This document shows, one piece after another, positions 1 to 64,000 of a DNA stretch of 64,000 bases. How positions within the stretch are numbered: position 1 is the first letter of the stretch; each line of letters opens with the position of its first letter. The notes below the pieces were generated by a model. The model had not been told where the DNA came from. It made no database searches and saw nothing but the letters and a program-made list of their open reading frames with translations. Made by a program: the position numbers and the translations under genes. The stretch is from Tautonia sociabilis (lineage in GTDB: Bacteria; Planctomycetota; Planctomycetia; Isosphaerales; Isosphaeraceae): assembly GCF_003977685.1 (NCBI RefSeq), contig NZ_RYZH01000034.1, positions 1 to 64,000 on the forward strand. Reading direction: 5' to 3'.

Positions 1-1
1 C

Positions 2-1255
2 CGAGATCACCTTGGCAAGGGGGGGGCCAACTACGTCTACCGGATCGAGGTGACGCCCGTCTCCCCGAAGTTGACGGTCAGCCCCCAGAACGAGAACCCT
101 CAGATCGGCGTCATCACCGCCCCGGTCCCCCGCGGGAACCGCGTCGCGCTGCTGCTCAACGCCTCCCGGGCCGACTTCGGAGGCGACCTCACCTTCGCCG
201 CCGACGGCCTGCCCCCGGGAGTCCAATTCGAAGCGGACACGATGACCGCCAACATCGCCCAGATGCCCGTCCTCTTCACCGCCGAGGCGGACGCCCCGCT
301 TTCCGGAACGCTCGCCTCGCTCGGCGGGACCCCGACCGACCCGAACCTCCAGGGGATCCCCTCGGAGCTCTCCCACACCGTCGAGCTGGTCCAGGGGCGC
401 AACAACATCCCGTTCTGGACCCGCACCGTCGACCGCCTGGCCGTGTCGGTGACCGAGGAGGCCCCCTTCTCGATCGAGGTCGTCGAGCCGAAGGTGCCGG
501 TGGTCCGGAACGGCTCGATGCAGTTGAAGGTGGTCGCCTCGAGGGCGGAGGGATTCACGGCCCCGATCGCGGTGTCTCTGCCCTGGAACCCTCCCGGAAT
601 CGGCTCGGCCGGAGGCGTCTCCATCCCCGAAGGGCAGAACGAGGCGCTGATCCCCATCAACGCCAGCGACAACGCCCCGCTCCAGACCTGGAAGATCGTC
701 GTCAACGGTTCCTCCACCGGCCCGACCGGCCCGGTGGTCGTCAGCTCGCAACTCGTGCCGCTGACGGTGGCCGAGAAGTTCCTCACGCTGGAATTCCAGC
801 GGGCCGCGGGAGAGCAGGGGACGGAGGTCCCCCTGCTCGTGAAGGTCAACACCCTGACCGAGTTCGAGGGGGAAGCCACCGTCACCCTGATCGGCCTGCC
901 GAACGGGGCGACCACCGAGGTCAAGACGATCACCAAGGACACGGAGGAGCTGATCTTCCCCATCGCGATCGCCGCTGAAACCCCGGAGGGGACGCACAAG
1001 AACCTGTTCTGCCAGGTCGTCGTCACCCAGCAGGGCGAGCCGATCCTGCACAACCTCGGGTCGACCGAGCTTCGGGTCGACAAGCCCCTCCCGAAGGAAG
1101 AACCCAAGGCCGAGGCCGAGGCCGCTCCCGCCGCCGCCCCCGAGGCGCCCCAGGAACAACCCAAGAAGCCGCTCAGCCGGCTGGAGCAGCTGCGGCTCGA
1201 GCAGGAGCAGCGGAACCAGGCCCGGGCCGGCGAGGCCCCCCAGGAGGGACCGTGA
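2..1255 (+). CDS. Secreted Ig-like/PPC-type protein, C-terminal part (5' end outside window)
   Basis: The frame is open from the first bases of the window (reading RDHLGKGGANYVYRIEVTPV before the first GTG at 50), so the gene begins upstream and only its last ~418 codons are seen. It consists of repeated beta-sandwich-like stretches rich in V, T, P and G. A charged, alanine/proline-rich tail (about the last 60 residues, ending in repeated E/Q/R) resembles a coiled or linker segment. No catalytic motif is visible. Proteins of this kind often stand before DUF1549/DUF1553 genes in planctomycetes, and that is the next gene here. An extracellular adhesive or structural role is an inference. Confidence 0.75.
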   Translation, partial: RDHLGKGGANYVYRIEVTPVSPKLTVSPQNENPQIGVITAPVPRGNRVALLLNASRADFGGDLTFAADGLPPGVQFEADTMTANIAQMPVLFTAEADAPLSGTLASLGGTPTDPNLQGIPSELSHTVELVQGRNNIPFWTRTVDRLAVSVTEEAPFSIEVVEPKVPVVRNGSMQLKVVASRAEGFTAPIAVSLPWNPPGIGSAGGVSIPEGQNEALIPINASDNAPLQTWKIVVNGSSTGPTGPVVVSSQLVPLTVAEKFLTLEFQRAAGEQGTEVPLLVKVNTLTEFEGEATVTLIGLPNGATTEVKTITKDTEELIFPIAIAAETPEGTHKNLFCQVVVTQQGEPILHNLGSTELRVDKPLPKEEPKAEAEAAPAAAPEAPQEQPKKPLSRLEQLRLEQEQRNQARAGEAPQEGP

Positions 1256-1359
1256 TGCGAGCGACCGCCTCTCGGCCAGAGGACGGAGACGCTCCGCCCC
1301 CCCGCTCTCGACCAACGGATCAGACACCGAACAACGCTGACGACGGCAGGAGATGCCTC

Positions 1360-3804
1360 ATGCCCGCCTCGTACCCAACCCGAGTGCTCGCCGCCGCCCT
1401 CGCCGCGACCGCCCTCGGCGGCTCGGCGAGGGCCGACGAGCCGGCCCTCGCCGACCTGCTCGCCTTCCCCCCCCAGATCAACCTGTCGACCGATCGCGAC
1501 CGCCAATCGATCGTCGTCCAGGCCATCTTCGCGGACGACACCACCCGAGACGTGACCGCCGAGGCCACCTTCACCCTGGCCGATCCGTCTCTCGTCCGCG
1601 TCGAGGGGGCCACCTACTTCCCGGCCGCCGACGGGACGACCGAGCTGACCATCTCCTTCGGCGGCCGATCGGTGACCGTGCCCGTCACCGTCAGCCGGGC
1701 CCAGGAGCACCCTGCCCTGAGCTACCGGCTCGACGTGATGCCCGTCTTCATGAAGGCCGGCTGCAACACCGGCAGTTGCCACGGCGCCGCTCGGGGCAAG
1801 GACGGGTTCCGCCTCTCCCTCTTCGGCTTCGACCCCGAGGGGGACTACCACCGGCTGCTCCGCGAGCTCCCCGGCCGTCGGATCAACCTCGCGGTGCCCG
1901 ACGCCTCGACCGTGCTGGAGAAGGGGGCGGGGCTGGTCCCTCACTCCGGCGGCCAGCGGTTCTCCACCGACGGCGAGCTGTATGCGACCGTCCGCGAGTG
2001 GATCGCCGCCGGCGCCCCGAACGATGACGTGAGCACGCTGCCCACGATCACCGCCGTCGAGCTCTACCCGAGAAGCGCCGTGCTCGACGGCAAGGGCTCG
2101 ACCCAGCAGTTGACGGTCCGCGCCGTCTACTCCGACGGTACCGACCGCGACGTGACCTCGCTGGCCGTCTTCCTGACGAACAACGAGACCTCGGCCGCCG
2201 TCGACGAGGCCGGCCTCGTCACCGCCGGCGAGCGCGGCGAGGCCTTCGTGATGGCCCGCTTCGAGACGTTCACCGTCGGCTCCCAGTTCCTCGTTCTGCC
2301 CAAGGGCCTGGAGTTCTCCTACCCCGAGGAGCCCGAGGCCAACTACATCGACACCCTCGTCGCCAACAAGCTCCGGAAGATTCGGATCGCGCCGTCGGGG
2401 CTCTGCTCGGACGAGGTCTTCCTGCGGCGTGCCTCCATCGACCTCGTCGGCCTGCTGCCAACCCCGGAGCAATACCACGCCTTCCTCGCCGACACCGACC
2501 CCAACAAGCGCGCGAAGCTCATCGACGAGCTGCTCTCCCGCAAGGAGTTCTCCGAGATCTGGGTCCAAAAGTGGGCCGAGCTGCTCCAGGTCCGGACGGT
2601 GCCGAACCGGATCGAATACAAGGGGATGTACCTCTATTACAACTGGCTCGTCGATCAGCTCGCCAACGACGTGCCAATGGACGAGATGACCCGAAGGCTC
2701 CTCTCGGCCAGCGGCGGCACCTTCCAGAACCCGGCGACGAACTTCTACCAGGGAACCGACGACAAGCTCCTGCTGGCCGAGAACGTCGCGCAGGTGTTCA
2801 TGGGCATGCGCATCCAGTGCGCCCAGTGCCACAACCACCCGTTCGACCGCTGGACGCAGGACGACTACTACGGCTTCGTCGCCTTCTTCGCCCAGATCGG
2901 CAAGAAGCAGGGAGACGACTACCGCGAGACGATCATCTTCAACTCCGGAGGAGGAGAGACCAAGCACCCGGTTGGCGGCCGCGTCATGCCGCCGAAGTTC
3001 CTGGGCGGCGAGGTGCCCGACGTCTCGGGGAAGGACCGCCGCCAGGTGCTGGCCGAGTGGCTCGCCTCTCCCCGGAACCCGTACTTCGCCACCAGCTTCG
3101 TCAACCGCGTCTGGGCCCACTTCTTCGGCATCGGCATCGTCGAGCCGGTCGACGACTTCCGGGTCTCCAATCCGGCCTCGAACCCCGAGCTGCTCGACGA
3201 GCTGGCCCGGCGCTTCACCGAGTCGGGCTATGACCTCAAGGCGCTGGTCCGGGACATCTGCAACAGCCGGACGTACCAGCGCGACACGGTGGCCAACGAG
3301 TCGAACGCCCACGACTCGGTCAACTTCGCCCGGGCGAACCTCCGCCGGATCAAGGCCGAGAACCTGCTGGATATCATCAGCCAGGTGACGGACACCAAAG
3401 ACAAGTTTCAAGGCCTGCCGCTGGGCGCCCGGGCCGTGCAGATCGCCGACGGCCGCTCCTCGAACTACTTCCTCACCACCTTCGGGCGCGCCACCCGGGA
3501 AACCGTCTGCTCCTGCGAGGTGAAGATGGAGCCCACCCTCTCCCAGTCGCTCCACCTGCTCAACGGCTCGACAACCAACGCCAAGATCCGCCAGAGCCCC
3601 GTGCTCAAGGCCCTATCGGAGAGCGAATCGCCGCCCGAGGAGCTGATCGCCGACCTCTACATCCGATGCCTCACCCGGCCCCCAACCGAGGAAGAAACCG
3701 CCCAGCTCCTCCCCCTCTTCGGCGAGGGCTCGAACCGGCAGCACGCCCTCGAAGACGTTGCCTGGGCCCTGCTCAACAGCCGGGAGTTTATCTTCAATCA
3801 CTGA
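1360..3804 (+). CDS. DUF1549/DUF1553 planctomycete cytochrome protein with Ig-like domains
   Basis: This is an 814-residue exported protein. The signal peptide spans about residues 1-26 (ends GGSARADEP). Ig-like (BID_2-like) segments lie near 40-125 and 225-320. C135-x4-C140-H141 (CNTGSCHG) is an atypical heme-like motif, and C487-x2-C490-H491 (QCAQCHNHPFD) is a canonical CxxCH within DUF1549 (about 340-545). DUF1553 occupies roughly 580-800. These families are known as planctomycete-specific cytochrome/dehydrogenase modules of unknown substrate. The start at 1360 was chosen because AGGAG lies 7 nt upstream and it begins the signal peptide. An in-frame ATG at 1255, also with a good AGGAGGG, would put 35 extra residues before the signal peptide. 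The preceding gene ends at 1255, so co-transcription is likely. Confidence 0.9.
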   Translation: MPASYPTRVLAAALAATALGGSARADEPALADLLAFPPQINLSTDRDRQSIVVQAIFADDTTRDVTAEATFTLADPSLVRVEGATYFPAADGTTELTISFGGRSVTVPVTVSRAQEHPALSYRLDVMPVFMKAGCNTGSCHGAARGKDGFRLSLFGFDPEGDYHRLLRELPGRRINLAVPDASTVLEKGAGLVPHSGGQRFSTDGELYATVREWIAAGAPNDDVSTLPTITAVELYPRSAVLDGKGSTQQLTVRAVYSDGTDRDVTSLAVFLTNNETSAAVDEAGLVTAGERGEAFVMARFETFTVGSQFLVLPKGLEFSYPEEPEANYIDTLVANKLRKIRIAPSGLCSDEVFLRRASIDLVGLLPTPEQYHAFLADTDPNKRAKLIDELLSRKEFSEIWVQKWAELLQVRTVPNRIEYKGMYLYYNWLVDQLANDVPMDEMTRRLLSASGGTFQNPATNFYQGTDDKLLLAENVAQVFMGMRIQCAQCHNHPFDRWTQDDYYGFVAFFAQIGKKQGDDYRETIIFNSGGGETKHPVGGRVMPPKFLGGEVPDVSGKDRRQVLAEWLASPRNPYFATSFVNRVWAHFFGIGIVEPVDDFRVSNPASNPELLDELARRFTESGYDLKALVRDICNSRTYQRDTVANESNAHDSVNFARANLRRIKAENLLDIISQVTDTKDKFQGLPLGARAVQIADGRSSNYFLTTFGRATRETVCSCEVKMEPTLSQSLHLLNGSTTNAKIRQSPVLKALSESESPPEELIADLYIRCLTRPPTEEETAQLLPLFGEGSNRQHALEDVAWALLNSREFIFNH

Positions 3805-3825
3805 CAAACTGATAATCTGATTGAA
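3793..3825. repeat. AT-rich inverted repeat over the stop codon
   Basis: Arms TTCAATCA (3793-3800) and TGATTGAA (3818-3825) are perfect 8-bp complements with a 17-nt loop. They start in the last codons of the DUF1549/1553 gene. This short AT-rich island in very GC-rich DNA is a candidate 3'-end or processing hairpin. No T-tract follows it. Confidence 0.4.
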
Positions 3826-3871
3826 ATCGGCCCCCTCGCTCCGCCCTCGGGCGGGGAGAGGGCCGGGGAGA

Positions 3872-3891
3872 AGGGGAGGCACGCCTCCCCT
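3872..3891. repeat. 9-bp perfect inverted repeat in a GC-rich spacer
   Basis: AGGGGAGGC and GCCTCCCCT flank a 2-nt centre. It lies in the 199-bp spacer between two cytochrome-type genes. The spacer also holds CCGCC-CTCG-GGCGG at 3841-3854 and many GAGGGG/CCCCTC words, a composition typical of dispersed intergenic repeats. Whether it is repeated elsewhere in the genome cannot be seen here. Confidence 0.35.
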
Positions 3892-4003
3892 CCCACCCTC
3901 CCGCCGCTCGCCACCGCGTCGAGGCCCCTCTCCAAGCCCCAGCCAGGGGAGGGGGGAATTCCGCCCGATCCCCCGACCTGCTTCCGCACCGAGGTCCCCG
4001 CCG

Positions 4004-6172
4004 ATGCGACCGCTTCCCCCGACCGCGGCCCTGGCCCTGCTGATCGGCCCGACGGCCGTGCTGCCGGCGGCCGAGGACGCCAAGCTTACCTTCAACGACA
4101 ACGCGTCCAAGATCTTTCAGGCCCGCTGCAACTCCTGCCACAACGCCGACAAGACCTCCGGCGGCCTGAACCTGACGACCTACGCCACCATGATGGAGGG
4201 CGGCGGCTCCGGCTCCGCCATCGAGCCGGGAGACCCGGACAACTCCTGGCTGTTCCTCCTGGTCTCGCACCAGGAGACGCCGCACATGCCGCCCGACTCC
4301 CCCCGGATCCCCGACGAGGAGCTGGAGACGCTGCGGGCCTGGATCGAGGCCGGCGCCCCCGAATCGGCCGGCAGCGTCGTCAATGTGCCGAAGAAGCCGA
4401 AGATGGAGTTCACGCTCGATCCCTCGGCCATCGGCAAGCCAAGCGGCGAGCCGGCCATGCCGATCGGCGTCTCCACTGAGCCCGTCCTCATCACCGAGCG
4501 TCCCGGGGCCATCCTCGCCCTGGCCGCCAGCCCGTGGGCCCCGCTGGTCGCCATCGGCCAGCACCGGCAGGTGCTGCTCTACGACACCCAGGGCCAGCAC
4601 CTCGTCGGCGTGTTCCCCTTCCCCGAAGGGGATGTCCACGTCCTGAAGTTCACCCGAGACGGCGATCTGCTGCTGGCCGGAGGAGGGCGCGGGGGCCAGT
4701 CGGGCCGCGTGGTCGTCTGGGACGTGAAGACCGGCGAGCGGGTCATCGAGGCCGGGCAGGAGTATGACCTCGTCCTCGCCGCCGACCTCAGCCCCGACCG
4801 TTCCCTGATCGCCCTCGGCGGCCCGAGCAAGGTCCTCCGCGTCTACAGCACCGCCGACAACTCCCTCGTGTATGAGCAGAAGAAGCACACCGATTGGGTC
4901 ACCGCCTGCGCCTTCAGCCCCGACGGCGTGCTCCTGGCCTCCGGCGACCGCAACGGCGGCACCCTCGTCTGGGAGGCCCGCACCGGCCGAGAGTTCTACG
5001 TCCTCGGCGGCCACGGCGCCATGGTCACCGGCATGGACTGGCGGCTCGACTCGAACGTCCTCGCCTCATCCTCCGAGGATTCCTCGGTCAAGACCTGGGA
5101 CATGTTCACCGGCAACCAGATCAAGAGCTGGAACGCGCACGGCGGCGGCACCACCAGCGTCCGGTTCGCCAAGGACGGCCGGCTCGTCACCAGCGGCCGG
5201 GACCGCTCGGCCAAGCTCTGGTCCCAGGACGGCAAGGAACTGAAGGCCTTCGGCGGCTTCAATGATCTCGCCCTCCAGGCCGCCATCGGCCACGACGACG
5301 CGACGGTGATCGCCGGCACGTTCGACGGCGTCGTCCGCCTGTTCCACGCCGAGGACGCGACTCCGCTGGGAGACCTCCGCGCCAATCCCCTGTCGGTCGC
5401 GGCCCGGCTGGAACAGCTCCGCCCCGAATACCAGGCCGCCCAGGCCAGGGCCGAGGCCGCGATCGCCGAACTCGAGCCGCTCCGCCAGGCCGCCGCCTCC
5501 GCCGCCGAGCAACTGGCCGCCGCGGAGGCCCGACTCCAGGCCGCCGAGGGAGCCTCGGCGCAGGCGGCCGACGCCGCCAGGCTGGCCGAGGCCGCCGCCG
5601 GCGCCGCCGACCAGGAATTCCAGGCCGCCCTCGCCGCCTTCCGACAGACCGCCGAGGCCGATGCCCAGACCCTTGACGCCCTCGCCGCCGCCGCTCAGGC
5701 CGCCTCCGAATCGGCCGCCGCCAGCCGATCGCTCGCCGAACAGTCCGCGTCCTCGCCGGCCGACCCCGAGACCCAGCAGGCCGTCGAGCAGGCCCTCGCC
5801 GATCGGTCGGCCGCGACTCAGGCCGTCGTCCCCGCCCTGGCCGAGGTCATCGCCTCGGCCAAGGCCCTCCAGGCCGCCCAGGCCCCGCTGGCCCAGGCCT
5901 CGACGAAGAAGCGGCAGGCCGACGCCGCCCTCGCCGCCGCCCGGGACGCCGCCAAGGCCGCATCGGACGCGGTCGGCCCGCTCAAGGCCGCCTTCGATCA
6001 GGCCGCCGCCGCCAAGGCCGAGGCTGACGCCGCCCTCGCCGCCAAGGCTCCCGCCGCCGAGGCCCTCGCCGCCGCCGCCCAGTCGCTTCGGAACCGGCTC
6101 GACGCGCTCACGGCCGAGCTCGACGCCGCCGAACCCCAGCCAACCGCGGCCGCGGCGAACCGGGAAGAATAA
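4004..6172 (+). CDS. PSCyt1-type cytochrome fused to WD40 repeats and an alanine-rich coiled coil
   Basis: This 722-residue exported protein has a signal peptide at about 1-23 (ends VLPAAEDA). A planctomycete cytochrome C domain carries C42-NS-C45-H46 (RCNSCHNADKTSGGL) and the downstream MPPDSP motif usual for the family. A WD40 propeller follows at about 165-460 (repeated DG.LLASG / V.VWD / S.D.SVKTWD units). From about 470 to the end the chain is extremely rich in Ala, Glu and Gln with few prolines, a predicted long coiled coil. The start ATG at 4004 begins the signal peptide; the frame is open upstream but low-complexity. A surface electron-transfer or scaffolding role is inferred from the domains only. 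It probably belongs with the preceding cytochrome gene. Confidence 0.88.
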   Translation: MRPLPPTAALALLIGPTAVLPAAEDAKLTFNDNASKIFQARCNSCHNADKTSGGLNLTTYATMMEGGGSGSAIEPGDPDNSWLFLLVSHQETPHMPPDSPRIPDEELETLRAWIEAGAPESAGSVVNVPKKPKMEFTLDPSAIGKPSGEPAMPIGVSTEPVLITERPGAILALAASPWAPLVAIGQHRQVLLYDTQGQHLVGVFPFPEGDVHVLKFTRDGDLLLAGGGRGGQSGRVVVWDVKTGERVIEAGQEYDLVLAADLSPDRSLIALGGPSKVLRVYSTADNSLVYEQKKHTDWVTACAFSPDGVLLASGDRNGGTLVWEARTGREFYVLGGHGAMVTGMDWRLDSNVLASSSEDSSVKTWDMFTGNQIKSWNAHGGGTTSVRFAKDGRLVTSGRDRSAKLWSQDGKELKAFGGFNDLALQAAIGHDDATVIAGTFDGVVRLFHAEDATPLGDLRANPLSVAARLEQLRPEYQAAQARAEAAIAELEPLRQAAASAAEQLAAAEARLQAAEGASAQAADAARLAEAAAGAADQEFQAALAAFRQTAEADAQTLDALAAAAQAASESAAASRSLAEQSASSPADPETQQAVEQALADRSAATQAVVPALAEVIASAKALQAAQAPLAQASTKKRQADAALAAARDAAKAASDAVGPLKAAFDQAAAAKAEADAALAAKAPAAEALAAAAQSLRNRLDALTAELDAAEPQPTAAAANREE

Positions 6173-6179
6173 TCCCCTC

Positions 6180-6209
6180 GGCCCCGCCCGCCTCGAATCG
6201 GGCGGGGCC
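6180..6209. terminator. Convergent-gene hairpin, probable bidirectional terminator
   Basis: GGCCCCGCCCG (6180-6190) and CGGGCGGGGCC (6199-6209) form a perfect 11-bp stem with an 8-nt loop. It lies 7 nt after the stop of the plus-strand gene and 75 nt from the stop of the minus-strand gene. There is no T-run, so the call rests on stem strength and convergent position. Confidence 0.6.
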
Positions 6210-6284
6210 CCCCTCCCATCCCCCGTCGGCTGGCCGCGATGCCCCCCTCGGGGCGGAGCGGACCGAGAGGAGACGAGAGAGGCC

Positions 6285-8042
6285 TCAGGGCCCCTCGGCC
6301 TCGGAGAGCAGCAAGCCCAGCCGCTGCCGGGCAAGCGTCCCGTCCTCGCTGAGGCTCGACGAGACGTAGGCGCCTCGAAACAAGGAGATTAGGTCGAGCA
6401 GCCGGTCGAGGTCCTCGTCCTCCGTCGGGACATCGAGCAGCGTCCCCAGCTCGGCTCGGCGCTCGGTGGCGATGCGAACGACCGCCCCAAGGTCGAGATA
6501 GGCGAAGGTCGAGGCGTCCGGGAAGTACCGTTCCCGGGCATCGAGGACGGCCGGGCGAGGCCCCTTCCCGGATCGCTCGGCGCCGCCTCCGGCCAGCACC
6601 TCGGCCACGGCGTCGGCGTCGGTGCCAACCACGATCATCCCCCGGCCAACGGCGAAGGCGAACCGGGTCGACCCCGGCCCTTCTCCCGAAACCAGGGCCG
6701 TGACCCTCGTGCCGTCTCCCCTCCCAATCGAGAGGCGGAGGGGACCGTCCCGCTCCTCGTCCAGCGAGACGAAGGCCAGCAACGTCCGCAAGGCATTGTC
6801 GATCGCCTCGGCCGCCGCCGGATCGCCGATCGAGGCCACGAGAACGGCCGGCGCCGCCTTCAGCGGGAGTTCCCGAGCAGGGGTGTCGACCCACCCGACC
6901 AGCCCCGGACCGATCGCGGGTAGGATCGCGCTCCTCGGCTCAAGTCCCAGGAGCAGGCCCCTGGCCAGTTCGTTGATCGTCTCGAGGCGGGGGCGTCCCG
7001 ACTCGGGGACCGAGGCGACGATCAGATCATGCAGGGCCGGGCAGTCGACATGTCCGCTCGCGGCAAGAAGGGCCGACCCTGGAATCAGGCCCAGCAGCGC
7101 CGAGGGGTCCCCTCGCCGAGCGGCCCAGGATCGGATCGGGTCGGGCAGGAGGTCGGGATCGAGGACCTCGACGACGTGGAGGATCGGCCCGTCTCTCCAC
7201 TCGAGGGCCAGGCCGATCGCCTCGACCGCCCGGATCGACTCGGCGATCGGTCCGGGAAGGTCCTCCAGGGCGGGGGCGTCCGGGTCGGTCGCGGCCATCC
7301 GGCCGATGAGCCCGGGGTCGATGAACAGCCGGGCGATCGCCCCGGCCGGCGAGGCCGATCGGATCCGGGCCCGAGCGAGCCGGTCGCCCCAGGCCGAGAG
7401 GTCCGGATCGGAGGCGCGATCGATCACCTCCCGGAGCAACCGCTCCGCGTTGGTCCAGACGAACGTCCCGTCATCGAGCAGGACGTAGGCCTCCTCGGGC
7501 CGGCCGTCCTGGAAGACTCTCACAGCATACGAGACGCCGCCATGCTCCCGGCGATCGACCCGGATCAGGTTCCCCGAGGCGCGTTCGGCCCCGTTCGCCG
7601 CGGCGATGAAGGCCTGGAGCAGCTCGCGGTCGGTCACGGCGGATTGGAGGATCCCCCTCGCGTCGTCGGGGGGAGCCCCGTCCGGGAGATGGAGCGAAAG
7701 AACCACCGCCTCGCCGGCTAGGCCGTCAGCGATCTCCAGCAGCGGCGCCCCGAGCGCCGTCTCGATGTCGCGCCGAGCCCGACGCAGCGACTTCCCTTCC
7801 TCCGAGTCGAGCCAGTCGCGCACGACGCGAGAGTCGGCCAGACGGGCGCCCATTGGGGAGTCGATCAGGGCCCGCAGCCAATCGCCCAGATCCCGGATCT
7901 CCAGGACCAGGGAGGCGTCGGGAGGCACCCGGTCGAGCAGGAGATCGATCGCCTCGCGGTCGGGGGGGCGATTCCCCCCGAGGCCGCAGAGCACGGCGAT
8001 CACCACGGGAAGGAACCGGGAACAGCGGTGACTCGGACTCAT
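6285..8042 (-). CDS. Secreted hypothetical protein (DUF3352-like layout)
   Basis: A 585-residue protein with an N-terminal hydrophobic export segment (about residues 9-24, FLPVVIAVLCGLGG). It opens with a stretch about bounded residuals (VPPDASLVLEIRDL) and has alternating alpha/beta segments throughout. No catalytic motif was recognised. The overall layout, with repeated low-identity halves and FAFAVGRGMIVVGTDADAV near 470, resembles DUF3352-type proteins, but this is a weak similarity judged by eye. ATG at 8042 is preceded by CGGAG 9 nt upstream. It follows the anti-sigma gene by 49 nt on the same strand, so it may be a co-transcribed target of, or partner in, the sigma/anti-sigma pathway (inference). 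Confidence 0.75.
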   Translation of the reverse strand: MSPSHRCSRFLPVVIAVLCGLGGNRPPDREAIDLLLDRVPPDASLVLEIRDLGDWLRALIDSPMGARLADSRVVRDWLDSEEGKSLRRARRDIETALGAPLLEIADGLAGEAVVLSLHLPDGAPPDDARGILQSAVTDRELLQAFIAAANGAERASGNLIRVDRREHGGVSYAVRVFQDGRPEEAYVLLDDGTFVWTNAERLLREVIDRASDPDLSAWGDRLARARIRSASPAGAIARLFIDPGLIGRMAATDPDAPALEDLPGPIAESIRAVEAIGLALEWRDGPILHVVEVLDPDLLPDPIRSWAARRGDPSALLGLIPGSALLAASGHVDCPALHDLIVASVPESGRPRLETINELARGLLLGLEPRSAILPAIGPGLVGWVDTPARELPLKAAPAVLVASIGDPAAAEAIDNALRTLLAFVSLDEERDGPLRLSIGRGDGTRVTALVSGEGPGSTRFAFAVGRGMIVVGTDADAVAEVLAGGGAERSGKGPRPAVLDARERYFPDASTFAYLDLGAVVRIATERRAELGTLLDVPTEDEDLDRLLDLISLFRGAYVSSSLSEDGTLARQRLGLLLSEAEGP

Positions 8043-8091
8043 CAGGACGATCTCCGACCCGGTTGCTGTCGGGCGATTCCGAGGAAGGGAG

Positions 8092-8823
8092 TCAGGCGCC
8101 CCGATCGTCGGGGGGCGGCTCGTCGGCCCGGGGAAGGTTGGGGAGGAGGAAGCCGAAGGCGCTTCGGGTCGGCCGGGAGAGCGGCCGGACGCCCGCCTCC
8201 AGGCCGTCGCCGATCAGCTTGACCACCCGATCGGCCGCGCTTCCCGGCACGATCGGATTCGGCGGGACGACCGGATCATCGGGCGGGACCTCGGAGGAGG
8301 TCGCCGAGCCGAACACGTCCCGGCCGATGCGGGTGGCCGGCTCGGACGTCTTCAGGGCGAGCGCCACGGTCGCCTCCGCCGCCTCGGCGACGGCTTCCGT
8401 GAGCGGCCGGGGGGCCTCCGGGAGCGACGGGGCGTCCTGGACGATCGCGGTCTCGCCGCGCTTCCCCTCGGGCCGCAAGGCCCAGAGCCCGGCCAGCACG
8501 CCCAGCAGGACGACCGCGGCGACCGCCGCCGATCGGAGGATCGGCAGGCGACCCCGGAGCACCAGCCGCGACGGCTCGGGATCGCGATGAACCTCCGAGA
8601 GGATCCGCCCCGGAAGCGAGGCGGCGGGGACCAGGGAGGGCTCGAGCGCGGCGATCGCCTGGGCCAGCGCCGCGTACCCGGCCGACCGCGATCGGCAGCG
8701 GGGGCAGCGCGCGAGGTGGGCCTCCAGCTCCGGGGGGAACCCCTCGACCTCGGGGACCGGGCTCCCGGCCCGGACCGAGTCGAGCCGACGATCCCAGGCA
8801 CGGTCAAGCTCGCGGCACGACAT
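8092..8823 (-). CDS. Membrane-anchored zinc-finger anti-sigma factor
   Basis: A 243-residue protein. HLARCPRC near residues 37-44 is the H-x3-C-x2-C zinc-binding signature of ZAS anti-sigma domains, followed by an amphipathic helix (AALAQAIAALE). A single transmembrane segment lies at about 92-112 (AAVAAVVLLGVLAGLWAL). The C-terminal half is Pro/Asp/Ala-rich and presumably extracytoplasmic. It would bind the ECF sigma factor encoded upstream and release it on an envelope signal. ATG at 8823 was chosen because GGAGGG lies 8 nt upstream and the zinc motif then sits at the usual distance from the N terminus. The frame is open further upstream but codes low-complexity Arg/Ser-rich sequence. Confidence 0.85.
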   Translation of the reverse strand: MSCRELDRAWDRRLDSVRAGSPVPEVEGFPPELEAHLARCPRCRSRSAGYAALAQAIAALEPSLVPAASLPGRILSEVHRDPEPSRLVLRGRLPILRSAAVAAVVLLGVLAGLWALRPEGKRGETAIVQDAPSLPEAPRPLTEAVAEAAEATVALALKTSEPATRIGRDVFGSATSSEVPPDDPVVPPNPIVPGSAADRVVKLIGDGLEAGVRPLSRPTRSAFGFLLPNLPRADEPPPDDRGA

Positions 8824-9189
8824 CGATCGACCCTCCGGCCGGGAGACTCGACGCCCCCGGCGCGTCCTGGCCCGCCGTCCTGCGCCGGCAGGGGAGGTCG
8901 CCCGGGTCGCGGTCCCTCGGAACGTGCGATGGTTTCTCGAAGCAGAAGGGCCCGAGGTCGCTCCCCAAGTCGGGCCGGACGGAGGGCGGCTTGGGCTCCT
9001 TCGAGCTCGTCCGATCGACCGCGACCGACCCCAGGAGAGCCGCCCGGCCGATCCTCCCGAGAGCCTGGCCGCGATCATCCTCGGCGGCCTGGCCGACGGG
9101 ATGCCTGCTGCTCGATGCTCGCCAGGAGGAGACGTCGGGGTTCACGGGTCGATTCGCCCTCGGGGACGGCGTCGGTTCGGGGAGCGGGG
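8824..9189. other. 366-bp spacer between sigma and anti-sigma genes
   Basis: No gene, RNA or clear hairpin-plus-T terminator is supported here. Open frames exist on both strands but code only Arg/Ser/Gly-rich sequence without recognisable motifs or Shine-Dalgarno sites. The spacer is unusually long for a sigma/anti-sigma pair. Confidence 0.5.
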
Positions 9190-9726
9190 TCAGCAGTGGA
9201 CCCCTCGCCGGGTGAGGTCCTCGGCCAGGGCGGCCCGGGCGCGATGCAGCCAGGTCTTGACCGTGCCGATGGGCCGGTCGATCACCCGGGCGATCTCCTC
9301 GTAGGGCAGCCCTTGTTCATGGTAGAGCGTGAAGACCAGGCGGTAATCCGGCCGGAGCCGATCGAGGGCTCTGGCCAGCTCTCCGGCCAGGTCGTCGGGG
9401 TCGGTCAGCCCGGGGCGGGAGTCGGGCCGGTCCTCGGGCGGCTCGATCGGAGTCGGCCGCCTCGCCCGCCGCCCCAGGGCCGTCCGGCACCGATTGGCGG
9501 CGATGCCGAGCAGCCAGGGCCGGAGCGGCCGTTCCCGATCGAAGCCCTCGACCGACCGCAGCGCCCGGACGAACGTCTCCTGGACCACGTCCTCGGCATC
9601 CTGGCGGTGGCCGAGCATCCGAACGCAGAGGCCGAAGAGGATCCCCTGATAGCGCTCGATCATCGCGGCGGGAGCCGACGGATCACCGGCCCGCAGCGCG
9701 TCGACGAGTGCGCGATCGTCGTCCAT
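9190..9726 (-). CDS. ECF RNA polymerase sigma factor
   Basis: 178 residues with the two-domain sigma-70 layout. Region 2 is at about 20-90 (AMIERYQGILFGLCVRMLGHRQDAEDVVQETFVRA, including the DAEDVVQ motif, and WLLGIAANRCR). Region 4 is at about 115-170 (LRPDYRLVFTLYHEQGLPYEEIARVI, then GTVKTWLHRARAAL, the -35-recognition helix-turn-helix). Family knowledge says it directs RNA polymerase to stress or envelope promoters and is held by an anti-sigma factor; a ZAS protein is encoded 366 bp downstream. The start ATG at 9726 gives a normal family length. Confidence 0.93.
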   Translation of the reverse strand: MDDDRALVDALRAGDPSAPAAMIERYQGILFGLCVRMLGHRQDAEDVVQETFVRALRSVEGFDRERPLRPWLLGIAANRCRTALGRRARRPTPIEPPEDRPDSRPGLTDPDDLAGELARALDRLRPDYRLVFTLYHEQGLPYEEIARVIDRPIGTVKTWLHRARAALAEDLTRRGVHC

Positions 9727-9838
9727 CGGCGGTCGGCCCTCGATCCGGCGAGACGCCTCCGGCGGGCCGGTCGTCTCACCCGGGCACTACCCGGATGCGG
9801 TGGGATCCCGTTTCAGGTTTTTCGAGACTCCCCGGGAA

Positions 9839-10168
9839 TTATTCGATCCTCCTCCCGATCGCAGGCCCGTCGTCCGGATCCCCCTCGTCGGCGGGCTCCC
9901 GTCCCTCGTCCTCCGAGATCGGCCCCCCCTGTCTCGGCATCCGGAACACGAAATGGGCGATGATGAGGATCAGGGCGATCAGAACAAGGTGCCCCTTGGC
10001 GAGCATCCCTCCCGTCCCCGGGACCGGCCCCCGCAGCGCGATCCAATCGCCCGGCCTCCCTCCTGAGACGAGCAGCCAGGCCAGGATCAGCCCGATGACC
10101 GCCAGCGGCGCGAACCGGCGGGAGGCTCGGCGATCGGGGCCGCCGGCGGGATCAGACCCCTCGGGCAT
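9839..10168 (-). CDS. Small two-helix membrane protein
   Basis: 109 residues with two hydrophobic segments (FAPLAVIGLILAWLLVSGG at about 19-37 and HLVLIALILIIAHFVF at about 60-75) and an acidic, Pro-rich tail. It starts 17 nt before the queE stop codon on the same strand, so it is translationally coupled to queE. No family was recognised. Function unknown; the reading frame is supported by the strong hydrophobic periodicity and the overlap. Confidence 0.6.
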   Translation of the reverse strand: MPEGSDPAGGPDRRASRRFAPLAVIGLILAWLLVSGGRPGDWIALRGPVPGTGGMLAKGHLVLIALILIIAHFVFRMPRQGGPISEDEGREPADEGDPDDGPAIGRRIE

Positions 10169-10877
10169 CGGGCCCCCAGAGCTGCTTGTGCAACTGAACC
10201 TGGAGCCGGAGCGGCAGGCCGCTCTCCAAAATCCAGGCGGCCAGCTCCGCCGCGTCGACCCTCCCGTGGGCGGGGCTCACCAGGACCGGGCAACGCTCCA
10301 CCAGCCGGTGCTCCCGGATCCGCTCCAGGGCCCAGTCGAAATCCGGGCGGTCGCAGACGACCACCTTGACCTCGTCGGTGGGCTTGAGCTTCGCCAGGTT
10401 GTCCCAGAGGTTCGCCTGCTCCTCGCCGGAGCCGGGCGTCTTCAGGTCGAGGATGATCCGGACCCGGGGGTCGACCGGCCCGATGTCGCAGGCGCCGCTG
10501 GTCTCCAGCAGGACGACCCGGCCGGCGTCGGCCAGACCCGACATCAGGGGAAGGGCCTCGTCCTGGAGCAGCGGCTCTCCTCCCGTTACCTCGATCAGGT
10601 CCCCCGGAGCGGCGATCGCGAGGATCCGCTCGAGCAGCGCGCGCAGCGCGATCGGCTCCCCATGATTGAAGGCGTGGGGCGTGTCGCAGTACGAACAGCG
10701 GAGGTGGCAGGCGGTCAGCCGGACGAACACGCAAGGGAGGCCGGCAAAGGTGCCTTCCCCCTGGAGGCTCCGGTAGAGTTCGTGGACCACGAGCACGCCG
10801 CTCGGGCGGCCGAGGATCGACTTGAGGCGATGGTCCCGGCGCCCGGGGGCGACCGGCGGGAGGATCGGGGCACTCAA
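10152..10877 (-). CDS. queE: 7-carboxy-7-deazaguanine synthase
   Basis: 241 residues. This radical-SAM enzyme converts 6-carboxytetrahydropterin to 7-carboxy-7-deazaguanine in queuosine/7-deazaguanine synthesis. The sequence shows the family hallmark ELYRSLQGEGTFAGLPCVFV followed by C57-x3-C61-x2-C64 (TACHLRCSYCDT), which ligates the 4Fe-4S cluster, then a GGEPLLQ motif for SAM binding (near 100) and LDLKTPGSGE. Length is normal. No other queuosine gene is in the window. A TAGAAT box sits 42 nt before the start. The downstream small membrane protein overlaps its stop. Confidence 0.95.
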   Translation of the reverse strand: MSAPILPPVAPGRRDHRLKSILGRPSGVLVVHELYRSLQGEGTFAGLPCVFVRLTACHLRCSYCDTPHAFNHGEPIALRALLERILAIAAPGDLIEVTGGEPLLQDEALPLMSGLADAGRVVLLETSGACDIGPVDPRVRIILDLKTPGSGEEQANLWDNLAKLKPTDEVKVVVCDRPDFDWALERIREHRLVERCPVLVSPAHGRVDAAELAAWILESGLPLRLQVQLHKQLWGPDARGV

Positions 10878-10919
10878 CGGACGCTCCGGACAGGGGATGG
10901 GATCGGCTCGCTGTCGGAC

Positions 10920-10925
10920 ATTCTA
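10920..10925 (-). promoter_or_regulatory. Candidate -10 box (TAGAAT) of queE
   Basis: On the minus strand TAGAAT ends 42 nt before the queE ATG, in the context CCGG-TAGAAT. No TTGACA-like -35 is found at 16-18 nt. The same hexamer precedes other genes in this window. Confidence 0.45.
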
Positions 10926-11045
10926 CCGGATCCGGGCCAGGGCCGGGGGGCTGGAACCGGATCCGAGGCGGCCCCCGCTCCGGTTCGCTCCCCCGGCGTC
11001 CCGGGAGAGGCCCCTTGCCCACTACCTCCGCCGCGGTTCCACCCG

Positions 11046-11051
11046 TATCAT
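11046..11051 (+). promoter_or_regulatory. Candidate -10 box (TATCAT) of the TPR-peroxiredoxin gene
   Basis: TATCAT lies 47 nt before the chosen ATG at 11099. Transcription from here would exclude the upstream in-frame start at 11015 and leave almost no leader for the one at 11060. Confidence 0.35.
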
Positions 11052-11098
11052 CGAGCCCGATGCCATCGACCTCCGCCGCCGCCCCGGAGTCTCGCGAC

Positions 11099-13441
11099 AT
11101 GCTCCATCTCCTCCCGGTCGCCGCTCTCCTCCTCCTTCCGGTGGCGACTCCCCAGGACCAGCCCCTGCCGGAAGGGCACTCCAACCACGGGGAGGCCTTC
11201 AACGAGGGCCCCCGCCAGGCCGGCTCCCTGATGGCCGGCCAGGGGACGGTGGACTTCCCCGTGACCACCGACTCCGACGAGGTCCAGGCGCTGATGAACC
11301 AGGGCGTGGCCCAGCTCCACGTCTTCTTCTACTTCGAGGCCGAGCGCTCCTTCCGTCAGGCGGCGACCATCGAGCCGGAGAACCCCATGCTCTACTGGGG
11401 CATGGCGATGGCTAACGTCAACAACGCCGACCGCGCCAGGAAGTTCCTCGCCGTCGCCCGGGAGAAGGCCGAATCGGCCGAGCTCTCCCGCCGGGAAACC
11501 CTCTACCTCGACGCCCTCTCCGCCCTCTACAAGGAAGGCGACGGGATCGACGACCAGGACCGCCGCCAGGGCTGGTTGAAGGGCCTGGAAACCATCGTCC
11601 AGGAGTTCCGGGACGACCTCGACGCCCGGGCCTGGCTGGCCATGGTCGCCTGGCAAAACAGCCGGCAAGACGGCATCGGCAGCCGGGAGGCGGTCAGCCT
11701 GCTGATCGACTCGGTCCTCGATCGAAACCCGATGCACCCGGGCGCCCACCACTACAAGATCCACCTCTGGGACCGACAGGACGACACCCAGGCCCTCGCC
11801 TCCGCCGCCCTCTTCGCCAAGGCCTCCCCCGGCATCGCCCACGCCTGGCACATGCCCGGCCACACTTATACCAATCTCAAGCGATACGCGGACGCCTCCT
11901 ACCAGCAGGAGGGCTCCGCCCGGGTCGATCACGAGTACATGATCCGGGATCGGGTCATGCCCTTCATGATCCACAACTATGCGCACAACAATCAGTGGCT
12001 GGCGGAGAGCCTCACCAAGACCGGCCGCCTGGCCGACGCGATCGCCGTCGCCCGCAACCTCGTCGAGCAGCCCCGAGACCCGAAGAAGAACAACGCCCGG
12101 GACAGCGGCTCTCCCCAGCGCGAGGGCCGTCGCCGCTGGGCGGAGGCCCTGATCGCGTTCGAGCGGTGGGACGAGCTGCTCGAGGCCGAGGCCTCCGGCG
12201 CCCTGGACTGGTCCTCCGAGCCGGCCGAGCAGCTGCGGAGAGCCTACGCCGCCGGGCTCGCCCACGCCGCTAGGGGAGAGCCCGACGCCCTCGACGAGCG
12301 GATCGCCGCCTTGAAGGAACTCCTGCCGAAGCCCGAGCAGAACGAGGAGCAAGAGGCCCCCGAGGGAGATTCGGGCGAGGGACCGCGGCCGCCTCGCCCG
12401 CTCCCCGGCCTCGAGGCCGCCCTCGCGGAGCTCGAAGGGCATCGCCTCGTCCTGGAAGGGGACCTCGACGCCGCCTTCGAGCGCTTCGGGTCGGCCGATT
12501 CGATGCGCCCCGAGTCCCTCGCCCGCCTGCTCCTGAAGGCCGGTCGCACCGAGGAGGCGGTCGCCAGGGCCAACGAGGCGGTCGAGAAGGCCGAGAACGA
12601 GGTCGCGCCGCTGGCCGCCCGGGTCGAGATCCTCCACGCCGCCGGCAAGCTCGACGAGGCGAGGGCCGCCTACCTCTCCCTCCGAGAGATCGCCCGAGAG
12701 GCGGATCCCGATCTCCCCGTCCTCCGCCGGATTGAGGCCATCCTCGCCGACTGGAAGGCCCGAGACGGCTGGCAAGCCCCCCCTCAGGCCCCCCGCTCCG
12801 ACCTCGCCGCCCGGAATCGCGTCGACCTCGACCGCGTCGGCCCCCTCTGCTGGTCCCCCTTCCCGGCCGAGCCGATCGAGGGGATCGACACCGAGGGCAA
12901 GACCCACCGCCTCGAGCACTACCGCGGCCGGAACCTCGTCGTCCTCTTCTACCTCGGCGGCGACTGCGCTCACTGCATGGAACAGCTCATCGCCTTCAGC
13001 AACAACGCCGACCGCATCCGGGCCACCGGCGCCGAGATCATCGCCATCAGCACCGACGGCCTCGAGACGACCCGAGCCCTGAAGGACAACGGCGAGGTCC
13101 ACTTCGCCATGCCCTTGATCGCCGATCCCGACCTCGACCACTTCCAGCGCTACCGGGCCATGGACGACTTCGAGGCCATGCCCCTGCACGGCACGTTCCT
13201 GATCGACGCCGAGGGGAAGGTCCGTTACCAGGACATCTCCTGGCAGCCGTTCCTCGACGTCGAGTTCGTCATCTCCGAACTCTCCCGGATCAACCGGCTG
13301 CTCGGCCGAGACTCCGCCCCCGTGGCCGGCCCCCGGCTCCGGTCCCATGACGCCCTGCAACGCACGAGCGGCCGCCCCGGCTCCCGGAAGGGACGGCCGG
13401 GCCTGAACCTGGACGACGCGAGAGTCGGCCAGGGTCGGTGA
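11099..13441 (+). CDS. TPR protein with C-terminal peroxiredoxin (AhpC/TSA) domain
   Basis: A 780-residue exported protein. The signal peptide is MLHLLPVAALLLLPVATPQ. TPR-like helical pairs cover about 50-560 (EAERSFRQAATIEPENPMLYWGMAM, HPGAHHYKIHLWD, then several A-rich pairs such as EEAVARANEAVEKAE). A redoxin domain spans about 590-755: LEHYRGRNLVVLFYLGGDCAHC with C623-x2-C626 in the active-site loop, then AISTDGLE and GTFLIDAEGKVRY. The CxxC suggests thiol-disulfide exchange rather than a simple 1-Cys peroxidase. ATG at 11099 was chosen for GGAG at 9 nt and for the signal peptide. The last ~40 residues are Arg/Gly-rich and look like read-out beyond the domain. No neighbour indicates its partner. 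Confidence 0.85.
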   Translation: MLHLLPVAALLLLPVATPQDQPLPEGHSNHGEAFNEGPRQAGSLMAGQGTVDFPVTTDSDEVQALMNQGVAQLHVFFYFEAERSFRQAATIEPENPMLYWGMAMANVNNADRARKFLAVAREKAESAELSRRETLYLDALSALYKEGDGIDDQDRRQGWLKGLETIVQEFRDDLDARAWLAMVAWQNSRQDGIGSREAVSLLIDSVLDRNPMHPGAHHYKIHLWDRQDDTQALASAALFAKASPGIAHAWHMPGHTYTNLKRYADASYQQEGSARVDHEYMIRDRVMPFMIHNYAHNNQWLAESLTKTGRLADAIAVARNLVEQPRDPKKNNARDSGSPQREGRRRWAEALIAFERWDELLEAEASGALDWSSEPAEQLRRAYAAGLAHAARGEPDALDERIAALKELLPKPEQNEEQEAPEGDSGEGPRPPRPLPGLEAALAELEGHRLVLEGDLDAAFERFGSADSMRPESLARLLLKAGRTEEAVARANEAVEKAENEVAPLAARVEILHAAGKLDEARAAYLSLREIAREADPDLPVLRRIEAILADWKARDGWQAPPQAPRSDLAARNRVDLDRVGPLCWSPFPAEPIEGIDTEGKTHRLEHYRGRNLVVLFYLGGDCAHCMEQLIAFSNNADRIRATGAEIIAISTDGLETTRALKDNGEVHFAMPLIADPDLDHFQRYRAMDDFEAMPLHGTFLIDAEGKVRYQDISWQPFLDVEFVISELSRINRLLGRDSAPVAGPRLRSHDALQRTSGRPGSRKGRPGLNLDDARVGQGR

Positions 13442-14157
13442 TCCCTCGCCGAGCCATCGGCCCCAAGAGGCCCGACGCCCCGCTGACCCGATCGATCGAT
13501 GGCGTCCGCCGTCGGAGGGACCGCCTCCTCCCGGTATCCTGGCCCTCCGGGGAACAGGGACGCCTCGGACGATCGATCCCCCGCATCGAGTTCGAGGACC
13601 GGATCACAGGAAGGGCGATCGATCGGGAGATCGGAGTCGATCCCGACCTCGAGGCGACGACCTCTCCTGCGACCGGGATGCGGGAGTCGTTGGCTTGATG
13701 ATGACGTTCGTCTTCGGGTATCGTGATCCGGCCTGCTTCCTCCAGGCCCTGGCCCCCGGCCGGGTGATGCGGTTGTCGAATCTCCTGGGGGATCTCCGCG
13801 AGGCGCTGGCCAAGGCCGCACCGACCGACCTGCCGCGGAACGAACTGGACCGCCTCGGTCTCCCCGAGGCCCACCTGGCCGAAGGCGTCGTCGCCGACGA
13901 CTTCCTCAGGCGGATGCGGTTCTCCAGATCGACCGGGCGCGACAGACCTCCGACGAGTCGGAGTGAGGCCTCCCGCTCCGGATCGGTTCGACGAACCGGC
14001 CGACCGTCCGGGTGAGGGGCCGGCTCCTCCGCGGGTTGCTCGACGAGATCGACCCCCTCGAGAACGACGAGTTCCGCCCCCGGGCCCGTGTCTCGACCCC
14101 CGGGACGCTCCGACCGCCGGCCTCCCGCCGGTTCGAGACGCTCCGGGAAGGGCTCCC
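13442..14157. other. 716-bp region without a confident gene
   Basis: One plus-strand stretch, 13695 to about 13910, reads like protein (FVFGYRDPACFLQALAPGRV, then LPRNELDRLGLPEAHLAEG). It decays into low-complexity sequence, and a shift of frame near 13915 gives VLQIDRARQTSDESE followed by a stop at about 13970. This could be a small unrecognised gene or a frameshifted remnant. A TATCCT box occurs at 13536 but no start with a good Shine-Dalgarno sequence follows. Confidence 0.3.
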
Positions 14158-15300
14158 ATGCTCCTGGACCTCAGCGAAGAGAGTCGACCAATCGTGTCCG
14201 CCTCGCCGATGCCCCTCGCCCTCGACCCCGATCGCTTCTTCAACCTGAAAACGCCCGGCTCCCAGGAGTGGTGGTACTTCGACGCCCTCAGCGACGACGG
14301 CCAGCAGGCCCTCGCCGCCACCTTCTACGTCGGCCTGCCGTTCGACCCGGAATACGGCAAGGCGGCCAAGCGGCACCTCCGCCGCCCCGACCGGCACTCC
14401 GCCCCGTTCCCCCTGGATCACTGCGGCCTGAGCTTCCGCTGGTACCGGACCGACGGCGCCTCGGTGCCCAGACGAGGACGCGGCAACCCCGGCCGTCGTT
14501 CCCAGGCCTATTCGCTGAATTCCCACCGCCGAGACGCGTTCGACCACTCCGCTTCGCCGTTCCGGATCTCGATCGCCGAGAGCCGGCTGGAACGCGACCA
14601 GCAGGGGTATCGCCTGGTGATCAACGCCCCAGACTGGGATCCCCGGCGCCGGATCTCCGCCGAGCTGCGCTTCCGACCGGCGATCGGCACCGAGCCGTTT
14701 GAGATCGATCTCGGGGGGGACGGTTCGGCGCACCACTGGATCCTCGCCGCCTCCGATTGCCAGGTCGAAGGGACAATCGCCATCGATGGCCCCTGGGGAG
14801 GAGCCGCAGAGTTCCGCGGCCGGGGTTATCACGACCACAACGCGGGCGCCGAGGCACTCTCCTCGGTGATGACCCGATGGGAATGGGGCCGCGTCCACCA
14901 CGACGACCGCACCGAGATCTACTCCATCGCCGAGCCGACCCGCGGCCCAACCCAGACGCTCTGGCTCTCCTGCCAAAACGGCAAGCCGGTGCGGATCTGC
15001 CACCAGCCCGCCCGCTCGATGGCCCAACCCTGGAAGAACTGGTTCTTTATGCCGTATCACGGCGCGCTGACCCTCACCGACGACGTCGACGGCCAACGCC
15101 TCCAGCGCTGGAACGACCACCATCTCGACTCCGGCCCGTTCTACCAGCGCTGGCTCGCCGAATTCCGGGGGCCCGGCTTCAGATCGAACCGGCTCGGGAT
15201 CAGCGAGTTGCTCGACACCCGTCGACTGACTCACCCGCTCTTTAACTGGATGATCCCGTATCGCCTCCGTCGCCCCGGGGCGACCCGCCCCCCGGGCTAA
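14158..15300 (+). CDS. CrtC-like carotenoid hydratase / hydroxyneurosporene synthase family protein
   Basis: 380 residues. GSQEWWYFDALSDDG near residue 36 and the later FRGRGYHDHNAG segment match the lipocalin-like CrtC/AttH fold. In phototrophs CrtC adds water to the 1,2 double bond of acyclic carotenoids. Here the substrate is unknown, and no other carotenoid gene lies in the window, so a carotenoid role is inferred from family only. There is no signal peptide. ATG at 14158 is preceded by GGGAAGGG with 5 nt spacing. The frame is open upstream but low-complexity. AttH-like hydrolase or a lipid-modifying activity is the main alternative. Confidence 0.75.
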   Translation: MLLDLSEESRPIVSASPMPLALDPDRFFNLKTPGSQEWWYFDALSDDGQQALAATFYVGLPFDPEYGKAAKRHLRRPDRHSAPFPLDHCGLSFRWYRTDGASVPRRGRGNPGRRSQAYSLNSHRRDAFDHSASPFRISIAESRLERDQQGYRLVINAPDWDPRRRISAELRFRPAIGTEPFEIDLGGDGSAHHWILAASDCQVEGTIAIDGPWGGAAEFRGRGYHDHNAGAEALSSVMTRWEWGRVHHDDRTEIYSIAEPTRGPTQTLWLSCQNGKPVRICHQPARSMAQPWKNWFFMPYHGALTLTDDVDGQRLQRWNDHHLDSGPFYQRWLAEFRGPGFRSNRLGISELLDTRRLTHPLFNWMIPYRLRRPGATRPPG

Positions 15301-15434
15301 CCCGAGGCTGTCGCCCCGCCGGGCCCAATCCCGATCAGATCCCTGAACGCCACGCATCCGAGCGCAGCAACGCGGACCGGCCCCAATCCCGGGCGCGATG
15401 CGAACCGAACCATCGGGCCCGGGGAGCGGAACCG

Positions 15435-15719
15435 ATGCTCGTCCTAAGCCGCACGTCGTCGCAGGACATCATGGTGGGCGACTCCATCCGAATCACCGTG
15501 GTCGCCATCGCCGGGGGCCGGGTCCGCCTGGGGATCGACGCCCCCCAGGACGTCGCCGTCATCCGAGGGGAACTCGCCAGGACGGAGGACTCCTCCGGTC
15601 CTCCCGGAGGCGATCCCCCAACGGCCCCGAACCCGGACGCGGCGGGGCGTTCCGGCCCGGATGGGCCGGCCGATCCGGAGAACTCGGGCCGTCCTGGGAA
15701 CCAAGAACCGGCACCTTGA
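15435..15719 (+). CDS. csrA: Carbon storage regulator CsrA with C-terminal extension
   Basis: 94 residues. The first ~50 residues align with CsrA: MLVLSR (L4 and R6 RNA contacts kept), IMVGDSIRITVV, GGRVRLGIDAP and VAVIRGEL (second RNA contact, usually V-H-R-E-E). CsrA dimers bind GGA motifs in mRNA leaders to control translation or decay. After residue ~50 comes a ~45-residue tail rich in P, G, D and S, not usual for the family (about 60-75 aa). GGAG stands 8 nt before the ATG. It follows the CrtC-like gene by 134 nt and faces a lipoprotein gene. Confidence 0.92.
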   Translation: MLVLSRTSSQDIMVGDSIRITVVAIAGGRVRLGIDAPQDVAVIRGELARTEDSSGPPGGDPPTAPNPDAAGRSGPDGPADPENSGRPGNQEPAP

Positions 15720-15739
15720 TCGGATCGCCTCCCCGGCTG

Positions 15740-15763
15740 CCTCTCCCCGATCGGGGGAAGAGG
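15740..15763. terminator. Convergent hairpin between csrA and the lipoprotein gene
   Basis: CCTCT/AGAGG plus CCCC/GGGG pair around a GATC loop, with a 2-nt bulge on the 3' side. It sits 20 nt after csrA and 28 nt from the stop of the minus-strand gene. No T-tract. Confidence 0.4.
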
Positions 15764-15791
15764 CCATCGGGGCGCCCCTCCAGAGGCCGGA

Positions 15792-16577
15792 TCAGAAGGC
15801 GATGGCCCCGGCCCCCGCCTCCCCCTCGCCGGCCGAGTCGGGCCGGCCGCTGAATCGGGCCTGGGCACGCTGGCCGACGGCCAGGGTGCCGAGCGTCAGG
15901 TCGACCGGATTGGTCCCGGTGGTCGGGGGCTCTCCGGAGGGGAATTCCCAGATCAGGGCGACGTCGTAGGTCGCATTCCCGGACTGGGCGCTGTAGAAAT
16001 AAATGTGGATCAACTGCTGATTGAGGTCGGTGAGGGTCAGCCGCTCATACGGGATGGTCGGGGGCGGCGCGTCTCCCGAGGGGGTGATCCGGGGCCAGAT
16101 GGTCTTGTTCACCGGCTCGACCGCGGCGTTGTTGACCCCCGGGCCGTAGACCGCGGCCAGAACCGCCATCACATCGGAGCGGAAGTCGTTCCGGGGAACG
16201 TGCGGCTGGTCGGGCTGCTCCTGCGCCTCGCTCGGTTCCTGGGAGGTGCGGCGGGCGAGGACGTGGAGACTCAGCGGGCCTCCGGCCAGCTCCCCCTGCG
16301 ACCCTTGCGGGATGTAACTGGCCTCGACCTCGAAGAATCCGGGGGTGAGGGTGACTGGCGCGAACTCGGTCTCGGCCAGCCCCTTGGGAACCCGGAGGTA
16401 GATATTGTTCTCCCGGAAGGCCCCGCCGCTCGGGCCGTAGAGGGTCCGGTCGAGGATCATCTCATCCCGCATCCGGCCCTGGGTGGCCTCGAGCCGATGC
16501 TCGTAACTCGCGAAGCCGCAGCCGAGCGGGGCGATCGAGAGCGCAAGGAGGAAGAATCGGGCAAGCGACCGACGCAT
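15792..16577 (-). CDS. Probable lipoprotein of unknown function
   Basis: 261 residues. The N terminus MRRSLARFFLLALSIAPLGCG has a charged start, hydrophobic core and a weak lipobox (PLGC). The body shows no known motif; YLRVPKGL, LTPGFFEVEASYIP and LWEFP suggest a beta-rich fold. ATG at 16577 has GAGG 8 nt upstream; the adjacent GTG at 16580 is less likely. It lies on the minus strand 99 nt downstream of the HTH regulator, with which it may be co-transcribed. Function unknown. Confidence 0.7.
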   Translation of the reverse strand: MRRSLARFFLLALSIAPLGCGFASYEHRLEATQGRMRDEMILDRTLYGPSGGAFRENNIYLRVPKGLAETEFAPVTLTPGFFEVEASYIPQGSQGELAGGPLSLHVLARRTSQEPSEAQEQPDQPHVPRNDFRSDVMAVLAAVYGPGVNNAAVEPVNKTIWPRITPSGDAPPPTIPYERLTLTDLNQQLIHIYFYSAQSGNATYDVALIWEFPSGEPPTTGTNPVDLTLGTLAVGQRAQARFSGRPDSAGEGEAGAGAIAF

Positions 16578-16676
16578 CACAGGACCTCATGCCGGGACGA
16601 GACGGAGCGGCCGAGGGCCCACCCCGCGACGATCGAGCGTTCTGCTGGGAAATGGTCCGTCCGCCCGGCCGGGCTG

Positions 16677-17534
16677 TCAAGAGACCGTCGGCTTTGCCGG
16701 GGCCTCACCGTGGGGGGAGTAGATCCAGAGGACTCGGCGGAGCTGCCCGGAATCGGCCGAGGCCGACTCGCCCTCCTCCTCCTCATCGATCGGCATCACC
16801 TCCGGTTCGGCCGCCGGATCCTCCGCCCGGAGCAGGGCGACTCGCCCGGCGAGCTGGAGCCAGCGGACGACCAGCCGCCCCCCGATCCGGGCGGCGACGA
16901 GGGAACCGTTGAGGGCCTCGGCGGCTTCGGGGCGCTCGGCGACCCCCACCACCGCGCCGTCCTCGATCAGGGGGGCCATGGCCTCGTCCCGGATCCGATA
17001 GGCCCGGAACCTCCGGTGGGAGGCGATCCAGTACCGCTTCATCGGGAGTGAGAGCACGGTTTCCGCGGCATCCGGCCCGCCGCCCGCGTCCTCGACCCGG
17101 ACGACGACCTCATCGGCGAGCAGCCCATCACCCTCAGGCCGAGGGGGAAGGATCTGAGGGAAGACCTCGTCGTCACCATCCTGGTTCGTCTCGAGCATCG
17201 CCAGCGCCCGACGAAGCAGATCCCCGACCGAGCCGGGGAGGTACTCCCCCACCTCGACCGCCGGAGACGGCCGGCGACGCCGATAACGCGGCCCCTGGCC
17301 GTGCAGCAGCCAGCCGGGCTCGACGTCGGTCAGCTCGATGAATCGGAGGAGCACCTCCGAGGGGACCGTCACGCCCGTCTCGTAGTTGTACCACGTCCGG
17401 ATCGGCAGGTTGAGCCTGCGGGCCAGTTCCGGCCCGCCTCGCTCGCCATACTGCTCGGTTCGAATCTCCCGGAGGCGATTGGCCAACTCGCACTTGGCGC
17501 GGACGACCTCAGGAGAGCTCTTGCAGCGAGCCAT
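16677..17534 (-). CDS. HTH transcriptional regulator with S24 (LexA/CI)-like C-terminal domain
   Basis: 285 residues. The N-terminal XRE-type helix-turn-helix spans about 10-80 (ANRLREIRTEQYG, PELARRLNLPIRTWYNYETG, VPSEVLLRFIEL). The C-terminal S24-like beta domain (about 165-265) contains FRAYRIRDEAMAPLIEDGAVV, the place where LexA/CI carry the Ser-Met of the self-cleavage dyad. Here Ser is replaced (EAM), and the usual Lys region reads VVRWL, so autocleavage is not expected. ATG at 17534 was chosen for GGAGGA about 10 nt upstream and because a TATACT box at 17627-17632 would leave almost no leader for the GTG at 17615. Targets are unknown. Confidence 0.82.
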   Translation of the reverse strand: MARCKSSPEVVRAKCELANRLREIRTEQYGERGGPELARRLNLPIRTWYNYETGVTVPSEVLLRFIELTDVEPGWLLHGQGPRYRRRRPSPAVEVGEYLPGSVGDLLRRALAMLETNQDGDDEVFPQILPPRPEGDGLLADEVVVRVEDAGGGPDAAETVLSLPMKRYWIASHRRFRAYRIRDEAMAPLIEDGAVVGVAERPEAAEALNGSLVAARIGGRLVVRWLQLAGRVALLRAEDPAAEPEVMPIDEEEEGESASADSGQLRRVLWIYSPHGEAPAKPTVS

Positions 17535-17626
17535 CGATGCAGGTTCCTCCTCTGCAAGGGAGTCGACGTCGAGGTCGGTGAGCACCCCCCTCTCGACCGG
17601 TTCGAGGCCGGCCACAGAAGAATCCT

Positions 17627-17654
17627 AGTATAGCAATGCCCGTTGGTAAAGGAA
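17627..17654 (-). promoter_or_regulatory. Promoter of the HTH-S24-like regulator
   Basis: On the minus strand TTCCTT (17654-17649), a 16-nt spacer and TATACT (17632-17627) precede the chosen ATG by about 90 nt. Confidence 0.45.
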
Positions 17655-17886
17655 AGCGACCGCCAGGACGAAGAACGAATGTTGCGACACCGCATCACTG
17701 GGCGGATGGAAGCGTGCCAGCAGGTGCCGGGAACGCGGTCCTCCCGGGAGGCTCCGGCGGGAGGACCGAGCCCTTGGGGAAGGGACGAGATCCTCCTGCG
17801 CAGGACGACCGAACCGGCTCCCTTCGGATCGGCGGGACCGGCGCCGAGCCCGATGCGCCTCAGTGCGGATCGGCTCCCTCGCGAGC

Positions 17887-18519
17887 TTACCGACGGTCGT
17901 CCTCGTCGACCTCGATCCCCATGAGGAACTCGGCGATCGCCTCATCGGCCTCGGCGGACTCGGCCGACGGTGCCTCCTTGGGGGCGGGTTCAGGGGCCTT
18001 CGGCTTGGCGGCGGCCGTCGCGGTGTCTCGCTTGGAGGAGGGGGCCTTCGGTTCAGGCTTGGACGCCTTGGCGGGAGGGGGCGATTCGGGCTCGTCGGCC
18101 ATGCCCGTGACGAATTCGAGGACGTCGTCCTCGTCGAGCGGGATCGGAGCATCGACCGGCTCGGGGACGGCCGTGTCGGAGGGCTTGACCTCGGCCACCG
18201 CGCCGGGGGCGTCCGGGGCGGCGGCGGTGGCCTTCTCCACCCGGAACTTGATCGGGCCGACCATCAGCTCGTCACCGGGCTCCAGCACGCGTTGCTCCTC
18301 GATCCGGTCGCCGTTGACGAACGTCCCGTTGGCGCTACCAAGATCCTTGACAAGGAGCAGCCCCTTCTTCTCGAAGAGCTGACAGTGCCGGCGGCTGACC
18401 TGGGAGGATCGCACCACCAACTCGCACCCGTCCTGGCGGCCGAGGGTGGTGACGCCATCAGCCAAGCGGATGGTCTTCACGGCGCTACGGCCTTGCAGGA
18501 CAACGAGTTGGTAATCCAT
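17887..18519 (-). CDS. FHA-domain protein with Lys/Pro/Ala-rich tail
   Basis: 210 residues. The forkhead-associated domain occupies about 1-100 with all core motifs: TTLGRQDGCELVV (GR), SSQVSRRHCQLF (SxxH-type phospho-threonine site) and DLGSANGTFVNG. FHA domains bind phosphothreonine peptides in Ser/Thr kinase signalling, which is plentiful in planctomycetes. The rest is a low-complexity P/A/K/E linker ending in an acidic helix (ADEAIAEFLMGIEVDEDD), preceded by a similar acidic piece (DEDDVLEFVTGM near 130), perhaps a repeated short interaction motif. ATG at 18519 has GAGG 7 nt upstream. No kinase is nearby. Confidence 0.9.
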   Translation of the reverse strand: MDYQLVVLQGRSAVKTIRLADGVTTLGRQDGCELVVRSSQVSRRHCQLFEKKGLLLVKDLGSANGTFVNGDRIEEQRVLEPGDELMVGPIKFRVEKATAAAPDAPGAVAEVKPSDTAVPEPVDAPIPLDEDDVLEFVTGMADEPESPPPAKASKPEPKAPSSKRDTATAAAKPKAPEPAPKEAPSAESAEADEAIAEFLMGIEVDEDDRR

Positions 18520-18779
18520 GGGCAAACCTCGGCGTCGAGGGCCACGGGAGGCCTCACCCCGGGCCCGGGGCGATGATCGTTCTGGTGGAGGGCCTACGGG
18601 TTAGACTCCCAAACGATACCATTCGGACGGCCGATGGGGCAATCCCGGGGGAAGGCCCACCGGCAATCAAGGCCCCCCTGAGGCCGTCTCGGGGAAGTCG
18701 CTCAGGCCGCCGGATCGGCCCCCCGCGTCCGGAAACCGGGACCGTCATCCGGGCGCCGGAAAGAATCGGCAGTGGCCCC

Positions 18780-18809
18780 TTGCCTTCCCCACGCCGGAGG
18801 AGATATAGT
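18780..18809 (+). promoter_or_regulatory. Promoter of tRNA-Gly
   Basis: TTGCCT (18780-18785), an 18-nt spacer and TATAGT (18804-18809) lie about 68 nt before the mature tRNA. Confidence 0.5.
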
Positions 18810-18876
18810 GTGGACGTCTCGCTCACGCGAGGCTCACAATTCGTCGATTGAGTCGTCGCCCAGGCGACCTCAAGAC

Positions 18877-18948
18877 GCGGGAGTAGCTCAGGGGTAGAGC
18901 ACCACGTTGCCAACGTGGTTGTCGTGGGTTCAAATCCCATCTCCCGCT
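18877..18948 (+). tRNA. tRNA-Gly (anticodon GCC)
   Basis: A 72-nt cloverleaf. Acceptor GCGGGAG pairs with CTCCCGC and the discriminator is U. The D-arm has AGCTCAGGGGTAGAGC, the anticodon stem is CCACG/CGTGG with loop TTGCCAA giving anticodon GCC, and the T-arm contains GTTCAAATC. CCA is not encoded. The trigger-factor gene follows 129 nt downstream. Confidence 0.97.
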
Positions 18949-18949
18949 C

Positions 18950-18957
18950 TTTTTTTT
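18950..18957 (+). terminator. T8 run directly after tRNA-Gly
   Basis: Eight T residues begin 2 nt after the tRNA. The tRNA's own GC-rich acceptor stem could serve as the terminator hairpin. T-runs this long are rare in the window. Confidence 0.45.
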
Positions 18958-19077
18958 CGTTCCTGCACCAAGCACCGACCCCCGGGCTGGCGGCCGACGC
19001 TCGAGCACATCGGGTTGGACGGGGTATCCCGAGCTGCCCCAGCCCGATTGCTGTCTCTGCGGAAGGGATCGCCCTCG

Positions 19078-20592
19078 ATGAGCACCGGGGAGAATGAGCG
19101 CGACGAGCCCCAGACCGACGACTCGGCGGCCACGGTCGCCGGCGACGAGGGCCCGTCCAGCGACGAAAAGCGGCGTCTGAATCTGGAGGTCCAGATCACC
19201 GACGCCGGCCCGTGCAAGAAGCACGTCAAGATCGTCGTTCCGCGCTCCGACATCGACCAGCAGTTCGAGGAATCGCTCGGCAACCTCCACAAGGAGGCGC
19301 TGATCCCGGGCTTTCGCCCCGGGCGTGCCCCCCGCGAGCTGATCCAGCGCCGCTACCGCAAGGAGCTGGCCGGGCAGGTGAAGTCGGCCCTCGTCATGGC
19401 CTGCATGGAGCAGCTCGACGAGGAGCACAAGCTCAACCCGATCAGCCAGCCAGACTTCGACTTCGAGGCCCTCGAGCTGCCCGAGGACGGCCCGCTTGAG
19501 ATCCAGTTGGATGTCGAGGTCCAGCCCGACTTTGAAGTCCCCGAATACAAGAACCTGGTCGTCAAGCGCCCGGTCCGCAAGATCACCGACGCGGACGTCG
19601 ACCAGCAATACCGCAGCTTCCTCGAGCGCTACGCCCAGCTCGTCCCCAAGCTGGAAGGCGGGGCCGAGGTGGGCGATTACGTGGTCGCCGATCTGACCTT
19701 CTCGCTCGACGGCAAGCCGCTGAATCTGGTCAACGAGGTTCAGTTCCGGCTCCAGAAGCAGCTTCGCTTCCAGGACGGGCTGGTCCCCGACATGGCCTCC
19801 GCCCTGACCGGGGCCCGGCCGGGGGAATCCCGGACGACCAAGGCACAGATCGGCTCCTCCTCCCCGGATCCCTCGCTCCGGGGTCGGGAGATCGACCTGA
19901 CCATCCAGGTCCACGACCTGAAGACCCTCCGCCTTCCCGAAACCGACGCGGCGTTCTTCGAGGGGATCGGCTTCGACGACGAGCAGGACCTGAAGAACGC
20001 CCTGCGCTCGGTCCTCGAACGCCGGGTCGAGTTCCAGGCCCGGCAGGCGGTGCGCCGCCAGATCGTCGACCAGTTGATCGAGCGTGCCCCCTTCGAGCTG
20101 CCGGCCGACCTGGTCAAGCGGCAGGAACTCAGCACCCTCCGCCGGCTGGTCAACGAGATGCGGGAGGCCGGCTACACCGACTCGGAACTCCGGGCCCGGG
20201 AGGCCGAGATCCGGGCCAACGCCCACGAGGTCACCCTCCGGAACCTCAAGGAGTTCTTCCTGCTCTCGAAGATCGCCGAGCGCGAGCAGATCAAGGTCGA
20301 GGAGGACGACCTCGCCGAGGAGATCGAGCTGATCGCCATCCGGACCGACGAGACGCCGCGTCGGGTTCGATCGCGGCTGCAGAAGGAGGGCCAGATGGAG
20401 AACCTGGCCACCCAGATTCTCGAGCGCAAGGCGATCGACCGGATCCTGGACTACATCACCGTCGAGCTCGAGGAGGTCGCCACGCCGGAGGAGGAACCGG
20501 CGGCTGACACGCTCGACCAGACGGCCTCGGGCACCTCGGCCGGTGAGGAGGACGGCAGGGAGCCCCCGTCGACGTCATCCGAGCAGGAGTGA
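19078..20592 (+). CDS. tig: Trigger factor, ribosome-associated chaperone/peptidyl-prolyl isomerase
   Basis: 504 residues. The N-terminal ribosome-binding domain has GFRPGRAPRELIQRRY near residues 79-94 (signature GFRxGxxP). A PPIase-like middle domain follows (GDYVVADLTFSLDGKPL, LVPDMASALTGARPGESR), then a long helical C-terminal chaperone domain. The first ~35 residues and the last ~40 are acidic, Ser/Thr/Glu-rich extensions beyond the usual ~430 aa. ATG at 19078 follows GGAAGGG. It heads a tig-clpP-clpP block, the normal bacterial order, so nascent-chain folding and ATP-dependent proteolysis are linked. No clpX follows. Confidence 0.96.
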   Translation: MSTGENERDEPQTDDSAATVAGDEGPSSDEKRRLNLEVQITDAGPCKKHVKIVVPRSDIDQQFEESLGNLHKEALIPGFRPGRAPRELIQRRYRKELAGQVKSALVMACMEQLDEEHKLNPISQPDFDFEALELPEDGPLEIQLDVEVQPDFEVPEYKNLVVKRPVRKITDADVDQQYRSFLERYAQLVPKLEGGAEVGDYVVADLTFSLDGKPLNLVNEVQFRLQKQLRFQDGLVPDMASALTGARPGESRTTKAQIGSSSPDPSLRGREIDLTIQVHDLKTLRLPETDAAFFEGIGFDDEQDLKNALRSVLERRVEFQARQAVRRQIVDQLIERAPFELPADLVKRQELSTLRRLVNEMREAGYTDSELRAREAEIRANAHEVTLRNLKEFFLLSKIAEREQIKVEEDDLAEEIELIAIRTDETPRRVRSRLQKEGQMENLATQILERKAIDRILDYITVELEEVATPEEEPAADTLDQTASGTSAGEEDGREPPSTSSEQE

Positions 20593-20797
20593 TCCCGGGG
20601 GAGAGCCGTCGGCCGGTGCCCTCCCGCGGGGCGGAGGCCGACGGAGCCCCAGCGATGGCCGCCATCACGTCCGGGGATCGTGTCCCGACCGGTCCCCAAC
20701 CGACCCGAGTCGGGCCGAGGACCCCTCGGCGCGGGGCCCTCGGCCCCTCGCCGATCTGGTTCGCGATCCGCCCGATGCGTCCCGAGGACCCGCTCCC

Positions 20798-21448
20798 ATG
20801 ATCTCCCCCCGCGCGCCCTTCGACGCCGATCCGCTCTCGCCGATTCTGCAGCGGAACCGCGACTACAACCGCCAGCGGCAGATGACCCTCAGCGATCTGC
20901 TGCTGGAGAATCGGATCATCTTCCTTGAAGGTCCGATCAACGACGGCATCGCCAATGTGACGGTGATGAAGTTCCTGTACCTGCAGTACGAGAACCGCTC
21001 GCAGGGCATCAGCTTCTACATCAACAGCCCCGGCGGCAGCGTCACGGCGACGATGGCGATTTACGACACCATGCAGTTCATCGACTGCCCGGTGGCGACC
21101 TATTGCATCGGCCTTGCCGCCTCGGGCGCCGCGGTCCTCCTGGCCGGGGGGACCAAGGGCAAGCGCTACGCCCTGCCGCACTCGAAGGTCATGATCCACC
21201 AGCCCTACGGGCAGGTCGGCGGCCAGATCTCCGACATCGAGATCCAGGCCCGGGAGATCCTCGATACCAAGCGCGAGATCAACGAGATCCTCGCCAAGCA
21301 CACCGGCCAGCCCTTCGATCGCGTCGCTCGGGACACCGAACGCGACCGCTACCTCAAGGCCCTCGAGGCCAAGGACTACGGCATCGTCGACCACGTCGTC
21401 GGCCACATCCCGACCGACGAATCGAAGAAGGGCGAGCCGTCGAAGTAA
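20798..21448 (+). CDS. clpP: ATP-dependent Clp protease proteolytic subunit, first copy
   Basis: 216 residues. Catalytic triad S109 (GLAASGAAVLL), H134 (MIHQPYGQ) and D183 (DTERDRYL). [19 protein letters not shown] is the family core. The residue after the nucleophile is Gly where most ClpP have Met (AASMG). The N terminus (about 1-30) is longer and more polar than in the second copy. It lies 205 nt after tig and 63 nt before the second clpP. Two non-identical adjacent copies suggest a mixed ClpP1/ClpP2 barrel, as known from other bacteria (inference here). Confidence 0.95.
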   Translation: MISPRAPFDADPLSPILQRNRDYNRQRQMTLSDLLLENRIIFLEGPINDGIANVTVMKFLYLQYENRSQGISFYINSPGGSVTATMAIYDTMQFIDCPVATYCIGLAASGAAVLLAGGTKGKRYALPHSKVMIHQPYGQVGGQISDIEIQAREILDTKREINEILAKHTGQPFDRVARDTERDRYLKALEAKDYGIVDHVVGHIPTDESKKGEPSK

Positions 21449-21511
21449 GTCGGAGGGGACGCCCCCTCGTCTGCCTCCCCTTCCGACGCTCGCGACCAAG
21501 GAGCCCGAACG

Positions 21512-22123
21512 ATGCCCCTGATCCCGATCGTGATCGAGCGTTCCGGCCGCGAAGAGCGGGCGATGGACATCTACTCCCGCCTGCTCCAAGACCGGATCAT
21601 CATCCTGGGTACGGCCATCGACGACACGGTGGCCAACCTCATCGTCGCCCAGATGCTGGTCCTCGCGCACCAGGACGACAAGGCGGATATCCACCTCTAC
21701 ATCAACAGCCCCGGCGGCAGCGTTACCGCCGGCATGGCCATCTACGACACCATGCAGTACGTCCCCTGCGACGTGGCCACCTACTGCATGGGGCAGGCCG
21801 CCAGCATGGGGTCTCTGCTGCTCGCCGCCGGGGCCGCCGGCAAGCGGAACGCCCTGCCTCACGGCCGGATCATGATCCACCAGCCCCTGGCCGGCATGGA
21901 AGGCACGGCGACGGACATCGAGATCCACGCCCAGGAATTCTTCCGCATGAAGCGGCAGCTTAACGAGATCTACCAGAAGCACACGGGGCAGACCCTCGAA
22001 CGCCTCGAGGCCGACACCGACCGCGACCGCTTCATGTCCGCCGCCGAGGCCAAGGAATACGGCCTCGTCGACAACGTCCTCGACCGGGAGCTCCCCATCC
22101 CCCGGAACCCCGAGGCCATCTGA
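21512..22123 (+). CDS. clpP: ATP-dependent Clp protease proteolytic subunit, second copy
   Basis: 203 residues, closest to canonical ClpP: S98 ([14 protein letters not shown]), H123 ([11 protein letters not shown]), D172 ([21 protein letters not shown]). It starts with [25 protein letters not shown], the usual propeptide/axial-loop region. AAGGAG lies 8 nt before the ATG. It would assemble with a Clp ATPase (not in this window) to degrade unfolded or tagged proteins, perhaps mixed with the upstream copy. Confidence 0.97.
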
Positions 22124-22184
22124 TCCGACCCCTCCTCGCCGGTTCCCCGTCGCTTCGCGACGCCCCGAGCCGGTCTTGTTCCGA

Positions 22185-22222
22185 CGTCCCGGATCGCCCC
22201 GGCGCTCGGGGCCTCCGGGACG
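22185..22222. terminator. Convergent hairpin after the second clpP
   Basis: CGTCCCGG pairs with CCGGGACG (8 bp). Within it GCCCC pairs with GGGGC around a GGCGCTC loop. It lies 62 nt past clpP and 53 nt from the stop of the minus-strand membrane gene. No T-run. Confidence 0.5.
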
Positions 22223-22274
22223 CTCCGTTCCATCGCTGCCGGGTCGATCCTCGCCGGCGGCCCCCCCCGACGGG

Positions 22275-22943
22275 TCATCCGGGCCGGCTCGGATCGGCCT
22301 GCGATCCCTGAATGACCGTCGTGGGCGGCTGCGCTGGCGATCGCTCGGCGGATCGCCAGCCGAGGGGGACGCCGACCGTCGCCGTCGCCAGCACGAACCA
22401 CAACGCCGCCACCGGCCACCGGGGAGGCGATCGATCCTGCTCCAGGCGATCGCGGAGCGGGCCGGCCAGGGCCTCGATCAGCTCGTCCGCCCGGCGCCCG
22501 AACGCCTCGAGCTCGCAGGTGCGGAACATCGGGGAGCTCTTGAGTCGGAGCCCCCTCCCGACGGCGCGATCCTCGAACCCGAGGAGCGTCGGCGAGAACG
22601 CGCCGGGCAACTGGGCGAGGGCGTCCCGGACGGCGGCCTGCGCCCGGACGGGGTCGAGATTGTAGAGAATCAGCCGGCGTCGGGACGACCCGGCGAAGAC
22701 GAGGGCGATCGTGGTTAGGAACGCGATCCAGGCCAGGTGGGGGGTGGACTCGGAGGATCGCGACAGCGCGCCGAGGAGGACCGAGCCCACAGGGCCATAC
22801 CCCAGCAGGGCACCGAGGCCGAAGGCCAGGAACAGGTGATCGAGCGCCCCGGCCACGAGTCTCGGACGGCGGGAACAGGCCAGCAGCCCCTGCGCGGTGA
22901 GATAGGCCGCGAGGGGACCCAGGCTCAGGATCGGCGGGGCCAT
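22275..22943 (-). CDS. Membrane protein of unknown function
   Basis: 222 residues with several hydrophobic stretches (ILSLGPLAAYLTAQGLLA, LFLAFGLGALLGYGPVGSVLLGAL, WIAFLTTIALVFAG and, near the C terminus, ALWFVLATATVGVPLG). A polar middle domain (RRRLILYNLDPVRAQAAVRDAL) lies between them. No family was recognised. The start is uncertain: ATG at 22943 is the first ATG after the Nudix gene ends, GTG at 22952 is an alternative, and neither has a strong ribosome site. It is likely co-transcribed with the Nudix and fabI genes. Confidence 0.6.
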   Translation of the reverse strand: MAPPILSLGPLAAYLTAQGLLACSRRPRLVAGALDHLFLAFGLGALLGYGPVGSVLLGALSRSSESTPHLAWIAFLTTIALVFAGSSRRRLILYNLDPVRAQAAVRDALAQLPGAFSPTLLGFEDRAVGRGLRLKSSPMFRTCELEAFGRRADELIEALAGPLRDRLEQDRSPPRWPVAALWFVLATATVGVPLGWRSAERSPAQPPTTVIQGSQADPSRPG

Positions 22944-22999
22944 CGTCGACACGAAGGGGCACCCGAACTGGAGGACGAGGGGGACGAGTCGGCTCGGGG

Positions 23000-23422
23000 C
23001 TAACCGGCCTCCTCGTCGGAGGAGGAGGCGAGTTCGGCCAGGATCGGGGCGTTGGCCTCGGGGAAGCTCAGGTTGGGCAGGTCGGCGACGGGAGCCCAGA
23101 TGAACCCCGAGCCGGCCTCGGGCTCGGCCCCAGGGTCGGCCGGCCTGGCGTCGAAGTAGTGGAGCTCGACCAGGCCGTGCGGATACCGATGGGTCACGAC
23201 CCGCCGTCGCCGGCCAATCTCGACGAGAAGCCCGGTTTCCTCCCGGCATTCCCGGGCGGCGGCGGCCTCAGGGGATTCTCCCGGCTCACACTTGCCGCCG
23301 GGGAATTCCCAGAGGCCCGGCATGGGCGAGCCGGGCCGGGGAGGACGGCGCCGGATCAGGACGCGACCCCCTCGGGCGATCAGGCCGATCCCCACCCGGG
23401 TCGCTCCAGTCGCTCCGGCCAT
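23000..23422 (-). CDS. Nudix hydrolase, MutT type
   Basis: 140 residues. The Nudix box GX5EX7REUXEEXGU is intact between about 43 and 65 (GGKCEPGESPEAAAARECRE then ETGLL). The flanking LWEFPGG and RVGIGLIARGGRVLIRRR match MutT-like 8-oxo-dGTP or related nucleoside-triphosphate pyrophosphohydrolases. Substrate cannot be fixed from sequence. It sits 37 nt downstream of fabI and 56 nt upstream of the membrane gene on the same strand. Confidence 0.9.
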   Translation of the reverse strand: MAGATGATRVGIGLIARGGRVLIRRRPPRPGSPMPGLWEFPGGKCEPGESPEAAAARECREETGLLVEIGRRRRVVTHRYPHGLVELHYFDARPADPGAEPEAGSGFIWAPVADLPNLSFPEANAPILAELASSSDEEAG

Positions 23423-23459
23423 CGCCCTCGACGCCCTTCCGGGACCCTCGCCGCTCGGC

Positions 23460-24269
23460 TCACCCCTTGGCCTGGAGCGCCGCCTCCAGGGCCTGCCCGG
23501 GGGAGCCCATCACATTATAGCCGCAGTCGACGTGGAGGATCTCCCCGGTCACCCCGCTGGCCAGATCGGAAAGGAGGAACATGCCGGTCGAGCCGACCTC
23601 CTCCCGGGTGATGTTCCGCTTCATCGGGGAGATCGCCTCATACAGCCCGGCGAGCTTGTCGGAATCGCCGATCGCCGAGGCCGCCAGCGTCTTGACCGGC
23701 CCGGCGGAGAGGGCGTTGACCCGGATCTTCCGCGGGCCGAGGTCGAAGGCGAGGTACTTGACCGAGGCGTCGAGGGCCGCCTTGCAGACCCCCATCATGT
23801 TGTAGCCGGGCACGACCTTCTCGCCGCCATAGTAGGTCAGCGTGAGGATCGCCCCCCCCTCGGGCATCAGCTCCGAGGCAGACCGGGAGACGGCGACCAG
23901 CGAGTACACGCTGACATCCATCGCCAGCTTGAACCCGTCTCGGCTGGCCTTGACGAACGGGCACTTCAGGTCGTCCAGCGGGGCGAAGGCGATCGAGTGC
24001 AGCACGAAGTCGAGCGTGCCGAACGACTCCCTGGCGGCCGAGAAGGCGGCGGCGATGTCCTCGTCCTTCTGGACGTCGCAGGGAACCAGCAGCTTCGGGT
24101 TGATCGGGTCGACGACCCGCCGGACCCGGCGTTCCATTTTCTCACCCGGCAGGTGGGTGAACCCCAGCTCGGCTCCCTCGTCAACCAGCCTCCGGGCGAT
24201 CGCCCAGGCGATGCTGTAGTCGTTGGCGACGCCCAGGATCAATCCCTTCTTTCCCGAGAACAGCCCCAT
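23460..24269 (-). CDS. fabI: Enoyl-[acyl-carrier-protein] reductase
   Basis: 269 residues. It reduces trans-2-enoyl-ACP in the last step of each fatty-acid elongation cycle, using NAD(P)[18 protein letters not shown] is the FabI nucleotide-binding loop, and SIAFAPLDD follows. Catalytic Y146/Y147, Y156 and K163 occur in [20 protein letters not shown] (Tyr-x6-Lys spacing between Y156 and K163). The C-terminal substrate loop [18 protein letters not shown] is typical. ATG at 24269 is preceded by GGAGGG at 8 nt. A good promoter lies about 155 nt upstream, implying a long leader. Confidence 0.96.
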
Positions 24270-24425
24270 CACCGGGTCCCTCCAAGGGTTCGGATCCGGC
24301 CCGGGGCCGGCGATCCTCGCGGTCGGCCTCGGCCCGAGGCGTCCCGCCGCTCGATCTGATCGGCCTCGTCCGGCCGGTCCGTCCACGCCGCGGCGCCGAT
24401 CGCCCCGGACCTCGTCATGTCCGCA

Positions 24426-24454
24426 AGCATAACCCCTGGGCCCGGTTCGCTCAA
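24426..24454 (-). promoter_or_regulatory. Promoter of fabI
   Basis: On the minus strand TTGAGC (24454-24449), a 17-nt spacer and TATGCT (24431-24426). The -35 box overlaps the stop codon of the upstream secreted-protein gene. The predicted leader before the fabI ATG is about 150 nt. Confidence 0.55.
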
Positions 24455-25680
24455 CGTGCCCCCGGGCCGTTCCGCCCATTCCCAATCCGGTCGAGGCGCA
24501 GGGCGGCCTCCTGGAGGTCCGCATCCAGGGCCGATCGGGCCCGATCCAGGGCGATCCGGGTCGCGGCGCCGACCGAGAGGCTCAGGCGTCTGGCCCTCGG
24601 ATCGGTCCGACCGATCCCAATCGCCTCGAGCATCCGGAAGGCGGTTTGAACCTGAGGATCCCTGGCGAGGTCGCCGCCGGCGCCGGGGGGAAGCTCGGCG
24701 ACCCGGGATTCCCCCCGACGCCAGGCAACCCGCTCCCAGCGCCCGGGACCGGTGCGGACCAGCAGGCTCGCCTCGACCGCGACCCGGTCGAATCCGGGGC
24801 TCAGCTCCAGTTGCGTGACGACGGCCCCGACACGCCCCGACCCCTCGATCCGAGCCAGCGCCAGCCGCATCGGATCGGTCGTCCCCGGTTCGCCGAGCAG
24901 GTTGCCGACCAGGCCGCCGACCGCCTGGGCCAAGCCCGCCGGATCGACCTCGATCGCCGGGCCGGAGTCGGGCAAGACCAGGCCGCCGAAGCGGACAAAC
25001 CGCAGATCCGGGTCGATCAGGACCTCGGTTGAGGCCCGTCGGGCCAGCCAACGGCGATCGGACTCGACCGGGATCGGCAGCAGGTCGTCGATCGGGGCCG
25101 GGTCGATGGCGCTGAGGGCGAACCCCAGGGCCTGCAAGCCCTCCTGGAGCCGATCGACGGGCATCGTCTCGACCCCATCGAATCCGGCCCGCCAGCCCTG
25201 CCGGAGCATCCGGCGCCGATCCTCGGGCCGCTCCTCGACCCGAGCCACCTCCCGGCGGTCGATCGAGACGAGCATCAGCGGCGTCGGATCGGCCGGGAGG
25301 CCCGGGTCGAGGCGATCGAGCTCCGCATCGATCCAGGAGACGACCGGGTCGGCCGCTCCTCGAACCGGGACCCGATCGGCCCGCCAGCGCCGGAGCCGAT
25401 CGAGCCGGTCTTCCCGAGCCCGGCGGAGGATTCGCTCCTCGAGGGCTTGCCACGAGGAGGCGAGCTCGGGGAGGTGCTCCTCCGCCCAATCGCGGCGGAC
25501 GACCACCTCGATCCGGGTCGGCCGAGCGGGGAGCACCTGGCCGAGGAGAACCGAGCCGTCGCGCAAGACGACCCGATCGGCGGCCGATCCGGCCGTCTCC
25601 TCGACGTTCGCCCCCCCCTGGACGAGGAGGAGGGGGCTCGAGAGCAGGATCAGGATTGAGCCCAAAAGAGCCATTCCCAT
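24451..25680 (-). CDS. Secreted hypothetical protein
   Basis: 409 residues. Signal peptide [23 protein letters not shown], then a short [14 protein letters not shown] motif as in surface or periplasmic beta-domains that begin many planctomycete exported proteins. A basic/acidic helical region (about 55-105) and alternating alpha/beta segments follow. No catalytic motif was recognised. ATG at 25680 has GGGGGGAG 5 nt upstream; ATG at 25674 is also possible. It is divergent from the selenoprotein operon, with 82 bp between start codons. Confidence 0.72.
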
Positions 25681-25713
25681 GAGGTCTCCCCCCGCCCGGA
25701 CACCGGCCTCGGG

Positions 25714-25719
25714 TAGAAT
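25714..25719 (+). promoter_or_regulatory. Candidate -10 box (TAGAAT) of the selenoprotein-pxp operon
   Basis: TAGAAT in the context CTCGGG-TAGAAT, 43 nt before the ATG at 25763, with no clear -35. It lies in the 82-bp divergent spacer. Confidence 0.45.
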
Positions 25720-25762
25720 CTCCCTGCGACTCGACCGCATTGTACCGGGACGGAGGTGCGTG

Positions 25763-26374
25763 ATGGCTCGGATTCGCTGGATCTCCGAGAACGAGGCGAG
25801 GGGGGAGCTGGCCGAGGCGTATGCCTCCTGGAAGGCGAGGAACCCGGGCCGGTCGGAGATCCCCGGGATCCTCAAGTGCTTCAGCCTTCGGCCGGACTTC
25901 TTCCGGGACGTGGTCGGGTTCTCCGATCGGCTCCACTTCTCCGAGGGGCACCTGACCCGCCGCCAGAAGGAGATGATCGCCACCTTTGTCTCCGCGTTGA
26001 ACCAGTGCCCCTACTGAACGGGGTCGCACGCCTTCTTCCTGCAGTTGCAGGAACCCGACCCGAGCCTGCACGAGCACCTCTCCCGAGCCGACCTCGACGG
26101 CGCCCCGCTGTCCGAGGCCGAGCGGGAACTGCTCCGCCTGGTGGAGACGATCACCAGGCACGCCTACCGGATCACCGACGAGCAGGTCGACGCCCTGCGC
26201 TGCCTTGGCTGGACCGACGAGCAGCTCGCCGAGTGCGTCTACATCGCCGCCCTGTTCGCGTTCTTCAACCGGGTGGCCGATGCGTTCGGCCTGGACGACC
26301 CGAACTACTTCGCCGCTCCCCCTCCCCGGGGAGGGGAGCCGACCGAACCGGAGGGATCGGGTGAGTCGGCCTGA
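25763..26374 (+). CDS. CMD/peroxidase-related enzyme with in-frame TGA, probable selenocysteine protein
   Basis: One frame of 204 codons contains TGA at 26015-26017 (codon 85), read here as selenocysteine. Both sides match the carboxymuconolactone-decarboxylase/AhpD-like peroxidase-related family. Before the TGA is QKEMIATFVSALNQCPY, after it TGSHAFFLQLQ, then LRCLGWTDEQLAECVYIAAL and FFNRVADAFGL. The family normally has C-x2-C...H; here it is C82-P-Y-U85-TGS-H89. A SECIS-like hairpin follows. GGAGG lies 6 nt before ATG 25763. The next gene, pxpB, starts 14 nt before this stop, so the full frame must be translated for normal coupling. Family members reduce peroxides or disulfides through the CxxC pair. 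The main alternative is a nonsense mutation or a sequencing error of TGC/TGT. Confidence 0.85.
26019..26062 (+). promoter_or_regulatory. SECIS-like stem-loop downstream of the in-frame TGA
   Basis: Upper stem TTCCTGC/GCAGGAA (26036-26042 with 26047-26053) closes a 4-nt AGTT loop whose second base is G. A lower stem GGGTCG/CGACCC (26021-26026 with 26056-26061) brackets it. The apical loop begins 25 nt after the TGA. Bacterial SECIS elements are known to lie inside the coding region about 16-37 nt after UGA with a G in the first two loop positions, so the fit is good. Confidence 0.7.
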
Positions 26375-27080
26375 TCGGGGGAGAACGGCCCCAGGCTTCG
26401 CCCCGCTGGGAGACCGCGCCCTGATGGCTCGGTTCGATCGGGAGGACGAAGCGGCGGCCTGGGCCGAAGCGATCCGGAGCCGTCGGTTGCCCGGCGTGCT
26501 CGACGCGGTCGCCTGCTTCGAGACGGTCGCCGTCTTCGCCGACCCCGACGCGGTCGATCCGGGGGCCCTGCCCGAGAGGCTGCTCGCGATTGCTTCCCCG
26601 ATCGGCCAGGGGCCGATCGGCCCGAGGACGCACCGGGTGCCGGTCTTGTACGATGGGAAGGACCTGGACGAGGCCTCCCGAGCGCTTGGGATCGAGCCAG
26701 GGGACCTGGTGCGCCTTCACTGCGAGGCGGTGTTCGTCGTCCGGGCGATCGGGTTCCTGCCGGGCTTCCCGTACCTCGGCGGGCTCCCCGAGGCGCTGAC
26801 CGGCCTCCCGAGGAGGCAGCCTCCCCGGACCCGGGTTCCCGCCGGATCGGTGGCGATCGCGGGGAGCCAGTCGTGCATCTACCCGGCCGAATCGCCCGGG
26901 GGCTGGCACCTCCTCGGCCGGACCCCCCTGGTCATCGCCGACCTCTCGAGCGGGTTCTTCCCAATGGTTGCCGGCGATCTCGTCCGCTTCGAGCCGATCG
27001 GCCCCGATCGGTTCGATGCCCTCCGGGGCCTTCGGCTCGGGGAGCCGGACCGCGGGGGGGATCTCATCCCGCTCCGGTGA
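26361..27080 (+). CDS. pxpB: 5-oxoprolinase subunit PxpB
   Basis: 239 residues of the KipI/PxpB family. FAPLGDRALMARF near the N terminus, VFVVRAIGFLPGFPYLGGLP (hallmark, about 128-147), TRVPAGSVAIAGSQSCIYP and SPGGWHLLGRTPL are all present. With PxpA and PxpC it forms the ATP-dependent 5-oxoprolinase that opens 5-oxo-L-proline to glutamate. GTG at 26361 was chosen because GGAGGG lies 5 nt upstream. It overlaps the end of the selenoprotein gene by 14 nt, so translation is coupled. Confidence 0.92.
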   Translation: MSRPDRGRTAPGFAPLGDRALMARFDREDEAAAWAEAIRSRRLPGVLDAVACFETVAVFADPDAVDPGALPERLLAIASPIGQGPIGPRTHRVPVLYDGKDLDEASRALGIEPGDLVRLHCEAVFVVRAIGFLPGFPYLGGLPEALTGLPRRQPPRTRVPAGSVAIAGSQSCIYPAESPGGWHLLGRTPLVIADLSSGFFPMVAGDLVRFEPIGPDRFDALRGLRLGEPDRGGDLIPLR

Positions 27081-27146
27081 TCGGATGCCGCGACTCGGCC
27101 CGGTCGGGGCCAAGGCCAAAATCGAGGTGCGGAGGAGGCCGGTGCG

Positions 27147-27869
27147 ATGATCCGGGAAATCGACCTGAACGCGGACCTCGGCGAAGGGTTTCCGGACGAC
27201 GACGCGCTGCTCGACCGGGTCAGTTCGGCCTCCATTTGCTGCGGAGCCCACGCGGGGGGACCGGATGTGAGCCGCAGAGCGATCGAGGCGGCGCTTCGCA
27301 AGGGAGTGGCCGTGGGAGCCCACCCCGGCTTCCCCGACCGCGAGGGATTCGGCCGGAGGGAACGCCAGGCGAGCCCGGCCCAGGTGGAGGCGATCGTCCG
27401 GGAGCAGCTCGATCGCTTCGGGCAATGGGCCGCCGGACTCGGGGCGGAGGTCCAGTTCGTCAAGCCGCACGGGGCGCTGTACAACCAGGCGCAGCGGGAT
27501 CGAGGGATCGCCTCGGGTCTGGTGGCGGCCGTCTCCGGCTTCGCTCCCCGGCGGCCGATCCTGGGACTGGCCGGGAGCGTGCTCGGCGAGGAGGCCAGGC
27601 GAGCCGGCCTCCGCTTCGTGGTCGAGGGCTTCGCCGATCGTCGGTATCGCCCGGACGGCTCGCTCGTCCCGAGATCGGAGCCCGGCGCCGTGATCGACGA
27701 CCCGGAGGAGGCGGTGCGGCAGGTCCTGTCGCTGATCGGCCGGGGGCCGGAGACGATCTGCCTGCACGGCGACGACCCCGGAGCGCTTCGCCTGGCCGAT
27801 CGGCTGCGGACGGCCCTGGCCGACGCCGGGGTGCTCGTCCGGAGCTTCGTCCGGGGGACGGGAGCGTGA
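27147..27869 (+). CDS. pxpA: 5-oxoprolinase subunit PxpA (LamB/YcsF family)
   Basis: 240 residues. The family signatures IDLNADLGEGFPDDDALL at the N terminus, SICCGAHAGG, AVGAHPGFPD, VKPHGALYN and a C-terminal ICLHGDDPGAL are all present, with the Asp/His residues of the metal-dependent deacetylase-like fold. It supplies the catalytic part of the PxpABC 5-oxoprolinase. It follows pxpB by 66 nt and overlaps pxpC by 4 nt (GTGA). Confidence 0.96.
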   Translation: MIREIDLNADLGEGFPDDDALLDRVSSASICCGAHAGGPDVSRRAIEAALRKGVAVGAHPGFPDREGFGRRERQASPAQVEAIVREQLDRFGQWAAGLGAEVQFVKPHGALYNQAQRDRGIASGLVAAVSGFAPRRPILGLAGSVLGEEARRAGLRFVVEGFADRRYRPDGSLVPRSEPGAVIDDPEEAVRQVLSLIGRGPETICLHGDDPGALRLADRLRTALADAGVLVRSFVRGTGA

Positions 27870-28918
27870 CCGAGCGGGACGAGCTGGCGACATCCGGCCT
27901 GACGGTCCTGCACCCCGGCGCCTGGACGACGGTCCAGGACCTCGGCCGATTGGGCCTTCGGTCCCGGGGGGTTCCCCCGGGAGGAGCGTTCGACTCGCAA
28001 TCGCACGAGCTGGCCAACGCCCTCGCGGGGAACCCTCCGGGAGCGGCGACCCTGGAGCTTGTGCTCCTCGGCGGCAAGTTCCGGGCCGATGGCCCCCTGG
28101 CCGTCGCCCTGGCCGGGGCCCCGATGCCCGCCCGGGTCCTCTCCGGCTCGGGAAGCCGAACCGTCCTCCCCCCGATCGGGTTCGGGCTCCTCCCCGGCGA
28201 CGTGCTCGAACTGGGCGGCCTCCCCTCCGGAGCAAGGACGTACCTGGCCGTCCGGGGAGGCTGGAGAACGCCGATCGTCTCGGGAAGCCGATCGTCGGAG
28301 CGGCCGCTCCGGGAAGGGGAGCGGATCCCCGCCCTGCCGAGTTCCTCCCCGATCCGGCGGCCACGCCCCTGCCTCCTCGCGATCCCCGGGCAGGAGGGCC
28401 TCCCGATCCGGATCATCGAGGGCCCCGATGCCGAGCTGCTGGTCGACCGGGACTGGCACCAAAACCCGTTCGTCGTCTCCTCCGAGAGCGACCGGATGGG
28501 CCTCCGGCTGGACGGGCCTCCGATCCAGGTCCGCACTCCTCCCGACCGGCCGTCGATCCCGGTCCTCCCGGGAGGAATCCAGGTTTCCGGAGGCCGCCCG
28601 ATCCTCCTGGGAGTGGCCGCCGGCACCATGGGAGGCTACCCGCTCGTCGCGGTGGTCGCCTCGGCCGACCTCCCCCGCCTGGCCCAGGCGAGGCCAAGGG
28701 ACGTGCTCCGGTTCGCTCCGATCTCCCTGGCGGAGGCCAGGCGCCTCGATCGGGAATCGAGACGCGCTCGGCGGGGGATCCTCCTCCGCCTTGAGGCCGC
28801 GGTCGGCGGGGCCGGCACCCTGGCCGATCCGGAGCGACGGCCCCCGGGGTCCGGTCCCTCGGCGGAAGGCGAGCCGTCCGACCGAAATCGACCTTGCCGG
28901 GGCAGGGAGGACGGGTAA
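27866..28918 (+). CDS. pxpC: 5-oxoprolinase subunit PxpC (biotin-dependent carboxyltransferase-like)
   Basis: 350 residues. LTVLHPGAWTTVQDLGRLGL at the N terminus, GVPPGGAFD, NPPGAATLELVL and the C-terminal PVLPGGIQVSGGRPILLG match the KipA/PxpC family. It starts at GTG 27866, overlapping the pxpA stop by 4 nt. The final ~40 residues are Arg/Pro/Ser-rich beyond the family core. It completes the pxpBAC set downstream of the selenoprotein gene. Confidence 0.93.
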   Translation: MTERDELATSGLTVLHPGAWTTVQDLGRLGLRSRGVPPGGAFDSQSHELANALAGNPPGAATLELVLLGGKFRADGPLAVALAGAPMPARVLSGSGSRTVLPPIGFGLLPGDVLELGGLPSGARTYLAVRGGWRTPIVSGSRSSERPLREGERIPALPSSSPIRRPRPCLLAIPGQEGLPIRIIEGPDAELLVDRDWHQNPFVVSSESDRMGLRLDGPPIQVRTPPDRPSIPVLPGGIQVSGGRPILLGVAAGTMGGYPLVAVVASADLPRLAQARPRDVLRFAPISLAEARRLDRESRRARRGILLRLEAAVGGAGTLADPERRPPGSGPSAEGEPSDRNRPCRGREDG

Positions 28919-29020
28919 CCTATCGCCCGGCCCGTTCCGAGCGACCGGCCTCGGGTGGCCCCCACCCGACCGGCCTCGGCTCTCGGGCGAATCGTCCCGA
29001 TCACCGGCAAGGATGCCACG

Positions 29021-30436
29021 ATGTTCACGGTGGCCCCGATCTGGCGAGCCGCGGCGCTGATGCTGCCGATGGCGGCGTCGGCCGGCTGCGACTGGCTCCC
29101 GGTCCGTCGTCGCGTCGACCCGTCCCTCTACCCGGTGCCGAGCCGTCCCGACTCGGCCTACCTCCGGGGAGATCCGCCCGGCTTAACGACCGAGAGGGGA
29201 CCGGAATCCGGGACGACGCTCGCCCAGCACGACGGCCATCGATCCCCCCCGCCCGGGACGCCTCCCCCGCTGATTCCCGTCGCTCCCGAGGAGGCGATCG
29301 GAACGCCCCCCCCAACCCCGCTACTCGACGCCGCGCTCGTCCGGGCCGAGGCCGTCCGATCGGCCGCGCTCGACGAAGCGCCGGAGTCCGGCCCCGACTC
29401 GGAGCCCGAGCCCCCCCCCGACCCGATCTCCCCCGGGTCGCTCCCCCTCGCCCAAGCCGTCGAGACGGGAGACACCGATGCGGTCCCGGACGAGAAGCCG
29501 GTCGAGCCGGATCCCCCGGTCCTGCCGCTGTCAACCCCTCCTCCGCCGCCGGAGCCGGCGCCCTCCCTTCCCCTCGACCTTCCCCCGGTCGAGCCGGAAC
29601 CCGACACCGACCCGGACGTCGAGGAGGCCGGGCCGAGGCCGGATCCCCGGCCCATCGAACTGCCGCCGCTCGAGCCCACCCCTCCGCTGGACGCCGGGCC
29701 GGATGGCTCCGATCCACCCCCTCCCGAGCCGGAGCGGCTCGGGGCGGAGCCGTCGCCGTCGCCGCTTCGGCCGTCGGAGCACTGGCGGGCCGGCCTGCAA
29801 ACCCTGCTGGCGCTGACCGAGGAGCAATCCCGGCGCGAGGGAGGCTCGGCCGAGCTCTGGGCCTCACGCAACCGGGTCCTCCACTGGCTCTCGGACGCCG
29901 AGAATGAGCCCAACCCCGCCAGCCTTTGGCAGACCGTCATGGAGCTGCTCTCGGAGCCCGGACCAGGAGCCGATCCCGCGGCGATCCTCCCGGCTCCGAC
30001 CGAAGCGGCCGCCCCCGAAGAGGGCGCGACGCTCGACCTCCGGGTCTCGAAAGTCGCCTTCTGCCGGGAAGTCCTCGGCTTCGGCCAAATCGACCCGATC
30101 GACGCCAGCGATTGCCGAGCCGGCCAGGACGTGATCCTCTACTGCGAGCTGGAAGGGGTCCGGTATCGAAGCGACGGCGAAGGGCACCGCTCCCAGCTCT
30201 TCACCACACTTGAGATCATTCCCAGGGCGGAGGCCTCGGCGACCTGGCGAGAGGCCCGCACCGTGGACGACCATTGCGACCGCCCCCGTCGGGATTACTT
30301 CGTGGGCTATTGGCTCTCGCTCCCCGATTCGCTCCCCGTCGGGCGCTACGTCCTCCGCGTCTCGCAGCGCGACCTGACCTCGGGGGACGAGACGGTTTCG
30401 GAGTTGCCGTTCACCATCGTCGAGCGCGGCGGGTGA
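29021..30436 (+). CDS. Proline-rich probable lipoprotein with conserved C-terminal domain
   Basis: 471 residues. The N terminus MFTVAPIWRAAALMLPMAASAGCDW gives an export signal with a lipobox-like SAGC. About residues 60-250 are low-complexity Pro/Glu/Asp-rich (a spacer through the envelope). The last ~140 residues look folded: LDLRVSKVAFCREVLGFGQI, DVILYCELEGVRYRSDGEG, YFVGYWLSLPDSLPVGRYVLRV. No family was recognised. The start ATG has AAGGA 7 nt upstream. It faces the large propeller protein convergently. Confidence 0.75.
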   Translation: MFTVAPIWRAAALMLPMAASAGCDWLPVRRRVDPSLYPVPSRPDSAYLRGDPPGLTTERGPESGTTLAQHDGHRSPPPGTPPPLIPVAPEEAIGTPPPTPLLDAALVRAEAVRSAALDEAPESGPDSEPEPPPDPISPGSLPLAQAVETGDTDAVPDEKPVEPDPPVLPLSTPPPPPEPAPSLPLDLPPVEPEPDTDPDVEEAGPRPDPRPIELPPLEPTPPLDAGPDGSDPPPPEPERLGAEPSPSPLRPSEHWRAGLQTLLALTEEQSRREGGSAELWASRNRVLHWLSDAENEPNPASLWQTVMELLSEPGPGADPAAILPAPTEAAAPEEGATLDLRVSKVAFCREVLGFGQIDPIDASDCRAGQDVILYCELEGVRYRSDGEGHRSQLFTTLEIIPRAEASATWREARTVDDHCDRPRRDYFVGYWLSLPDSLPVGRYVLRVSQRDLTSGDETVSELPFTIVERGG

Positions 30437-30498
30437 TCCGATCCCCCGTCCCGGAGGGCGGCCCGAGTCATCGGACTGGTCCTCCCCTCCGGCCGCCA

Positions 30499-33400
30499 TC
30501 AATTGTTCAACGGCTGGGTGCTGCGGAGATAGGCGAACAGATCGCGGACCTGCTGCGCGCTCAACGGTTCGAGTAAGCCGGCGGGCATGACCGACTGCGG
30601 AACCCTGGTCAGCTCCTCGATCTCGGCCCGGGGGAGGACCTCGTTGCGGCCGTCGGCCCCCCGGAGGACGACCACGCGGTCGTCGCGGTCGACGAGGAAC
30701 CCCGTGACCACCCGACCATCGAGCAGGAGGGCGAGGTACGTCTCGTAGCCTTCCCGGACCTCGGCCGCCGGGTCGACCACGGCGGTGAGCATCGACCGGA
30801 GGTCGTCCCGCTGGTAGCTGGTGAGGTTCGGCCCGACGTCGCCGCCGTCGTCGAAGAGGGTGTGGCACTTGCCGCACGATTGGAGGAAGAGCTCCTTGCC
30901 GGTGTACGGGTTCCCGGTCCCGGAGCGGATCATCGCCTCGAACCGCTCGACCTCCCGGCGAAGTTGCTCGGCCGACGCTCCCCCCAGCTCTCCCCAGAGT
31001 TCCCGGGCCTTCGCGGCGAGGTCCTCGTCTCCCAGCAACACGACCTTCCGGCCCATCGTCTCGGGAACGAGGCGGCGGTCCACCCGACCGGAGGAGATCG
31101 CCTCGAGGAAGGCGTCGGCATACGAACGCCGGCCGACGAGGAGCTCCTGAGCGGCGTCCCGGGCCTCGTCCGGGAGGTCGTCGTGCAGGGAGATGGCGAG
31201 CTGGGCGATCTCGGGCTCGTCGAACGGCCGGAGGGAGGCCAGGGCCGCGGCCCGGAGGGCGTCGGGCCCCTCGGTCGAGGCCACCGCCTTCAGCGCCGGC
31301 AGCGCCCGGGGTTCGCGAACCTCGCCGAGGGTCCGGATCAGTTCCAGCCGGGAGGAGGGGTCGGCCGCCGGGTCGGTGACGATCGCAATCGCCTCGGCCA
31401 CCGCCGGGGCGTCTCCCTGGCGGACTCGGAGCGGCAGGGAGCCGCCTCCCGAAGCGGCGATCGCCGTCACGAGCCGCTCGGGGAGAGCCGACAGCGCCCT
31501 CCCCTCGAAGGCCTCCTCGAAACCGGCCAGGAGCAGATCGACCACATCCCGGGAAGGGGCCCGTTCCAGCAGAAGGGCGCAGCGGATGAGGTCGGCCCGG
31601 GAGCCCGCTCGGGCGAACCGTTGCATCAGGCGGCCCAGGATCGCCTGTCGGACGATCGGCTCGGCCCAGATCCCCTCCTCCTCGAACAGGGCGAGCACCC
31701 GGTCGGGCTCCTCCCCGACCTTGGACTCGATCGCCCACCAGAGGAGCAGGGGAAGGTGGGGATCGGCCGCATCCTCATCTCGGCGGAGCAGCGCCCGGAC
31801 GATCGGCAGGGCCTGAGGAGCCGGCAGGCGGCGGGCGGAGCTGGCCAGCTGGCTCCGGACGGAGACATACGGCTCCCGGGAGGCCAGGTCGGCCAGGGCG
31901 GCGGCGAATGCGTCGCTCACCTCGAAGTCGTCGCACATCAGGCGGACGGACCAGGATCGGACGTGGCGGTCGGGGTGGTCCAGCAGGGCGACCGCCGTCG
32001 GCTCGTCCAGCCCGCCGCAGAGGTTCAGGGCCCAGAGGGATTCGAGCGCCCGCTCGTCGGCCCGAAGGGCGAGCAGGTCCTCCCGGAGCCCGGGGATCAG
32101 CGACGGATCCTTCCGGTCTCCCAGCAGGCGAAGGGCCTCGCGGCGGAACCATCGGTTCGGGTGCTCGAGCAGGCCGAGCAAACGCTCCGACGACCAGGAG
32201 GACAGGTCGAACGGCGCCTTCGGACCGATCGCTCCGGGGAACGCTCCCGGCGCCGAGTCGGAGGCCCGGAGCCGATAGACTCGGCCGTTCGTCTTGTCCA
32301 CCCGGCCGGCGTAGTGGCTGCTATGGTCGATCCGCTGCTCGTAGAAATCCGAGATGTACAGGGCCCCGTCGGGGCCGAGGGCGATGGCGACGGGGCGGAA
32401 CCAGGGGTCCTCGGTCCTCATCGGGCGCTCCAGGTCCGCCGTCTTGAAGGTCGAGCCCTCGGGCATGACCTCGCTCAGGACCACCTGCCCCTGCAAGGGC
32501 TCGACGCCGAAGAGCTTCCCCGGGTAGGGCTCTGGAAACGCGCCCCCCTCGTAGAGCAGGAAGCTATGCGAGAACCGAGGGACGCTGTGATGGGCCATCG
32601 GTGGGAAATAGCCGAAGGCGTAGGGGTTCGACAGCGAGCCGTGCTTGGTGAAGCCCTTCTGGTAGTAACCGCCCTGGACGTAGTGGAATCCTCGGGTGTC
32701 GCCGCCGTTGTGTCCGGAGTAGACACGACCGACGGCGTCGATCTCCACGCCGAAGGTGTTGCCTCCTCCCTCGGCGAAGACCTCGTAGCGGCGAGTCTCG
32801 GGGTGGTATCGCCAGATGAGCTGCCCCATCGAGTGGACGATCGCCTCCTCCGGGTCTCCCGGACGCCGGATCCGACCGGTCACCGTGCTCCCCTGGGCGG
32901 CGTAGAGCCAGCCGTCGGGCCCCCAGGTGAGGCTGTTGGCGATGGAGTGGCTGTCCTCCAGGCCGAAGCCTTCGAGCAGAACCTCGGGATCGCCGTCGGG
33001 GACGTCGTCCTGGTCTCGGTCGGGGTAGAACAGCAGGTACGGCGGGTTGAGCACGAAGACGCCCCCCCGGCCCCTGGCGATCGAGGTGGCGAGGTTCAGG
33101 TCGTCGAGGAACACCGAGTGCGTCTCGAAGGTCCCATCGCCGTCTCGGTCCTCGTGGATCGAGACGCGGTCAATCCCGGGGGGGCCGTGGGGAGGAGGCT
33201 CCGGCGTCGTGTCATAGACCGTGCGGAGGAACTTGTCCCGGCTGACCGGGGTCAGGCCGGCGGGATCGGGGTACTGGCGATACTCGACGACCCACATCCG
33301 CCCCCGCTCGTCGAACGAAACCTGGAGCGGCTGGGCGATGACCGGATCGGCCAGGGCCAGGTCCACCGCCAGCCCCACCGACACCTGGAAGCGATCGAGG

Positions 33401-34074
33401 GCGACCTCCGGGGCCAGGGGGGGGGTGTCCCCCTGCCGGAGCCGAAGGTAGGCGTCCAGGTCGTCGAAGCGATCCAGGCGAGCGTAGGTCGCCCCCACGC
33501 TCGAAACCGGCCCGGCCGCCCACGACGGGTCGTCGCCGGCCCGGTATTCCCAGGGGCCTTCCATCTTGATCGCCTCGGCCCGGCCCTCGGCGTAGAGGGC
33601 GGGGGCGGCGACGGCGAAGTTGCTCCGGCCATCGTTGTAGTAGACCCGGACGGCGACCACGTTCGGCTCGCCGGGGCGGATGACCCCGTCGGGAATGGGG
33701 AAACGCCCCTGCTCGCCCAGCCCGCTGCGGAACCTCGGGGGGAAGGAGCCCGCGGCGCCGACCTGGACGCCATTGACGAAGGCGGCCCGAGCGTCGTCAA
33801 CCGGCTCGACGAACAGGGCCAGCGGCTCGCCGGCCCAATCGGCCGGGACCTCCACGGCGCAGCGATACCAGGCGAAGCCGTCCCGGCCGGAACTCGACCC
33901 CTCGGCCGGCCGGATCCGGGGCGGTTCCTTCCAGGTCTCCGGAATCGGCACCTCGCGCCAGGCCTCGTCCTCCGGGTTCGCAAGGCGAGGAGCCGCCCAG
34001 GACAGGCCGAGGCCGAGGCCGATCGAACCGGCCAGGAACGCCATCCCCCCGATCATTCCGAGTCGCCTGCTCAT
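30499..34074 (-). CDS. PVC-type propeller-HEAT-cytochrome protein (single chain)
   Basis: 1191 residues, exported (hydrophobic residues about 8-28). Galactose-binding-like beta domain at about 40-190 (FAWYRCAVEVPADWAGEPLA). A PVC-type membrane-bound-dehydrogenase/propeller domain spans about 225-610 with calcium-like repeats (HEDRDGDGTFETHSVFLD, DRDQDDVPDGDP), GPDGWLYAAQGS and SGHNGGDTRGFHYVQGGY. HEAT-like repeats cover about 630-990. A C-terminal cytochrome domain carries C1067-GK-C1070-H1071 (LQSCGKCHTLFDDGGDVGPNLT) and MPAGLLEPLSAQQVRDLFAYL. Such proteins are abundant in planctomycetes and are thought to oxidise sugars or their derivatives with electrons leaving through the c-type heme (inference). 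It is not in an obvious operon. Confidence 0.92.
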   Translation of the reverse strand: MSRRLGMIGGMAFLAGSIGLGLGLSWAAPRLANPEDEAWREVPIPETWKEPPRIRPAEGSSSGRDGFAWYRCAVEVPADWAGEPLALFVEPVDDARAAFVNGVQVGAAGSFPPRFRSGLGEQGRFPIPDGVIRPGEPNVVAVRVYYNDGRSNFAVAAPALYAEGRAEAIKMEGPWEYRAGDDPSWAAGPVSSVGATYARLDRFDDLDAYLRLRQGDTPPLAPEVALDRFQVSVGLAVDLALADPVIAQPLQVSFDERGRMWVVEYRQYPDPAGLTPVSRDKFLRTVYDTTPEPPPHGPPGIDRVSIHEDRDGDGTFETHSVFLDDLNLATSIARGRGGVFVLNPPYLLFYPDRDQDDVPDGDPEVLLEGFGLEDSHSIANSLTWGPDGWLYAAQGSTVTGRIRRPGDPEEAIVHSMGQLIWRYHPETRRYEVFAEGGGNTFGVEIDAVGRVYSGHNGGDTRGFHYVQGGYYQKGFTKHGSLSNPYAFGYFPPMAHHSVPRFSHSFLLYEGGAFPEPYPGKLFGVEPLQGQVVLSEVMPEGSTFKTADLERPMRTEDPWFRPVAIALGPDGALYISDFYEQRIDHSSHYAGRVDKTNGRVYRLRASDSAPGAFPGAIGPKAPFDLSSWSSERLLGLLEHPNRWFRREALRLLGDRKDPSLIPGLREDLLALRADERALESLWALNLCGGLDEPTAVALLDHPDRHVRSWSVRLMCDDFEVSDAFAAALADLASREPYVSVRSQLASSARRLPAPQALPIVRALLRRDEDAADPHLPLLLWWAIESKVGEEPDRVLALFEEEGIWAEPIVRQAILGRLMQRFARAGSRADLIRCALLLERAPSRDVVDLLLAGFEEAFEGRALSALPERLVTAIAASGGGSLPLRVRQGDAPAVAEAIAIVTDPAADPSSRLELIRTLGEVREPRALPALKAVASTEGPDALRAAALASLRPFDEPEIAQLAISLHDDLPDEARDAAQELLVGRRSYADAFLEAISSGRVDRRLVPETMGRKVVLLGDEDLAAKARELWGELGGASAEQLRREVERFEAMIRSGTGNPYTGKELFLQSCGKCHTLFDDGGDVGPNLTSYQRDDLRSMLTAVVDPAAEVREGYETYLALLLDGRVVTGFLVDRDDRVVVLRGADGRNEVLPRAEIEELTRVPQSVMPAGLLEPLSAQQVRDLFAYLRSTQPLNN

Positions 34075-34221
34075 CGCTGTCCCAACCCCAGGGCTCGCCT
34101 TGCGATCTCGACCCAGCTCGGGGAGGGCCGATCGGCCCTCCCGGAACCTTTCGGTCGAGGGTAGGGGATGGGGGCGGCCGAGGGAAGGGGCCGGTCGTCC
34201 CGGCCCGGAGCGGCACTCCTC

Positions 34222-34929
34222 TCAGGAGCCGGGCCGTCGGCGACAGGCCAAGCCCAGCGCCGCTCCCAGGCCGACCGCTCCCCAGAGGACCAGCGATCCG
34301 GGCTCCGGAATCGGCACCTGGGGACTGGTCGGCGGGTTCGGCACGGGCTGCGGCCCTCCCCCGACGTCGATCGGCGGGAGGATCGGCTCGCCGGGCACCT
34401 GGACCGGCGGCAGCGGGATCGGCGTCTGGTTGCGGACGATCCGGTCCCGCTCCAGGATCGGGCCGATCAGCGGGTGGAACCGGTCGAACCGAGCGGGGTT
34501 GAGGCTCCGCCGCCACCGGAGGTAGTCGGCCGTGACGGAGTCGGGGATCCGCCCGCTCTCGTCGGCGGCAAGCAGGATGTCCAGGAACTGGGGGCGAGGC
34601 ACCCGGATGTTCCCCTGGCCCAGGGCCCGAGCGAGCATCGCCTCCTGGCGGCGGAAGGCCTCGGAGTCGAGGATCGCCTCGCGGTTCAACTGGGTCGCCC
34701 GCAGCCCAGCGGCGGCCGCCTCGGCCCGGAGGGTCCCGGCATCCGGCTGCAAGAGATTCCGCAGTGTGACGTTACGCTCGACCGTCGCCTGGAGGCGGTC
34801 CCGCATCGGGCCGGCCCCGGCGGGGCAGGGAGCCAGCCAGGCCGCGAGCAGCAAGGCCGCGGCCGGCACCAGCCGGACTCGAAGGGAGAGGGGCCTTCGC
34901 CTCCCTCCCGGGATACCAATCGCTTCCAT
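34222..34929 (-). CDS. PEP-CTERM sorting-signal protein
   Basis: 235 residues. Signal peptide RVRLVPAAALLLAAWLAPCPAGAG. A helical middle (about 45-150) and a Pro-rich linker follow. The C-terminal PEP-CTERM signal is PIPEPGSLVLWGAVGLGAAL followed by a basic CRRR tail. Exosortase systems cut such signals for export or attachment to the surface; no exosortase is in this window. ATG at 34929 was chosen for the signal peptide (weak GGTGGG upstream). The function of the body is unknown. Confidence 0.82.
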   Translation of the reverse strand: MEAIGIPGGRRRPLSLRVRLVPAAALLLAAWLAPCPAGAGPMRDRLQATVERNVTLRNLLQPDAGTLRAEAAAAGLRATQLNREAILDSEAFRRQEAMLARALGQGNIRVPRPQFLDILLAADESGRIPDSVTADYLRWRRSLNPARFDRFHPLIGPILERDRIVRNQTPIPLPPVQVPGEPILPPIDVGGGPQPVPNPPTSPQVPIPEPGSLVLWGAVGLGAALGLACRRRPGS

Positions 34930-35348
34930 GGGAGACCCACCCGTTCCGCTCCGGCCATCCGACGATCGGCGGGGAATGATGCCAGATTCCCGCTCCGGCA
35001 CAACCGGAATATCGGAGGGCGCCCCGACCGGCTTGAAACGATGGGGCGGATTGTCGCGATTTCCTGACCCCTCCGCTCACCACTGTCAAGGTCGGTTTTC
35101 TCTTCCCACGGACCGTTGGCTCGGACGCTCTCCGGATCGGCCCCGAGCCCTCTCCGGGGCCTGCTCCCTCCTGCCGATTGATTGCAATGGCCCGAGCCGG
35201 GCGGGTATGGTGGGGCCGGGTTCCGGGCCGGGCTTCGATCCGAGATCGGCCCCCCCCGATCGATCGGCCGCCGGGGCGACCGCCCCCCGGCTCGATCGCG
35301 ACGGGACGACCCGATGCCACCCCGCTGACGCCCCTCCGAGGTGACACG
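34930..35348. other. 419-bp divergent intergenic region
   Basis: No gene is supported. It separates the PEP-CTERM gene (minus) from the aldehyde dehydrogenase gene (plus). A plus-strand promoter candidate lies at 35182-35211. Confidence 0.5.
35182..35211 (+). promoter_or_regulatory. Candidate promoter of the aldehyde dehydrogenase gene
   Basis: TTGCAA (35182-35187), an 18-nt spacer and TATGGT (35206-35211), leaving a leader of about 130 nt. Confidence 0.4.
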
Positions 35349-36821
35349 ATGACGACGGCCGCCGCCCCCGCCTTGACCGTCCCCACACACACTCAGATGT
35401 ACATCGACGGCCGTTGGTGCGACGCCGCCGATGGCGGCCGGCTGGCGGTCATCAACCCGGCCGACGAATCCACACTGGCCGAGGTCGCCTTCGGCGGCCG
35501 GGCCGACGCCGAACGCGCCATCGACGCCGCCGCCCGGGCCCTCCCCTCCTGGCGGGCCAAGACCGCCTACGAGCGCGCCGAGGTCCTGAAGACCACCGCC
35601 GAGCTGCTCCGCCAGCGCGCCGACGGCATCGCCCGCGCCCTCACGCTGGAGCAGGGCAAGCCCCTGCCCGAGGCCCGCGCCGAGGTCCTGCACACCGCCG
35701 CCACCTTCGAGTGGTTCGCCGAGGAAGGGAAGCGCGCCTACGGCCGGGTCATCCCGCCCTCGGCCCCGAACAAACGGCACCTTGCCATCACCCACCCGGT
35801 CGGCGTCGTCGGCACCATCACCCCCTGGAACTTCCCCTCCGCCCTCCCGAGCCGGAAGATCGCCCCGGCCCTGGCGGTCGGATGCACCGTGGTCAGCCGA
35901 CCGGCCGACCAGACGCCGCTGACCCTCATCGCCATCTTCGAGTGCCTGGAAGACGCCGGATGCCCCCCCGGCGTGGCGAACCTGGTGATGGGAGACGCCC
36001 CTGGCATCGCCGACGCCTACTTCTCCCGCCCCGAGATCGGCAAGGTGAGCTTCACCGGCTCGACCCGAGTCGGCAAGGAGTTGATCCGGAAGTCGGCCGA
36101 CGGCGTGAAGCGGCTCAGCCTGGAGCTGGGCGGGCACGCCCCGCTGATCGTCTTCGAGGACGCCGACGTCGAGCAGGTCGCCAAGGCCGCCGTGATCGGC
36201 AAATTCCGCAACAACGGCCAGGTCTGCGTCTCCCCCTCCCGCTTCTTCGTCCACGAGAAGCTCGCCGCGCGGTTCACCGAGGCGGCCGTCGAGGAAACCA
36301 AGCGGCTGAAGCTCGGCCCGGGGTGGGAGGAGGGGGTCGCCATCGGCCCCATGTTCGCCCAGCAGGGCCTGGACAAGACCATGGCGCTGATCGAGGACGC
36401 GAAGTCCCGAGGCGCCTCGATCCTGGCCGGCGGAGGGCGGCCGACCCGCTTCGAGAAGGGCTACTTCTTCGAGCCGACCGTCCTGCGCAACGTCGACGGC
36501 TCGATGCGGCTGATGACCGAGGAGCCCTTCTCCCCCATCATGCCGTTGATCGACTTCTCCCAGGTGGATGAGGTGATCCAGGCCGCCAACAACACCCCCT
36601 ACGGCCTCGCCGCCTACATCTTCACCAACGACCTGACCATCGCCACTCGGATGGCCGAAGGGCTGGAGGCCGGCATCATCGGCGTCAACGACCCGGTCCC
36701 CGCCACTCCCCAGTGCCCCTTCGGCGGGATGAAGCAGTCGGGGCTGGGTCGGGAGCTGGGTACCGAGGGGCTCGAGGCGTACCTGGAGACGAAGTTCGTC
36801 TCGATCGGCCTCCGAGGCTGA
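35349..36821 (+). CDS. Succinate-semialdehyde-type aldehyde dehydrogenase
   Basis: 490 residues. NAD(P)-dependent ALDH superfamily, closest by motif to the succinate-semialdehyde/glutarate-semialdehyde group (VGVVGTITPWNFPSA, FTGSTRVGKELI, EEPFSPIMPLI, PFGGMKQSGLGRELG). Catalytic C293 (NNGQVCVSPSRFF) and general base E259 (LELGGHAP) are present with the standard 34-residue spacing. The residue at the ALDH K192 position is R184 (TVVSRPADQTPL instead of V-K-P). Substrate is inferred only. ATG at 35349 gives the usual N terminus. No GABA transaminase lies beside it. Confidence 0.9.
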   Translation: MTTAAAPALTVPTHTQMYIDGRWCDAADGGRLAVINPADESTLAEVAFGGRADAERAIDAAARALPSWRAKTAYERAEVLKTTAELLRQRADGIARALTLEQGKPLPEARAEVLHTAATFEWFAEEGKRAYGRVIPPSAPNKRHLAITHPVGVVGTITPWNFPSALPSRKIAPALAVGCTVVSRPADQTPLTLIAIFECLEDAGCPPGVANLVMGDAPGIADAYFSRPEIGKVSFTGSTRVGKELIRKSADGVKRLSLELGGHAPLIVFEDADVEQVAKAAVIGKFRNNGQVCVSPSRFFVHEKLAARFTEAAVEETKRLKLGPGWEEGVAIGPMFAQQGLDKTMALIEDAKSRGASILAGGGRPTRFEKGYFFEPTVLRNVDGSMRLMTEEPFSPIMPLIDFSQVDEVIQAANNTPYGLAAYIFTNDLTIATRMAEGLEAGIIGVNDPVPATPQCPFGGMKQSGLGRELGTEGLEAYLETKFVSIGLRG

Positions 36822-36935
36822 TCCGACCGTCGTCGGCCGGGAGCGGCCGGACTCTCCCGCCGCCGCTCCCGGCCCGATCCCGACATCCGGGAGCCGTCCC
36901 CTTGAGCGCCTCGACCGCCCCCAACTCGGCCCCCC

Positions 36936-37140
36936 CCGCACACCGACCGCCGACGAGCTGATCGCAATCGCCAAGCCGGTGTGGTCGTCTGGATCAGCGA
37001 CCCCGACTTCCGGACGATCCAGCTCCACCAGCCCGGCCAGGATCCGCTGAGGCACGCTCTTCGGCAGGAGCTCTCAGGCGATCCCGACCGGCCGGGATTC
37101 CTGGAACCGACCGCCCGCTTCTTCGAAGTCGTCGGAGCGC
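36936..37140 (+). pseudogene. C-terminal remnant of an Uma2-family (DUF820) gene
   Basis: In one frame the spacer reads AGVVVWISDPDFRTIQLHQP followed by GQDPLRHAL, ELSGDPDRPGFLEPTARFFE. This is the C-terminal pattern of Uma2 proteins (aGV..vWviDP..rtv.vyrpg ... dpelPGF...v..fF). No N-terminal part, start codon or stop codon is present before the neighbouring gene, so only about 65 codons of a formerly longer gene remain. The rest of the 333-bp gap (36822-37154) shows nothing. Confidence 0.55.
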
Positions 37141-37154
37141 GGGGCGAGTGTTCC

Positions 37155-37955
37155 TCAGCGCTCGGGACGAGAGAGGCGATGGAGGAGAATCCCGGCCGCG
37201 ACCGAGACGTTCAGCGACTCGGCCCCCGGCCGCATCGGGATCGTGACGCGATCGTCGCAGCGGAGGACCCAGCAGGGGTCGAGGCCGTGGGCCTCGGACC
37301 CCATGACGATCGCCAGGCGAGCGGGCCGCTCGAAGCGATCGACCGGCTCGGCGTCCGGGTCGGTGACGGTCGCGACGAGCCGGAACCCGAAGTCGCGCCG
37401 GAGCCGATCGAGCCGATCGCCGAGATCGGCGCAGGGGATCACCGGCAGGTCGAGCGCCGTCCCCATCGAGACCCGCAGCACGCGACGGGAAAACGGATCG
37501 GGGCACGACGGGCCGACCAGCACCGCGGCGACCCCGAAGACATCGGCCGTCCGGACGATCGTGCCGAGGTTCTCCGGGTTGTGCACGACGGGGCAGACCA
37601 CCAGGGTCAGCTCGCCCCGCTCCCGAGCCACGATCTGCTCCAGGTCGGCCGGGGGGAGCCGATGCCCGGCGGCCAGAGCCCCCTGATGGAAGTTGTAGCC
37701 GACCAGGCCCGAGATCCGGGCGTGCTCGACGACGAAGCAGGGGATCCCCTCGGGGATCTTCGGGGCGATGCGCTCGGCGTGGCGGTCGGAGAGCAGGACC
37801 GATTGCGTCGGGTACCGGCTGGCGAGCAGGCGATCGACCAGCTTCTCCCCCTCGACCACGAAGATCGGGAGGGATCTCGTCTCATTCGTCGCCTTCAGAT
37901 GGCGATAGACGGCAAGCCGGGGGTCGTCCAGGTCGTCGATGCGAATCAACGGCAT
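37155..37955 (-). CDS. TrmH/SpoU-family RNA 2'-O-methyltransferase
   Basis: 266 residues. An N-terminal substrate-binding part (FVVEGEKLVDRLLAS) precedes a SPOUT domain with the three knot motifs: VVHNPENLGTIVRTADVFG (motif 1), LAIVMGSEAHGL (motif 2) and IPMRPGAESLNVSVAAGILL (motif 3). It methylates ribose in tRNA or rRNA using SAM; the exact nucleotide cannot be told. ATG at 37955 is chosen because the preceding open frame is low-complexity; the ribosome site is weak. It lies 138 nt downstream of the first sulfatase on the same strand. Confidence 0.92.
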   Translation of the reverse strand: MPLIRIDDLDDPRLAVYRHLKATNETRSLPIFVVEGEKLVDRLLASRYPTQSVLLSDRHAERIAPKIPEGIPCFVVEHARISGLVGYNFHQGALAAGHRLPPADLEQIVARERGELTLVVCPVVHNPENLGTIVRTADVFGVAAVLVGPSCPDPFSRRVLRVSMGTALDLPVIPCADLGDRLDRLRRDFGFRLVATVTDPDAEPVDRFERPARLAIVMGSEAHGLDPCWVLRCDDRVTIPMRPGAESLNVSVAAGILLHRLSRPER

Positions 37956-38093
37956 GGGGGAATCCGAAGGCTCGACGCTGGTCCCGAGGCGACCCCGGCC
38001 CGGACGACGACCGGCAGCGGGAGCAGGGTGAGGGGCCATCGCATCCGCACGGGGAAGGCTTCCATCGGATCGTACCGCCAGGCAGTCGCGGAG

Positions 38094-39485
38094 TCAGTGG
38101 CTCGCGTCCTTCTTCCACCAGTCAGGCCCGTCGCCAAGGACCGAGGCGTTCAGCCGGATGAGCCGCTCGGTCATCTCCCGGAAGCGTTCGGGATGCGACT
38201 CGGAGAGGTCGGTCGTCTCCCCGGGGTCCTCAGCGAGGTTGAACAGCAGGAACCGGGTCAGGTCGACGTTGCCGACGACCTTCCAGTCCCCTTCCCGCAT
38301 GGCGACCCGGCTGTCCGGGCTGGAAATGTGCGTGCGCCAGAACATCGGCACCGACCGCTCGATCGGCTCCCCGGAGAAGGCGGGGACCATGCTGGCGCCA
38401 TCGATGACGCGGTCGTCGGGCAGGGGGATGCCGACAACGTCGCAGATGGTTGCGAAGATGTCGGAACCGATCACCGGCACGTCGCTCACCGTTCCCGGCG
38501 CGATCGTTCCCGGCCAGCGGACGATCATCGGGACGCGGATGCCCCCCTCGAAGTCGTCCCGCTTGCGCCCCCGGAGCCCGCCGGTCGAGCCCCGGGTCCG
38601 GTCCCGCTGGGAGCCGGGATGCTCGGGATCCCCCGCGCCCGTCCCCTCGGGGCCGTTGTCGGAGGTGAAAAGAACGATTGTCGAGTCGGCGAGTCCCTGC
38701 CGGTCGAGCTCGGCCATGAGCCGGCCGAAGGCGTGATCCAACTGCGAGACGTTCCCGTGGTGCTGGAGCACGCCCGGCTCGTCGGTCTGGTCCTCGTAGA
38801 GGGCCTGGAATTCGGGGGCCGTCTCGATCGGCAGGTGCGGCTCGTGGGTCCAGACCTGGAGGTAGAAGGGGGCGTCCTTGCTCCGGAGGTCGCGCAGCCA
38901 CCGGATCGCCTCGCCGACGACCAGGGACGACGAGTACCCCTCGAGCGGCCCGACCGGCTCTCCGTTCCGGACGAAGTTGGTCGGGTCCTTGTGGCTCGGG
39001 GCCGCGTTGTTCTGGGTGGCGAACCAGTGGTCGAAGCCGTGGTCGTCGGGCTGGGGTTGGTCGGGCGCATTGAACCGGCCGTTGAGGTGCCACTTGCCCA
39101 CGTGGCAGGTCTCGAAGCCAAGCGCCTTCAGCAGCTCCGGCGTGGTGATCTCGCTGGTGCGGAGGTGGACCTCGTGCCCCTCGGGGATCCATCGATAGAC
39201 GCCGTTGCGATACGGCGTCCTCCCGGTCAGGATCGCCGACCGAGAGGGAGAGCAGACGCCATTGGCCGCATACGCCTGGATGAACCGGACCCCCTGCGAG
39301 GCGAAGCGGTCAAGGTGAGGCGTCTGGATCACCGGGTGGCCATAGCACCCGAGGTCTCCCCAGCCGAGGTCATCGGCGAGGAAGACGACGACGTTGGGGG
39401 GCCGACCCTCATCGCCGGCGCGAACCGCCGACAGCATCGCGAGCAGGATGACAACCGGGGCGGCGGTCGCGGAGCCAATGCTCAT
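38094..39485 (-). CDS. Exported sulfatase (formylglycine type)
   Basis: 463 residues. Signal peptide about 1-23. NVVVFLADDLGWGDLGCYG gives the two metal-binding Asp residues. C78-SPSR (NGVCSPSRSAILTGR) is the C-x-P-S-R motif whose Cys is converted to formylglycine. HVGKWHLNG and TSDNGPEGTG complete the active site. It hydrolyses sulfate esters, in planctomycetes commonly of algal or animal polysaccharides (substrate inferred). GAGGAGG lies 7 nt upstream of ATG 39485. It begins 12 nt after the stop of the second sulfatase, so the two form an operon. Confidence 0.95.
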   Translation of the reverse strand: MSIGSATAAPVVILLAMLSAVRAGDEGRPPNVVVFLADDLGWGDLGCYGHPVIQTPHLDRFASQGVRFIQAYAANGVCSPSRSAILTGRTPYRNGVYRWIPEGHEVHLRTSEITTPELLKALGFETCHVGKWHLNGRFNAPDQPQPDDHGFDHWFATQNNAAPSHKDPTNFVRNGEPVGPLEGYSSSLVVGEAIRWLRDLRSKDAPFYLQVWTHEPHLPIETAPEFQALYEDQTDEPGVLQHHGNVSQLDHAFGRLMAELDRQGLADSTIVLFTSDNGPEGTGAGDPEHPGSQRDRTRGSTGGLRGRKRDDFEGGIRVPMIVRWPGTIAPGTVSDVPVIGSDIFATICDVVGIPLPDDRVIDGASMVPAFSGEPIERSVPMFWRTHISSPDSRVAMREGDWKVVGNVDLTRFLLFNLAEDPGETTDLSESHPERFREMTERLIRLNASVLGDGPDWWKKDASH

Positions 39486-39497
39486 GAGGGTTCCTCC

Positions 39498-41267
39498 TCA
39501 GTCACTCACCAGACGGACGGACACGAAGTACGCCCCCCGAGTCCCCTCGGGCCCTTCGAGCCAGGTCTGCAACCGGGCCGGGCCGGCCGGAAGCGGAGTC
39601 CGGAACAAGACGGCCAGGTCCTCGGGTCCGACCGGCCGCGACAGGTCGACCCCCGCGATCGAGACGCGGGCCGTCTCGGCCTTCGGTCCGGGGCCGTCGT
39701 TGATCGGCCGGGGCTCCTCGGCCGGCCAGCGGCGCAGCTCGATCTCGTACAGGCCGTCCCGGGCGACCTCGACGGTCCAGAAGCCGTTGGCCACCTTCCC
39801 CTGCCGGATCATCGACTGGTTCCAGGGCGGATCGGCCTCGTGCCAGTCGTGGCAGGTCAGCCGGCTCGGATTCTCCCGATCCGAGCCGAGCACGATCCGG
39901 GCGACCTGGCCGTGCTCCCGGGAAACGTCGGCCCACCAGCGCTCGTACTGGTCCCGCAGCACCGAGACGACCTCGGGATGCTCGTCCGCCACGTCCCGGG
40001 ACTGGCCCGGGTCGTGCTCGATGTCGTACAACTCGGCCCCGTTGACCAGCCTCCAGCGCTCGGTCATCACGGCGCACTGCCGGTACTTGATGGGGTTCTC
40101 AACCCGCTGCGACTCCACAACCAGGACCCGCTCGGGCCAGTCCGCCTCCTCCGCTCGGAGCAGGGGGGCGAGGCTCTTCCCGTCGAACGCGACCCCCTCC
40201 GGCGGGGAGAGGCCGCAGAGGTCGATCAGCGTGGGGAGCAGGTCGAGGTGGGCCGAGAGCCGATCGACGTCCCTCCCGCCGGAGAGGCCTCCTCCCGGCC
40301 ACCGGAGGAAGCAGGGGACCCGGTGGCCGCCGTCGTAGGGGCTGCCCTTCTGGCCCCTCATCCCGGCGTTGAAGCCAACACCGCCGCGCACTCCGGCCGC
40401 GGTTCCGTTGTCGGTCATGAAGATAACGAGCGTCTCCCGGGACAGGCCGCGCTCGTCGAGAACGGAGAGCAAGCGGCCGACATTCTCGTCAATGTTCGTG
40501 ATCATTCCGTAGAAGGCGGCGTTCGGCACCTCGGGGTTGTTGGCGTACATCGCCTCGTACCGCTCGGGAACGCGGTAGGGGGCATGGGGGGCGTTCGTCG
40601 CGATCTCGCAGAAGAACGGCCGGCCGGCGTCGGCCTGGTCGCCGATGAACTGCAAGGCGGCGTCGAACCAGACGTCGGTGCAGTAGCCCACCGTCGGCCG
40701 GGGCCGACCGTCGTCCAGGTAGGTGTCGTCGAAGTAATCGTTCCCCCAGACGTCGGGGGTCTGGCCGACCCCTCCCCCGCCGTGGACCAGGGTGCGCGAG
40801 AAGCCTCGATCTTGGGGCCTCGAAGGAGCGTTGTCCCCCAGGTGCCACTTGCCGAAGAGCGCCGTCGCGTAGCCCGACCGCGAGAAGACCTCGGGCATCG
40901 TCGTCTCCCCCTCCCGGAGGATCGATCGCCCCATGATCGTGTGCCAGACGCCGACCCGGCCGGAATAACGGCCGGTCATCAGGGCGGCCCGGGTCGGGGA
41001 GCACGTCGGGTCGACGTGGAAGTCCGTCAGGCGGACGGAGTCGGCGTGCAGGGCGTCCAGGTTCGGCGTCTGGATCACCGGGTTGCCGAGGCAGGCGAGG
41101 TCGCCATACCCCTGGTCATCGGTCAGGATCAAAATCACATTGGGCCGCTCGGGGGGACGAGCAGACGGCTCCCCGGCCCCCTCGGCGGATACCCAGGCGC
41201 CGAAGGCCAGCGCCAGCCCGGCGGCGGTCGCGGCCAGCGGTCTTCGAGCTCGAACATGGCACCCCAT
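39498..41267 (-). CDS. Exported arylsulfatase-type sulfatase with C-terminal extension
   Basis: 589 residues. Signal peptide in about 1-28. ILILTDDQGYGDLACLGNP (metal site), C89-SPTR (DPTCSPTRAALMTGR, formylglycine motif), LFGKWHLGDN and FMTDNGTAAG are present. A C-terminal beta-domain (about 465-589, ending ARLQTWLEGPEG...YFVSVRLVSD) is additional to the core and may bind carbohydrate (inference). GGAGGGAGG precedes ATG 41267. First gene of the two-sulfatase operon, and divergent from the SGNH-propeller gene with a shared promoter region. Confidence 0.94.
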   Translation of the reverse strand: MGCHVRARRPLAATAAGLALAFGAWVSAEGAGEPSARPPERPNVILILTDDQGYGDLACLGNPVIQTPNLDALHADSVRLTDFHVDPTCSPTRAALMTGRYSGRVGVWHTIMGRSILREGETTMPEVFSRSGYATALFGKWHLGDNAPSRPQDRGFSRTLVHGGGGVGQTPDVWGNDYFDDTYLDDGRPRPTVGYCTDVWFDAALQFIGDQADAGRPFFCEIATNAPHAPYRVPERYEAMYANNPEVPNAAFYGMITNIDENVGRLLSVLDERGLSRETLVIFMTDNGTAAGVRGGVGFNAGMRGQKGSPYDGGHRVPCFLRWPGGGLSGGRDVDRLSAHLDLLPTLIDLCGLSPPEGVAFDGKSLAPLLRAEEADWPERVLVVESQRVENPIKYRQCAVMTERWRLVNGAELYDIEHDPGQSRDVADEHPEVVSVLRDQYERWWADVSREHGQVARIVLGSDRENPSRLTCHDWHEADPPWNQSMIRQGKVANGFWTVEVARDGLYEIELRRWPAEEPRPINDGPGPKAETARVSIAGVDLSRPVGPEDLAVLFRTPLPAGPARLQTWLEGPEGTRGAYFVSVRLVSD

Positions 41268-41334
41268 CGGCCGCCTCCCTCCGAAAGGCCCCTTGCGCGC
41301 CCCGCACGACCACGTGGAGTCGCCGACGGGGGGG

Positions 41335-41342
41335 AGTATAAT
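41335..41342. promoter_or_regulatory. Overlapping divergent -10 boxes between sulfatase and SGNH-propeller genes
   Basis: TATAAT on the plus strand (41337-41342) overlaps TATACT on the minus strand (41340-41335). The two starts are 220 bp apart. No clear -35 boxes are seen on either side. Confidence 0.45.
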
Positions 41343-41486
41343 AAGCGGCCACGAGGGCCGTCCACCGGCCATTCACCCGGCCCGTCGCATCGATCGAACC
41401 CCAGATCATCCCCGAGGGGCCGCCGTCCGCGAGGCGATCGAACATCGACCGTCCCCTCCCCGCTTCTCGCTCCCCGAAAGGCCATC

Positions 41487-44132
41487 ATGATGAGAGCGAC
41501 CGTCGCGTTCTGGTCCGCACTCGCCCTGGCGACGCTGGCGACTCCCGTCGCGAGCGATTCCCGGGCCGAGGGCCCCGCTCCCGAGCGGCTCCCGCTCGAC
41601 AAGGGGGACCGCATCATCCTCATCGGCAACACCCTGGCCGAACGGATGCAGTACTTCGGCCACTGGGAAACTCTGCTGCACAGCCGATTCCCGGAGCTGG
41701 AGCTGGTGGTCCGCGACCTCGGCTGGTCGGCCGACGAGCTGACCCTGCGGCCGCGTTCCAAGGACTTCGACGACCACGGCCATACCCTCGAAGACGAGAA
41801 GCCGGACGTCGTGATCGCCGCCTTCGGCTTCAACGAGTCGTTCGCCGGGCCCGAGGGCCTGGAGACGTTCCGGCGGGACCTCGCCGCGTTCATCGACGAG
41901 ACGACCACGACCCCCTACAACGGCGAGGAGCCGCCCACCCTCGTCCTGCTCTCGCCGATCGCCCACGAGGACCTCGGCCGCCGCACCCTCCCCGACGGCT
42001 CGAAGAACAACGCCAACCTCGCGCTCTACACCGACGCGATGGCCGAGATCGCCCGCTCCAAGGGGGTCCTCTTCGTCGACCTGTTCCACCCCACCAAGCA
42101 AGGGTACGCCGAGGACCCCGAGCCCTGGACCTTCAACGGCGTCCACCTGACCGACGCGGGATACCGCAAGCTCGCTCCCATCCTCGACGAGGCCCTCTTC
42201 GGCCCTCGCCCCGGTCCCGGCTCCATCGCCGCCGACCTCGACGCCCTGCGCGCGGCGGTCCTGGAGAAGAACAAGCAGTTCTTTTATGACTACCGCGCCA
42301 TCAACGGCTACTACATCTACGGCGGCCGCAAGGAGCCCTTCGGGGTCGTCAACTTCCCGGCCGAGTTCGCCAAGCTCCGCAAAATGATCGAGGTCCGAGA
42401 CCGCCGCATCTGGGAGATCGCCCGGGGGAACAAGGTCCCCGATCAGATCGACGACTCCGGCACCGGCGCGTTCGTCCCCATCGAGAGCAACGTCAAGGGA
42501 CCCATCACGATCACCTCCCCCGAGGAGACCCTCGCCACCTTCGAGCTCCCCGAGGGCTACGAGATCAACCTCTTCGCCTCCGAGCGCGAGTTCCCCGACC
42601 TGAAGAACCCCTGCCAGATGGCCTTCGACCCCAAGGGCCGGCTCTGGGTCACGACCATGGCCTCGTACCCGATGTACCTGCCCGGCACCCCCGTCGACGA
42701 CAAGATCCTCATCCTGGAAGACACCGACGGCGACGGCACGGCCGACAAGCAGATCACCTTCGCCCGAGGGCTCCACGTCCCCACCGGCCTGGAGATCGGC
42801 GACGGCGGCGCCTACATCGCCCAGCAGCCCAACCTCCTGTTCGCCCGCGACACCGACGGCGACGACGTGGCCGACGAGTACTCCTACCGCCTCCACGGCT
42901 TCGACTCCGCCGACTCCCACCACTCCCTCAGCGCCTTCACCTGGGGCCCCGGCGGCGCCCTCTACTTCCAAGAGGGAACCTTCCACCACACCCAGATCGA
43001 AACGCCCTACGGGCCAACCCGCGTCAAGGACGCCGCCGTCTTCCGCTACGAACCGCTCACCGAGAAGGTGGATATCTTCGTCTCCTACCCCTTCGCCAAC
43101 CCCTGGGGCCACACCTTCGACCGCTGGGGCCAGAACTTCGTGGCCGACGCCTCCGGCGGCGCCAACTACTACGGAACCGCCTTCTCCGGCGACGTCGACT
43201 ACCCGCGCAAGCACCCGCCGATGCAACAGTTCCTCGTCAAGCAGTGGCGCCCCACCTCCGGCTGCGAACTCGTCTCCAGCCGCAACTTCCCCGAGGAGGC
43301 CCAGGGGAACTACCTGCTCAACAACGTCATCGGCTTCCACGGCGTGCTCCAGTACACGATGCGGGAGGAGGGCTCCGGCTTCGCCGCCGACCCGGTCGAG
43401 CCGCTGCTCCGCTCCAGCGACACGAACTTCCGCCCCGTCGACCTCGAATTCGGGCCCGACGGCGCCCTCTACCTCGTCGACTGGTTCAACCCGCTGATCG
43501 GCCACATGCAGCACTCGATCCGGGACCCGAACCGAGACGTCAACCACGGCCGCATCTGGCGGATCCGATACACCGGCAAGCCCCTGGTCGATCCCGCCAA
43601 GATCGCCGGCGCCTCGATCCCCGAGCTGCTCGACCTGCTGAAAACCTACGAGGACCGCACCCGATACCGCACCCGCATCGAGCTTCGCTCCCGAGACGCC
43701 GACCAGGTGATGGCCGCCCTCGATCCCTGGATCGCCGAGCTCAACCGCGACGACCCGGACTACTGGCGGCAGATGCTCGAGGCCCTCTGGGTCCACCAGC
43801 AGTTCGACGTCGTCGACCAAGACCTGCTCGAAACCGTGCTCCGCTGCCCCGAGCCGAAGGCGAGAGCCGCCGCCACCCGCGTCCTCGGCTACTGGCGAGA
43901 CCGGGTCGACGACCCGCTCGGCCTGCTCCAGACGCAGGTCAACGACGATCACCCCCGCGTCCGCCTCGAAGCCGTCCGCGCCCTGAGCTTCTTCAAAGGT
44001 GAGGACGCCGCCCGGGCCCAGGAAATCGCGCTCGAATCGCTCCTCCACCCCCAGGACTACTACCTGGAGTACACCCTGAACGAGACGAACGCCACGCTCA
44101 GCGACCGAATCCTCAAGCTCGGCCTCGAATGA
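41487..44132 (+). CDS. SGNH hydrolase-PVC propeller protein lacking its own heme motif
   Basis: 881 residues, exported (signal to about residue 24). An SGNH/GDSL-like domain covers about 30-240: DRIILIGNTLAERM in place of the usual GDS block, then VIAAFGFNES and FNGVHLTDAGYRKLAP (His block). The PVC propeller domain covers about 340-700: FELPEGYEINLFASEREFPD, LEDTDGDGTADKQI, SADSHHSLSAFTWGPGGALYF, DLEFGPDGALYLVDWFNPLIG. HEAT-like repeats end the chain. No CxxCH is present; a protein with that motif is encoded 174 nt downstream, so the two appear to be a split version of the single-chain protein at 30499-34074. Start ATG 41487 (GAAAGG upstream); 41490 is possible. Confidence 0.9.
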   Translation: MMRATVAFWSALALATLATPVASDSRAEGPAPERLPLDKGDRIILIGNTLAERMQYFGHWETLLHSRFPELELVVRDLGWSADELTLRPRSKDFDDHGHTLEDEKPDVVIAAFGFNESFAGPEGLETFRRDLAAFIDETTTTPYNGEEPPTLVLLSPIAHEDLGRRTLPDGSKNNANLALYTDAMAEIARSKGVLFVDLFHPTKQGYAEDPEPWTFNGVHLTDAGYRKLAPILDEALFGPRPGPGSIAADLDALRAAVLEKNKQFFYDYRAINGYYIYGGRKEPFGVVNFPAEFAKLRKMIEVRDRRIWEIARGNKVPDQIDDSGTGAFVPIESNVKGPITITSPEETLATFELPEGYEINLFASEREFPDLKNPCQMAFDPKGRLWVTTMASYPMYLPGTPVDDKILILEDTDGDGTADKQITFARGLHVPTGLEIGDGGAYIAQQPNLLFARDTDGDDVADEYSYRLHGFDSADSHHSLSAFTWGPGGALYFQEGTFHHTQIETPYGPTRVKDAAVFRYEPLTEKVDIFVSYPFANPWGHTFDRWGQNFVADASGGANYYGTAFSGDVDYPRKHPPMQQFLVKQWRPTSGCELVSSRNFPEEAQGNYLLNNVIGFHGVLQYTMREEGSGFAADPVEPLLRSSDTNFRPVDLEFGPDGALYLVDWFNPLIGHMQHSIRDPNRDVNHGRIWRIRYTGKPLVDPAKIAGASIPELLDLLKTYEDRTRYRTRIELRSRDADQVMAALDPWIAELNRDDPDYWRQMLEALWVHQQFDVVDQDLLETVLRCPEPKARAAATRVLGYWRDRVDDPLGLLQTQVNDDHPRVRLEAVRALSFFKGEDAARAQEIALESLLHPQDYYLEYTLNETNATLSDRILKLGLE

Positions 44133-44306
44133 TCGCGGCCCGGCGGGGGAGGCGCCCGGCCATCTTCCGGCGCCTCCTCCGGCCCTCTCGGCCGATTCGA
44201 TCATCGCGAACCGACTCCCGCCATCGTCTTCCCTCCCCTCCTCCCGCCAGCCGTCCTCCCCGAGCCAATCGATCCGCCCCCAAGCCCGATCGAGGTCCTT
44301 CCCCCG

Positions 44307-46121
44307 ATGATGCCGACCCTCCTCCCGAGCCCGAGGGCCTCCCTCGCCCGCCTGGCCTGGCCGGCGACTCTGCTCCTGCTGCTCTGCCCGACGGCGACGA
44401 TCGCTGCCGTCCAGGACAGCCCCATGGTCCGGATGCTCAAAAGCGGTCGGGTTCCCGCCGACCGCCAAGGCACCCTGATCACGCTCATCGGCCGCCAGGG
44501 ATCCCCCGCCGACCTCGGCTTCCTGCTCGAGCTGGCCACCGGGGCCGAGGCCCTCTCCCCCGAGAACCGGACCCTGGCGCTCGACGCGCTGGCCGAGGCC
44601 GCCCGCACCCGGGGCGTCTCCCCCGAAGGGGATCGCTCCCGGATCACCGCCCTGATCCGAGGAGACGACGCGCCGGAGAGCCAGGACGCTCGCCTCTCGG
44701 CGATCCGACTCGCCGGAGCCTGGGAGGTCGAGGGGGCGGCCGACGCCCTCACGGCCGTGGCCACCGACCTGGAGGAGCCCCGCCCGCTGCGCGAAGCGGC
44801 GCTGGCCGCCCTGGCCGACATCGGCGGTCCCGCCAGCCGGCAGGCGATCCTCGACCTCGCCGGCCCCAATCGGCCGCTCGACGTCCGGCTGCCCGCCATC
44901 GCCTCCCTCGCCCGCCTCGACGTCGACGCCGCCGCCGAGCGCGCCGTCTCGGCGCTCGCCTCCGGAGCCGTGGCCGACCTCGACGCGGTCGCCCCGTTGA
45001 TCCAGGCCTTCCTCGACCGTCAGGACGGCCCCGATCGCCTCGCCTCCCGAATCCGGGCCGAAGGGCTCCCGGCCGACCCCGCCAAGCTCGCCCTGCGCTC
45101 GATGTACTCGGTCGGTCGGACCGATCCCAGCCTGGTCGCCGCCCTCAGCGAGGCCGCCGGCATCAACGCCGAGCCCGCCCCGCTCACCGAGGCCGAGATG
45201 CAGGCGCTCATCGCCGACGTCCAGACCCAGGGCGACCCCGCCCGGGGGGAACTGGTCTTCCGCCGCGACGATGTCAACTGCATGAAGTGCCACGCCGTCA
45301 GCGGCGCCGGCGGCGACATCGGCCCCGACCTCAGCGCCATCGGGGCCAGCTCCCCCCCCGATTACCTGATCCGATCCCTGCTCGACCCCGAGGAGGCCGT
45401 CAAGGAGGAATACCAGGTCCGCACCGTTCTGACCCGCGACGGCCAGATCGTCCAGGGCATCGTCAAGGAGTCGTCCCCCAACCGCATCGTCCTCCGAGAG
45501 GCGACCGGCATCGACCGGATCGTGCCGACAAGCGACATCGAGGACGAGACGTCGGGCGGCTCGCTCATGCCCAAGGGGCTCCCGAACTTCCTGACCCGGG
45601 ACGAGTTCGTCGACCTGATCGCGTTCCTCTCCGTGCTGGGCAAGCCCGGGGAGTATGCCATCCGCTCCACTCCCACCATCCAGCGCTGGAGCGTCCTCCC
45701 ACTCCCCCAAGCCGCCGATTCCGTCGACCCCGACGACGCCGGAGGAGGCGACCTCCCCGCGGCGATCTCCTCGGCCGACGAGCTTTCCTGGCAGACCGCC
45801 TACGGCAAGACCGCCGGCTCCCTGCCGCTCGACGAGGTCGCCGCCAAGGCCGGCTCCCCCGTGTTCGCCCTGCGCGGAGAGATTGACGTGACCAAGGCCG
45901 GGCCCCTCGCCTTCTCCCTCGACGCCACCGACGGGCTCTCGCTCTGGCTCGACGGCGAGCCGATCGCTCCCGCTGCACGATTCACCGCCGACCTCGGCCC
46001 CGGCCGGCATCGGCTGATCCTCCGGGTCGACACCGATGCCCGGGAATCGGACGGCCTCCGCGTCGAGGTCACCCGGGCGGACGGCTCCGAGGCGGACTTC
46101 ACGGTCGTCGGAGGGTCGTGA
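44307..46121 (+). CDS. HEAT-repeat c-type cytochrome, partner of the upstream SGNH-propeller protein
   Basis: 604 residues. Signal peptide about 1-34 (WPATLLLLLCPTATIAAV). HEAT/PBS-like repeats span about 40-290. The cytochrome domain has C325-MK-C328-H329 (NCMKCHAVSGAGGDIGPDL), a probable heme c site, with LMPKGLPNFLTRDEFVDLIAFL downstream. A C-terminal beta-domain (about 510-604, PLAFSLDATDGLSLWLDGE, GRHRLILRVDTD) resembles PA14-like or galactose-binding folds. Its own signal peptide shows it is a genuine separate protein, not a frameshifted end of the upstream gene. It likely receives electrons from that protein (inference). Confidence 0.88.
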   Translation: MMPTLLPSPRASLARLAWPATLLLLLCPTATIAAVQDSPMVRMLKSGRVPADRQGTLITLIGRQGSPADLGFLLELATGAEALSPENRTLALDALAEAARTRGVSPEGDRSRITALIRGDDAPESQDARLSAIRLAGAWEVEGAADALTAVATDLEEPRPLREAALAALADIGGPASRQAILDLAGPNRPLDVRLPAIASLARLDVDAAAERAVSALASGAVADLDAVAPLIQAFLDRQDGPDRLASRIRAEGLPADPAKLALRSMYSVGRTDPSLVAALSEAAGINAEPAPLTEAEMQALIADVQTQGDPARGELVFRRDDVNCMKCHAVSGAGGDIGPDLSAIGASSPPDYLIRSLLDPEEAVKEEYQVRTVLTRDGQIVQGIVKESSPNRIVLREATGIDRIVPTSDIEDETSGGSLMPKGLPNFLTRDEFVDLIAFLSVLGKPGEYAIRSTPTIQRWSVLPLPQAADSVDPDDAGGGDLPAAISSADELSWQTAYGKTAGSLPLDEVAAKAGSPVFALRGEIDVTKAGPLAFSLDATDGLSLWLDGEPIAPAARFTADLGPGRHRLILRVDTDARESDGLRVEVTRADGSEADFTVVGGS

Positions 46122-46206
46122 CCCGGCTCGGCCCGGGGAGCCTCGGCCCGGCGATCGCGGCGCCTCGGGATCGCGACGACTCGGAGCGGAGCGCCGGGGA
46201 GGAGCC

Positions 46207-46235
46207 GGGGAGGGGACCCTTCCCCAGCCCTCCCC
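46207..46235 (+). terminator. Hairpin after the HEAT-cytochrome gene
   Basis: GGGGAGGG (46207-46214) and CCCTCCCC (46228-46235) form an 8-bp stem with a 13-nt loop, 86 nt past the stop. No T-run. Confidence 0.4.
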
Positions 46236-46319
46236 CAAGGCCCTCCCCCAACGCTCGGGAATCTCCCCCCCCCCCGATGCTCCCCGGGAGATCGAGCTTG
46301 CCCCCCTCCCTCCCTCCGC

Positions 46320-46325
46320 TACAAT
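46320..46325 (+). promoter_or_regulatory. Candidate -10 box (TACAAT) of the tandem phosphatase genes
   Basis: TACAAT in CCTCCGC-TACAAT-CCGAG, 47 nt before ATG 46373. No -35 is recognisable. Confidence 0.4.
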
Positions 46326-46372
46326 CCGAGCCCTCGGCGGCCGGAAGGCCCCGAGCCGGAGGGAGTCGGACC

Positions 46373-47050
46373 ATGCGTGGGAGAACCCGGAGGAGGATCG
46401 CCCTGCTCGCCCTGGCGCTGCTCGCGACGGCGGGCGTCTCCTTCCGGCACGACCTGTTCGAGAAGCGGGTCGTCGTCCTCGCCCCCGGTCAGCTGGTCCG
46501 AGGGGCCTGGCAGCGGCCGAGGCCGCTCCGGAGGCTGATCGCTCGCGAGCGGATCCGGACGATCGTCACCCTGACGGCGATCAACACCCACGACCCGAAA
46601 TACGTCGACCAGCAGCGCGTCGTCCGGCAAACCGGCGTCGACTGGATCATCGTGCCCATGCGCGGGTCGACGGCCACCATCGAGCAACTGGCCGAGGCGG
46701 CCGACCTGCTGGCCGACCCGGCCCGGCAGCCGGTCTTCTTCCACTGCGTCGGCGGCCACCACCGGACGAACCTGGCGCTGGCGGCGTACCGGATCCGGCA
46801 CCAGGGATGGTCGGCCGATCGCGCCTGGGAGGAGTTGGAGCGCTTCCCCTGGACCGAACCCGAGGACCAGTTCGATGATCGCCGGCTGATCGAGGCCTTC
46901 GCCGCCTCCCCCTTCGCCCGGCCCGAGGAGTCGCAGAATGGTTCGCGTCCGGATCGTGCGTCGGGCCCTCGGCGCGTCGGCTTGGGGGATGATCGCGGCC
47001 TTGGCCCTGGTGGGCTGGCGCTGGACGACCGGCAACGTGGGCGTCATTGA
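46373..47050 (+). CDS. Membrane-anchored CX5R (dual-specificity-type) phosphatase, first copy
   Basis: 225 residues. N-terminal membrane anchor about 9-22 (IALLALALLATAGV). DSP/PTP fold: TIVTLTAINTHDPKY, VDWIIVPMRGS (with a D/P loop region) and the catalytic P-loop H124-C125-VGGHH-R131 (CX5R). CGGAGGGAG precedes ATG 46373 by 7 nt. The folded part ends near residue 187; the last ~38 residues are coded entirely inside the start of the next gene in another frame and are low-complexity ([19 protein letters not shown]). Substrate unknown. Confidence 0.8.
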   Translation: MRGRTRRRIALLALALLATAGVSFRHDLFEKRVVVLAPGQLVRGAWQRPRPLRRLIARERIRTIVTLTAINTHDPKYVDQQRVVRQTGVDWIIVPMRGSTATIEQLAEAADLLADPARQPVFFHCVGGHHRTNLALAAYRIRHQGWSADRAWEELERFPWTEPEDQFDDRRLIEAFAASPFARPEESQNGSRPDRASGPRRVGLGDDRGLGPGGLALDDRQRGRH

Positions 47051-47645
47051 GCCCGGATCGATCTACCGGTCGGCACAGCTCGACGCGGAGACCCTCGCCG
47101 CGCTGATCCGGCGCCGGGGAATCCGATCGGTGCTCAATCTCCGAGGGCCGAATCCGGCCGCCGACTGGTATCCGGCCGAGCGCGAGGCGACCCTCTCGGC
47201 CGGCGCGACCCTCATCGACGTCCCCCTCGCCTCGGACTACTGGCTCACCCCGGAGCAGGCCGAGCAGCTGGTCGAGGTGCTCGACTCCGCCTCCCGGCCG
47301 CTGCTGGTCCATTGCCAGTTCGGGGCCGAGCGCACCGGGCTCGTGGCGTCGATGGCCGTCCTGCTCCGCCCGGGAGGGTCGATCGCCGAGGCCGAGGCCC
47401 AGTTCTCCCCCTACTTCCTGTTCCTCCCGATCAAGGACGGACTCGTCATGCGCGGGTTGCTCCGGCAATATCAGCGGTGGCTGGCCGACTCCCAGGCCGA
47501 GCACTCCCCAGCGACCTTCCGGCGGTGGATCGCCGAGCAGTACCGACCGGGAACCCCCAACCGATCCCAGTGGCCCTACAATCCCTATCCCCTCCGGGTC
47601 GTCACCCGGCCCGCCGACGACACCGGCGCCCCCGTCCATCGCTGA
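46938..47645 (+). CDS. Membrane-anchored CX5R (dual-specificity-type) phosphatase, second copy
   Basis: 235 residues. N-terminal hydrophobic anchor about 11-28 ([19 protein letters not shown]). [27 protein letters not shown] and the P-loop H125-C126-QFGAE-R132-TG (CX5R) define a DSP/PTP-like phosphatase. The C terminus (about 180-235) is Arg/Pro-rich. ATG 46938 has GAGGAG 7 nt upstream. It overlaps the first phosphatase gene by 113 nt. The two share layout but low identity, so the pair is an old duplication or a recruitment of two relatives. Confidence 0.85.
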
Positions 47646-47674
47646 CCCCCGACCGGCCCAGGGAGCCTCGCACG

Positions 47675-48100
47675 ATGTCGGAGCACCACGAGATCCCCAT
47701 CCGAGTCCGCTACGCCGAAACCGACCGCATGGGGCTGCTCCACCACGCCAACTACTTTGTCTACTTCGAGATGGGCCGAACCGAGCTGCTCCGGTCCCGC
47801 GGCGTCTCCTATCGCGACCTCGAGGATTCCGGCTACCTGCTCGTCATCATCGACCTCGGCTGCAAGTATCGCCGACCGGCCCGGTACGACGACCTGCTGA
47901 CCCTCCGGACCTCGGTCGATCGCGTGACTCACGTCAAGATCGTCCACCGGTACGAGCTGTTCCGAGACGGAGAGCTGATCGCGCAGGGGCACAGCACCCT
48001 CGCCTGCATCGACCGGGAGGGTCGTCCCCAGCCGCTGCCTGCCCTGCTCCGGGGGAGGGCCGTCGCGGGCGATCCCAGGCCAGCGACCGGCTCCTCCTGA
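47675..48100 (+). CDS. Acyl-CoA thioesterase, YbgC/4HBT hot-dog family
   Basis: 141 residues. [30 protein letters not shown] carries the YbgC-type catalytic Asp (ETDxMG, usually the first Asp) and the HHANYxxYFE helix. [27 protein letters not shown] is the hot-dog core. It hydrolyses short or aromatic acyl-CoA; the exact substrate is unknown. Start ATG 47675 with GGGAG about 9 nt upstream, 29 nt after the second phosphatase on the same strand, so it may be co-transcribed. Confidence 0.92.
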
Positions 48101-48148
48101 CGATTCCGCTGGGCCCCGTCGGCTCGGCTCGATCGGAGCAATCCCCCC

Positions 48149-48622
48149 TCACGTGCCCTCGACCTGCTCGCCAAAGAACGACTCGGCTTCGCGGACGACC
48201 GAGGAAGAGATCGCCCTCGCCTCGTCCTCGTCCAGGCCGATCAGCGTGCGTGCCCGGTCGAGCTTCTGGCGCTCCCGATCGGTGAAGACTCGGTCGGCGA
48301 CCGCCCTCCGAACCATCATCGCGAACTCGTCGCGCATCAGGCCCCGCATCCAGTCCTCGTCGAACCGCTTGGCCCGGCCTTCCTGGATCAGGTGCTCCCA
48401 GCGGGATTCCGAGTCGGGCAGCCCGTCCAGGATGTGCCGAAGCTTCCGGCCCCACTGGGAGCGGTCGTAGTCGAGCGGGTTCTTCTCGCCAGCGTCCTCC
48501 GGCGTCCGCTCCTCCAGATCCGACTCATCGAGGCCCCAGGCCCGCAGCAGGTTCGCCCGGGAGCGTTCGTCCAGGGTCGAGGCCCGGCCCCGGGCCCCGT
48601 GCAAGAGGTCGAGGAATCCCAT
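48149..48622 (-). CDS. Hypothetical acidic helical protein (possible TerB-like)
   Basis: 157 residues, no signal peptide. It is predicted mostly helical, with many Asp/Glu/Arg. The C-terminal half (RDEFAMMVRRAVADRVFTDRERQKLDRART, then IGLDEDEARAI) has the helix pattern and acidic positions of TerB-like domains, a resemblance by eye only. Strong GAGGGGG precedes ATG 48622 by about 8 nt. It converges with the thioesterase gene (48 nt between stops). Confidence 0.65.
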   Translation of the reverse strand: MGFLDLLHGARGRASTLDERSRANLLRAWGLDESDLEERTPEDAGEKNPLDYDRSQWGRKLRHILDGLPDSESRWEHLIQEGRAKRFDEDWMRGLMRDEFAMMVRRAVADRVFTDRERQKLDRARTLIGLDEDEARAISSSVVREAESFFGEQVEGT

Positions 48623-49052
48623 CGTGTCGCCCCCTCGGTCGGTACTCGCCGGGCCCTCGGGAACACCTCCCCGAGTCGAACCGGCCTGGATCCCCACGTC
48701 GCTTCAAGTCTCTTCGCGAATCGCCCCGAGTCCTCATGCCGCATCCCCGGAAGCGGCCGATCGCCGGGCGAGACGGCCAAGGGGCCCGCCGGGAGCGTCG
48801 GACGCCAGGACGAGGACATCCCGGGAGACGTCCCTCCAGCATCCCACTCCCTGCTCACTCGTGCAAACCCCAGGCCGATGGCCAGGCCTCCCTCCCCGGC
48901 CCGATCGGAGAAAAACCGGACGCATCCCGTTGAATAAGGGTTGAATTTCCCCGATAATCACCCTGAGAATGGTCCCCGCCAGCCGCCCTCCCGCCCGCTT
49001 GCCCCCCCTCGGCCTCGCTCCTGCCTCCCGCCCGTATCGAGGTCCGGACGCC
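48623..49052. other. 430-bp divergent spacer
   Basis: No gene is supported. It separates the helical hypothetical gene (minus) from the DUF1592-type gene (plus). A promoter candidate lies at 48930-48958. Confidence 0.5.
48930..48958 (+). promoter_or_regulatory. Promoter of the DUF1592-type/DUF1552 operon
   Basis: TTGAAT (48930-48935), a 17-nt spacer and GATAAT (48953-48958), in a locally AT-rich segment. Transcription from about 48965 favours the ATG at 49053 over the in-frame one at 48969. Confidence 0.55.
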
Positions 49053-51794
49053 ATGATCGATCGGTTCTGGTCCCTTCCCCTCCTCACCGCGATCCCGCTG
49101 ACCCTACTGCTGTCCGCTCCCCGGCGCTGCTCGGCGGCCGACGACCTCGAGTCCTCGTTCCGGAACCGGATCGTCCCGCTCCTCCAGACCTACTGCGTCT
49201 CTTGCCACGGAAACCAGAAGCAGCGGGCCGACCTGAACCTGGAGGCCTTCAGCGACCTCTCGACGGTCCTCCAGGAGCGCGACCGCTGGGAGACGATCGG
49301 GATCCTCGTCGCCGACGGCGACATGCCCCCGGCGGGCACCGAGCCGAGGCCGACGGAGCAAGAGGTTGCCGAGCTCTCGGGATGGGTCGAGGAGGCCCTG
49401 TCCCAGGTCAACTGCGACCTCAGGGAACCGGGGCGGGTCACGATCCGTCGGCTCAACCGAGCCGAGTACAACTTCACGGTGCAGGACCTCATCGGAGTCG
49501 ACTTCCGGCCCGCCGACGACTTCCCGGCCGATGACGTCGGCTACGGCTTCGACACCATCGGAGACGTCCTCACTCTCGACCCGATGTTGCTGGAGAAGTA
49601 CCTCGCGGCGGCCGAGGAGATCACCCGAACCGCCATCGACGCCAACGGCCCGGGCCCCGGCCGAACCGTCCGGTACGATCGCCAGGCCCTCCAGGACAAG
49701 GGCGGCCAGCCCTTCGGCGACGGCTCCCAGATCCTCGCGACCAACGGCGAGCTCGGGCTGGACCACGACTTCCCCAGCGACGGCCGCTACCTGCTCCGCG
49801 CCCGGGTCTCCGGCCAGCAGGCCGGCCCGGAGCCGGTGAAGCTGGCGATCCGGCTCGACGGCCGCCCGCTCGGCGAGTTCGAGCTCAAGGCGGCCGACGC
49901 GACGGAGGTCGTCGAGGTCCCCGTCGTCACCCGGGCCGGCTCGAAACGGTTCGCCGTCGCCTTCCTGAACGACTATTACCGAAAGGACGCCCCCGACCCG
50001 AAGGACCAGGGGGATCGCAACCTGATCGTCCACCGGCTGGAGGTCCAGGGGCCGACCGACCCGATCGTCTCGAAGGAGATCGAATCCCTCGACGACTCGG
50101 CCGGCGGCCGTCTCTTCGGCAAGATCGGCCGGATCCTCGCGAGCAACGGCGAGGTCGCCTTCGACCATCGGTTCGAGGAGGACGGGGAATACCGCATCCG
50201 AGTCCGGGCCTTCGGGCAGCAGGCCGGCCCGGACCCGGCCCGCCTGGCGTTCAAGATCGACGGGCAGACCGTCGACGTGGTCGACGTCCCAGCCACCGAG
50301 CAGGAGCCGGGCTCCTTCGAGGCCCGCGTCCGGATCTCCCGAGGATCGCGCCGCGTTTCCCTCGCCTTCTTGAACGACTATTTCAACCAGGACCACCCGG
50401 ACGAGCGGCTCCGGGGCGACCGGAACCTGATCCTCGATCGGGTCGAGCTCGTCGGCCCGGTGGTTTCCTACTACCTGGCCCTCCCCGAGTCGCACCGCAG
50501 GATCATCCCCGAGCCGGCGCTGAGCGGATCGTACGAGGAGGTGGCCCGCCGGAGCCTCCACCGCCTGGCCAACCGGGCCTACCGGAGGCCGACCACCCCG
50601 GACGAGGTCGAGCGGCTGATGACCCTCTTCCGCCTCGTCCGCCGCGACGGCGGCTCGTTCGAGGACGCCATGCGGGTCGCCGTCCAGGCGATCCTCGTCT
50701 CTCCTCACTTCCTCTATCGCGTCGAGGTCGGGGGGCCTCCCCGCCCGGACGGCCTCCGCCCCCTGACCGACTGGGAGCTCGCCTCCCGGCTCTCCTACTT
50801 CCTCTGGAGCAGCATGCCCGACGAGCAGCTGTTCCGCGCCGCCTTCGAGGGCACGCTCCGCGACCCGGCCGAGCTGGGACGCCAGGCCCTCCGGATGCTC
50901 CGAGACCCGAAATCGAGCCGGTTCATCACCCGGTTCGCCGGCCAGTGGCTCCAGATCCAGAACCTCGACGCCTTCCAGCCCGACCCGGATCGCTTCCCGG
51001 AGTTCGACCCCGAGCTTCGGGACGCCATGCGGACCGAAACCGAGCTGTTCTTCACCGCGATCGTCCGCGAGAACCGCAGCCTCATCGACCTCCTCGACGC
51101 CGAGGACACCTTCCTCAACGAACGGCTGGCCCGGCACTACGGGATCGAAGGGGTCTCCGGGGCCGAGTTCCGAAGGGTCTCGCTCCCCCCCGACTCCCCC
51201 CGGGGAGGCCTCTTGACCCAGGCGAGCATCCTCACGATCACCTCGAACCCCACCCGGACCTCCCCCGTGAAGCGGGGCAAGTACATCCTCGACCAGATCC
51301 TCGGCGCCCCGATCCCGCCGCCGCCGCCGGACGTCCCCGAGCTGGAGGAGGGGCCCGAGCTGACCGGATCGCTCCGGCAACGGATGGAGCAGCACAGCAC
51401 CAACCCGGGGTGCGCCTCCTGCCACAAGCGGATGGACCCGCTCGGCTTCGGCTTCGAGAACTTCGACGCGATCGGCCGCTGGCGCGACCAGGACGGCGAC
51501 AGCCCGGTCGACGCCTCCGGCCGGCTCCCCAGCGGCGAATCGTTCGCCGGCCCCGCCGACCTGAAGGCGCTGCTCCGCGCCCGGAAGGACGACTTCGCCC
51601 GGACCCTCGCCGAGAACCTGATGACCTTCGCCCTCGGACGAGGGCTCGAGTCTTTCGACCGCTGCGCGGTCGACGGAATCCTGGCCGACCTCCAACGCCA
51701 CGATTACCGCTTCCACCGCCTGGTCGTCGACATCGTCACGAGCGACGCCTTCCGCTTCAGGAAGGTCGAACCGGAGGAGGTGAACGAACCATGA
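49053..51794 (+). CDS. DUF1592-family planctomycete cytochrome protein (DUF1587/1592/1588/1585 set)
   Basis: 913 residues. Signal peptide to about residue 28. N-terminal cytochrome domain with C48-VS-C51-H52 (YCVSCHGNQKQRADLNLE). DUF1587-like segment at about 130-190 (VTIRRLNRAEYNFTVQDLIG). Two tandem repeats of a carbohydrate-binding-like beta unit lie at about 220-340 and 355-470 (YLLRARVSGQQAGPEP and YRIRVRAFGQQAGPDP). DUF1595/1592/1588/1585 segments run from about 490 to the end, including a second heme motif C787-AS-C790-H791 (NPGCASCHKRMDPLGFGFEN). ATG 49053 fits the signal peptide and promoter. Electron-transfer or oxidoreductase role inferred from hemes. It overlaps the DUF1552 gene by ATGA. 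Confidence 0.92.
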   Translation: MIDRFWSLPLLTAIPLTLLLSAPRRCSAADDLESSFRNRIVPLLQTYCVSCHGNQKQRADLNLEAFSDLSTVLQERDRWETIGILVADGDMPPAGTEPRPTEQEVAELSGWVEEALSQVNCDLREPGRVTIRRLNRAEYNFTVQDLIGVDFRPADDFPADDVGYGFDTIGDVLTLDPMLLEKYLAAAEEITRTAIDANGPGPGRTVRYDRQALQDKGGQPFGDGSQILATNGELGLDHDFPSDGRYLLRARVSGQQAGPEPVKLAIRLDGRPLGEFELKAADATEVVEVPVVTRAGSKRFAVAFLNDYYRKDAPDPKDQGDRNLIVHRLEVQGPTDPIVSKEIESLDDSAGGRLFGKIGRILASNGEVAFDHRFEEDGEYRIRVRAFGQQAGPDPARLAFKIDGQTVDVVDVPATEQEPGSFEARVRISRGSRRVSLAFLNDYFNQDHPDERLRGDRNLILDRVELVGPVVSYYLALPESHRRIIPEPALSGSYEEVARRSLHRLANRAYRRPTTPDEVERLMTLFRLVRRDGGSFEDAMRVAVQAILVSPHFLYRVEVGGPPRPDGLRPLTDWELASRLSYFLWSSMPDEQLFRAAFEGTLRDPAELGRQALRMLRDPKSSRFITRFAGQWLQIQNLDAFQPDPDRFPEFDPELRDAMRTETELFFTAIVRENRSLIDLLDAEDTFLNERLARHYGIEGVSGAEFRRVSLPPDSPRGGLLTQASILTITSNPTRTSPVKRGKYILDQILGAPIPPPPPDVPELEEGPELTGSLRQRMEQHSTNPGCASCHKRMDPLGFGFENFDAIGRWRDQDGDSPVDASGRLPSGESFAGPADLKALLRARKDDFARTLAENLMTFALGRGLESFDRCAVDGILADLQRHDYRFHRLVVDIVTSDAFRFRKVEPEEVNEP

Positions 51795-53134
51795 TCTCCC
51801 TCTCGCGACGGACCGTCCTGAAGGGCCTCGGCACCGCGATGGCACTGCCCTGGCTCGAGGCCATGGCGCCCGCCGCCGGGATCGCCCAGCGGCCGGGAGG
51901 CAAGGTCGCCCCCACCCGGATGGCCTTCCTCTACGTCCCCAACGGCGCCCACATGCCCGAGTGGACCCCCTCGGCCCTGGGGAATGACTTCCAGCTCCCC
52001 CGCGTCCTCGAGCCGCTGACCCCCTTGAAGCAGCACCTGCTGGTGCTCAGCGGGCTGGCCCAGGACCTGGCCCGGGCCCACGGCGACGGCGGCGGCGACC
52101 ACGCCCGATCAATGGCCTGTTTTCTCACCGGCGTCCACCCGGTCAAGACCGACGGCGCCGACATCCGGGCCGGCATCTCGGTCGACCAGGTCGCCGCGGC
52201 GCGGATGGGCCACCACACCCGGCTCCCCTCGCTGGAGCTGGGGATCGACCCCAGCGCCCAGTCCGGCAACTGCGACTCCGGCTATAGCTGCGCCTACTCC
52301 TCGAACCTCTCCTGGCGCAGCCCCACCCAGCCGGTCCCCAAGGAGATCAACCCCCGGCTGGTCTTCGAGCGCCTCTTCGGCGACGACACCGCCGACGACG
52401 TCGACTCCCGACGCCGACGCTACCGCAAGAGCATCCTCGACCTCGTCGCCGACGACGCCCGGGCGCTCCACCATCGCCTCGGCGCCGACGACCGCCGGAA
52501 GGTCGACGAGTACCTCTCCGCCGTCCGGGAAATCGAGCGCCGGCTGGTCGTCGCCGAGCGGAAGCGAACCGAGGAGGTCGAGCGCCCCGACGACGTCGTC
52601 AAGCCCGAGGGGATCCCCAAGGACAACCAGGATCACCTCCGCCTGATGCTCGACATGCTCGTGCTCGCCTTCCAGACCGACCAGACCCGCATCGCCACGA
52701 TGGTCTTCGCCAACGAGGGGAGCAACAAGAGCTACAACTGGATCGGCATCCCCGACGGCCACCACAGCCTCTCTCACCACCAGGGAGACGCCGAGAAACA
52801 GGACAAGATCGCCCGGATCAACCGCTACCACGTCGAGCAGCTTGCCTACTTCCTCGGCCGACTCGCGGAGATCCGCGAGGGGGACGGCACGCTGCTGGAC
52901 CACTCCATGATCCTCTACGGCAGCGGCATCGGCGACGGCAACCGCCACAATCACAACGACCTGCCGATCATCCTCGCCGGGGGCGGCTGCGGCACCCTCC
53001 GGACCGGACGCCACCTCCAGTACCCGACCGACACGCCGCTGAACAACCTGTATCTCTCCATGCTCGACCGGATGGACACGCCCGTCGACGAGCTGGGCGA
53101 CAGCACCGGCCGGCTCGACCAGCTCGACGGGTGA
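51791..53134 (+). CDS. DUF1552-family exported protein (Tat-type signal)
   Basis: 447 residues. SRRTVLKGLGTAMALPWLEAM is a twin-arginine-like signal at the N terminus. The DUF1552 core follows: RMAFLYVPNGAHMPEW, HARSMACFLTG, SVDQVAA, GNCDSGYSCAYS, HHSLSHHQGD and MILYGSGIGDGNRHNHNDLP. Substrate unknown; the family almost always accompanies DUF1592-type cytochromes, as here, with a 4-nt ATGA overlap and GGAGG 10 nt before the ATG. The pair probably works together in the periplasm or at the cell surface. Confidence 0.94.
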   Translation: MISLSRRTVLKGLGTAMALPWLEAMAPAAGIAQRPGGKVAPTRMAFLYVPNGAHMPEWTPSALGNDFQLPRVLEPLTPLKQHLLVLSGLAQDLARAHGDGGGDHARSMACFLTGVHPVKTDGADIRAGISVDQVAAARMGHHTRLPSLELGIDPSAQSGNCDSGYSCAYSSNLSWRSPTQPVPKEINPRLVFERLFGDDTADDVDSRRRRYRKSILDLVADDARALHHRLGADDRRKVDEYLSAVREIERRLVVAERKRTEEVERPDDVVKPEGIPKDNQDHLRLMLDMLVLAFQTDQTRIATMVFANEGSNKSYNWIGIPDGHHSLSHHQGDAEKQDKIARINRYHVEQLAYFLGRLAEIREGDGTLLDHSMILYGSGIGDGNRHNHNDLPIILAGGGCGTLRTGRHLQYPTDTPLNNLYLSMLDRMDTPVDELGDSTGRLDQLDG

Positions 53135-53247
53135 TCCCTCCCCCCGGCCCGGCGGGACCGATCCTCGGCCTCCCGCCGCGTGCCCCCCGCCGTTCCCTCC
53201 CCCCGCCAATCCCCCCCGACCGCGGTGGCGGGGGGCCTCCGCTCGGA

Positions 53248-53253
53248 TAGAAT
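53248..53253 (+). promoter_or_regulatory. Candidate -10 box (TAGAAT) of the zinc-ribbon membrane protein
   Basis: TAGAAT in CTCGGA-TAGAAT-GGAGCC, 56 nt before ATG 53310; no -35 is seen. Confidence 0.4.
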
Positions 53254-53309
53254 GGAGCCGGAGTCGACTTCGAGCCGCTCCCGATGCTCGGGAGCGGTCG
53301 AAGCTTGCG

Positions 53310-54872
53310 ATGCGCCTCGGGCAGGGTGTCGGGGAGGCGGCCTTGGAACTGTTCGGACGGGCCAAGCAGTGGGTCAGGGGCCGGGGGCCGATCACACCGG
53401 AGGAGCTCCAGCCGTTCCGGGTCGCCTGCCCCGAGGGGCACGTCATCCGGGGGCGACGGACCGAGGGGTATCAGGCGATCCGATGCCCCGAGTGCGGCGC
53501 GGGGGTCTTCGTGCTCCCGATGAGCCCCCTGCCCGCACCCCCGATCCCGTCGAGCCGGGCCGAGGCGGCCCCGCCCGCGGCCGTCGGGCCGGTCGACGAC
53601 GCCCCGATCCCCCTGTCCGACCACATCCCCGAGGCGACGGTCGAGGAGGAGGACATCCCCTGGCTCGAGCCCGTCGAGCCGGGGCAGCGGCACCCCGAGC
53701 CTCCCTTGCCCGCCCTCGACCCGGTCGAGGCGGCCGTCTCCGAGCTGCCGGACGACGTCCCCGAGCCCCCCCCGGCCCCCCGAGGACGCCCCTCCTCCTC
53801 CCCCCGCCCCGTCGGCGATCGCCCGTCGAGGAGACGCCCCCGGCCCTCCCCGGCCGCCCCCGGCCGGATCCCGCTCCCTCATCGCCCCTCCCTCGGCGAT
53901 CGCCTCCGGAGCAACCGACCGGCCCTGGTGGGGCTGGCCGTGCTCGTCGTCCTCCTCGGGACCGTCTCCTGGACCCTCCACCGGAACCAGCGGCGCGACT
54001 ATCCCGCCCTGGTCCAGCGCGGTCGGGAGGAGGGGATCCCCGCCCTCGACCGCGGCGAGTTCGACCGCGCCCACCGCCTGCTCGCTCGGGCGGCCGAGGC
54101 CGTCGACGCCCTCCGAGGCCAAATCGGCGGGGCCGAGGAGGTCCGCCAAGCCGCCCGGGAGGCCGCCATCTACGTCGACCTGATCCCAGACCGGCTCGAG
54201 GAGATCCTCGACCGGAGGGCCCGCACCTCCGACGAGTCGGAGTGGCGAGCCCTCTTCGACCGCTCATACAAGGGCCGATCGATCCTCATCTCCGGGGAGG
54301 TGACCTCCTCCCCCGCCTCGGGAGCCGGGACCGTCGAGGTGAACTACCGAATCCTCGCCGTCGGGCCGCTCCAACCCCGGGTCGCCCGGCTCGACTTCGA
54401 GGGGTTCCGCCTCTTCGAGGCCAGCCCCCCCGAGGTCGGCTCCCAGGTCCAGTTCGGAGCCCGGCTCTCGGCGATCGAGGCCGAGCCCGACGGCTGGCGC
54501 TTCCGCCTCGATCCCGACAGCGGCGTCTTCATCACCCACTTCGAGGCCCTCGAAGCCCTGGGCTGGACCCCTCTGGAAACGGCCGATCGGACCCGACCGC
54601 CCAACCATCGGCCAGCCTCCCTCCCCAACCCCCTGATCCTGCTCTCCTCCCTGACCCCCTGGACCGCCCAGGGCCTCGAAGGCCAGACCCGGGACCAGGT
54701 CCTCGGCCAGCTCGGCGCCCCCCAATCCTTCGCCCGGTCGGCCGCCCAGGGAGAATTCCTCGAGCAATGGATCTACCTCGGCCCCTCCGGAAGCCGGCAG
54801 TACATCAACTTCGTCCAGTCGACCTCCCAAAGCGGGCCAGCGGTCGTCGACCGCCAGTTCTCCTTGCGATGA
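53310..54872 (+). CDS. Zinc-ribbon, single-pass membrane protein of unknown function
   Basis: 520 residues. An N-terminal zinc ribbon at about 40-64 (CPEGHVIRGRR ... AIRCPECG, CPxGH and CPxCG half-sites). A Pro/Asp-rich linker runs from about 70 to 205, then one transmembrane segment (NRPALVGLAVLVVLLGTVSWTL, about 208-229). The outer domain has a helical region (EAVDALRGQIGGAEEVRQAAREA) and a beta-rich part (RSILISGEVTSSPASGAGTVEV, VEVNYRILAVGPLQ). No family was recognised. The ribosome site is weak (GGAG 15 nt upstream), so the start is tentative. Confidence 0.72.
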   Translation: MRLGQGVGEAALELFGRAKQWVRGRGPITPEELQPFRVACPEGHVIRGRRTEGYQAIRCPECGAGVFVLPMSPLPAPPIPSSRAEAAPPAAVGPVDDAPIPLSDHIPEATVEEEDIPWLEPVEPGQRHPEPPLPALDPVEAAVSELPDDVPEPPPAPRGRPSSSPRPVGDRPSRRRPRPSPAAPGRIPLPHRPSLGDRLRSNRPALVGLAVLVVLLGTVSWTLHRNQRRDYPALVQRGREEGIPALDRGEFDRAHRLLARAAEAVDALRGQIGGAEEVRQAAREAAIYVDLIPDRLEEILDRRARTSDESEWRALFDRSYKGRSILISGEVTSSPASGAGTVEVNYRILAVGPLQPRVARLDFEGFRLFEASPPEVGSQVQFGARLSAIEAEPDGWRFRLDPDSGVFITHFEALEALGWTPLETADRTRPPNHRPASLPNPLILLSSLTPWTAQGLEGQTRDQVLGQLGAPQSFARSAAQGEFLEQWIYLGPSGSRQYINFVQSTSQSGPAVVDRQFSLR

Positions 54873-55473
54873 GCCGACATGAGACTCCCCAAAAAACGGG
54901 AAGTACCCCCTTCCAATTCCGAGCGGATTTCGATAACTTATATCGCCTGATCCGAGAACCGAACGACACGACTCCCCCGACTCATCCCCGGATCGTCCTC
55001 CCTTCCTCCCCCCGCCTCCGTCCCCCCCGCGACCACCGGCATCACGGTCGAATGAACCGGCCCGCTCGGAAGGAACCACGCACCCCACACCGAGACGACG
55101 CCCGGCGATCGAGGCCTCGCTCCGAAGGTTCGAGTTTTTTCGGGGATTCCGCCAAACCTTCGCCTCGCTCGGGCGTATTATTCACGACAGGAGTCCCAGC
55201 CGGGCGGCCCCCTTGCCCGAGGCGCATAATGTGCTAGGCTTCGCCGCCCAATTGACGATCTCAGACGAGTCTTGAGGGTCGCTCACGTCCCCCCGTCGTC
55301 CCTGGCGAGGCCTCTGCTCGCCGATCGGAGCGACGGGCGGCGCCCACCGGAACGAGCCCGAGCGCGAGACGACCTCGACCGATTCGCCTGTCCTTCGATT
55401 CGAAATGACCCGGCCTTGGCGAGGATGTTGCGGATCGTTCCGCCCGCTCGCGACGAACATCTGGAGGTGTGTC
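54873..55473. other. 601-bp intergenic region with AT-rich island and hairpin
   Basis: No coding frame is supported. 54890-54950 is markedly AT-rich and contains CGATA-ACTTA-TATCG (54931-54945). A perfect 8-bp pair CGAAGGTT (55123-55130) / AACCTTCG (55155-55162) brackets a T6 run at 55135-55140. The putative dksA-type promoter lies at 55213-55240, leaving a leader of about 230 nt. An unannotated RNA is possible. Confidence 0.4.
55213..55240 (+). promoter_or_regulatory. Candidate promoter of the DksA-family gene
   Basis: TTGCCC (55213-55218), a 16-nt spacer and TAGGCT (55235-55240), about 233 nt before the ATG. Confidence 0.35.
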
Positions 55474-55953
55474 ATGGCCCGTAAAGACGCGTTGCTTCGC
55501 CTACACTCGCGACTAGTCGCCCGGCGCGACGCCCTCCGCAAGGCCCTCGCCGGTGATCTCGAGTCCTTGAACGCCTTGCGGGCGATGAACGACGTCGGCG
55601 ACTCGGTCGACGCCGCCGTCGACTCGGCCAATGAAGAAATCAGCTCCCAGATCGCCGAGATCGAGAGCCGAGAGCTGAGCCAGATCGAGCACGCCCTGCA
55701 TCGCATGAGCGAAGGCACCTACGGCCAGTGCGAATTCTGCAACGGCAAGATCGCCGTCGCTCGGCTCAACGCCCTCCCCTATACCAATTCCTGCATCGAC
55801 TGCCAGCGCGAGCAGGAACGCATGGGGAAGACCGGTATGAATCGCTCCATCGATTACCGCTGGGCCGAGATCTCCGACCGACACTTCGACGAGGGAGATC
55901 GGCACATTAACCTCAGCGACTACGAGATGGACATGAGCGAGTCGGGCCGCTAA
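55474..55953 (+). CDS. DksA/TraR-family RNA-polymerase-binding regulator
   Basis: 159 residues. An N-terminal coiled coil (about 5-80) carries DxxDxA at its tip (D43-SV-D46-A), the residues that reach the polymerase active site in DksA. A C4 zinc finger follows with C86-x2-C89 and C107-x2-C110 (GQCEFCNGKI ... NSCIDCQ). In well-studied bacteria DksA potentiates ppGpp control of rRNA and biosynthetic promoters. TGGAGG stands 7 nt before the ATG. The C terminus (about 125-159) is an acidic extension (HFDEGDRHINLSDYEMDM). Long leader. Confidence 0.93.
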   Translation: MARKDALLRLHSRLVARRDALRKALAGDLESLNALRAMNDVGDSVDAAVDSANEEISSQIAEIESRELSQIEHALHRMSEGTYGQCEFCNGKIAVARLNALPYTNSCIDCQREQERMGKTGMNRSIDYRWAEISDRHFDEGDRHINLSDYEMDMSESGR

Positions 55954-56103
55954 GCCCGACCCGCTCCCGGTCCCGCTCCCGGTCCCGCCGCCCACCGGCC
56001 GGACCGGACCCAATCCTCCGACGGGCGGAGCGCCGAAGCCGGCGCCCCGCCCGTCTCCATTCCGGGGGGATCGATCGCCGGAAGTCCGGTCGGGGGCGTC
56101 GCT

Positions 56104-56133
56104 TTGACTCCCGTCCCGGGCGCGGCATATACT
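56104..56133 (+). promoter_or_regulatory. Promoter of the HtrA-type protease gene
   Basis: TTGACT (56104-56109), an 18-nt spacer and TATACT (56128-56133), about 100 nt before the ATG: the best sigma-70-like promoter in the window. Confidence 0.65.
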
Positions 56134-56236
56134 AGGACATCCGGGCGCTCGGGGCCGCCATGCCGACCATCGGCCCCTCCCCGACCGAGCCCCTCCCCCT
56201 CCGATCGACCCCGTCGGGCGAGGAGTCCCAGGCATC

Positions 56237-57475
56237 ATGGCGCGATCCGTCACCGCAGCCGCCCTCCCGCTCACGCTCCTGCTCGGGTTCCTGCTGGGCC
56301 TGGCCACCCAGCGCGGCGCCCCCCTCGCCGCCCGCCCAACCCCCCCAATCGCCCAGGAGCCGGATCAAACGCTCCCTGAGCCCGGCCTGGAATCCTCCGA
56401 AGAGGCGATCTACCAGAGCCTCTCCCGGCAGTACGAGCAGTTCTATCAGGTCAACCGCACCTTCGAGCTGGTCTCCAAGGTCGTCTCCCGGGCGGTCGTG
56501 CACATCGTCGCCCTGAAGCGGGACCGGACCGAGGAGGGACGCACCCGGCGCACGTATGAGGAGAGCGGCTCGGGAGTGATCGTCCGATCCGACCGCCGCC
56601 CCGGGCAGTTCGTCCTGACCAACAACCACGTCATCAGCGGCTCCGAGCTGTCGGACATCCAGATCAACCTCCACGACGGCCGAATGCTCCGCCCCTCGGC
56701 CATCTTCCGAGACGAAGACTCGGACGTCGCCGTCCTCGAGCTGCCGGTCGACAACTTGCCCTCCGCCCGCCTGGGAAACAGCGACGAGGCCGTCCCCGGA
56801 ACCTGGGTCCTGGCCGTCGGAAGCCCGTTCGGGCTCACGCATTCGGTCAGCCAGGGGATCATCAGCGCCCGGGGCCGCCAGGAACGCGACCTGTACGATA
56901 ACGGCGTCCAGAATCAGGACTTCCTCCAGACCGACGCCGCCATCAACCCCGGCAACTCCGGAGGCCCGCTGGTCAACCTCCGGGGAGAGGTCATCGGCAT
57001 CAACACCGCCATCGCCTCCCACGGCGGGGGCAACGAGGGCGTCGGCTACAGCATCCCGATCAACCTCGCCCGGTGGGCGATGGAACAACTGCTCGCCTCC
57101 GGCAAGGTCCGCCGGGGGGCGATCGGCATCTCCCTCCAGGATATCTTCCCCGAGGACTTCGAGCGCCTCGGCCTCGATCGACCCCGGGGAACCTTGATCT
57201 CGGCCGTCGCCCAGGACTCCCCCGCTCAGAAGGGAGGCATCCGCAAGGGAGACGTGATCATCCGGTTCAACGGCATCCCGGTGAACAACACCTGGCACCT
57301 GATCAACATGGTTTCCACCACTCCGATCGGCCAGGAAGTCGAGCTGGTCGTCCGCAGGGCCGGCCAGGATGTCCCCATCCGGGTGACCGTCGCCGACTTC
57401 GATGAGCTGACCAGTTCGCTCCCCCAGCCGGGAACGCCGGCGACCAGTCCCGACGGCTATCTGGTCCGCCCCTGA
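56237..57475 (+). CDS. HtrA/DegP-type serine protease with PDZ domain
   Basis: 412 residues. N-terminal membrane anchor or signal (about 8-28). Trypsin-like domain with H131 (LTNNHVISG), D163 (DSDVAVLEL) and S241 (INPGNSGGPLV). One PDZ domain at about 290-390 (LISAVAQDSPAQKGGIRKGDVIIRFNG). It degrades or refolds damaged proteins outside the cytoplasm. ATG 56237 has the anchor at its start. One PDZ, hence DegS/HtrA-like rather than two-PDZ DegP. The strong promoter suggests constitutive expression (inference). Confidence 0.96.
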   Translation: MARSVTAAALPLTLLLGFLLGLATQRGAPLAARPTPPIAQEPDQTLPEPGLESSEEAIYQSLSRQYEQFYQVNRTFELVSKVVSRAVVHIVALKRDRTEEGRTRRTYEESGSGVIVRSDRRPGQFVLTNNHVISGSELSDIQINLHDGRMLRPSAIFRDEDSDVAVLELPVDNLPSARLGNSDEAVPGTWVLAVGSPFGLTHSVSQGIISARGRQERDLYDNGVQNQDFLQTDAAINPGNSGGPLVNLRGEVIGINTAIASHGGGNEGVGYSIPINLARWAMEQLLASGKVRRGAIGISLQDIFPEDFERLGLDRPRGTLISAVAQDSPAQKGGIRKGDVIIRFNGIPVNNTWHLINMVSTTPIGQEVELVVRRAGQDVPIRVTVADFDELTSSLPQPGTPATSPDGYLVRP

Positions 57476-57579
57476 CCGGTCCTCCCCCAATCCCTCCGGA
57501 CCCGACGGCCAGTCGCTCCCTCGGGGCGATCGGCTCGGCTCCCCGTGATCTCGAATCCCCCAGCCCAGCCGAGGCGAGC

Positions 57580-58653
57580 GTGCCTGCCGATCCCGACGAC
57601 CTGTGCTCGGCCCTGGAGACGATCGGAGACGGCCGACACCTGACCCGGGAGGCCTGCCGGGCCGCGGTGGCCCGCATCGTCGACGGCCAGGCCTCGGAAG
57701 CCGCCCTCGCCGCGTTCCTGGCCGGCCTCCGTGTGAAGGGAGAGACCGACGCCGAGCTCGCCGGAGCCGTCGACGCGGTTCGATCGCGGATGACCCCGTT
57801 CGAGCCTCCGAGACGGCCGGTCCTGGACACCTGCGGCACCGGAGGGGACGGCTCCTCCTCGCTCAACGTGTCCACCGCGACCGCGATCGTCTCGGCGGCC
57901 TCGGGGGCGATCGTGGCCAAGCACGGGAACCGATCGGCCAGCGGGGTCTCGGGAAGTTCCGACGTCCTGGAGCGGCTCGGCGTGGCCATCGACCCCGGCC
58001 CGGAGCTCCTGGCCGATTGCCTCGATGAGCTCGGGCTGGCCTTCTTCTTCGCTCCCCGCTTCCACCCCGCGCTGAAGCATGCGGCCGCCGTCCGCAAGCA
58101 ACTCCCCTTCCGGACCCTGTTCAACCTGGTCGGGCCGCTGGCGAACCCGGCCCGGCCGGACTATCAACTGGTCGGGGTCCCCGACCGCCGGCTCGCCCTC
58201 CTGATGGCCGCCGCCCTTTCCCGGCTGGGAGTCACCCGGGCCGCGGTCGTCACCGGGCCGGAGGGCCTGGACGAGGTCGGGCTCTCAGGACCGACCGAGG
58301 TGCTCTGGGTCGAGTCCGGCCGGATCGAGCCGGCCTCCTGGACCCCCGAGCAGTTCGGGCTTCCGCCCGTGAGGGCCGAGCAGCTCCGCGTCTGTAGCCC
58401 GGAGCAGAGCGCCGCCCTCATCCGGGAGGTCCTCGACGGTCAGAACGGCCCCGCCCGCCACGTCATCCTGGCCAACTCGGCCGCCGCCCTGATGGTCGCC
58501 GGGCTCGCCGACGATCCCTCCTCCGGGGTGAAGCGGGCCGCCGAGGCCATCGACAGCGGCAAGGCCCGAGCCCTGCTCGACCGCTGGGCCCGGTTCAGTC
58601 TCGGGTCGAGCGGCCCCCGGGCCTCGACCAATCCATCCCCTCCCCGCCCGTGA
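57580..58653 (+). CDS. trpD: Anthranilate phosphoribosyltransferase
   Basis: 357 residues. LDTCGTGGDGSSSLNVSTA (PRPP site), KHGNRSASGVSGSSDVLERLG (variant of KHGNRxxSSxxGSADVLE) and FFFAPRFHPALKHAAAVRKQL with FNLVGPLANPA define TrpD. It joins anthranilate to PRPP in tryptophan synthesis. GTG 57580 follows GAGG with 5 nt spacing. The last ~20 residues (SLGSSGPRASTNPSPPRP) extend beyond the fold and overlap the convergent GNAT gene by 59 bp. No other trp gene is adjacent. Confidence 0.95.
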   Translation: MPADPDDLCSALETIGDGRHLTREACRAAVARIVDGQASEAALAAFLAGLRVKGETDAELAGAVDAVRSRMTPFEPPRRPVLDTCGTGGDGSSSLNVSTATAIVSAASGAIVAKHGNRSASGVSGSSDVLERLGVAIDPGPELLADCLDELGLAFFFAPRFHPALKHAAAVRKQLPFRTLFNLVGPLANPARPDYQLVGVPDRRLALLMAAALSRLGVTRAAVVTGPEGLDEVGLSGPTEVLWVESGRIEPASWTPEQFGLPPVRAEQLRVCSPEQSAALIREVLDGQNGPARHVILANSAAALMVAGLADDPSSGVKRAAEAIDSGKARALLDRWARFSLGSSGPRASTNPSPPRP

Positions 58654-59116
58654 TCCAGAGCTCCTCGAACACGAGGTAGCCTCCCGGGCGGAGTCCGAGC
58701 GCGGCGTAGGTGTCCTGGGCCCGTCGGTTCTCCCGCTCCACATAGAGCCGCAGCCCAATCACGTCTCGGGACGCTCGGGCCAGCCCTCGGATGTGGGCGT
58801 GGAGCGTCCGGAAGACGCCCCGCCCCCGATCCTGGGGCCGGACGTAAACGCTCTGGAACCACCAGATCCAGCCGCACCGCCAATCGCTCCACTCCCGGGA
58901 GATGGCGGCCTGGCCGACGATCTCGCCGTCTCGCTCGGCGACCCAGTAGCGCAGGCGATCAGGGGCCTCCAGCGCCAGCTCGACCCCGAGCGTCAGGACC
59001 GAGGGGTCCAGCACCTTCTCCTCGGTTTCCCGAGCCAGCGCGCGATTGAAGGCGACAATCACGTCGCGATCGCCAGGATGGGCGTCCCGGATCCGGAGGT
59101 CGGTCGCATCACTCAT
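58595..59116 (-). CDS. GNAT-family N-acetyltransferase
   Basis: 173 residues. RIRDAHPGDRDVIVAFNRALA at the start, GEIVGQAAISREWSDWRCGWIWWFQSVYV (motif D/A strands), VRPQDRGRGVFRTLH (acetyl-CoA pyrophosphate loop, Q-x2-G-x-G variant) and LYVERENRRAQDTYAALGLRPGGYLVFE (motif B). Substrate unknown. Its ATG overlaps the rhomboid stop codon by 4 nt, so they are translated together. Its 3' end overlaps trpD on the other strand by 59 bp. Confidence 0.93.
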   Translation of the reverse strand: MSDATDLRIRDAHPGDRDVIVAFNRALARETEEKVLDPSVLTLGVELALEAPDRLRYWVAERDGEIVGQAAISREWSDWRCGWIWWFQSVYVRPQDRGRGVFRTLHAHIRGLARASRDVIGLRLYVERENRRAQDTYAALGLRPGGYLVFEELWITGGEGMDWSRPGGRSTRD

Positions 59117-60108
59117 CGGAGCCGTTCGCCTCGACGGTTGCGGGCGCGCTGGCTGGCCTCCTGGAGAATCCGGTTCTCCTCCTCGGTCAGCCCCCCTCGG
59201 CCCTCCCGGGCGATCTTGGCCAGGATCTCATCAAGCCGGGCATCGAGGTGATCGTCGGCGAACCGGCCGCTCGGTCCCCCGGTCAGACCGGCCCCCTCGG
59301 CCCGAGACGGGGACCCGGTGGTCCCCGGTCGCGACGCCCGAGACGGACGAGACTCCGGCGAGAAGATGCGCAACCGGGGCCGCCGTCTCCAGGAGACGCC
59401 GCCAAGGAGCCTCGACCAGCGCAGGTCATACACCTTGTACAGGTATCCGTACCCGGCCCCTCCCAGGTGGGCCGCGAAGGCGACCGCCGCCGTCTCCTCC
59501 CCCCGGGCCTGCTGGAAGAAGCCCAGGGCGTTGATCCCGACGAAGAACGCCACGAACAGCCACATCGGGATCGGGAGCACGAAGAACAGCAGCACCTCTC
59601 GCCTCGGGTAGTACAGGGCGAAGGCGACCAGCACGGCCGCGACCGCCCCCGAGGCCCCCAGAACTCCCCGGCCCCCGCCCTGGAACAGGTCGGACGCCCC
59701 CGGGGCGAACAGTTGATCGGTGAGGATCCAGAAGACCCCCGCCAGGACGGCCGCGGCGAGATAGAAGCAGAGGAACTCCCGGCTGCCGTAGATCGTCTCC
59801 AGCTCCCGGCCCGCCATCCACAGGAACCACATATTGAACAGGATGTGGAAGACGTCGGCGTGGAGGAAGGCGTAGGTCAGCAGCCTCCAGACCTGAAACT
59901 GCTGGAGCACCCTCGGTCCCGAGGCCTCGAACGCCTGGGTCACCGGGGAGCCGACGATCCCCATCCCCGAGCCCCCGACGGTGAACCACTGGAGGGCGAA
60001 GACGGCGACGTTCAGGAGGATCAGGGTCTTGACGGCGGAGTTCCCACCCGAGAAGAGTCCAAAGCCCCCGGGACGATCCTGGATGTAGTCGCGATCGTAG
60101 ATGCCCAT
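59113..60108 (-). CDS. Rhomboid-family intramembrane serine protease
   Basis: 331 residues. Six or so transmembrane segments. Catalytic S153 in GVLGASGAVAA (GxSG) and H214 in FAAHLGGAGYGYLY (HLGGxxxG). The family HADVFHILFNMWFLW segment (about 83-97) is present. A long cytosolic tail (about 235-331) is rich in Arg/Ser/Pro, ending in a helical LTEEENRILQEASQRARNRR as in many bacterial rhomboids. ATG 60108 was chosen for the family's short N terminus (MGIYDRDYI). Cuts membrane-spanning substrates; targets unknown. Coupled to the downstream GNAT gene. Confidence 0.95.
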   Translation of the reverse strand: MGIYDRDYIQDRPGGFGLFSGGNSAVKTLILLNVAVFALQWFTVGGSGMGIVGSPVTQAFEASGPRVLQQFQVWRLLTYAFLHADVFHILFNMWFLWMAGRELETIYGSREFLCFYLAAAVLAGVFWILTDQLFAPGASDLFQGGGRGVLGASGAVAAVLVAFALYYPRREVLLFFVLPIPMWLFVAFFVGINALGFFQQARGEETAAVAFAAHLGGAGYGYLYKVYDLRWSRLLGGVSWRRRPRLRIFSPESRPSRASRPGTTGSPSRAEGAGLTGGPSGRFADDHLDARLDEILAKIAREGRGGLTEEENRILQEASQRARNRRGERLR

Positions 60109-60211
60109 GATGACGCGGCAGCCAGGCCCTCCCCCGTAGCGCCCGATCCCCCCAGGACCATCATCCGACGGGGCTCGACGCCCTGTCAACCGAAACGCCG
60201 TCGGCGCCTCC

Positions 60212-60586
60212 TCAATCGGACTGGAGGGCGGACAGCGCCTCGTTCCGGCTGGCGTAAATCGGCCAGACGATATCCAGCGAGGTGATCCTCAGCAGCTCTC
60301 GTGCCCGGGGAGAGACGCCGGAGAGGACCATCTGGCCCCCCTTGACCAGCACCGACTTCCAGCAGCGCAACAGCAGGCTCAGGAAGCTGGAGCCGAAGTA
60401 GTCAACGCCCGCGAGGTCGACGATCACCAGGGGCATCGGCTCCGTGGTGATCGGGCCGAGCAGGACGCTGCTGACGGCGTCGGAGGCAGCCAGGTCGAAT
60501 TCCTCGAGTCGGGGCGCGGGGACGATGATCAGCACATCGCCCCGACGCTCGATCGTGAACCCGTCCTCGGGATGGCGAGAGGTCAT
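60212..60586 (-). CDS. STAS-domain protein (anti-sigma-factor-antagonist type)
   Basis: 124 residues, one STAS domain. VLIIVPAPRLEEFDLAASDAV, PLVIVDLAGVDYFGSSFLSLLLR (the loop where SpoIIAA-like proteins carry a phosphorylatable Ser; here GSS) and LSGVSPRARELLRITSLD. Such proteins bind anti-sigma kinases in partner-switching regulation. No kinase or sigma factor is adjacent. It lies on the minus strand 103 nt upstream of the rhomboid gene. Confidence 0.9.
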   Translation of the reverse strand: MTSRHPEDGFTIERRGDVLIIVPAPRLEEFDLAASDAVSSVLLGPITTEPMPLVIVDLAGVDYFGSSFLSLLLRCWKSVLVKGGQMVLSGVSPRARELLRITSLDIVWPIYASRNEALSALQSD

Positions 60587-60738
60587 CGGGTCGTCTTACC
60601 GGAAGAGGGGTGAGATCGGTCGAGCGACCGACGATCGCCGGGCCCTGTCTAGGGTAGGCTCCCGGACCCCCTCTCCACAAGGGTTCAACGCTCGAGCAGG
60701 CACCCTCCCCGGTGCCGAAGCGGGCCGGATCGCGGCGA

Positions 60739-60969
60739 TCAGGCCGACGGCCGGTAATCGGAGAAGGCGCGAACGACCTCGAACAGGTCGTTGCTGACGA
60801 GCAGCTCGTCCTCCTCGAAGTCCCGAAGCCAGACGAAATTGTCGCGGTAGGCCTGGGCGAGCAACGGATACAGGTCGGCCAGCCGGATCGGGATCGCCGG
60901 GGAGGTGGATTCCTCGACCTCGGTCTGGTCCTGAGGGCGGGGATAAATACGGAGTCGGGGAGTGGGCAT
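60739..60969 (-). CDS. Small hypothetical protein (76 aa)
   Basis: 76 residues. IPIRLADLYPLLAQAYRDNFVWLRDFEEDELLVSNDLFEVVRAFSDY is compact and mixed-composition like a folded domain, unlike the surrounding noncoding frames. Strong GGAGGAGG precedes ATG 60969 by about 8 nt. It is upstream of the STAS gene on the same strand (152 nt). Family not recognised. Confidence 0.7.
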   Translation of the reverse strand: MPTPRLRIYPRPQDQTEVEESTSPAIPIRLADLYPLLAQAYRDNFVWLRDFEEDELLVSNDLFEVVRAFSDYRPSA

Positions 60970-61349
60970 CGGATCTCCTCCTCCGAGCGGGACGTCACCC
61001 CGGCAGAGGCGACGGGGATCGCCTCGCACCGGGATCACGAGGGACCGGCACGGCGGAACGCGATCGGGCCCGGGTCCGCATCGCCTGCCCGGCCGCTGCC
61101 GAGCACGCCCGCCGGGTCCACCGGCGATGCGCGCCTGAATCACGACATTCCGGGTTATCGGCCGGTTCAAGGGCCCCTCATCAGCGATTCCGCCGGAACC
61201 TCGCCCGCGATCGGCCGGTCCTCCCCCCCGAGTGGCGACGGCGGGACGCTCCTGGCATACTGGTCCTCCTGGCATCGACCCCCGGCCGAAGGCCCGTCCC
61301 CTGGGTGCCCGAACCTCCGATCGGGCGACGCCCCCTGGAGCGTATTCTC
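60970..61349. other. 380-bp divergent spacer
   Basis: No gene or RNA is supported. It separates the small hypothetical gene (minus) from the DapA-superfamily gene (plus). CATACT at 61256 is a weak -10 candidate. Confidence 0.45.
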
Positions 61350-62279
61350 ATGGCTCTGCCCCACTTGCACGGCATTGTTCCCCCGGTCGCCTCCCCCATC
61401 GGCCCCGACGAGGCGATCGACGTCCCGGCGCTCCAACGGCTGGTGGGCCTTCAGCTCCAGGCCGGGGTGCATGGCCTGTGGGTCATGGGCACGACCGCCC
61501 GCTTCGACCTCGTCACCGAGCGCCAGGCGAGGACCGCGGCCGAGGTGGTCGCCGCCGTCGCCGGATCCCGAGTCCCCCTGGTGCTGAACGTCTCCGACAT
61601 GGGGACGAAGCGGACCCTCGAGCGCGCCTCCCGCTTCGACGACCTGCCCTACGACTACTACGCCGCGCTTCCCCCGTGGTATCAGCCCTTCCCCCGAGGG
61701 GAGCTGATCTCCTACTTCTCCACCCTGGCCGATCACCTGAGCCGGCCGCTGATCATCTACAACGCCCCCTGGGTCTGCAACCAGCTCACCTTCGACGAGC
61801 TGCTGCGGCTCGCCGAGCATCCGAGGATCCTCGGCGTGAAGGACGTCTGGCCCGGCCTCTTCCGGACCCAGGACTTCTCCGTCCCGAGCCGCAGAGAGCG
61901 GAACTTCAGCTACCTGCACGGCTCGGACCTGATCGGCACCTCGACGGCCCTCGGCGCCGACGGGTTCGTCCCGGCGCTGGGCAACGCCTTCCCCGAGCTC
62001 TGCGTCGCCCTCTGGGACGCCGCCCGGGCCGGAGACGACGGCCGGGCCTTCCGACTCCAGACCCAGCTCACCCGGCTGGCCCGGGCGATGTCGTTCGGCC
62101 CCATGCTCGCCTGCCTGGAAGCCGCCTGCCGGCACCGAGGACTGCTCGACCGGATGCTGCCCGCCCCGATGTCCTCGCTCGACCCGGAAACCTCCCGGAA
62201 GGTCGTCTCGGCGATCGAGGAGGTCGGCTTCCTCCCGGAACCGGCGTCGGAGCCGGTCGCCGGCGGCCTCCCGGGCTGA
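61350..62279 (+). CDS. DapA-superfamily lyase/aldolase (dihydrodipicolinate-synthase family)
   Basis: 309 residues, TIM barrel. HGIVPPVASPIG at the start, GLWVMGTTARFDLVT (the TT of the GTTGE motif kept, but GE replaced by AR), Y137 in RPLIIYNAPW (proton relay Tyr) and Schiff-base K164 in ILGVKDVWPG are seen. Together they support a pyruvate or aldehyde lyase, but the changed GTTGE region makes true DapA unlikely; N-acetylneuraminate- or aldonate-type lyases are alternatives. TGGAG is 9 nt before the ATG. No pathway neighbours. Confidence 0.85.
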   Translation: MALPHLHGIVPPVASPIGPDEAIDVPALQRLVGLQLQAGVHGLWVMGTTARFDLVTERQARTAAEVVAAVAGSRVPLVLNVSDMGTKRTLERASRFDDLPYDYYAALPPWYQPFPRGELISYFSTLADHLSRPLIIYNAPWVCNQLTFDELLRLAEHPRILGVKDVWPGLFRTQDFSVPSRRERNFSYLHGSDLIGTSTALGADGFVPALGNAFPELCVALWDAARAGDDGRAFRLQTQLTRLARAMSFGPMLACLEAACRHRGLLDRMLPAPMSSLDPETSRKVVSAIEEVGFLPEPASEPVAGGLPG

Positions 62280-62310
62280 CTCCGGCCCCTCCCGGGGACC
62301 CCAGGAGCCG

Positions 62311-62346
62311 CCCCCGATCCGGGGGATGACATCCCCTCGCGTTTTT
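62311..62346 (+). terminator. Overlapping alternative hairpins with T5 tract
   Basis: CCCCCG/CGGGGG (62311-62316 with 62320-62325) and GGGGAT/ATCCCC (62322-62327 with 62331-62336) share GGGG and cannot form together. The second is followed by T5 at 62342-62346. It lies 32 nt after the DapA-type gene and about 130 nt before the peptidase gene. Confidence 0.5.
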
Positions 62347-62474
62347 GCTAAGGTTCGCGACCGTCGCGGCCGATGGGCGGGAGCCCGGCCGCGTCGGATC
62401 GCCCGGCGATCGCTCGAACGGAATCGAGGCGGGCCCACGACGGGTCCGCGCAACCGGTCACGGAGGACTCGGGC

Positions 62475-63347
62475 ATGGGCATCCGCCCTCGGACCCGGAC
62501 GTTCGGCCGCCGCGCCCTGGCGGCCCTGGCGCTCGCCCTCACACCGATGCTGGCCGGGGCGTCCGCCCGATCGGACAACTTCGTCGTCGAGGCGCCCAGC
62601 GCCGAGGCCGCGCGGCAGGTCGCCCGATACGCCGAGCACTACCGGACGGTCATCGCCCGCCAGTGGCTCGGCCAGGAGCTCCCCGACTGGCCGACCCCCT
62701 GCTCGATCCGGGTCACCCTGACCGGGGGAGAGGCCGGCGGCGTGACCTCCTTCGGCTTCGCCGGCGGCACGGTGGCCGACCAGGAGATCCGCCTCGAAGG
62801 CCGGCTCGACCGGATCCTCGCCTCGGCCCTGCCTCATGAGATCACGCACACCATTTTCGCCTCCTACTTCGGCGGCCCGCTGCCGAGGTGGGCCGACGAG
62901 GGGGCCTCGCTGCTCAGCGAGGATCGCCGAGAGCGGCTCCGCCACGAGCGCTTCGCCGCCGACCTGCTCGCCCGAACCGGCGGCTGGCCGCTCCCGGAAC
63001 TGTTCTCCATCGAGGAATACCCCAGGGACCTGATGGGGTTCTACGGCCAGGGCTATTCCGTTTCCCGATTCCTGGTCGAGCACGGCGGCCGGCAACGCTT
63101 CCTGGCCTTCCTGAAGGACGGCATGGAGCGGGGCTGGGACGAGGCGACGCGCACCCACTACCGCTTCGCCAACGCCCGGGAGCTCGACCGCGCCTGGAGG
63201 TCTTGGCACTCGGTCGCCTCTCACTCGCTCGACCCGGCCCCCTCCCCCGGCGACGCGATCGCCGCCCGGACCGACACCGGAGCGTCCTCGGATCGCGGCT
63301 CGGTCGTCTTCCGAGGCCAGTCGCCGGCCGACCGGGCCTCCCGGTAG
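62475..63347 (+). CDS. Exported gluzincin-type metallopeptidase-like protein
   Basis: 290 residues. Signal peptide about 1-32 (RRALAALALALTPMLAGASA). ALPHEITHTIFASYF gives H121-E122-x2-H125, and RWADEGAS places E142 as the third zinc ligand: the HExxH...E pattern of gluzincins (peptidase MA-like). The middle (about 150-225) is helical with YGQGYSVSRFLVEHGG, and the C terminus is low-complexity. ACGGAGGA precedes ATG 62475 by 7 nt. Secreted proteolytic role inferred; substrate unknown. Confidence 0.85.
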   Translation: MGIRPRTRTFGRRALAALALALTPMLAGASARSDNFVVEAPSAEAARQVARYAEHYRTVIARQWLGQELPDWPTPCSIRVTLTGGEAGGVTSFGFAGGTVADQEIRLEGRLDRILASALPHEITHTIFASYFGGPLPRWADEGASLLSEDRRERLRHERFAADLLARTGGWPLPELFSIEEYPRDLMGFYGQGYSVSRFLVEHGGRQRFLAFLKDGMERGWDEATRTHYRFANARELDRAWRSWHSVASHSLDPAPSPGDAIAARTDTGASSDRGSVVFRGQSPADRASR

Positions 63348-63350
63348 AAT
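63345..63350 (+). promoter_or_regulatory. Candidate -10 box (TAGAAT) of the cysteine-synthase-family gene
   Basis: TAGAAT overlaps the TAG stop of the peptidase gene and lies 64 nt before ATG 63415. No -35. Part of it is fixed by the stop codon, so it may be chance. Confidence 0.3.
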
Positions 63351-63414
63351 CAGGGGGCCAGGCCGACGCCCCCGACGGCCCGGGGGCTCCCTCGTCCTCC
63401 TTCCCACACACATC

Positions 63415-64000
63415 ATGAATCGCCCCCCCGCGCTGGCCCGATCCGTCCTGGACACCATCGGGAACACACCGCTCGTCGAGCTCTCCCGGATTCCCGCCCT
63501 CCTCGGCCTGGAGGGCCGCCTCCTGGTGAAGCTCGAATTCTTCAGCCCGGGGGCGAGCAAGAAGGACCGGGTGGCCCTGGAACTGATCCGAAGGGCGAAG
63601 GCCGAGGGGCTCCTACGCGACGGCCAGCCGGTCGTCGAGCTGACCAGCGGCAACACCGGGACCGGCCTGGCGATCGTCTGTCGGGCCCTCGGCCACCCGT
63701 TCGTGGCGGTCATGTCCCGAGGCAACAGCATCGAGCGCGCCCGGATGATGGCCGCCCTCGGCGCCGAGGTCGTCTTGGTCGACCAGGCCCCGGGCTCGGT
63801 CCCCGGCCAGGTCACGGGGGAGGATCTGAGGCTCGTCGACGAGGCCGCCTCCCGGATCGTCTCCGACCGAGGCGCCTTCCGGGCCCGCCAGTTCGAGCGC
63901 GCCGGGAGCGTGCTCGCCCACGAGCTCCACACCGGCCCCGAGCTCTGGGAGCAGTCGCTCGGCGCGATCGACGCCTACGTCGATTGCCCCGGAACCAGCG
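63415..64000 (+). CDS. PLP-dependent cysteine-synthase-family protein, N-terminal part (3' end outside window)
   Basis: The frame is open to the window end (195 codons seen). VLDTIGNTPLVEL is the family opening, and GASKKDR (K50 the expected PLP lysine, variant of the usual GxSxKDR) and ELTSGNTGTGLA bind PLP and the substrate carboxylate. The family makes cysteine from O-acetylserine or homocysteine derivatives; the exact substrate cannot be told from this half. The start ATG 63415 has no strong Shine-Dalgarno. Confidence 0.88.
   Translation, partial: MNRPPALARSVLDTIGNTPLVELSRIPALLGLEGRLLVKLEFFSPGASKKDRVALELIRRAKAEGLLRDGQPVVELTSGNTGTGLAIVCRALGHPFVAVMSRGNSIERARMMAALGAEVVLVDQAPGSVPGQVTGEDLRLVDEAASRIVSDRGAFRARQFERAGSVLAHELHTGPELWEQSLGAIDAYVDCPGTS

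Follow-up and report, generated by a model that had tools for sequence, protein, structure and literature searches.

In a 64,000-nucleotide stretch of Tautonia sociabilis DNA (hereafter the window), a forward-strand gene located at positions 25,763–26,374 was identified that very probably encodes a selenocysteine (Sec)-containing redox enzyme by means of an in-frame TGA codon. Judged from its sequence, the best explanation is a genuine selenoprotein gene, in which Sec is almost certainly inserted at codon 85 of an AhpD-like thiol/selenol oxidoreductase.

Reading frame and internal TGA codon

The gene comprises 203 codons and starts with an ATG at 25,763, upstream of which a Shine-Dalgarno-like motif (GGAGGTG, positions 25,751–25,757) was recognized by eye. 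The frame is interrupted once, by a TGA at codon 85 (26,015–26,017; context C82-P-Y-TGA-T-G-S-H), which would be read as U85 within C82-P-Y-U85, and it is terminated by another TGA (26,372–26,374). GC3 of this frame is 0.93 on the 5' side of the internal TGA and 0.91 on its 3' side, with values of 0.74 and 0.46 for the remaining two frames.

Residues 21–177 match TIGR01926 (peroxidase-related, CMD fold) across the TGA with 90.9 bits, which is above the cut-off of 81.8 (four Sec-form orthologues score 88.8–104.6 bits), and the Pfam CMD domain covers residues 44–90. The earlier note on this DNA had claimed that the TGA occupies the position of the second redox Cys of the family and that family sequence continues after it. 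Both claims held, as the aligned Cys of the relatives falls exactly on codon 85 and AhpD-like family residues are conserved beyond the TGA to approximately residue 177. A gene caller unaware of Sec truncates such a gene at the TGA and loses its second half; confirmation of Sec insertion would therefore correct how the gene is annotated here and in related genomes.

Selenocysteine machinery of the genome

The window lies within contig C61 of a draft genome (6.76 Mb, 133 contigs, 94.8% complete). The genome carries a tRNA-Sec with anticodon TCA (C56:19370-19465), selB (C38:50209-52101), selA placed directly after it (C38:52157-53515) and selD (C39:92439-93377). The last of these has one in-frame TGA near the N-terminus (read NCAGUAGKL), and it is a known pattern that SelD is itself a selenoprotein. 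Since selD also carries an in-frame TGA, the genome should contain at least two selenoprotein genes.

SECIS-like hairpin

Models of the bacterial SECIS element place a hairpin immediately downstream of the UGA, its apical loop carrying a G(U) approximately 16–37 nt away. Folding of the RNA just 3' of codon 85 gave UUCCUGC-AGUU-GCAGGAA (positions 26,036–26,053, forward strand), with the upper stem CCTGC (26,038–26,042)/GCAGG (26,047–26,051), the loop AGTT (26,043–26,046) and the loop G at +27 nt from the UGA, in agreement with these models. The shuffle z-score of this hairpin sequence taken by itself is modest (−2.35). The upper stem, of five pairs, is paired in 99.2% of cells over all 25 Sec forms, and this value drops to 21–58% when one side of the stem is slid. 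One compensatory change, of C-G to U-A, was found (L084); two-sided covariation is limited to this one stem pair because the hairpin is nearly invariant. In four orthologues (L020, L022, L055 and L056) the encoded peptide QLQ is changed to RSQ and the loop AGUU to GGUC, with the stem and the GU retained. The hairpin is absent from the Cys forms.

Codon usage points in the same direction. Where Sec forms share the same amino acid, same-codon identity at +8 to +11 (in codons from the TGA) is 0.92–1.00 versus the expected 0.29–0.67, and further out, on both sides of this segment, it is mostly near expectation. Leu +10 is encoded by TTG in all 20 cases, and elsewhere in the same genes TTG accounts for 48 of 431 Leu codons. 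This codon choice constitutes the strongest evidence for the putative SECIS element. A scan of the window against Rfam detected one tRNA only, and no curated SECIS family was matched.

Selenocysteine and cysteine forms among orthologues

A scan of species genomes yielded 23 relatives, 15 with a TGA at exactly codon 85 and 8 with Cys. Further relatives were added by searches within the family and the phylum (the "order"-level search covered the same 45 genomes as the "family" one), resulting in a line-up of 25 Sec-form orthologues (including the one in the window), 10 Cys forms (with the near-duplicate L030 excluded) and 1 Gly form. The Sec forms originate from Planctomycetota, Chloroflexota/Dormibacterota and one acidobacterium, and the 24 other than our own share approximately 47–85% protein identity with the product of the window gene. 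Ten of the 11 relatives lacking the TGA have Cys in its place.

The form of the gene follows the presence of SelB, which was found in 23/23 Sec-form genomes versus 1/10 Cys-form genomes (Fisher p = 2.6e-7, indicative only, as the genomes are related). Within the Isosphaeraceae, 12 of 45 genomes possess the orthologue, in each case with the TGA and with SelB, and SelB is missing from 15 of the 33 others (Fisher p = 0.004); since the genomes tested are related, this value, too, gives the direction only. The tree, which has no fixed root and many weak forks, places the Cys rows of the orthologue group in two separate blocks amid the Sec rows; this would fit repeated change from Sec to Cys.

The earlier note had read the gene as a selenoprotein and had named several checks, among them a genome search for the sel genes, whose absence would refute this reading, and an alignment of relatives at codon 85, in which downstream frame breaks would do so. 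Since selA, selB, selD and tRNA-Sec are all present, the genome-based objection falls, and the alignment revealed the TGA followed by an open frame, free of any break, in 25/25 Sec-form orthologues. Together with the SECIS-like hairpin, which is under strong synonymous constraint, these results uphold the proposal.

Two relatives deserve separate mention. In L087 (G090) the Sec codon is replaced by GGG (Gly); the orthologue keeps the SECIS-like TTCCTGCAGTTGCAGGG and its genome has SelB. Either the codon changed recently or the assembly is wrong at this point. L032 (Acidobacteriaceae bacterium KBS 83, G453) is a Cys form despite the presence of SelB in the genome, and two further AhpD-like copies are found nearby. 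A search of viral contigs found no relatives.

Predicted active site and fold

Five residues, E70, C82, Y84, C/U85 and H89, are invariant in an alignment of 21 sequences. AhpD proteins use a proton relay, described as Glu36-Cys48-Tyr50-Cys51-His55 in PA0269 and as Glu118-Cys130-His132-Cys133-His137 in Mycobacterium tuberculosis AhpD (PMC3141380). The spacing of E70/C82/Y84/U85/H89 is that of the relay in these two proteins and agrees with the pattern Glu-x11-Cys-x-His/Tyr-Cys-x3-His. An AlphaFold model, calculated with Cys written at position 85, has a mean pLDDT of 91.5 and is confident across the TGA. It shares its fold with the peroxidase-related AhpD cores 2prr, 6k40, 2oyo and 3c1l (TM 0.75–0.78, approximately 25% identity; the best was 2prr, TM 0.78), and in the alignments that were read (2prr and 2oyo) a Cys occupies the position of Sec in the window protein.

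On this basis the following mechanism may be proposed. SelB carrying Sec-tRNA(Sec) would be recruited by the hairpin just 3' of the UGA and insert selenocysteine at codon 85, which would yield a thiol/selenol oxidoreductase of the AhpD-like (peroxidase-related) type with an all-helical fold. U85, as selenolate, would be the attacking residue in place of the second Cys of the CxxC motif (the equivalent of Cys133 in M. tuberculosis AhpD), C82 would resolve the oxidized form with the assistance of E70, Y84 and H89, and a cellular thiol donor would reduce the U85/C82 pair. The likely job of such an enzyme is the reduction of peroxide or another electrophile.

Genomic neighbourhood

The selenoprotein gene is followed on the same strand by genes for 5-oxoprolinase subunits, pxpB (26,361–27,080) and pxpA (27,147–27,869), and by a pxpC-like gene (carboxyltransferase domain A/B; 27,869–28,918). 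The start of the next gene had been described in the earlier note as coupled to the far stop codon. This is plausible, given the 14-nt overlap between a pxpB start at GTG 26,361 and the end of the selenoprotein gene, but the GTG start is itself a prediction: it is the only usual in-frame start that retains the conserved-looking N-terminal motif GDRAL, which is lost with a start at ATG 26,424, located 49 nt beyond the selenoprotein stop.

Among the 12 Isosphaeraceae genomes having the selenoprotein gene, pxpB adjoins it or lies nearby on the same strand in 10 (at a distance of approximately 0.8 kb in L056). The stretches of two g19 genomes (L020/L058 and L022/L059) contain no pxp genes, and none were found beside orthologues outside the family, in stretches of 3–6.6 kb, so the pxp link is local. 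The sampled neighbours of the distant orthologues revealed no common partner; most of the frames chosen there matched nothing in Pfam and are perhaps not genes. It seems improbable, though conceivable, that in the Isosphaeraceae the selenoenzyme works together with the PxpBAC 5-oxoprolinase encoded directly after it; if so, a selenium-dependent step or protection would be linked to 5-oxoproline metabolism.

On the other side of the selenoprotein gene lies a divergent gene (24,451–25,680, reverse strand) with no Pfam match, which is kept beside it, at 35–63% identity, in most of the family genomes having the selenoprotein gene.

Alternative explanations

The TGA might be a sequencing or assembly error, or the stop of a pseudogene, in an ordinary Cys enzyme, as the window derives from a draft assembly in many contigs and Cys relatives do exist. 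Against this, 24 further orthologues, taken from different assemblies, have TGA at codon 85 too, the sequence beyond it is constrained as protein-coding, and the TGA tracks SelB. Since 25 orthologues share the TGA with open coding sequence after it, an error is very unlikely, and this explanation, to which we give hardly any credence, was rejected. A slightly less remote, still highly improbable reading is that the TGA is decoded as another amino acid, by a change of code or near-cognate suppression, or that it ends a short functional product. UGA readthrough without Sec does occur in bacteria, but here the genome possesses tRNA-Sec and the full Sec machinery, the hairpin is constrained, and the residue replacing the TGA in relatives is, with one exception, Cys. 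Reassignment of TGA throughout was rejected, because the gene itself terminates at this codon.

The selenoprotein reading is unaffected by a further question, the chemistry in which Sec is used. There is an appreciable, though minor, chance that it serves mainly a non-peroxide role, such as disulfide reduction, dehalogenation or a 5-oxoprolinase-linked adaptor function. The fold also includes the debrominase Bmp8, and pxpB follows the gene in most of the family genomes that have it; on the other hand, the AhpD relay residues are intact and no pxp genes were found in the 3–6.6 kb sampled beside orthologues outside the family.

Relation to known selenoproteins

The AhpD-like CxxU selenoprotein family is already catalogued and has been known since 2005, and the window gene is thus a well-supported but ordinary new example. 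A survey of the Sargasso Sea described 27 sequences of the family (COG2128; PMC1088965), the GOS study, which uses the name "AhpD-like 1", yielded 299 occurrences of the family (PMC2398784), and a 2026 review lists the AhpD-like CxxU family under TIGR01926, with MCB9421940.1 (PMC13188914). Planctomycetes with the full Sec machinery, including I. pallida, were also known (PMC4807772). The window protein has in common with this family the TIGR01926 match, the CxxU motif and the position of Sec; leaving sub-group placement aside, it differs from the known description in that, in its own bacterial family, pxp genes follow.

Two related models were considered and rejected. NF041238 (AhpD_rel_CFYUT, hypothetical protein 1 from the Sargasso Sea) likewise has CxxU in a related AhpD-like domain, but the window protein gave a partial match to this 357-position model with 66.7 bits versus a cut-off of 175. 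NF053654 (YciW-related (seleno)protein) comprises related YciW/COG2128-like proteins, some with Sec according to the model name, and scored 19.2 bits versus a cut-off of 310. Knowledge of selenoproteins in general is not changed by the finding. Its value is that of a clean comparative case, in which Sec tracks SelB, the hairpin freezes approximately five codons, and Cys substitutes where the machinery is gone.

A second, distinct TIGR01926 group with CxYU was observed in the same family (L060-L077), with a differing conserved sequence after the TGA (CGCAGAGTTTCTGCG). One TGA form of this group occurs in G021, in which selB was not found (the genome is 89% complete), and Cys forms of the group are found mainly in genomes that lack SelB.
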